Positions 1 through 20,370 of a stretch of 20,370 bases of DNA are shown piece after piece. Source of the DNA: a virus. The stretch's first letter is position 1. Each line of letters starts with the position of its first letter. The position numbers and the translations under genes are program-made. The DNA lies in IMG/VR virus record IMGVR_UViG_3300019776_000067, positions 1 to 20,370 of that record; one strand, written 5' to 3'. The notes beneath the pieces were generated by a model that did no database searches, was not told the DNA's origin, and worked only from the letters and a program-made list of their open reading frames with translations.

Positions 1-81
1 CCCGCCCACAATCGCACCACACAACATTTCATGGCGTATTGGCCGGACGTGTCGGGGGAATTGTTGGGCGGGTTTCTTTTC
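1..81 (+). terminator. Terminator-like inverted repeat with a large loop
   Basis: Bases 1-12 pair with 60-72 (CCCGCCCA with TGGGCGGG, then CAAT with ATTG, leaving T64 bulged). The 12-bp stem is followed by the T-rich run TTTCTTTTC at 73-81. The loop is about 47 bases, long for an intrinsic terminator. The left arm may extend beyond the window. It could end the transcript of the upstream gene or simply be an mRNA structure just before the ribosome site at 82-87. Confidence 0.3.
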
Positions 82-90
82 AGGAGGTAA
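1..90 (+). CDS. Possible 3' end of an upstream gene (partial)
   Basis: The frame starting at base 1 is open to a TAA at 88-90 and would encode the last 29 residues of a protein ending LLGGFLFRR. The stop codon lies directly behind the AGGAGG (82-87) that serves the next gene, an arrangement usual for tightly packed phage genes. The other two frames are also open over this short stretch, so coding is not proven. An internal ATG at 31 could also give a 19-residue peptide. No family can be recognised from so little sequence. Confidence 0.25.
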   Translation, partial: PAHNRTTQHFMAYWPDVSGELLGGFLFRR

Positions 91-93
91 CGG

Positions 94-804
94 ATGGCGG
101 ACAACATCACCGCGCCAGGTGCAGGGTCGGTCCTCGCCTTTGATGACGTAGCGGGGGTTTTCTACCCGCGCACGAAACTGGCCTTTGGCGCGGATGGCTC
201 AGCGTCCGACGTAACGACCGGCAATCCCCTTCCGGTTACGGGTCCGCTGACTGACACGCAGTTGCGCGCCTCCTCAATTGCCACGGCTCCCGTAGCTGGC
301 GAAAACCATATCGGGCAGGTTGGCGGCTATTGCATCAATGCCTCCGCCACCTTCACCCGTCCGGCTGATACCACGGCTTACGCTTCAGGCGATCTTGTCG
401 CCAACTCGACCACGGCGGGCAGTGTCACCCCCATGACGCTCACGGTCGCGCGAAAGGCGGCTGGTAGCGTTCAGGTCATCCGGGCAAAGGTGCGCAAGAC
501 GACGGCGGGTCTGACCGGTGCCGTATTCCGCGTTCACCTGTTCAACTCGTCCACGATCACTGCAACCAATGGGGATAACGGCGCATTCCTCACGAGCGCG
601 TCGGCAAACTATCTTGGTTATGTTGATGTCACGATGGACGAAGCGTTCTCAGACGGCGCTGTGGGCTATGCAGGCTATACGCAGCCCCCGACGATCAAGA
701 TGGCATCGGGGACGGACATCTTCGCGCTTCTTGAAGCCCGTGGGGCATATACCCCCGGCAACGCCGAACAGTTCACCCTGACGCTTGAGGTTATTCAGGG
801 ATGA
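94..804 (+). CDS. Putative virion surface protein (head fibre or decoration type)
   Basis: A 236-residue protein starting at ATG 94, behind a perfect AGGAGG at 82-87 with 6-base spacing. The N-terminal third contains a short motif (GNPLPVTGPLTDTQLRAS, residues about 43-60) that I recall from uncharacterised phage structural proteins. The C-terminal two thirds are rich in Thr, Ala, Gly and Val with alternating hydrophobic residues, consistent with a beta-sandwich (ADTTAYASGDLVANSTT, then FTLTLEV near the end). There is no signal peptide or membrane segment. It lies directly upstream of the packaging genes, where accessory head or tail proteins are often found. A surface-exposed decoration or fibre protein is my inference; I do not recognise a named family. 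Confidence 0.8.
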   Translation: MADNITAPGAGSVLAFDDVAGVFYPRTKLAFGADGSASDVTTGNPLPVTGPLTDTQLRASSIATAPVAGENHIGQVGGYCINASATFTRPADTTAYASGDLVANSTTAGSVTPMTLTVARKAAGSVQVIRAKVRKTTAGLTGAVFRVHLFNSSTITATNGDNGAFLTSASANYLGYVDVTMDEAFSDGAVGYAGYTQPPTIKMASGTDIFALLEARGAYTPGNAEQFTLTLEVIQG

Positions 805-893
805 CCTCGCTTTACATTCTGCTTGGCTTTTTTGGTGAAGTCAGCCCGTGGATTTCCATTCCCCGTGCAGCGGGAACATGGACCAACATTTGA
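801..893 (+). CDS. Small coupled ORF, 30 aa, unknown
   Basis: ATG 801 overlaps the TGA of the preceding gene in an ATGA, the coupling signal used throughout this window. The frame runs 30 codons to TGA 891-893. The peptide begins MTSLYILLGFFGE and is hydrophobic at the start with three Trp further on (about 17-27). I recall similar short 'YILLGxFGE...W' peptides among phage structural genes, sometimes longer, so this may be a shortened member. It overlaps the next gene's probable start (ATG 878) by 16 bases. Function is unknown and reality rests on coupling and composition only. Confidence 0.45.
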   Translation: MTSLYILLGFFGEVSPWISIPRAAGTWTNI

Positions 894-1084
894 CTTGGAC
901 TGATACCGGCTGCGTCCAGGTGGGCGGCAGGTTCATCGCGCACACGGAATTGATGAAGGACGGCAACCGCCCGTTCTATCCTGAAGCTGTTATTTGCACA
1001 CACAGCGCACCAACGCGTGAAGAGGCGATAGCAGGGGCTGAAGCGAAGAGGGCAACCGCGCTTCGGCGCTTCTCCAACATCTAA
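878..1084 (+). CDS. Hypothetical protein, 68 aa
   Basis: This ORF encodes a soluble protein with no membrane segment. Visible features are MDQHLTWTDTG at the start, a middle RFIAHTELMKDG, and a helical, basic C-terminus EEAIAGAEAKRATALRRF. I prefer ATG 878, which lies inside the end of the 30-codon ORF and could be translated by coupling. A GTG at 848 in the same frame would add ten residues but has no ribosome site. No family is recognised. It precedes the terminase genes by 62 bases. Confidence 0.55.
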   Translation: MDQHLTWTDTGCVQVGGRFIAHTELMKDGNRPFYPEAVICTHSAPTREEAIAGAEAKRATALRRFSNI

Positions 1085-1121
1085 ACGGCTACCCGTCAAT
1101 TCGGACCCGTGAGAGGTGGTT

Positions 1122-1163
1122 ATGATTTTAATCAAGGTAAATTGTCGTGCCTGCCGGTGGTAG
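1122..1163 (+). CDS. Possible 13-codon leader ORF before terminase small subunit
   Basis: ATG 1122 stands 5 bases behind GAGAGG (1111-1116), a better ribosome site than that of the terminase small subunit itself. The ORF encodes 13 residues and stops at TAG 1161-1163, out of frame with and overlapping the GTG start at 1147. It could deliver ribosomes to the GTG start by termination-reinitiation. It could equally be a chance ORF. Confidence 0.25.
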   Translation: MILIKVNCRACRW

Positions 1164-1419
1164 TAGGCGCGGAGCCGGACGCAAGCCGGGTAGCGTAAGC
1201 AAGAAAACGCGTGAGATTGCAGAAGCGGCAATCAAGGAGGGCGTAACGCCTCTTGAGTTTCTGCTTTCGGTAATGCGCGATGAGGATGAGGTAAGGGAAA
1301 AGCGGGTTGATGCTGCCAAGGCGGCGGCTCCGTATATTCATCCGCGCCTAAATGCGGTGAGTGCCAACGTGGCGCCCACGGGCATGACCCATGAGGAATG
1401 GCTTGACTCTCTCTCCTGA
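1147..1419 (+). CDS. terS: Terminase small subunit
   Basis: A 90-residue protein, short but typical for small terminase subunits of this type, which recognise phage DNA and regulate the packaging motor. The N-terminus has the familiar basic Gly/Arg patch (GSRRGAGRKPGSVSKKT, about 5-21). This is followed by TPLEFLLSVMRD (34-45) and AAKAAAPYIHPRL (57-69), a pattern I associate with terminase small subunits. The start is GTG 1147, because an in-frame TAA at 1138-1140 excludes anything upstream. Its ribosome site is only AAGG at 1134-1137. It overlaps the large subunit by 29 bases, so the two are translationally linked. Role is from family knowledge; family assignment is from motif pattern. Confidence 0.85.
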   Translation: MPAGGSRRGAGRKPGSVSKKTREIAEAAIKEGVTPLEFLLSVMRDEDEVREKRVDAAKAAAPYIHPRLNAVSANVAPTGMTHEEWLDSLS

Positions 1420-2935
1420 GGATAAGCGCAAACGCTTGAGGGATGACTTTCTCTACTACGCCCCGCGCTGCCTTAGCATTCGAACCAAGTCTGGACGAAT
1501 TGAGGGGTTTTCCCTCAACCGCGCTCAGATCTATTTACACGAAAAGCTTGAGGAGCAGCGCCGAACAACAGGCAGAGTTAGGGCGTTGGTCCTTAAGGGG
1601 CGCCAGCAAGGCATTTCGACCTATATCGGCGCTCGGTTTTACTGGAAGACAACCCACCGCAAGGGGGTTCGGACGTTCATCCTAACGCATGAGCAGTCCG
1701 CCACAGACAATTTGTTCGGTATGGTGGACCGCTATCACGAACACTGCCCGGAGGCTGTCAAACCTGAGACGGGTGCGTCTAACGCTAAGGAGTTGGCCTT
1801 TTGTCGGCTAGACAGCGGGTATGAGGTCGGAACGGCAGGGACCAAGGCAGTTGGGCGGTCTAAAACGTTCCAGCTATTCCATGGTTCTGAGGTCGCGTTT
1901 TGGCCTAATGCAGCGTCTCATTTCGCAGGCGTTGTCCAGGCAATCCCGGACCTCCCCGACACGGAGGCCATCTTAGAATCCACCGCAAACGGTGTGGGCG
2001 GTGAGTTTCATGAAAGGTGGCAGCAAGCGGAAGCGGGGATAGGTGACTACATCGCCGTCTTTATCCCTTGGTTTTGGCAAGAAGAATATAGCCGCCCCGT
2101 CCCTGAAGGCTTTACTCTGGACGCTGAAGAGGCTGCGTATTGCACAGCGCACAGCCTCTCATTGGGGCAGATGGTGTGGCGCAGGGCCAAGATTGCGGAG
2201 TTGAAAGACCCGCTCTTGTTTAAGCAGGAATACCCGGCCACGGCGGACGAGGCATTTCAGACAACGGGGCATGACAGTTTCATCAAGGCGGCCTCTGTTC
2301 TGGCGGCGCGAAAGAATACCGTTGAGGCATTTGGCCCGTTGGTAATAGGCGTTGACCCGGCGCGATTTGGCGACGACCGCTTCTCGATTGCATGGCGTAA
2401 GGGTCGCAAGGTTGAGAAGGTCGAGAGTAAGGGTAAGATTGACACCGTAGAGGGTGCCAATTGGGTCAAGCAGGTCATTGACCACGATAAGCCTGCGAGA
2501 GTTTTTATCGACGTTGGCGGCATCGGCGGGGGTGTTATTGACATCCTCAAGTCTTGGGGCGGCGTTTACGAAAAGGCCGTTGTCTCAGTGAACTTTGGAA
2601 GTCCTCCGCAGGACGCGGCGGAGTTGCTTCCTGACGGCACAAGGAAGCCGGGGCCGCGCAACCGCCGTGCAGAAATGTGGAAGCGTTCAAAGGAGTGGCT
2701 TGAGGACGTTGCGGGGGCTGATTTGCCCGACCGCGACAGCCTCCAAGCCGATGCGTGTGCGCCCGGCTACAAATACGACATGGAACAGCGCCTTTTGCTG
2801 GAAAGCAAAGAGGACATGAGGCGGCGCGGCATCCGGTCCCCTGACGAATGGGACGCGATTGCTTTGACGTTCGCCGAGCCTGTTCAGGAATCGCATTGGG
2901 AAAAACCACTGACATACAGGACGAAGGTCATATGA
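1391..2935 (+). CDS. terL: Terminase large subunit (packaging ATPase-nuclease)
   Basis: The 514-residue motor protein cuts concatemeric DNA and drives it through the portal with ATP. The N-terminal ATPase has a Walker A-like loop KGRQQGIST (69-77), a hydrophobic strand ending FQLFHGSEV (160-168) at the Walker B position, and a coupling-motif region ILESTANG (194-201). The C-terminal RNase H-like nuclease shows GVDPARFGDD (320-329), FIDVGG (372-377) and a late acidic cluster SPDEWDAIAL (483-492), consistent with the metal-binding Asp residues. Length is usual for the P22 gp2/Terminase_6 type. ATG 1391 overlaps the small subunit and has no clear Shine-Dalgarno, so coupling is likely. The Walker B position reads GSE rather than the usual acidic pair, which deserves alignment. 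Confidence 0.95.
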   Translation: MRNGLTLSPEDKRKRLRDDFLYYAPRCLSIRTKSGRIEGFSLNRAQIYLHEKLEEQRRTTGRVRALVLKGRQQGISTYIGARFYWKTTHRKGVRTFILTHEQSATDNLFGMVDRYHEHCPEAVKPETGASNAKELAFCRLDSGYEVGTAGTKAVGRSKTFQLFHGSEVAFWPNAASHFAGVVQAIPDLPDTEAILESTANGVGGEFHERWQQAEAGIGDYIAVFIPWFWQEEYSRPVPEGFTLDAEEAAYCTAHSLSLGQMVWRRAKIAELKDPLLFKQEYPATADEAFQTTGHDSFIKAASVLAARKNTVEAFGPLVIGVDPARFGDDRFSIAWRKGRKVEKVESKGKIDTVEGANWVKQVIDHDKPARVFIDVGGIGGGVIDILKSWGGVYEKAVVSVNFGSPPQDAAELLPDGTRKPGPRNRRAEMWKRSKEWLEDVAGADLPDRDSLQADACAPGYKYDMEQRLLLESKEDMRRRGIRSPDEWDAIALTFAEPVQESHWEKPLTYRTKVI

Positions 2936-3117
2936 AATACGAAGTCACGCTCAAGACCTTGGGCGGCATTGATAGTGTTGTCGTGGACGCGGCAACCGGA
3001 GATGAGGCGGCGGCTAAGGCCACGGGCGGCAAGGGTGGCGTCTACGTGATTGGCGTTCATCCCGCTGCGGTTGAAGACAAGCCGAAGCGCGCCCGCCTTC
3101 AGGGTGAAGACGCCTGA
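2932..3117 (+). CDS. Small hypothetical protein between terminase and portal, 61 aa
   Basis: ATG 2932 overlaps the terminase stop in ATGA, and its own TGA (3115-3117) shares its last base with the portal ATG, so it is locked between the two by coupling. The 61 residues look like a small alpha/beta domain: MKYEVTLKTLGG at the start, VVVDAATGDEAAAKA in the middle, GGVYVIGVHPA, then a basic tail KPKRARL. I know of similar short proteins at this place in other podoviruses, but not their function. No membrane segment or metal site is visible. Confidence 0.8.
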   Translation: MKYEVTLKTLGGIDSVVVDAATGDEAAAKATGGKGGVYVIGVHPAAVEDKPKRARLQGEDA

Positions 3118-5162
3118 TGGCAAAGATGGACGATGACCGCCTCCGCACTCTGGTGAAAGCCAGACGTGACGCGTCGGTCAACCGTCTTGACAGCGAGTAT
3201 TCCAAGAACCGCAGGGAGGCGCTTGCCTTCTATCGGGGTGAGCCTCACGCGGCCTATGGCGACGATGAGCCGGGGATGTCCAAGGTCATCTCCCGCGACA
3301 CGATGGAAGCCGTGGAATCAATGCTCCCGTCGCTTCTCAAGCCCTTTGTGTCGGGTGAGGAAGTCGTCAAGTTTGAGCCGACCGGCCCTGAGGATGAGGA
3401 AGCCTCAAAGCAGGCATCCGAATATATTAACTACCTCTTCAACCGCCGTAATGAGGGTTACGCCTTTATCACGACCACGATGAAGGACGGGCTGATCTTC
3501 CGTCTTGGCGTGGGCAAGGTGGTTTACGAAGAGGACACGTCCTACACAACGGAGACCTATCAGGGGCTTTCCGACATCGAGGTGGAAGCCCTCAAGATGG
3601 ACGAGAGCATTGAGATTGAGTCCATTGAACAGGACGTGACGGGCTGGGCCGTTCAGGCCAAGTGCGCAAAGACCAAGGGCAAGGTGGCGATCTACGCCGT
3701 TCCGCCTGACGAATTCCTGTTTGAACGGCACCTGACGCGGATTGAGGACGCGACCTATCTTGCGCAGCAATCGCGCCGGTCTGTGGCTGAACTCATCGCA
3801 ATGGGCCTTGACGAAGAGCGGTGTAAGAACCTCTCCGATGAGGACGCGCCGAACTACAACACGGAACGCGTTCAGCGGTTTTACGGTGAAAACCCGACGA
3901 ACACGTCAACCGACAAGGACATTGCGCGCCTTGTCCAAGTGACCGAAAGCTACCTGAAGTGCGACTATGACGGCAACGGCAAGCTGGTCTGGCGCAAGAT
4001 CATCACGGGCGGCGGTGCAGACGATATCCTGTTGAACGAGCCGGTGGATACGCACCCCTATGTTGCGTGGACGCCCATCCCGATTCCGCACAAGCTGGTC
4101 GGTCTGTCGATCCACGATTTGACCCGTGACCTTCAGTTGGTGAAGACCGCGCTTTGGCGTGAGACGCTGAACAATGTCTATCTGTCCAACCGCCCCATGC
4201 GTGAGGTGGTCGAGGGGCAGGTCAACATTGACGACGTGCTGACACCGCGTGTGGGCGGCGTTGTGCGTGTGAAGCAGGCGGGGATGATCCGCGACCTCGT
4301 AACCCCGTTCATGGCGGGCAATAGCCTCCAGTTGATTGAATACACGGACACCGTTCGAGAGCAGCGCACCGGCTCCACGCGGTATAATCAGGGCCTTGAC
4401 GCGGACAGCCTGAACAAGACCGCGACGGGCATTTCCAACATCATGGCAGCGGCAGGGCAGCGCCTGGAGATGGTGGCGCGCCAGTATGCAGAACAGTTCC
4501 TGAAGCCCCTGTTCTCCAAGATGCTCATGCTGGTCTGCAAGAACCCCGATCAGAAAGAGGTCATCCGGCTGCGCAACTCATGGGTGGAGATGGACCCGCG
4601 CGAATGGAAGACCGAATACGACATGACAGTTACGGTCGGCTTGGGAACGGGAAGCCGTGAAAAGCTGGTTGGTGAGTTGTCCAACCTTCTCCAGATCGAC
4701 CGCGAGATTCTGCAGCTTCAGGGTGGCCCTGTTGGTCCACTTGTGACCTATGACCATCTTTACGAGAAGCTGAAGCGCATGGTTGAGGCGATGGGCCTCA
4801 AGGGCGTGGACAACTACTATGGCGATCCGGCTGAGGTTGAACAGCAACAGGCCCCTGAACAGCCGCAGGAAGACCCCAACGCCAAGTTGATGTCAGACTA
4901 TCAGGCCAAGATTGACGCGGCGCATATCAATGCACAGGCCGATATCGAGATTGCCAAGATCAATGCTGAGAAAGACCTCATCATTGCGGGCATGGCAACC
5001 CCTACGGCGCTAGAACAGCTTCTGATGGAGCCGGAAGGCTCAATGGATGGCCCCGGCCCTGACGATATGCCGATGCACGAAATGGCCGAAGCGCCCGAAT
5101 ATGAGGCGATCGAGCCGATGATGGAAGGTGAAGCGCCGGAAGAGATGCCGGAGGTCTATTGA
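3117..5162 (+). CDS. Portal protein (P22-like head-to-tail connector)
   Basis: The portal forms the dodecameric ring at the capsid vertex through which DNA enters and leaves. This 681-residue protein has the length of P22-type portals. Supporting stretches are FYRGEPHAAYGDDEPGMSKV near residue 40, YINYLFNRRNEGY (about 101-113), VPPDEFLFERHL in the clip/wing region, the central HPYVAWTPIPIPHKLVGLSI, and SLNKTATGISNIMAAAGQRLEM, a conserved portal helix. The C-terminus has a Gln/Pro-rich linker (PEQPQEDP), a predicted long helix and an acidic Met/Glu-rich tail. Some P22-type portals carry a C-terminal barrel helix; whether this tail matches it is unclear. The start ATG 3117 overlaps the previous stop. 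Identity is by pattern and gene order. Confidence 0.93.
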   Translation: MAKMDDDRLRTLVKARRDASVNRLDSEYSKNRREALAFYRGEPHAAYGDDEPGMSKVISRDTMEAVESMLPSLLKPFVSGEEVVKFEPTGPEDEEASKQASEYINYLFNRRNEGYAFITTTMKDGLIFRLGVGKVVYEEDTSYTTETYQGLSDIEVEALKMDESIEIESIEQDVTGWAVQAKCAKTKGKVAIYAVPPDEFLFERHLTRIEDATYLAQQSRRSVAELIAMGLDEERCKNLSDEDAPNYNTERVQRFYGENPTNTSTDKDIARLVQVTESYLKCDYDGNGKLVWRKIITGGGADDILLNEPVDTHPYVAWTPIPIPHKLVGLSIHDLTRDLQLVKTALWRETLNNVYLSNRPMREVVEGQVNIDDVLTPRVGGVVRVKQAGMIRDLVTPFMAGNSLQLIEYTDTVREQRTGSTRYNQGLDADSLNKTATGISNIMAAAGQRLEMVARQYAEQFLKPLFSKMLMLVCKNPDQKEVIRLRNSWVEMDPREWKTEYDMTVTVGLGTGSREKLVGELSNLLQIDREILQLQGGPVGPLVTYDHLYEKLKRMVEAMGLKGVDNYYGDPAEVEQQQAPEQPQEDPNAKLMSDYQAKIDAAHINAQADIEIAKINAEKDLIIAGMATPTALEQLLMEPEGSMDGPGPDDMPMHEMAEAPEYEAIEPMMEGEAPEEMPEVY

Positions 5163-5431
5163 TGCAATACGCAATCCTCACAAAAAACCCAGAGGCTGGC
5201 AAGCCCGGTTGGCATTGCGATTACGGAATCGCGTTCAACTCAAAAGAGAGCGCAATGAACGCAGTTAAGGGAACAATCGACAGCCTTCGTCGCGCTGGCG
5301 ACAAGATGGACGGGCGCGAGTGGCAAATTGCTGCGGTTGAGTGGCCCGCGCTTGTTACTGACGCAGGCTTTTGGGCGCGTTTGAAACTTGCCTTTGCCGT
5401 GTTGTTTAAGGGTCAGACTGTTGGACACTGA
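5162..5431 (+). CDS. Hypothetical protein, 89 aa
   Basis: ATG 5162 overlaps the portal TGA by one base. The product begins MQYAILTKNPEAGKPGWHCDYG, followed by a helical basic stretch NAVKGTIDSLRRAG. It ends with a hydrophobic segment (WARLKLAFAVLFKG, about 72-85) that might contact a membrane or another protein but is short for a transmembrane helix. No known domain is recognised. Its stop lies inside the next gene. Its position after the portal suggests a morphogenesis or accessory role, which is inference only. Confidence 0.7.
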   Translation: MQYAILTKNPEAGKPGWHCDYGIAFNSKESAMNAVKGTIDSLRRAGDKMDGREWQIAAVEWPALVTDAGFWARLKLAFAVLFKGQTVGH

Positions 5432-5666
5432 ACAAAAGTCCATTCGGGCAAAGCAGCTTCTGGACGACGCCGTTCTCAAGGAAGTGTTTAGCGAAATCGA
5501 AGCCGCCGCGCTCATGGCGTGGAAGAGCACAACGACCGACAATGTGCAGCAGCGTGAATATTCATGGCTGACGGTGAAGGTTCTGGACCGGCTGCGGGAC
5601 GCCTTGCAGGTGGTAGCCGACGCCCATCATTTTGAAGCATCAATTGCGGTGAGAGCGCCGCGTTGA
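5421..5666 (+). CDS. Small conserved-type phage protein, 81 aa
   Basis: Predicted to start at TTG 5421, eight bases behind AAGGG (5408-5412), inside the end of the previous gene. CTG 5418 is a less likely alternative. The 81 residues are almost wholly helical: MDTEQKSIRAKQLLDD, EVFSEIEAAALMAWKSTT, then REYSWLTVKVLDRLRDALQVV. I recall this arrangement (a short helix, a central 'W' motif, then a helix ending in LRD-hydrophobics) from small proteins near phage head genes. Their function is not known to me. Confidence 0.7.
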   Translation: MDTEQKSIRAKQLLDDAVLKEVFSEIEAAALMAWKSTTTDNVQQREYSWLTVKVLDRLRDALQVVADAHHFEASIAVRAPR

Positions 5667-5839
5667 TAGCGGAATATCTTGCTCGCAGACGGCACGGGCG
5701 CACCTTTTGGGACGCTGTATCGCTCGCCTTCTATGCGCAGCACTGCAAGGGCAGCAAGCCCCTGACGGTCTGGTTCCGGCTTTACGGAAAGTGCCGTCAA
5801 TTGGACCAGAACAGGAAGAAATTCGCCCATAAGGGCTGA
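5663..5839 (+). CDS. Small basic protein, 58 aa, TTG start
   Basis: TTG 5663 overlaps the TGA of the previous gene in TTGA and opens 58 codons to TGA 5837-5839, filling what would otherwise be a gap. The product is strongly basic (RRRHGR at 8-13, KCRQLDQNRKKF at 43-54) with aromatic-rich segments TFWDAVSLAFYAQ and TVWFRLYG. The same TTGA coupling is seen at 9085 and 12142, which supports its use here. A nucleic-acid-binding or assembly role would suit the charge, but nothing in the sequence proves it. Confidence 0.6.
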   Translation: MIAEYLARRRHGRTFWDAVSLAFYAQHCKGSKPLTVWFRLYGKCRQLDQNRKKFAHKG

Positions 5840-5845
5840 ATGCGC

Positions 5846-5860
5846 CCCGGCGCTACCGGG
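5846..5860 (+). other. Short hairpin between the small genes and the scaffold gene
   Basis: CCCGG (5846-5850), loop CGCTA, CCGGG (5856-5860). It lies in the 62-base gap before the scaffold gene. No T-run follows, so it is not a normal terminator. It may be an mRNA processing or stability element, or chance. Confidence 0.25.
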
Positions 5861-5901
5861 ATTGCAACGTCGTGAGACTGTAGCACACACATAGGTGAAT
5901 A

Positions 5902-6837
5902 ATGGAAACTGAAGCGGCGACGCCGGAAACGGCACCCGTAGAGGCCCCCTCGTCTGAAAACGCGCTCCAAGCGTTTCTGAATGAAGACGACACCCCCCAA
6001 GAAGCAAACTCTGAGTTAGGCGACGCCGAACAGGCACCCGCGACGGATGAGGATGCGCAAGAGGCAGAAGCCGAAACCGAAGAAGGCCCCCCGGAAGAGC
6101 AGCCTGTTTACAAGGTGAAGGTTCGTGGTGAGGAAGTTGAAGTCCCTCTCGACGAATTGCTCAAAGGCTATAGCCGGACTGAGGATTACAAGGCCAAAAC
6201 TGCCGAAGTTGCTGAACAGCGCCGCAACATTGAGGTGCAGGTAGCAACTGAATACGCGGACAAACTTGAGCAGGCGACCGCGCTTTTCGTCCAGATGGAC
6301 CCCGTTCTGCAATATGCGCAGACGGTTGACTGGACGGCATTGGCTCAGACCGACCCCGCCCAATATGTTTCACTCAAGGCACAGGTGGACCAGCGCAACG
6401 CTGTTCTGGCGAACGCCTCACGTGAGATTATGGCGGCAAGGGAACAGCAGAGCGCCGCTATGGCAGCGGCTGAACAGCAGGAACTCGCACAGGAACGGGA
6501 AGCCCTCTTCACGGCCATCCCCGAATTGCGCGACGAAACCAAGTTTCAGTCATTTGCACAGCAAACGTCAAAATACCTCAGGGACATGGGTTTCTCCGAT
6601 GAGGAGATCACCAGCACGACAAGCCATCGTGCGTTTCTGATTGCCGACAAGGCCCGTCAGTTTGACGAGTTGATGAAGGCAAAGGAGACGGCCCCGCTCA
6701 AGAAGGCACCCATTCAGCCTCAGAAAACCCTGAAGCCGAAAGCTGCCGAAGCCCCGCGCGCACCCAAAAAGCCCGGTCCCGGCTCGTCTGATGACGACCG
6801 CCGCGCCTGGGTTCTTTCCCAACTTGACGCGGAGTAA
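5902..6837 (+). CDS. Head scaffolding protein
   Basis: Scaffold proteins guide capsid assembly and leave before or during packaging. This 311-residue protein sits between portal and capsid genes, the standard place. Residues 1-67 are extremely acidic and Ala/Pro-rich. Then comes YKVKVRGEEVEVPLDELLKGYSR (about 70-92), which matches the 'v-G-e-e-x-v-x-l-D-E-L-x-x-G-Y' motif common in podovirus scaffolds. A long Gln/Ala/Glu helical region (100-200) follows. The C-terminus has a Lys/Pro-rich basic stretch (LKKAPIQPQKTLKPKAAE) that could bind the shell, ending in DDDRRAWVLSQLDAE. ATG 5902 follows AGG at 5893-5895. A cotranscribed capsid gene begins 5 bases downstream. Confidence 0.9.
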   Translation: METEAATPETAPVEAPSSENALQAFLNEDDTPQEANSELGDAEQAPATDEDAQEAEAETEEGPPEEQPVYKVKVRGEEVEVPLDELLKGYSRTEDYKAKTAEVAEQRRNIEVQVATEYADKLEQATALFVQMDPVLQYAQTVDWTALAQTDPAQYVSLKAQVDQRNAVLANASREIMAAREQQSAAMAAAEQQELAQEREALFTAIPELRDETKFQSFAQQTSKYLRDMGFSDEEITSTTSHRAFLIADKARQFDELMKAKETAPLKKAPIQPQKTLKPKAAEAPRAPKKPGPGSSDDDRRAWVLSQLDAE

Positions 6838-6842
6838 TTAAC

Positions 6843-7790
6843 ATGGCGATTGTAGCCAATACCTTCCTCACGTTCTCGGCCATCGGGAACCGTGAAGACC
6901 TCGCTGATACGATCTACAATATCAGCCCGATTGAAGTTCCTTTCCAGTCGCTGATTGGCAAGAGCAAGGCCTCGGCCACCTTCCACGAATGGCAGACGGA
7001 CAGCCTTGCCGCTGCCGCTGCAAACGCACAGATTCAGGGTGACGAAGTGGCGTTTGCCGCTGTTTCCCCGACTGTCCGTCTCGGCAACCGCACGCAGACG
7101 CTCCGCAAGGAAGTCATCATTGCGGGGACGCAGGAAGCGGTCAACAAGGCCGGTCGCAAGTCCGAAATGGTCTATCAGCTTCAGAAGCGTTCCAAGGAAC
7201 TGAAGCGTGACCTTGAGTTCGTGCTTTGCTCCAACCAGGCGCCCGTTACGGGTAACTCGACCACTGCCCCGCAGATGCGTCCGCTTTGTGGCTGGTATAG
7301 CACCAACAAGAGCCGTGGTGCTACCGGCGCAGATGGAACGACCTCGGCGGCTGCAACGGACGGCACCCAGCGCGCGTTCACGGAAACGCTCCTTCAGGAC
7401 GTTATCCAGTCGTGCTGGGCTTCGGGCGGTAATCCGACCGTGGCTCTGATGGGTCCGAAGCAGAAGCGCGTTGCGTCCGGCTTCACGGGCGGCGCGACCA
7501 AGTTCGACAAGACCGACGACAAGACGCTGTTTGCGGTTGTTGACGTGTATGTCTCGGACTTCGGCCAGCTTAAGTTCGTTCCGTCGCGCTTCACGCGTGG
7601 TGCGGCTTCGGGCGCTGACCGTGAAGTTCACATTCTGGACACGGATTATTGGGCGCTCTCGACGCTCCGTCCGATGCAGACGGTGGACCTCGCCAAGACC
7701 GGTGACGCTGAAAAGGCGATGATCATCACGGAAGTCACTCTCGAAGCCCGCAACGAAGGCGCTTCGGGCATCGTGGCCGATCTCACCTAA
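6843..7790 (+). CDS. Major capsid protein (DUF5309 / SU10-like)
   Basis: The 315-residue protein forms the capsid shell. The N-terminus (MAIVANTFLTFSAIGNREDL, then IYNISPIEVPFQSLIGK) and the middle (TQTLRKEVIIAGTQEAVNKAG; ELKRDLEFVLCSN) match what I know of the DUF5309 group, which includes the SU10 major capsid protein with an HK97 fold. The C-terminal part contains DTDYWALSTLRPMQTVDLAKTGD, also typical. GGAG at 6832-6835 precedes ATG 6843. The gene ends in tandem TAA codons (7788-7793) and is followed within 25 bases by a strong terminator, as expected for the most highly expressed virion gene. Identification is by pattern plus position after the scaffold. Confidence 0.93.
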   Translation: MAIVANTFLTFSAIGNREDLADTIYNISPIEVPFQSLIGKSKASATFHEWQTDSLAAAAANAQIQGDEVAFAAVSPTVRLGNRTQTLRKEVIIAGTQEAVNKAGRKSEMVYQLQKRSKELKRDLEFVLCSNQAPVTGNSTTAPQMRPLCGWYSTNKSRGATGADGTTSAAATDGTQRAFTETLLQDVIQSCWASGGNPTVALMGPKQKRVASGFTGGATKFDKTDDKTLFAVVDVYVSDFGQLKFVPSRFTRGAASGADREVHILDTDYWALSTLRPMQTVDLAKTGDAEKAMIITEVTLEARNEGASGIVADLT

Positions 7791-7813
7791 TAACGTCTCA
7801 AGTCTTGAAAACT

Positions 7814-7841
7814 GGGGGGGGGGCTTCGGCTCTCCCCTTTT
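7814..7841 (+). terminator. Intrinsic terminator with UUCG tetraloop after the capsid gene
   Basis: The run of ten G (7814-7823) plus C7824 pairs with G7829 and CTCTCCCC (7830-7837), with two G-U pairs, around a TTCG loop (7825-7828). TTTT follows at 7838-7841. The C-UUCG-G loop is exceptionally stable. The stem then T-run is a classic rho-independent terminator. It would separate capsid transcription from the tail genes, perhaps partially, because no strong promoter is apparent immediately downstream. Confidence 0.85.
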
Positions 7842-7855
7842 CATTTGGAGGCTTT

Positions 7856-8155
7856 ATGGCCCAATTCGATCACGTTTCCGTCAATGCTACGGGGGTGCAG
7901 GTCACGACCGGCGCAGCCTCTGGTGTTGTCGCAATCCCCGTCAATGCGGCGGGCAAAATCCCGAAGCAGTGTCGCCTTCAGGCGCTGGGCAACGTCTATG
8001 TCCGCCCCGGCCTTTCAGGCACAACCTGCACGGTAAACGACATTCTGCTTAGCCCGAACGAAGCCCTTATCGTGGACACGTTTGGCTTTACGCACATTGC
8101 GCACTTGCAGGAAACCGCTGCGGCCAAGTTCAACATCACGCCGCTGGAATCGTAA
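7856..8155 (+). CDS. Small beta-rich head protein (candidate decoration protein), 99 aa
   Basis: I chose ATG 7856, five bases behind GGAGG (7847-7851); a TTG at 7805 in frame would run through the terminator and is rejected. The 99 residues lack helices and show short beta-like stretches: GVVAIPVNAAGKIPK, LQALGNVYVRPG, TVNDILLSPNEALIVDTFGFTH, ending FNITPLES. Small proteins of this style commonly follow capsid genes in phages. A capsid-decorating or stabilising role is inferred from position and composition. No named family is certain. Confidence 0.8.
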   Translation: MAQFDHVSVNATGVQVTTGAASGVVAIPVNAAGKIPKQCRLQALGNVYVRPGLSGTTCTVNDILLSPNEALIVDTFGFTHIAHLQETAAAKFNITPLES

Positions 8156-8156
8156 G

Positions 8157-8480
8157 ATGAAGCGGTTTGTTGATGAGGTTGATGGCGTCTCGGAATACAT
8201 TTCGTATGACGACGCGGCGGAAACCTTCACGATCCAACGCACGGCGGACCTTCAGGCTGTTGCCGACGATGTGGCCGCCAAGCATTCGCAGACGCTGGGC
8301 AAGACCGAACTTGGTTGGCATATCGGGAGCATCCCCGTTCCCCTGTTGCAGCAATATGCCCAGACGCGGGGTATTGCCAACTTCTGGGACCTTTGCACCC
8401 CGGCCTATGCCGATGAGTTGATGGCGCTTTGCCAGAACGCGGACTACCGCAAATTCAGCCCCACGGATGGTAAAGCATGA
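8157..8480 (+). CDS. Conserved-type phage protein between capsid and adaptor, 107 aa
   Basis: ATG 8157 follows the preceding TAA by one base; longer starts in this frame lie inside the previous gene and are unlikely. The 107-residue protein starts MKRFVDEVDGVSEYISYDDA and contains LGWHIGSIPVPLLQQYAQTRG (about 52-72), a WHIxSIP motif I recall from small proteins in other phages' head-tail regions. It then runs FWDLCTPAYADELMAL. Its function is not established to my knowledge. The stop overlaps the adaptor start in ATGA. Confidence 0.8.
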   Translation: MKRFVDEVDGVSEYISYDDAAETFTIQRTADLQAVADDVAAKHSQTLGKTELGWHIGSIPVPLLQQYAQTRGIANFWDLCTPAYADELMALCQNADYRKFSPTDGKA

Positions 8481-9088
8481 GCCTTTCCACCTACTCCGAC
8501 CTTGTGGCGGCAATCGGCAACTGGCTGAACCGTTCCGATCTGTCGGCCCGCATTCCTGAATTCATCGCGCTTGCGGAAGCGGAGTTCAACCGCCGCATTC
8601 GTACGATGGATATGGAACAGCGCGCTTACGCCACTGTGTCGAATGCGATTGCCCTGCCGTCCGACTTTAACGGTATGGCAGCAATCAAGGTGGACGAAAC
8701 CTCGGTTGCGTTCCTGCCCAAGAACGACTTCTTTCGCTTGGAACTCACAGGCCCTGCCGCGCCCAAGTTCTACACCATTGCGGATGGTCAAATCTTCCTC
8801 ACGCCCACGCCCACGTCGGGCAATGTGACGATTGACTATTACGCCAAGATTCCGGCCCTGACGGTATCAAATCCCACAAACTGGATGATGACCGAACACC
8901 CGGATTTATATCTGTTCTCATCGCTCGTTCAGGCGGAATTCTACGGGTGGAATGACGACCGGCTGCCTTTGATTAAAGCGCGTTGCGAAGAGATTATTGA
9001 TCAGATTGAAGCTCAGGAGGACAAGAAGTCCTACGGCTCGGCTCCGCTTGCTCCCCGCCTTCAGGCTGGCGCGTGGCTTAACACTTGA
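8477..9088 (+). CDS. Head-tail adaptor protein (SU10 adaptor / P22 gp4-like)
   Basis: The adaptor ring attaches beneath the portal and carries the tail nozzle. The 203-residue product has the features of the SU10-type adaptors: an N-terminal helix TYSDLVAAIGNWLNRSDLSA, then IPEFIALAEAEFNRRIRT (25-42), and the beta core (ALPSDFNGMAAIKVD). Next come ADGQIFLTPTPTSGNVTIDYY and the helical C-terminus HPDLYLFSSLVQAEFYGWNDD. Length and order (capsid, adaptor, nozzle) agree. ATG 8477 overlaps the previous stop in ATGA, and its own TGA overlaps the next start in TTGA. Confidence 0.88.
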   Translation: MSLSTYSDLVAAIGNWLNRSDLSARIPEFIALAEAEFNRRIRTMDMEQRAYATVSNAIALPSDFNGMAAIKVDETSVAFLPKNDFFRLELTGPAAPKFYTIADGQIFLTPTPTSGNVTIDYYAKIPALTVSNPTNWMMTEHPDLYLFSSLVQAEFYGWNDDRLPLIKARCEEIIDQIEAQEDKKSYGSAPLAPRLQAGAWLNT

Positions 9089-10515
9089 CCTACATCCCCT
9101 TCGGCCCCTTCCAGCCTGACAAGCCCTCCAGACTGAACGACGGCGCGTTGTCTGTTGCGGACGGGGTTTTGCCCCTTCCCGATGGATATCGCCCCTGTGG
9201 GCAGTTTGTGGACGATTTTAGCGCCCTTCCGATGGCCCCTAGAGGGGGTGCGACGTTCGTATCGACTTCGGGCATTGCCTCGATCATCGTGGGGACGCAG
9301 ACCAGCCTCTACAAAGCGGACGGCTCCAGCTTTAGCGAGATTGGCACGGGCTATTCCCTTCAGGGGTCCATGCGCTGGCGCTTTGCCCAGTTTGGCGATT
9401 TGGCGATTGCGACGAACTCCGCAGATGCGCCCGTCAAGATCAACCTGTCGGACTTCACCGTAAGCCCCTTGGGTGGCAATCCGCCGAAGTTTGAAAGCAT
9501 CGGCGTTGTAAAGGACTTCCTTGTCGGGACCGTCCGCAACGGGGCAATCAATGTTATTGGTTGGTCTGCCTTGAACAATGCCGAAAGCTGGACGGTCGGC
9601 ACGGGACAGGCGGACTATAACGAGTTCCCCGATGGCGGGCGGGTCAATGGGATCCTGTCGGGTGAATTCGGGGTTATCCTCCAGAGGAACGCCGTGCGCG
9701 TCATGAGTTACGTCGGTGGCAACTTCATCTTCTCGATTGACGTTGTATCGACCAATATCGGCTGCGTCTCTCCGCATACAGTCGCACAGGCCGGCAGGTT
9801 GGGCTTCTTTGTTGATGACAAGGGGCCTGCCATGTGGAACGGCTCTGACGTTCAGTTGATTGGCGATGAGGAATGGTCCCGCGCGTTCATGGCGGGCTAT
9901 GACATTAACGATTGGCCGGAATGCTCCACGGCGGTTGATCGAAAGCAGGGCATTGTCCTTTGGGCCATGCCGGATAAGATTTGGGGCTATAACTGGCGTT
10001 TGAACAAGGCGTTTACGCTGCCTTACATTTCCCCGATTATCTTTTCGGGCGTCTCCAAGGGCATCAACATTGATGAACTGGACGAGGTTGTCGGCGCGCC
10101 TGACAGCAACATTGACAGCCCCGGCCTCTTGTCTCTGGACGACCCCTCTTTCGGCGGCGGAAACCCACTTCTTTACGTGTTCTCCAATACCTATGCTTTG
10201 GGGCGGTTCTCAGGCACCCCGATGGCCGCGACATTCACCGGAACGGACCTCGAACTCATCCCCGGACGCCGCGCGAATGTCCGCTTTGTCCGCCCTGACA
10301 TTGACTGCGATGTTTTGACGGTCTCACTCAAGACCAAGCAGCGCCTTGTCGATAGCTACGGGACGGCTTCATCGACCGAATACACGGCAAGCGGCGACGT
10401 GCCTGTAAGGGCGTCGGGGCGGTATGTGCAGCCGACGATTTCCATTCCCGCAGGCGAGGTTTGGACCTTTGCCAAGGGTGTTGATTACATTTCGTCTCCA
10501 GGGGGTGGCCGATGA
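9085..10515 (+). CDS. Tail nozzle / tail accessory protein (P22 gp10-like)
   Basis: A 476-residue protein following the adaptor, corresponding to the nozzle or gp10-type packaged-DNA stabilisation protein that closes the portal channel. The N-terminus MTYIPFGPFQPDKPSRLNDGALSV is characteristic. The body is made of repeated beta-strands with internal Gly and aromatic residues suggesting a beta-propeller, for example GMRWRFAQFGDLAIATN-like stretches (about 94-110) and GRLGFFVDDKGPAMWNGSDV. The start is TTG 9085 in a TTGA overlap; the family motif begins right at this codon, which supports it. The stop overlaps the next gene in ATGA. Confidence 0.85.
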   Translation: MTYIPFGPFQPDKPSRLNDGALSVADGVLPLPDGYRPCGQFVDDFSALPMAPRGGATFVSTSGIASIIVGTQTSLYKADGSSFSEIGTGYSLQGSMRWRFAQFGDLAIATNSADAPVKINLSDFTVSPLGGNPPKFESIGVVKDFLVGTVRNGAINVIGWSALNNAESWTVGTGQADYNEFPDGGRVNGILSGEFGVILQRNAVRVMSYVGGNFIFSIDVVSTNIGCVSPHTVAQAGRLGFFVDDKGPAMWNGSDVQLIGDEEWSRAFMAGYDINDWPECSTAVDRKQGIVLWAMPDKIWGYNWRLNKAFTLPYISPIIFSGVSKGINIDELDEVVGAPDSNIDSPGLLSLDDPSFGGGNPLLYVFSNTYALGRFSGTPMAATFTGTDLELIPGRRANVRFVRPDIDCDVLTVSLKTKQRLVDSYGTASSTEYTASGDVPVRASGRYVQPTISIPAGEVWTFAKGVDYISSPGGGR

Positions 10516-11678
10516 GTTGGACGCTTAACCCGAAATACGTTCCCGCGAACGTCAAATGGGCAAGACAGGCACCGACGCATCTTAATGATACGATCTCAGC
10601 CCTTCAGGGGCGCCCTAGAGATGTTTCAACCCTCCGCCCGCGTCCGACTACCCTTTCGGAGCGTATCGCCTCTGCAATCGTCCCTGACGGGCGCAAATGG
10701 ACCGATATGCGCAACAAGGTGTCGGGTGCGGTTGATGCTCTGACGCCATTGGGGGCGGAGCAGCCGCTTCGTGACGCACGTTCGGCCTATCAGGGCGGTA
10801 ATAGGCTCACCGGCCTTGGCTTGGGCGCTCTCGCGGCTCTGGGGGCTATTCCAGGCGAAGGCATTGCAGAGCGCGGCCTGTCAAAAGCGCGTGGCATTTT
10901 CGGCAAGAAGGGCATCATTGCCTACCACGGAAGCCCGCATTCGTTCGACAAGTTTTCGCTTGATAAAATTGGCACAGGTGAAGGCGCGCAGGCTTACGGG
11001 CATGGGCTGTATTTTGCCGAGAAAGAGGGCGTAGCAAAATCCTATCGCGATGCGCTGGCGGGGGCGGGAAAGCTCATAGTTGACGGGCCGAGCGGCGTCA
11101 AAAAGCTTAATGCTGAAAAAATAGCGTCTCGCCTAGAGAAGAAATACGATCCTGAAATGGCAGACGAATTCCGCGAGTATCTGCGGATGATTGGCCAAGG
11201 CGACATGACAATTGCTGACATGAAGCGGGACTTTTTCGGCCAAGCTGCAAGATCGTCGTGGGGGCGCGATGTCTATAGCGCGATCCGTGATGCCAAGGGT
11301 GTTGAAAACACCGGCTCCATGTATCAAGTCCGCATCAACGCAGACCCAAACGACTTCCTTGATTGGGATGCGCCGGTCGCTAAGAATTTAGCGCCGGTTG
11401 CGCAAAAGCATCTTGGCGATATGGCCCAATACGCCAAAACTAACGGTCAATTGGTTCACAAGATTGGTACGACTGACGTTGTCCCCGACCTTAAAGCGGC
11501 TGGATACCCCGGCATCAAATACCTAGACCAAGGCTCACGCGGCGCAGGTGAAGGCTCACGCAACTACGTTGTCTTTGATGACGCTCTTATTGAGATTCTG
11601 AAGAAATACGGCATCGCGGTTCCTGCAATGGGCCTCGGTGTCGCGGGTATGTCACGCCAGCCGGAGGGTGGAATGTGA
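10512..11678 (+). CDS. Virion-region protein with ADP-ribosyltransferase-like domain
   Basis: A 388-residue protein in the tail block. Residues 1-130 lack a known domain and include a Gly/Leu-rich hydrophobic stretch (GLGLGALAALGAIPGEGIAE, 101-120) like that of internal virion proteins. From about 135 the sequence matches the ADP-ribosyltransferase family seen in phage polyvalent proteins: IAYHGSPHSFDKF (136-148), GHGLYFAEKEGVAKSY (163-178), YQVRINAD (271-278) and GIKYLDQ...RNYVVFDDALIEIL (334-363). His139 and Tyr167 fit the first two NAD-binding motifs. The third motif has Asn351 where many family members carry a Glu or Gln, so activity needs testing. Coupled by ATGA upstream and GTGA downstream. 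Likely role: modification of host or phage proteins after delivery (inference, by analogy to T4 Alt). Confidence 0.8.
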   Translation: MSWTLNPKYVPANVKWARQAPTHLNDTISALQGRPRDVSTLRPRPTTLSERIASAIVPDGRKWTDMRNKVSGAVDALTPLGAEQPLRDARSAYQGGNRLTGLGLGALAALGAIPGEGIAERGLSKARGIFGKKGIIAYHGSPHSFDKFSLDKIGTGEGAQAYGHGLYFAEKEGVAKSYRDALAGAGKLIVDGPSGVKKLNAEKIASRLEKKYDPEMADEFREYLRMIGQGDMTIADMKRDFFGQAARSSWGRDVYSAIRDAKGVENTGSMYQVRINADPNDFLDWDAPVAKNLAPVAQKHLGDMAQYAKTNGQLVHKIGTTDVVPDLKAAGYPGIKYLDQGSRGAGEGSRNYVVFDDALIEILKKYGIAVPAMGLGVAGMSRQPEGGM

Positions 11679-12145
11679 CGACCGCGCTGTATGTCTACAT
11701 TTGCACCAAGACCACGGCAGATGTTGTCATTCCCCGCTATGCAAGGACACAAGAGGACTACAACCGCCGCGTATCGGGTGGATTTCAGGCTATTGCAGGG
11801 GGGCATACACGCGCGGGAGATTTGCTCCTGCGTCCGACAACGGCGGCGGTGTCCAACCATCTTCTATGCGACGGTTCCACGCTGAACATTACGCAGTTCC
11901 CGGACCTTTACGACGCCATCGGAACGACCTTCGGCGGGGATGGGGTTACTACCTTCAAGCTGCCTGACTACGGCGCGCAGGCGCTCACCGTTCCGGGCAT
12001 TAGCGTTACACAGACGGTCGATCCTTCCGGCACGGTATCCACGGGCGGCACGGTTACAACGCCTTCGGGCAGTGGCCAGACGGGCGGCTCTACGGGCGGC
12101 AACGTTGTATCGGGTGGTCGCGCGCCTCGGAGGCAATTGGATTGA
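11675..12145 (+). CDS. Phage tail collar domain protein
   Basis: A 156-residue protein starting at GTG 11675 in a GTGA overlap. The central segment NHLLCDGSTLNITQFPDLYD...GTTFGGDGVTTFKLPDYG (about 61-100) is the tail collar domain, with its CDGS, PDLYxAIGTTFG and TTFKLPD signatures. The C-terminal quarter is a low-complexity Gly/Thr/Ser run (TVSTGGTVTTPSGSG) ending in a basic RAPRRQLD. The protein is short for a fibre and may be a collar or tail-tip piece to which the spike attaches. Unlike most collar proteins it has no long C-terminal fibre. Confidence 0.88.
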   Translation: MTTALYVYICTKTTADVVIPRYARTQEDYNRRVSGGFQAIAGGHTRAGDLLLRPTTAAVSNHLLCDGSTLNITQFPDLYDAIGTTFGGDGVTTFKLPDYGAQALTVPGISVTQTVDPSGTVSTGGTVTTPSGSGQTGGSTGGNVVSGGRAPRRQLD

Positions 12146-12516
12146 TCCCGTTTCAGGCAAGGAGCGAATTCCTTCGCTTCCGTGACCAGTTTCTGGAGGC
12201 CATCGACCCGCGATATTACTGCATCTATTGGCTGGAAAACCGCATCCTGAACGGGTCTGCGCATATCCTTTCAAATGACGATGCGGCGATCATCTACGAA
12301 GTCCGCACCTACCCCACGGGGGCCAAGGAACTGCACGGGCTTCTCGCTGCGGGAAACATGGAAAGCATTGTCCAGGAGTTGATCCCGGCTGCGGAGCAAA
12401 TCGCGCGGGATTGGGGCTGTATTTCAGCCTGCATCGAAAGCCGTCCGGGATGGGCAAAGGCGCTCAAGCCCTACGGATATGAAGTTCATCAAGTGGCAAT
12501 AAAGAAAGAGCTTTAA
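12142..12516 (+). CDS. GNAT-like (acetyltransferase-fold) phage protein, 124 aa
   Basis: TTG 12142 overlaps the TGA of the collar gene in TTGA. The 124 residues resemble the small GNAT-like proteins often found in phage tail regions: YCIYWLENRILNGSAHILSNDDAAIIYEVRTYPTG, then LHGLLAAGNMESIVQEL (65-81), a Cys-containing strand WGCISACIESRPGWAKALKPYGY (91-113) and a short tail. The acetyl-CoA loop (R/QxxGxG/A) is not visible, so enzymatic activity is doubtful and it may be a structural relative. No further partner is apparent. Assignment is by recalled pattern only. Confidence 0.6.
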   Translation: MIPFQARSEFLRFRDQFLEAIDPRYYCIYWLENRILNGSAHILSNDDAAIIYEVRTYPTGAKELHGLLAAGNMESIVQELIPAAEQIARDWGCISACIESRPGWAKALKPYGYEVHQVAIKKEL

Positions 12517-12520
12517 CTTG

Positions 12521-12542
12521 CCGTGAATCACGGTTTGTTCTG
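12521..12542 (+). terminator. Weak terminator-like hairpin before the HNH gene
   Basis: CCGTG (12521-12525), loop AAT, CACGG (12529-12533), followed by TTTGTTCTGT. A 5-bp stem with a T-rich tail just after the GNAT-like gene. It may reduce read-through or be part of the HNH leader. Confidence 0.35.
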
Positions 12543-12550
12543 TAAAATGC

Positions 12551-12585
12551 GGGCCACGAAGGTGCTGGTAACACCAACGCGGCCC
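12551..12585 (+). ncRNA. Structured RNA element in the HNH leader
   Basis: GGGCC (12551-12555) pairs with GGCCC (12581-12585), CG (12557-58) with CG (12578-79), and GGTG (12561-12564) with CACC (12572-12575). This leaves a 1x1 A/C mismatch, a symmetric AA/AA internal loop, and a 7-base CTGGTAA loop, giving an 11-bp hairpin. The sequence matches my recollection of leaders upstream of other free-standing phage HNH genes, but I cannot name an Rfam family. It may regulate expression or mark the boundary of a mobile unit. Confidence 0.5.
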
Positions 12586-12594
12586 TAACCAAAA

Positions 12595-12611
12595 CGAACT
12601 ACGGAGGTTCG
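12595..12611 (+). promoter_or_regulatory. Ribosome-site hairpin of the HNH gene
   Basis: CGAAC (12595-12599) pairs with GTTCG (12607-12611) around TACGGAG. The Shine-Dalgarno GGAGG (12603-12607) lies almost wholly in the loop and reaches into the stem, five bases before ATG 12613. The hairpin could hold back translation of the nuclease, as is known for T4 homing endonuclease genes, though here the exposure in the loop might equally favour initiation. Confidence 0.45.
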
Positions 12612-12612
12612 C

Positions 12613-13098
12613 ATGGGTGACGTTGTTATACCCCATATCACTGATAAAATGCACGCCCGTTTTTGGTCAAAAGTTGACCGGCGCGGCGCGGATGAATGCT
12701 GGCCTTGGACTGCCTCAATTAATACGGGCGGGTATGGTCAATTTATCATCAAAGCTGGGCTAATTCGTAGGGCGCATCAAATGGCGCTCTACCTGTCCGG
12801 CAATCCAAGAATAGGCGACCTTCACGCGCTTCATAGCTGCGACAACAGGGCTTGCTGCAATCCCGCTCATTTGCGGTGGGGAACGATAGCAGAAAACGCT
12901 TGGGATAAATCACAGCGCGGGCGGTGCCGTGACACTTCAGGCGAACGCAACGCTAACCACAAGTTGACTGAAGCAGACGTGAGGCAAATCCGCGAGACGG
13001 ATGGAACGCATCGGGCATTGGCGGCGGCTTACGGGGTCGCTCACACAGTAATTGGACAGATTAAGCGCGGCGAGAAATGGCGCTGCATATTGCCATAG
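12613..13098 (+). CDS. Free-standing HNH (homing-type) endonuclease
   Basis: A 161-residue protein that cuts DNA, probably to spread itself into phages lacking it. The N-terminal part (FWSKVDRRGADECWPWTASIN, 17-37) is typical of HNH_3 homing nucleases. The HNH core is HALHSCDNRACCNPAHLRWGT (71-91), with His74, Asn78, His86 and Cys76/Cys81/Cys82, consistent with zinc-stabilised HNH motifs. RGRCRD (102-107) follows. The C-terminus is a DNA-binding helix-turn-helix: KLTEADVRQIRETDG...ALAAAYGVAHTVIGQIKRGEKW (117-156). It interrupts an otherwise virion-gene block, with a 96-base structured leader, so it looks inserted. It is in the same frame as the next gene, with only TAG 13096-13098 between them. 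Confidence 0.93.
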   Translation: MGDVVIPHITDKMHARFWSKVDRRGADECWPWTASINTGGYGQFIIKAGLIRRAHQMALYLSGNPRIGDLHALHSCDNRACCNPAHLRWGTIAENAWDKSQRGRCRDTSGERNANHKLTEADVRQIRETDGTHRALAAAYGVAHTVIGQIKRGEKWRCILP

Positions 13099-13110
13099 GA
13101 GGCGAAAATC
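13097..13110 (+). promoter_or_regulatory. Perfect Shine-Dalgarno ahead of an ATC start
   Basis: AGGAGG (13097-13102) overlaps the HNH stop codon and is followed after five bases by ATC (13108-13110). The spacing is ideal, and family-typical protein sequence starts at that codon. The next in-frame ATG is 69 bases further on and has no ribosome site. Confidence 0.6.
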
Positions 13111-13743
13111 GGACTCTCTTCTAAAAAAACCACGTCAGAACCGTGGGTAAAGGCCCAGCCGTATATCATCAAGGGCATGGAAAACAGCAACCGCGTGTTT
13201 GATGCGCAGCAGCCGAACCTTGACAAGTTCTCCGCCATGCAGATGGACACTTATGGTCGGCTGGCTCCCGGCGCTGAACAGGGCATTATGGGGTCACAGA
13301 ACCTCATCAATGACACCCTTGCCGGAAAGTATCTGAACGCCAACCCGTATATGGACGCAATGGCAACCACGGCGCGGAACAACGCAGCCGATGAGATTGC
13401 CTCGCGCTATTCGGGTGCCGGTCGATACGGCTCCGGCGCGGGACAGGCAGCAATGGCTAAGGCGATGATGGAAGCCGAAAACGCCCTTCGCTTCAACGGC
13501 TACAATCAGGAACGCGGCTATCAGAACGCGGCGGTCGGGCAGGCTCAGAGCCTCATGGGTGGGGCGACCGGCCTTCTCAACAATGCGGCGGAACTCCCGT
13601 GGCTTGGGGTAGGCGCGCTTAACGGCAACATCCGACAGGCGTCTAACGGCTACGGCACAACAAAGCAGAGCGGCGGCTTCCTTGGCGATTTGGCACTTGC
13701 TGCAATGAACAATGCCAGCGCCTTCACGGGCAAGGGAGGCTAG
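13108..13743 (+). CDS. Internal virion / DNA-ejection protein, likely ATC start
   Basis: With the ATC 13108 start it has 211 residues, beginning GLSSKKTTSEPWVKAQPYI after the initiator. The motif K-x-TT-x-x-x-W-x-x-AQPYI-x-x-G is typical of the start of small internal virion proteins in podoviruses and would be lost if ATG 13177 were used. The middle (MATTARNNAADEIASRYSGAGRYGSGAGQAAMAKAMMEAE) and the pattern YNQERGYQNAAVGQAQSL are also typical. It would be packed in the head and enter the cell with DNA. The odd start may mark the HNH insertion boundary, or be a mutated ATG. The minimal ATG 13177 form has 188 residues. Confidence 0.82.
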   Translation: MGLSSKKTTSEPWVKAQPYIIKGMENSNRVFDAQQPNLDKFSAMQMDTYGRLAPGAEQGIMGSQNLINDTLAGKYLNANPYMDAMATTARNNAADEIASRYSGAGRYGSGAGQAAMAKAMMEAENALRFNGYNQERGYQNAAVGQAQSLMGGATGLLNNAAELPWLGVGALNGNIRQASNGYGTTKQSGGFLGDLALAAMNNASAFTGKGG

Positions 13744-13746
13744 TCA

Positions 13747-14403
13747 ATGGGCATCATTGGAGGCAAGAAATACGACGGCAGCGCAATCCGCAACGCGGTC
13801 TTGCCGCAGCCTGAAACGCTTTCATTTATGAATGGGCCTGATTTGTTGGGCAATCCGACAAGCGGGCAAAGCTACGTCGATCCACGCGGGCCGATGCAAT
13901 ACACGCCCAAGCCCACGTTTCTGAACAGGCTCGGCAAGTTTGCGGAAGGCGTATCAAACGATCTTTTGCATATGCGCGGGGTCCAAAACACCGGCCTGGA
14001 CCAGCGCCGCGCAATGGAAATGTATAAGCAGCAGCAGGCCGACACGCTTGCGCAGTATGAGGCGCAACAGCGGATTGCAGCGCAGTATCGGAAGCCGGAA
14101 AAGACTGAGTTTGAACGTGCGCTTGACGCCGCAAACTTTGATCCCGACACGCGCCAGAAAATGCTGCGTGATTACGTAACAAGCCGCGCCAATCCCATGA
14201 TCCCGATGCAGGGCATGGACGAGTCAGGCAACCGCACCGTCACTTTTGTTCCGCGCAACGGGGCGCAGGCAACGCAGCCACACCCGGAAGCGGTCAAGGC
14301 GCTCCTGAATGGTGAAGGCACTGACGCTCAGTTTGACGAGATTTACGGTCCCGGTGCGGCTGCAAGGGTGCGAGGTGCTGGCTCCGGCCAGCTTCCCTTT
14401 TGA
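13747..14403 (+). CDS. Putative internal virion protein, 218 aa
   Basis: ATG 13747 follows GGGAGG (13734-13739). The product starts MGIIGGKKYDGSAIRNAVLPQ and has a linker rich in Pro/Gly/Asn, then a hydrophilic helical middle (GLDQRRAMEMYKQQQADTLAQYEAQQ, about 79-104, shown in parts) and a C-terminus containing PHPEAVKALLNGEGTDAQFDEIYG. No enzyme motif is visible. Its place between two ejection-type proteins and its low-hydrophobicity coiled-coil character suggest it joins the internal virion complex. The last 29 bases overlap the peptidase gene in another frame. Confidence 0.75.
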   Translation: MGIIGGKKYDGSAIRNAVLPQPETLSFMNGPDLLGNPTSGQSYVDPRGPMQYTPKPTFLNRLGKFAEGVSNDLLHMRGVQNTGLDQRRAMEMYKQQQADTLAQYEAQQRIAAQYRKPEKTEFERALDAANFDPDTRQKMLRDYVTSRANPMIPMQGMDESGNRTVTFVPRNGAQATQPHPEAVKALLNGEGTDAQFDEIYGPGAAARVRGAGSGQLPF

Positions 14404-14674
14404 GATTCCGCAGACACTTCAAAACGGCGTTATGACGAGCGGACGCCGGACACCTGAAGGCAATGCGGCAGTTGGGGGCGTTCCCAATTCCTGGCACCTC
14501 ACAGGGGACGCGGTGGATTACTCCGGTCCCAATCTTGGGGCGTTGCTTGAGGAAGCGCGCAGCAAGTTCCCCGGCGCGAAATCATTCATTCACAAGGGTA
14601 ACCACGTTCACGTTCAACAGCGTGGCCTGAACGCCCCGTATTTTGGCAAGCGCGGCACCATCGGTCAGAGGTAA
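14375..14674 (+). CDS. Mini M15-type peptidase (D,D-carboxypeptidase-like), 99 aa
   Basis: GTG 14375 stands six bases behind AAGGG (14364-14368) and gives a 99-residue protein. It contains the M15 zinc-peptidase signatures: SGRRTPEGN (22-30), a S-x-H-x-x-G-D-A-V-D site SWHLTGDAVDYSG (39-51, His41 and Asp48 as ligands), and HVHV (77-80, His77/His79). This is the fold of peptidoglycan cross-link hydrolases. At 99 residues it is only the core domain. Lying among the ejection proteins, it probably opens peptidoglycan locally during DNA entry rather than lysing the cell. An ATG at 14309 in the same frame would add 22 residues inside the preceding gene. Confidence 0.82.
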   Translation: MLAPASFPFEIPQTLQNGVMTSGRRTPEGNAAVGGVPNSWHLTGDAVDYSGPNLGALLEEARSKFPGAKSFIHKGNHVHVQQRGLNAPYFGKRGTIGQR

Positions 14675-14675
14675 T

Positions 14676-15494
14676 ATGGCAGACAATCCTTTTGCAAAAT
14701 ATGCGCAGCCCAACCCATTCGTGGTGGCCCCGGCTGATAAATACAAAGAACAGGGATTGCGGAATGACGCGGCCCGCATTGGCCTCGCAACGGCGGCCAA
14801 TAACCGCGCCGCAGCCGCAGAAGGTCGCGCCGCAGCGGCGGACGCATACAATCGCCGCCAAAACCCGATTAGCCCTGCCGACGCTCAGACCATCAAGGGC
14901 TTTATGGAACAGGCGCAAGGTGCAAGCGGGGTCTCTCGGACGCTTGGGAACGCAGCGGTGGCGATTGACCGCCTCGGCACAGGTCCGATGCGCGCCAAGA
15001 TGCTTTCGGCGGCAATCCCCGAAGAGGGTGGCGGCTTCCTTGACACAGTGGGCGGCGCTCTGTTCGGTGGGCTTGTCAGTAAGCAGGAACAGGACGATTG
15101 GCAGACCCTTCAGGCGCTCCAGAACGAGGCGGTTCTCGGCAAGCAAATTGAGCAAAAGGGGCCGCAGACCGATAGCGATGCGCTCCGCATGAAGCTGGCG
15201 AGCATTTCGCCCTACAAAACAGGCAAGGCAAACGCGGAAGTTGTCGGTTCCACCATGCTCGGCTCTGAACTCCTCAAGCACAAGCCTGACTTTTACACCA
15301 AGTGGGCAAACAAATACGGCAGCCTGAGTGCAGTTTCCCCCGGTGGTCAGACGGTCAACTCTGCATGGGAGGCGGCACAGGCTGACGCGCTTCGGCGCTA
15401 CAATAGTGACCCGCGTATCCAGCGTATGCGCGCAGGCCAGCCCGCCCCGAAGCGTCAAGACACCGGCTGGAAAGTCGAAAGGATTGAAGACTAA
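14676..15494 (+). CDS. Internal virion protein, 272 aa
   Basis: ATG 14676 is preceded by GAGG (14668-14671). The N-terminus is MADNPFAKYAQPNPFVVAPADKY, then an Ala-rich helix ATAANNRAAAAEGRAAAADAYNRR. The central SKQEQDDWQTLQALQNEAVLG and QKGPQTDSDALRMKLASISPYK resemble sequences I recall from phage internal proteins. A Gly-rich hydrophobic piece GGGFLDTVGGALFGGLV (about 118-134) may insert into membranes. No catalytic motif is seen. The stop overlaps the next start as TAATG. It is likely ejected with DNA into the periplasm or membrane. Confidence 0.78.
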   Translation: MADNPFAKYAQPNPFVVAPADKYKEQGLRNDAARIGLATAANNRAAAAEGRAAAADAYNRRQNPISPADAQTIKGFMEQAQGASGVSRTLGNAAVAIDRLGTGPMRAKMLSAAIPEEGGGFLDTVGGALFGGLVSKQEQDDWQTLQALQNEAVLGKQIEQKGPQTDSDALRMKLASISPYKTGKANAEVVGSTMLGSELLKHKPDFYTKWANKYGSLSAVSPGGQTVNSAWEAAQADALRRYNSDPRIQRMRAGQPAPKRQDTGWKVERIED

Positions 15495-17230
15495 TGCCCA
15501 CCTATCAGGTTGTCGGTCCTGACGGCTCCAAATACCGCGTTACAGGCCCCGCAGGCGCATCCGATCAGGAAGTGTTGGACATTGTGCTGAGGCAGGCCGG
15601 AAAGGCCCGTAGCGGCGCTGTGGGCAAGGCTGATGCGGTTGTGCGTGGCATGGCTGACACTGCAACCCTTGGCCTTGCTGACAAGTTCTCGGCGGCGGCA
15701 AATGCACTTATTCCTCTGGACCGTCTGACGGGCAACAATGTAAAATCTGTTTGGGATGGGGCATCGCTTTCCGATGCGTATAATTCCAATCTCAAGATGG
15801 AACGCTCAAAGAGCAAATATGACGAAAAGAACAACGCCGGTTATCGAGTGGGCGGGCAAATCGCTGGCGCGTTCCTACCTATTCCAGGTGCTGCGGAAGT
15901 GGCCGCTACCCGCACGGGTCGGGTTGCCAATGTTGTTGGTAAGCGGGTCGCCAAGAAGGGCATTTTTGGCCGCGCTGCGGTCGCTGGAACTAAGGGCGCT
16001 GCGGAAGGCGCTGCGTATGGCTTCAACACGACTGACGGGACGCTAGGCGAGCGCGCGAAAGCGGCGGGCAAGGGCGCTCTTCTGTCGGGCGGTCTTGGCG
16101 CGGGCGGTTCAGCGGCGGGAACATTTGCGGCCCGTGCCATTGGCGGTAAGCCAGTTTCCAAGAACGTGCAGACCCTCGCAGATGCAGGGGTTGTCATGAC
16201 GCCGGGGCAGCGCAATGGCGGGATGCGGCGCTGGTTTGAAGATTCCGTTCTCGGCTCACTTCCGGTGGTTAAATCCGTTCCAGGTGCAGCCAAGCAGCGC
16301 GGCGTAGATCACTTGAACGTTGCGGCTTACAATGAGGTTCTGGACCCGCTTGGCTCAAAACTGTCTATGGATACCGCGCCGGGGGCAGAGGCAATCAAGA
16401 GCCTTCAGGATACCGTATATGGGGCCTATGGGGATGCAGCCAAGACGCTTGGCCTCAATCTGGACGACGCTTTGCAGCAAGGTGCGCAGTCGATCCTTGA
16501 CGATGCTGTTGCAAATGTCGGGGATGCGAACGTTCCGCAGCTACAGGCGCAAGTGGGCAAGTTCACCAATCGCATTGGCGATGGGGTTTCGGGCGACGAC
16601 CTGAAGGGGCTGCTTTCCGATCTCCGTGGCGAGGCATCAAAGTTTGCGGGTTCTGCGTCTGCGAATGAGCGGTCAATCGGAGACCAGCTTTGGTCCTTCC
16701 ACGATGAAATCGACAACGCTTTGACGCGCCAGAACCCCGTCGATAACCTTGACGCTTTCAAGAACGCGCGAGAAGCAACGGCACGTCTGAAGCGGGTTGA
16801 GGACGCAGCCGCGCGCGGCGTGGACAGCCGCTTTACACCGACGCAGCTTTGGCAGGCGGTCAACCGCAATGGTTACGGCCAGACAACGGCAAATCGCGCG
16901 GCTGGTGAAGGGCGGCTTTACGAACTGGCGAACGCCGCAAAGGCTGTTCTGCCGGATACGGTTCCCAATAGCGGGACGCCGGAACGTGTTGCAGGTATGG
17001 CAATGCTCGGCGGCGGCGCGGGCGGCATGGGGATGATTGACCCGACGCTAGGGGCGCTTTCTGTTACTTCGCTGCTTGGGTATATCCCCGGCCTCGATAG
17101 GGCCATCCAGAACTTCGCCATCAACCGCCCGGACGGGATGAAACGTGCCGGTGGCCTTCTTGACAGCTACCTGACCCCCACCCTTAGCGGGGCGGGCATT
17201 GGCGGCGGCATGGTCTTGAGCAACCAGTAA
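15494..17230 (+). CDS. Large internal virion (DNA-ejection) protein
   Basis: A 578-residue protein, the largest of the group, consistent with the biggest ejection protein of podoviruses (role of P22 gp16/gp20 or T7 gp16). The N-terminal YQVVGPDGSKYRVTGPAGAS is a small repeat-like beta unit with DQEVLDIVLRQAG, often found at the start of such proteins. Residues about 50-240 are Gly/Ala-rich with amphipathic hydrophobic pieces (VGGQIAGAFLPIPGAAEVAA; GALLSGGLGAGGSAAGTFAA), suggestive of membrane insertion. The C-terminus has MAMLGGGAGGMGMIDPTLG. No lytic-transglycosylase Glu motif is evident. The stop is followed by terminators. Confidence 0.8.
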   Translation: MPTYQVVGPDGSKYRVTGPAGASDQEVLDIVLRQAGKARSGAVGKADAVVRGMADTATLGLADKFSAAANALIPLDRLTGNNVKSVWDGASLSDAYNSNLKMERSKSKYDEKNNAGYRVGGQIAGAFLPIPGAAEVAATRTGRVANVVGKRVAKKGIFGRAAVAGTKGAAEGAAYGFNTTDGTLGERAKAAGKGALLSGGLGAGGSAAGTFAARAIGGKPVSKNVQTLADAGVVMTPGQRNGGMRRWFEDSVLGSLPVVKSVPGAAKQRGVDHLNVAAYNEVLDPLGSKLSMDTAPGAEAIKSLQDTVYGAYGDAAKTLGLNLDDALQQGAQSILDDAVANVGDANVPQLQAQVGKFTNRIGDGVSGDDLKGLLSDLRGEASKFAGSASANERSIGDQLWSFHDEIDNALTRQNPVDNLDAFKNAREATARLKRVEDAAARGVDSRFTPTQLWQAVNRNGYGQTTANRAAGEGRLYELANAAKAVLPDTVPNSGTPERVAGMAMLGGGAGGMGMIDPTLGALSVTSLLGYIPGLDRAIQNFAINRPDGMKRAGGLLDSYLTPTLSGAGIGGGMVLSNQ

Positions 17231-17233
17231 CTT

Positions 17234-17250
17234 GGAGCCTCGCTCCTCTT
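17234..17250 (+). terminator. Short GC hairpin with T-rich tail
   Basis: GGAGC (17234-17238), loop CTC, GCTCC (17242-17246), then TCTTTG. Five bases past the stop of the large internal protein. A modest intrinsic terminator, probably backed up by the stronger one about 100 bases on. Confidence 0.5.
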
Positions 17251-17344
17251 TGTAGGCTGTCCACGCGGCCTTAACGCCCATTGCGATGGCAAAGCCAATC
17301 AAGCTGTCCATTGCCCAAGAATACCACACAAATCGACCAACACC

Positions 17345-17370
17345 AAGGCATCCTTCGGGGTGCCTTTTTT
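17345..17370 (+). terminator. Intrinsic terminator with UUCG loop before the tail spike
   Basis: AAGGCATCC (17345-17353), TTCG loop (17354-17357), GGGTGCCTT (17358-17366), with one U-G pair, merging into a T6 run (17365-17370). A classic strong terminator, sealed by a C-UUCG-G loop. It separates the ejection-protein block from the spike gene, whose ribosome site begins only four bases later. Confidence 0.85.
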
Positions 17371-17383
17371 ATTGAGGTAAAAC

Positions 17384-18718
17384 ATGAGTGTCTCCGATTG
17401 GTCCACCTCCGCTGCACTGAACACAACGGTCGGCGGGGTTAACATTGCGCCTGGAATGGCCCGTTCCGATGTGGACAACGCTATTCGGGCAATGATGTCC
17501 GAACTGAAGGCGAAGTTTGACGAGGAAATCAGCGTCAAGAACTTCGGCGCGGTTGGTGACGGCGTGACCGATGATACCACGGCGATCAATGCGGCGATCT
17601 CCTACGCAAAGACACTCTCCCGCCCGAAACTCATCATTGACCGGGGGCAATACAAGGTCACGACCGGCCTTGTATTTGACCTTCCGTCCTACTCGACAAT
17701 CGAGTTTATCGGGGAGATTGTGACGGCAAACACCCTCACGCCCACGGTCATGATTGGTAGTTCGTCGGCAAATACGTTCGGCCTGAACGTCAGTGGGATT
17801 AAAGTTTCCCGAACGGCGAATGATACCACGGGCGGCTCCATTGGCGTCCAGATGCGCAATATCGCTGCCTCAGATATTCAGGTAACGAAGGTCACGGGCT
17901 TCCACTACGGGGTAGATGTTTACGCAGACCAGCCCAATGGCGGGGTCTCGTATTGCAAGTTCCAACTGGGATGGATTCAGGACAACCGGACCAACCTTCG
18001 CCTTCGGGAGACGGGTTCGGGCTATGTGAACGAAAACCTGTTTTTCGGCGGAAACTTCAACCACTCGTCGGGCTATCCGGCTGTCTCCACCATCAACCTG
18101 TCGATTGAATATCTCGACTACCGGCACAACAACAACCGTTTCTATTCGCCTTCGTTTGAAGACAATTCAACCCTTGCGGTGGCGGCGGTCATCAATGGTG
18201 ACAACAACCTTATCGTTCATCCGCGCATGGAACGTTCCGTCTCAGGCTCGACCTATGAAATCCAGTTTACGGCGAACTCGTCCGAAAACCAGATTATCGG
18301 GGCTGGCTTCTCGCTTCTGCCGACAAACATCAACGACGCAGGGACGAATAACAGCTACGAGACGCGGCAAGGGGTTCTTTTGCGGAAGCAGACGCCAGCC
18401 GGTGCAGGCAATGGCGCTCTGAGCCTTCAGTCTACGGCGTCATCCTCTGCCCGTCTTATGCGCTTTCTCGATGCAGGCGGGGTTGAGCGCGGGTTTATCG
18501 ACGGCTCTGGCAACTATCAGGTTGCAACCGTTGTCCGTTACGACACGGGCCACCAGCTTTTGACCGCGCGCAAAACGGGCTGGGCCACGGCCACGGGAAC
18601 GGCAACCAGAACCACGTTTGACACGGCGACCGTTACCCTTCCGCAGCTTGCCGAACGGGTGAAAGCCTTGATTGACGACCTCCACGCAACTGCCGGTCAC
18701 GGGTTGATTGGGGCATGA
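17384..18718 (+). CDS. Tail spike with pectate-lyase-like beta-helix
   Basis: A 444-residue receptor-binding or depolymerase-type spike. The N-terminus SVSDWSTSAALNTTVGGVNIAPG followed by VDNAIRAMMSELK resembles an attachment domain found in many phage tail proteins. Residues 51-75 (VKNFGAVGDGVTDDTTAINAA, the entry motif of the pectate-lyase 3 superfamily) begin a right-handed beta-helix with repeated Asn/Gly-rich turns to about 330. The C-terminal part has a trimer-forming-type LMRFLDAGGVERGFIDGSGN and then RVKALIDDLHATAGHGLIG, a terminal motif I recall from alphaproteobacterial phage fibres. GAGG (17374-17377) precedes ATG 17384. No intramolecular chaperone domain is obvious. Enzymatic specificity cannot be read from the sequence. 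Confidence 0.85.
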   Translation: MSVSDWSTSAALNTTVGGVNIAPGMARSDVDNAIRAMMSELKAKFDEEISVKNFGAVGDGVTDDTTAINAAISYAKTLSRPKLIIDRGQYKVTTGLVFDLPSYSTIEFIGEIVTANTLTPTVMIGSSSANTFGLNVSGIKVSRTANDTTGGSIGVQMRNIAASDIQVTKVTGFHYGVDVYADQPNGGVSYCKFQLGWIQDNRTNLRLRETGSGYVNENLFFGGNFNHSSGYPAVSTINLSIEYLDYRHNNNRFYSPSFEDNSTLAVAAVINGDNNLIVHPRMERSVSGSTYEIQFTANSSENQIIGAGFSLLPTNINDAGTNNSYETRQGVLLRKQTPAGAGNGALSLQSTASSSARLMRFLDAGGVERGFIDGSGNYQVATVVRYDTGHQLLTARKTGWATATGTATRTTFDTATVTLPQLAERVKALIDDLHATAGHGLIGA

Positions 18719-18957
18719 CGACGGGGGAACGCTTGGCGCGCATGGAAGAAAAGATCGACCATATCATTTCTGCTATAGAAAAGCATGACGCAAGGTTAGT
18801 GAAAGTGGAACAGGCGACGGACTCCACTGACAAGCGCCTGTCCAAATATGAAGACCGGGGCGCGGGATTTATTGCGGCGGCAGTATTCTTTGCGGGGTCA
18901 TTGGGTGTAGCGTTCGGGGCAAAGTTAAAAGCACTGTGGGCGGCATTTATTGGTTGA
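18715..18957 (+). CDS. XhlA/holin-like membrane protein, 80 aa
   Basis: ATG 18715 overlaps the spike stop in ATGA. Residues 5-45 form a charged coiled-coil segment (RMEEKIDHIISAIEKHDARLVKVEQ), followed by one membrane-spanning segment (GFIAAAVFFAGSLGVAFGAKL, about 51-71) and a short end. This is the topology of XhlA/holin-accessory proteins. With the endolysin beginning at 20309, it is a candidate holin or holin helper. It has a single membrane span, so true pore formation is not proven. Confidence 0.75.
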   Translation: MTTGERLARMEEKIDHIISAIEKHDARLVKVEQATDSTDKRLSKYEDRGAGFIAAAVFFAGSLGVAFGAKLKALWAAFIG

Positions 18958-18981
18958 CATATAGCCCATAATGCTTAGTGT
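18954..18981 (+). promoter_or_regulatory. Candidate promoter ahead of the phosphoesterase gene
   Basis: A perfect -35 box TTGACA (18954-18959) overlaps the holin stop; 16 bases on is TAGTGT (18976-18981), matching only three of six -10 positions. Transcription would start near 18988. The -10 is poor, so this is tentative. Confidence 0.3.
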
Positions 18982-19029
18982 TCACTCAGCCGTAACGGGC
19001 TAGAGGGAGCATATATACTCGTCCCGTTA
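18962..19029 (+). promoter_or_regulatory. Leader with two mutually exclusive hairpins
   Basis: TAGCCC (18962-18967) can pair with GGGCTA (18997-19002). Alternatively TAACGGG (18993-18999) can pair with CCCGTTA (19023-19029). The two use the same GGG at 18997-18999, so only one can form. The second one encloses GAGCATATATACTC, an imperfect palindrome. The region ends 18 bases before the GTG start. It could be an attenuator or operator, or chance. Confidence 0.35.
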
Positions 19030-19047
19030 ACAGCAAATAGGTGCCCC

Positions 19048-19992
19048 GTGGCATTAACCGACGCGGAGTTCATTCAGGCATGGGGTCGCTACCAGTCGCC
19101 TGTTAAGGTTGCCGAAGCTACCGGCATAACTGTCCGAAACGTTTATCGACGCAGAGACAGCCTTGTTAAAAAGGGCTGGGATTTGCCGACTGAGGGCGGA
19201 ACCACATACAAGCCTCAGATGGGGTGGACCTATCCGCGCCAACGTGATTTGGAGATGGTCAACGGTTCTATCGTTGTTTCATCCGATCACCACTACTGGC
19301 CTGATATGGTGACGGTTGCCCATCGGGCGCTTGTCGAGGTGGTTGGCGAGGTAAAGCCTCAAATCAAGATATGGAACGGGGATATATTCGACGGGGCTTC
19401 TGTCTCGCGTCACGATCCGTTTGGTTGGGCAAAGTTGCCAACGGTCCAAGAAGAATTGGACGCTTGCAAGGCGCGGCTCTCGGAAGTTCGGGACGCTGCG
19501 GACTGTAAGCATTACTGGAATCTCGGCAACCACTGCGTTCGGTTTGAGCGGACGCTAAAGGCGAATGCGGGTCAGTTTGAAGGATTGCAGATGTTCCGCT
19601 TGGAGCATCATTTTCCCTTTGCTGAGTTTCAGTGGTCCACGGCGGTGAACTGGCAAGCCAAGCGGCCTGTGATGATTAAGCATCGTTTAGCCGGTGGCGT
19701 TCACGCGGGCTATAATAACACCATGAAGGGCGGCGTCACGATGGTGACGGGCCATACCCATATCCTAGAGGCCAAGCCGTTCTGTGACTACAACGGGCGG
19801 CGCTGGGGCATTCAGACAGGCACGATCAGCGACCTTCACGGCCCGCAGATGGAATACGCTGAGAATAGCCCCTCGCAGGCCTGTAGCGGGTTCGTTGTCC
19901 TGACATGGAATGACGGCGAATTGCTCCCGCCTGAAATGTGCGAGGTCATAGACGGAAAGGCTTACTTCCGTGGACGGGTGGTGGCGAGATGA
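19048..19992 (+). CDS. HTH-containing calcineurin-type metallophosphoesterase
   Basis: Starts at GTG 19048 with AGG at 19039-19041. The 314 residues begin with a helix-turn-helix-like segment (DAEFIQAWGRYQSPVKVAEATGITVRNVYRRRDSL, about 5-39, shown to note its extent). The rest is a calcineurin-type phosphoesterase with its ordered metal-binding motifs: SDHHYWP (79-85), NGDIFDG (110-116), LGNH (159-162), VHAG (218-221) and TGHTHI (234-239). Metal ligands would be Asp80, His82, Asp112, Asn161, His219, His236 and His238. The HTH joined to a phosphoesterase suggests a nucleic-acid-linked function. Substrate is unknown. The stop overlaps the next start in ATGA. Confidence 0.85.
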   Translation: MALTDAEFIQAWGRYQSPVKVAEATGITVRNVYRRRDSLVKKGWDLPTEGGTTYKPQMGWTYPRQRDLEMVNGSIVVSSDHHYWPDMVTVAHRALVEVVGEVKPQIKIWNGDIFDGASVSRHDPFGWAKLPTVQEELDACKARLSEVRDAADCKHYWNLGNHCVRFERTLKANAGQFEGLQMFRLEHHFPFAEFQWSTAVNWQAKRPVMIKHRLAGGVHAGYNNTMKGGVTMVTGHTHILEAKPFCDYNGRRWGIQTGTISDLHGPQMEYAENSPSQACSGFVVLTWNDGELLPPEMCEVIDGKAYFRGRVVAR

Positions 19993-20312
19993 GCATCAGC
20001 AACCTAGAGGATTGGGAAAGCTACCGGCAGCCCATCTATCATACGCCTTACAGGAGCCTCGTGGGCACCATTAAGGACGCGCAAGCCGCAACCATCGAAC
20101 AATTCAACGAAACCCTAAACCGGCCATCTGGCAGTGAAACGCCAAAAGACGGCCATCCTGCCGACTACACCCTAAAGGACATAGACCGCTTCGCCTTCAG
20201 TCTGGATCACGCAATTAAGGCGCATCCTGACATTCCAGAACTGCGGACGGCGCAACGCCTTTTGCTCCATCTCACCGGCAAGATTTACCTGACAAGGGAG
20301 GCGCTGAAATGA
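19989..20312 (+). CDS. Hypothetical protein, 107 aa
   Basis: ATG 19989 overlaps the phosphoesterase TGA in ATGA and is preceded by a weak GGCGAG. The 107-residue product begins MSISNLEDWESYRQPIYHTP, has a helical mid-part TIKDAQAATIEQFNETL and ends DIPELRTAQRLLLHLTGKIYLTREALK. There is no membrane segment or enzyme motif, so it is not an obvious holin or spanin. It lies directly before the endolysin and overlaps its start. I do not recognise a family. Confidence 0.75.
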   Translation: MSISNLEDWESYRQPIYHTPYRSLVGTIKDAQAATIEQFNETLNRPSGSETPKDGHPADYTLKDIDRFAFSLDHAIKAHPDIPELRTAQRLLLHLTGKIYLTREALK

Positions 20313-20370
20313 ACGTAGCTGACATTCAGCAACGCCTTTCCGTCGCCGGTTACGACTGCGGCCCCATTGA
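20309..20370 (+). CDS. Endolysin with N-terminal peptidoglycan-binding domain (5' end only)
   Basis: ATG 20309 overlaps the previous stop in ATGA and sits behind AAGGGAGG (20294-20301). The 20 visible residues MNVADIQQRLSVAGYDCGPI match the start of a PG_binding_1 domain (helix, then L-x-x-x-G-Y/F-D-x-G-x-I). Such domains anchor cell-wall hydrolases, and the gene context (holin-like protein upstream) supports an endolysin. The catalytic part is beyond the window. Confidence 0.7.
   Translation, partial: MNVADIQQRLSVAGYDCGPI

What the first reader, a model, noticed from the sequence alone, without database searches (positions are those of the whole stretch)
10512..11678. ADP-ribosyltransferase-like protein inside the tail gene block
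YHGSPH, GHGLYF and RNYVVFDD motifs fit the ART family known from phage polyvalent proteins. It is coupled to the nozzle gene upstream and the collar gene downstream, so it is probably made with virion proteins and may be packaged. T4 Alt is a precedent for virion-delivered ART. Residues 1-130 have no recognised domain and could be the packaging or delivery region. The third motif carries Asn where many ARTs use Glu or Gln, so activity is uncertain.
Basis: partly seen in the sequence, partly recalled or inferred. Interest (0 to 1): 0.6.

Follow-up and report, generated by a model that had tools for sequence, protein, structure and literature searches.

The report
Podovirus ADP-ribosyltransferase in tail-gene block
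A short-tailed phage carries, slotted exactly between two tail genes, a gene for an enzyme-like protein of the ADP-ribosyltransferase family, which is probably built into the virus particle and injected to modify host molecules; it is a new member of a family already predicted to do this, not a new kind of system.

Summary
The ORF at 10512-11678 (388 aa) is real. Residues ~132-368 are an ADP-ribosyltransferase (ART) domain of the phage 'polyvalent protein' type. Pfam ART-PolyVal hits it at E=3e-6 (sub-threshold). 33 of 35 aligned members, this one included, hit the same model. A predicted model superposes on tankyrase/PARP and diphtheria toxin with His139 on the catalytic His, and best of all on a domain of the cyanophage A4 pre-ejectosome. 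His139, Tyr167, Tyr178, Asn351 and Asp357 are invariant in 34/34 relatives, so the Asn in motif III is a subfamily feature, not decay. The gene shares 4-bp overlaps with the nozzle and collar genes. A close relative (L052) has nozzle-collar joined by the same kind of overlap and no ART, so this is a clean accessory insertion. Relatives carry it beside portal, adaptor, nozzle or terminase genes, or fused inside 1,100-3,100-aa proteins, some placed among internal virion proteins. Best reading: late-made, virion-packaged, ejected ART cargo that modifies host macromolecules. ART fold: near certain; catalysis: likely; packaging: inferred; target: unknown. T4 Alt is a functional analogue only (different active-site clade). 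Residues 1-130 show no relatives in the loci collected. New member of a known kind.

The parts
10512..11678 (+). 388-aa ADP-ribosyltransferase-like protein, standalone gene
10512..10901 (+). N-terminal residues 1-130, helical and low-confidence in the model, no relatives found in the loci collected
10806..10865 (+). Gly/Ala-rich hydrophobic segment (residues 99-118, LTGLGLGALAALGAIPGEGI) before the ART domain; comparable segments (score 1.2 or more) in 12 of 26 standalone members
   Evidence: meaning inferred only
10905..11615 (+). ART domain, residues 132-368, six core strands (135-141, 166-169, 269-275, 334-338, 350-354, 360-366)
10923..10940 (+). motif I YHGSPH, His139 invariant (PARP/diphtheria-type HGS)
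10998..11045 (+). motif II GHGLYFA with Tyr167 and second invariant Tyr178 eleven residues later
11559..11582 (+). motif III RNYVVFDD, Asn351 at the PARP Glu position, Asp357 invariant
9085..10515 (+). nozzle / tail stabilisation protein (P22 gp10-like), upstream partner with 4-bp overlap
   Evidence: (phrog_3287 E=9e-51)
11675..12145 (+). tail collar-domain protein, downstream partner with 4-bp overlap
   Evidence: (PF07484 E=2e-17)

Best explanation
The protein is a standalone ART of the phage polyvalent-protein family (H-Y class, with an invariant Asn in motif III) that the phage carries as accessory cargo. It is translated from the late message together with the nozzle and collar proteins, is packaged in the particle (most likely with the ejection proteins), enters the cell at the start of infection with the DNA, and transfers ADP-ribose from NAD+ to a host protein or other macromolecule to favour the infection. 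Shown here: the gene, the domain family, the modelled fold with catalytic-site register, conservation of the putative active site, and clean insertion in a structural operon. Inferred: late expression, packaging, ejection, catalysis. Unknown: the target.
For: ART domain: PF18760 E=2.9e-6, 33 of 35 aligned members hit the same model; AlphaFold models superpose on tankyrase/PARP, diphtheria toxin and RES toxins (full model Z 7.6-8.5 in the listed rows; domain model Z 7.5-8.4), and the aligned end-points put His139 on TNKS2 His1031 and Asn351 on Glu1138; 28 viral predicted structures at E<=1e-3, several named ART-PolyVal-like. Putative active site kept: H139, Y167, N351, D357 in 34/34, Y178 invariant. 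Cargo: L052 has nozzle-collar-GNAT without ART at the same kind of 4-bp junction; relatives place the gene next to portal, adaptor, nozzle or terminase genes; phiGT1 has it between portal and scaffold; ART and HNH genes have the lowest GC3 of the 16 genes compared. Delivery: the best structural match is a domain of the cyanophage A4 pre-ejectosome, whose sequence there reads LYHGT..GSGTYFS..TLVINPD; the domain is fused in 1,100-3,100-aa proteins, in vir555 and LS06 next to an annotated internal virion protein, and matches the C-terminus of PHROG 873, a head-category 1,277-position family. Literature predicts packaging of polyvalent ARTs (PMC5512222, PMC9503650).
Against: No virion proteomics for this phage; phiGT1 virion mass-spectrometry results exist (PMC10386132) but the table could not be opened. 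Foldseek alone gave no match at E<=1e-3 in the PDB; Z of 8-10 is moderate. The A4 relationship is structural and motif-level; profile comparison was not significant. Residues 1-130 show no conserved packaging signal. Asn instead of Glu could lower or change the activity. About half of the immediate neighbours in relatives could not be identified.
Confidence: 0.58

Rival explanations
1. Active ART made late but not packaged: it acts in the producing cell, for example on host or phage proteins late in infection, or against superinfecting phages or NAD-based defences, as T4 ModA/ModB act after synthesis.
For: Late structural operon context alone does not prove packaging; no conserved packaging region; some members of the wider ART family sit outside structural blocks (Dickeya JA33, Vi01, Jenst).
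Against: Recurrent placement among portal, adaptor, nozzle and terminase genes in unrelated contigs and fusion into large proteins located beside internal virion proteins; ART-like domain present in the solved A4 pre-ejectosome.
Confidence: 0.22
2. A catalytically dead ART fold reused as a small head-tail accessory or scaffold protein; the Asn in motif III reflects loss of activity.
For: H-Y-N is outside the H-Y-[EDQ] description (PMC7955679); structural gene context.
Against: His139, Tyr167, Tyr178, Asn351 and Asp357 are invariant while the rest of the domain has diverged to 28-54% identity, unlike a decaying site; mono-PARPs with Ile/Leu/Tyr at that position are listed as mono-ARTs; the gene is dispensable for the tail plan, being absent from L052.
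Confidence: 0.12
3. NAD+ glycohydrolase rather than transferase: an injected or late NAD+-consuming enzyme that alters host NAD+ pools.
For: Structural neighbours include the RES-type toxins MbcT and NatT among middling hits; the Macro gene in the same slot of Mae-JY35 shows that an ADP-ribose-related gene can settle there.
Against: The best-matching enzymes are PARPs and diphtheria toxin, which are transferases; an NAD+ drain would seem costly to a lytic phage.
Confidence: 0.06

Closest known systems
ART-PolyVal (Pfam PF18760; polyvalent-protein ARTs of Iyer et al. 2017, PMC5512222)
   Same: Motifs I and II, modelled fold, phage origin; this family is what the Pfam profile hits and what fused relatives carry.
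   Different: Standalone, no partner effector domain; only the N-terminal third of the profile matches, sub-threshold; motif III residue is an invariant Asn where the paper describes Asp for the family.
phiGT1_5 of Sulfitobacter phage phiGT1 (QLB38217.1)
   Same: Same size (387 aa), same domain at the C-terminal side (39% identity over residues 132-383), podovirus structural block.
   Different: Lies between portal and scaffold genes, not between nozzle and collar; N-terminal region not alignable.
Cyanophage A4 (A-4L) ejectosome protein A4L_27, PDB 9k3a chain B
   Same: ART-like domain (residues ~1418-1605) with YHGT / GSGTYF motifs; best structural match; physically in a podovirus particle. 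That A-4L is the phage of entry 9k3a is inferred from the matching residue numbers and motifs.
   Different: 1,717-aa ejection protein; sequence similarity not significant; Thr at the motif III position.
T4 Alt
   Same: Proposed role: virion-delivered ART acting at the start of infection.
   Different: R-S-E (Alt/VIP2) clade, not H-Y; myovirus; so analogue, not relative in the narrow sense (PMC5512222).

Membership tests
ART superfamily, H-Y clade | split-sheet ART fold | tested here: met
   Models superpose on tankyrase, diphtheria toxin and A4 ejectosome ART-like domain, Z 7.5-10; model confidence moderate, pLDDT 77 for the domain
ART superfamily, H-Y clade | His in strand 1 (HxS/T) and Tyr in strand 2 | tested here: met
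   His139 in HGS, Tyr167 in YFA, both invariant
ART superfamily, H-Y clade | Glu, Asp or Gln in motif III | tested here: not met
   Asn351, invariant in 34/34 relatives; a conserved variant (H-Y-N), so placed beside the H-Y-[EDQ] clade rather than squarely inside its definition
ART superfamily, H-Y clade | NAD+-dependent ADP-ribosyl transfer | not testable with these tools
   needs assay
ART-PolyVal PF18760 | score above Pfam gathering threshold | tested here: not met
   28.5 bits against 31.2; several relatives exceed it, for example L037 57.7 and L013 50.9 bits
Polyvalent protein | two or more effector domains in one polypeptide | tested here: not met
   Single ART domain in 388 aa; relatives with the fused form exist
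T4 Alt / VIP2 ARTs | R-S-E active site | tested here: not met
   Equivalent positions are His, Tyr, Asn
Virion-packaged, ejected protein | present in purified virions | not tested
Virion-packaged, ejected protein | encoded within the virion structural operon | tested here: met
   4-bp overlaps with nozzle and collar genes

The most novel reading that the evidence does not exclude
A subfamily of free-standing H-Y-N ARTs travels as a separate, swappable cargo gene among the portal-adaptor-nozzle genes of many podoviruses and is ejected with the DNA, so that ejectosome-borne and free ARTs are two forms of the same early host-takeover device; the same slot can hold an ADP-ribose-handling Macro gene in another phage.
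Probability: 0.4. Interest if true: 0.55.

Novelty: new member of a known kind. Interest (0 to 1): 0.4.

Why it matters
Virion-delivered ARTs are well documented for T4 and mainly predicted elsewhere; the 2022 survey found ARTs in only about 3% of podoviruses (PMC9503650). A standalone, conserved ART in podovirus neck-gene blocks, with an isolated relative (phiGT1) whose virion proteome has been measured, gives a small and tractable system in which to test whether short-tailed phages inject ADP-ribosylating enzymes and what they modify.

Tried and rejected
phmmer and profile search of PDB sequences gave no ART relative; Foldseek alone against the PDB was not significant, so the fold case rests on VIA-align, motifs and profiles. 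Sequence profile of the family against A4L proteins not significant. NCBIfam: nothing. The genome collection gave only two loci with weak relatives; plasmid-collection hits are mostly LPD23/polyvalent-type proteins. Promoter and terminator scan of 8400-12700 found no more sites than shuffles. The idea that residues 1-130 are a conserved delivery module was tested against the collected loci and dropped. A family tree shows free and fused forms clustered but not cleanly separated (three label changes; deep branches poorly supported), so the direction of change is undecided. Papers on the A4 ejectosome are not in the library. The phiGT1 paper does not discuss gene 5 by name in its text.

Full report
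What is there. The window is a 20.4-kb fragment held as a virus record with a short-tailed-phage structural block: terminase, portal (SU10_portal, E=3e-186), scaffold, major head protein, adaptor, nozzle, then the ORF in question, a collar-domain protein, ejection-type proteins and a pectate-lyase-like spike. ORF 10512-11678 encodes 388 aa. Its start codon overlaps the nozzle stop by 4 bases (ATGA) and its stop overlaps the collar start (GTGA). No promoter or terminator signal beyond chance separates the genes.

What the domain is. Pfam's ART-PolyVal model matches residues 136-182 at E=2.9e-6 but below its curated cut-off. The C-terminal half is matched by the C-terminus of PHROG 873, a 1,277-position family filed under head and packaging. 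A scan of IMG/VR found 38 relatives (29-55% identity in the best segment), and 33 of the 35 rows of the family alignment match ART-PolyVal. In the alignment the putative active site is fixed: His139, Glu157, Gly165, Tyr167, Arg343, Asn351 and Asp357 in 34 of 34 other rows, and Tyr178 too. HGS, YFA and a second Tyr are PARP hallmarks (PMC7955679); that PARP1 has the same 11-residue spacing between its two tyrosines is from my own knowledge. The domain model (pLDDT 77) has the six ART strands. Its best structural match is residues 1418-1605 of a cyanophage A4 pre-ejectosome chain (Z 9.1, 135 residues, 4.2 A; Z 10.2 with the full-length model), followed by tankyrase 2 (Z 8.4) and diphtheria toxin (Z 8.1). 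The aligned end-points carry His139 onto TNKS2 His1031 and Asn351 onto Glu1138, the known catalytic residues (numbering from established knowledge; the register between the end-points is inferred). In the A4 protein the matching stretch reads LYHGT...GSGTYFS...TLVINPD, so the match has motif support although the profile comparison is not significant.

The Asn. Motif III has Asn where the H-Y clade is described as Glu/Asp/Gln, and Iyer et al. describe Asp for the polyvalent ARTs. Because Asn is invariant in the family it is a subfamily trait and not a sign of decay. Among human PARPs, Ile, Leu or Tyr at this place goes with mono-ADP-ribosylation. Wider ART-PolyVal members vary there (Glu in Pseudomonas phage F116, Asn in vir555). 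Which residue does the job, Asn351 or the invariant Asp357, cannot be settled here.

Cargo gene. L052, whose nozzle is 46% identical, has the order adaptor, nozzle, collar, GNAT with the nozzle and collar joined by the same kind of 4-base overlap and no ART. The gene is therefore a clean accessory insertion between nozzle and collar here. In Microcystis phage Mae-JY35 the gene directly after the nozzle is a Macro (ADP-ribose-binding) protein (PF01661 E=7e-15). In relatives the ART gene sits next to the portal (L005, L011, L019, L022, L035; phiGT1 one gene away), the adaptor (L024, L026), the nozzle or a nozzle-related family (L024, L012, L021) or the large terminase (L027). About half of the flanking genes were not identifiable. 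Of the 16 window genes compared, ART and HNH have the lowest third-position GC (0.58 and 0.55), in keeping with recent arrival.

Delivery. In about a third of the loci the same domain lies inside proteins of roughly 1,100-3,100 aa, in two cases beside an annotated internal virion protein (vir555, LS06). One Roseovarius podovirus has an ART on its virion RNA polymerase (PMC5512222). Together with the A4 structure this makes packaging and ejection the most economical reading. The N-terminal 130 residues have no relatives in the loci collected, so they give no support to a shared packaging signal. Many free-standing members have short Gly/Ala-rich hydrophobic stretches before and after the domain; a role in membrane contact is a guess.

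Known or new. The family, its likely role and its habit of sitting near head genes are published predictions (PMC5512222, PMC9503650). This protein is a new, standalone member with a fixed H-Y-N site. It is not a polyvalent protein in the strict sense and is not of the T4 Alt clade. Interest is moderate: the exact insertion, the swap slot and the ejectosome precedent make a testable case, but nothing here departs from the known kind.

Noticed in passing
L058 (Microcystis phage Mae-JY35) 5458-6015: Macro-domain gene directly after the nozzle gene, in the same slot where the window has the ART; suggests a site for ADP-ribose-related cargo.
   Followed up: partly
window 14309-14674: Short ORF with a Peptidase M15 domain (PF08291 E=1e-8) between ejection-type genes; its true start is probably later because it overlaps the upstream ORF; possibly a virion-associated murein peptidase.
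   Followed up: no
window 12613-13098: HNH endonuclease gene (PF13392, sub-threshold) between the GNAT-like gene and the internal virion protein genes, lowest GC3 of the genes compared; probably a mobile insertion.
   Followed up: no
window 12142-12516: Small protein in the place of the GNAT-like 'head assembly' gene of phiGT1 (gp16), conserved in L052 at 45% identity; no Pfam hit by itself.
   Followed up: no
window 19048-19992: Calcineurin-like phosphoesterase (PF00149 E=1.5e-4) downstream of the spike gene.
   Followed up: no
L013 3974-7357: Two ART domains in tandem in one 1,127-aa protein; L028 also has two.
   Followed up: partly
L012 8990-10579 and L021 6037-7668: PHROG 5107, labelled amidase/lysis, lies directly beside ART genes and weakly matches the nozzle family phrog_3287 or another virion structural family; the label may be wrong.
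   Followed up: no
L044 A4L_27 residues ~1418-1605: ART-like domain inside the cyanophage A-4L ejectosome protein, annotated only as tail protein and without a Pfam ART hit.
   Followed up: partly
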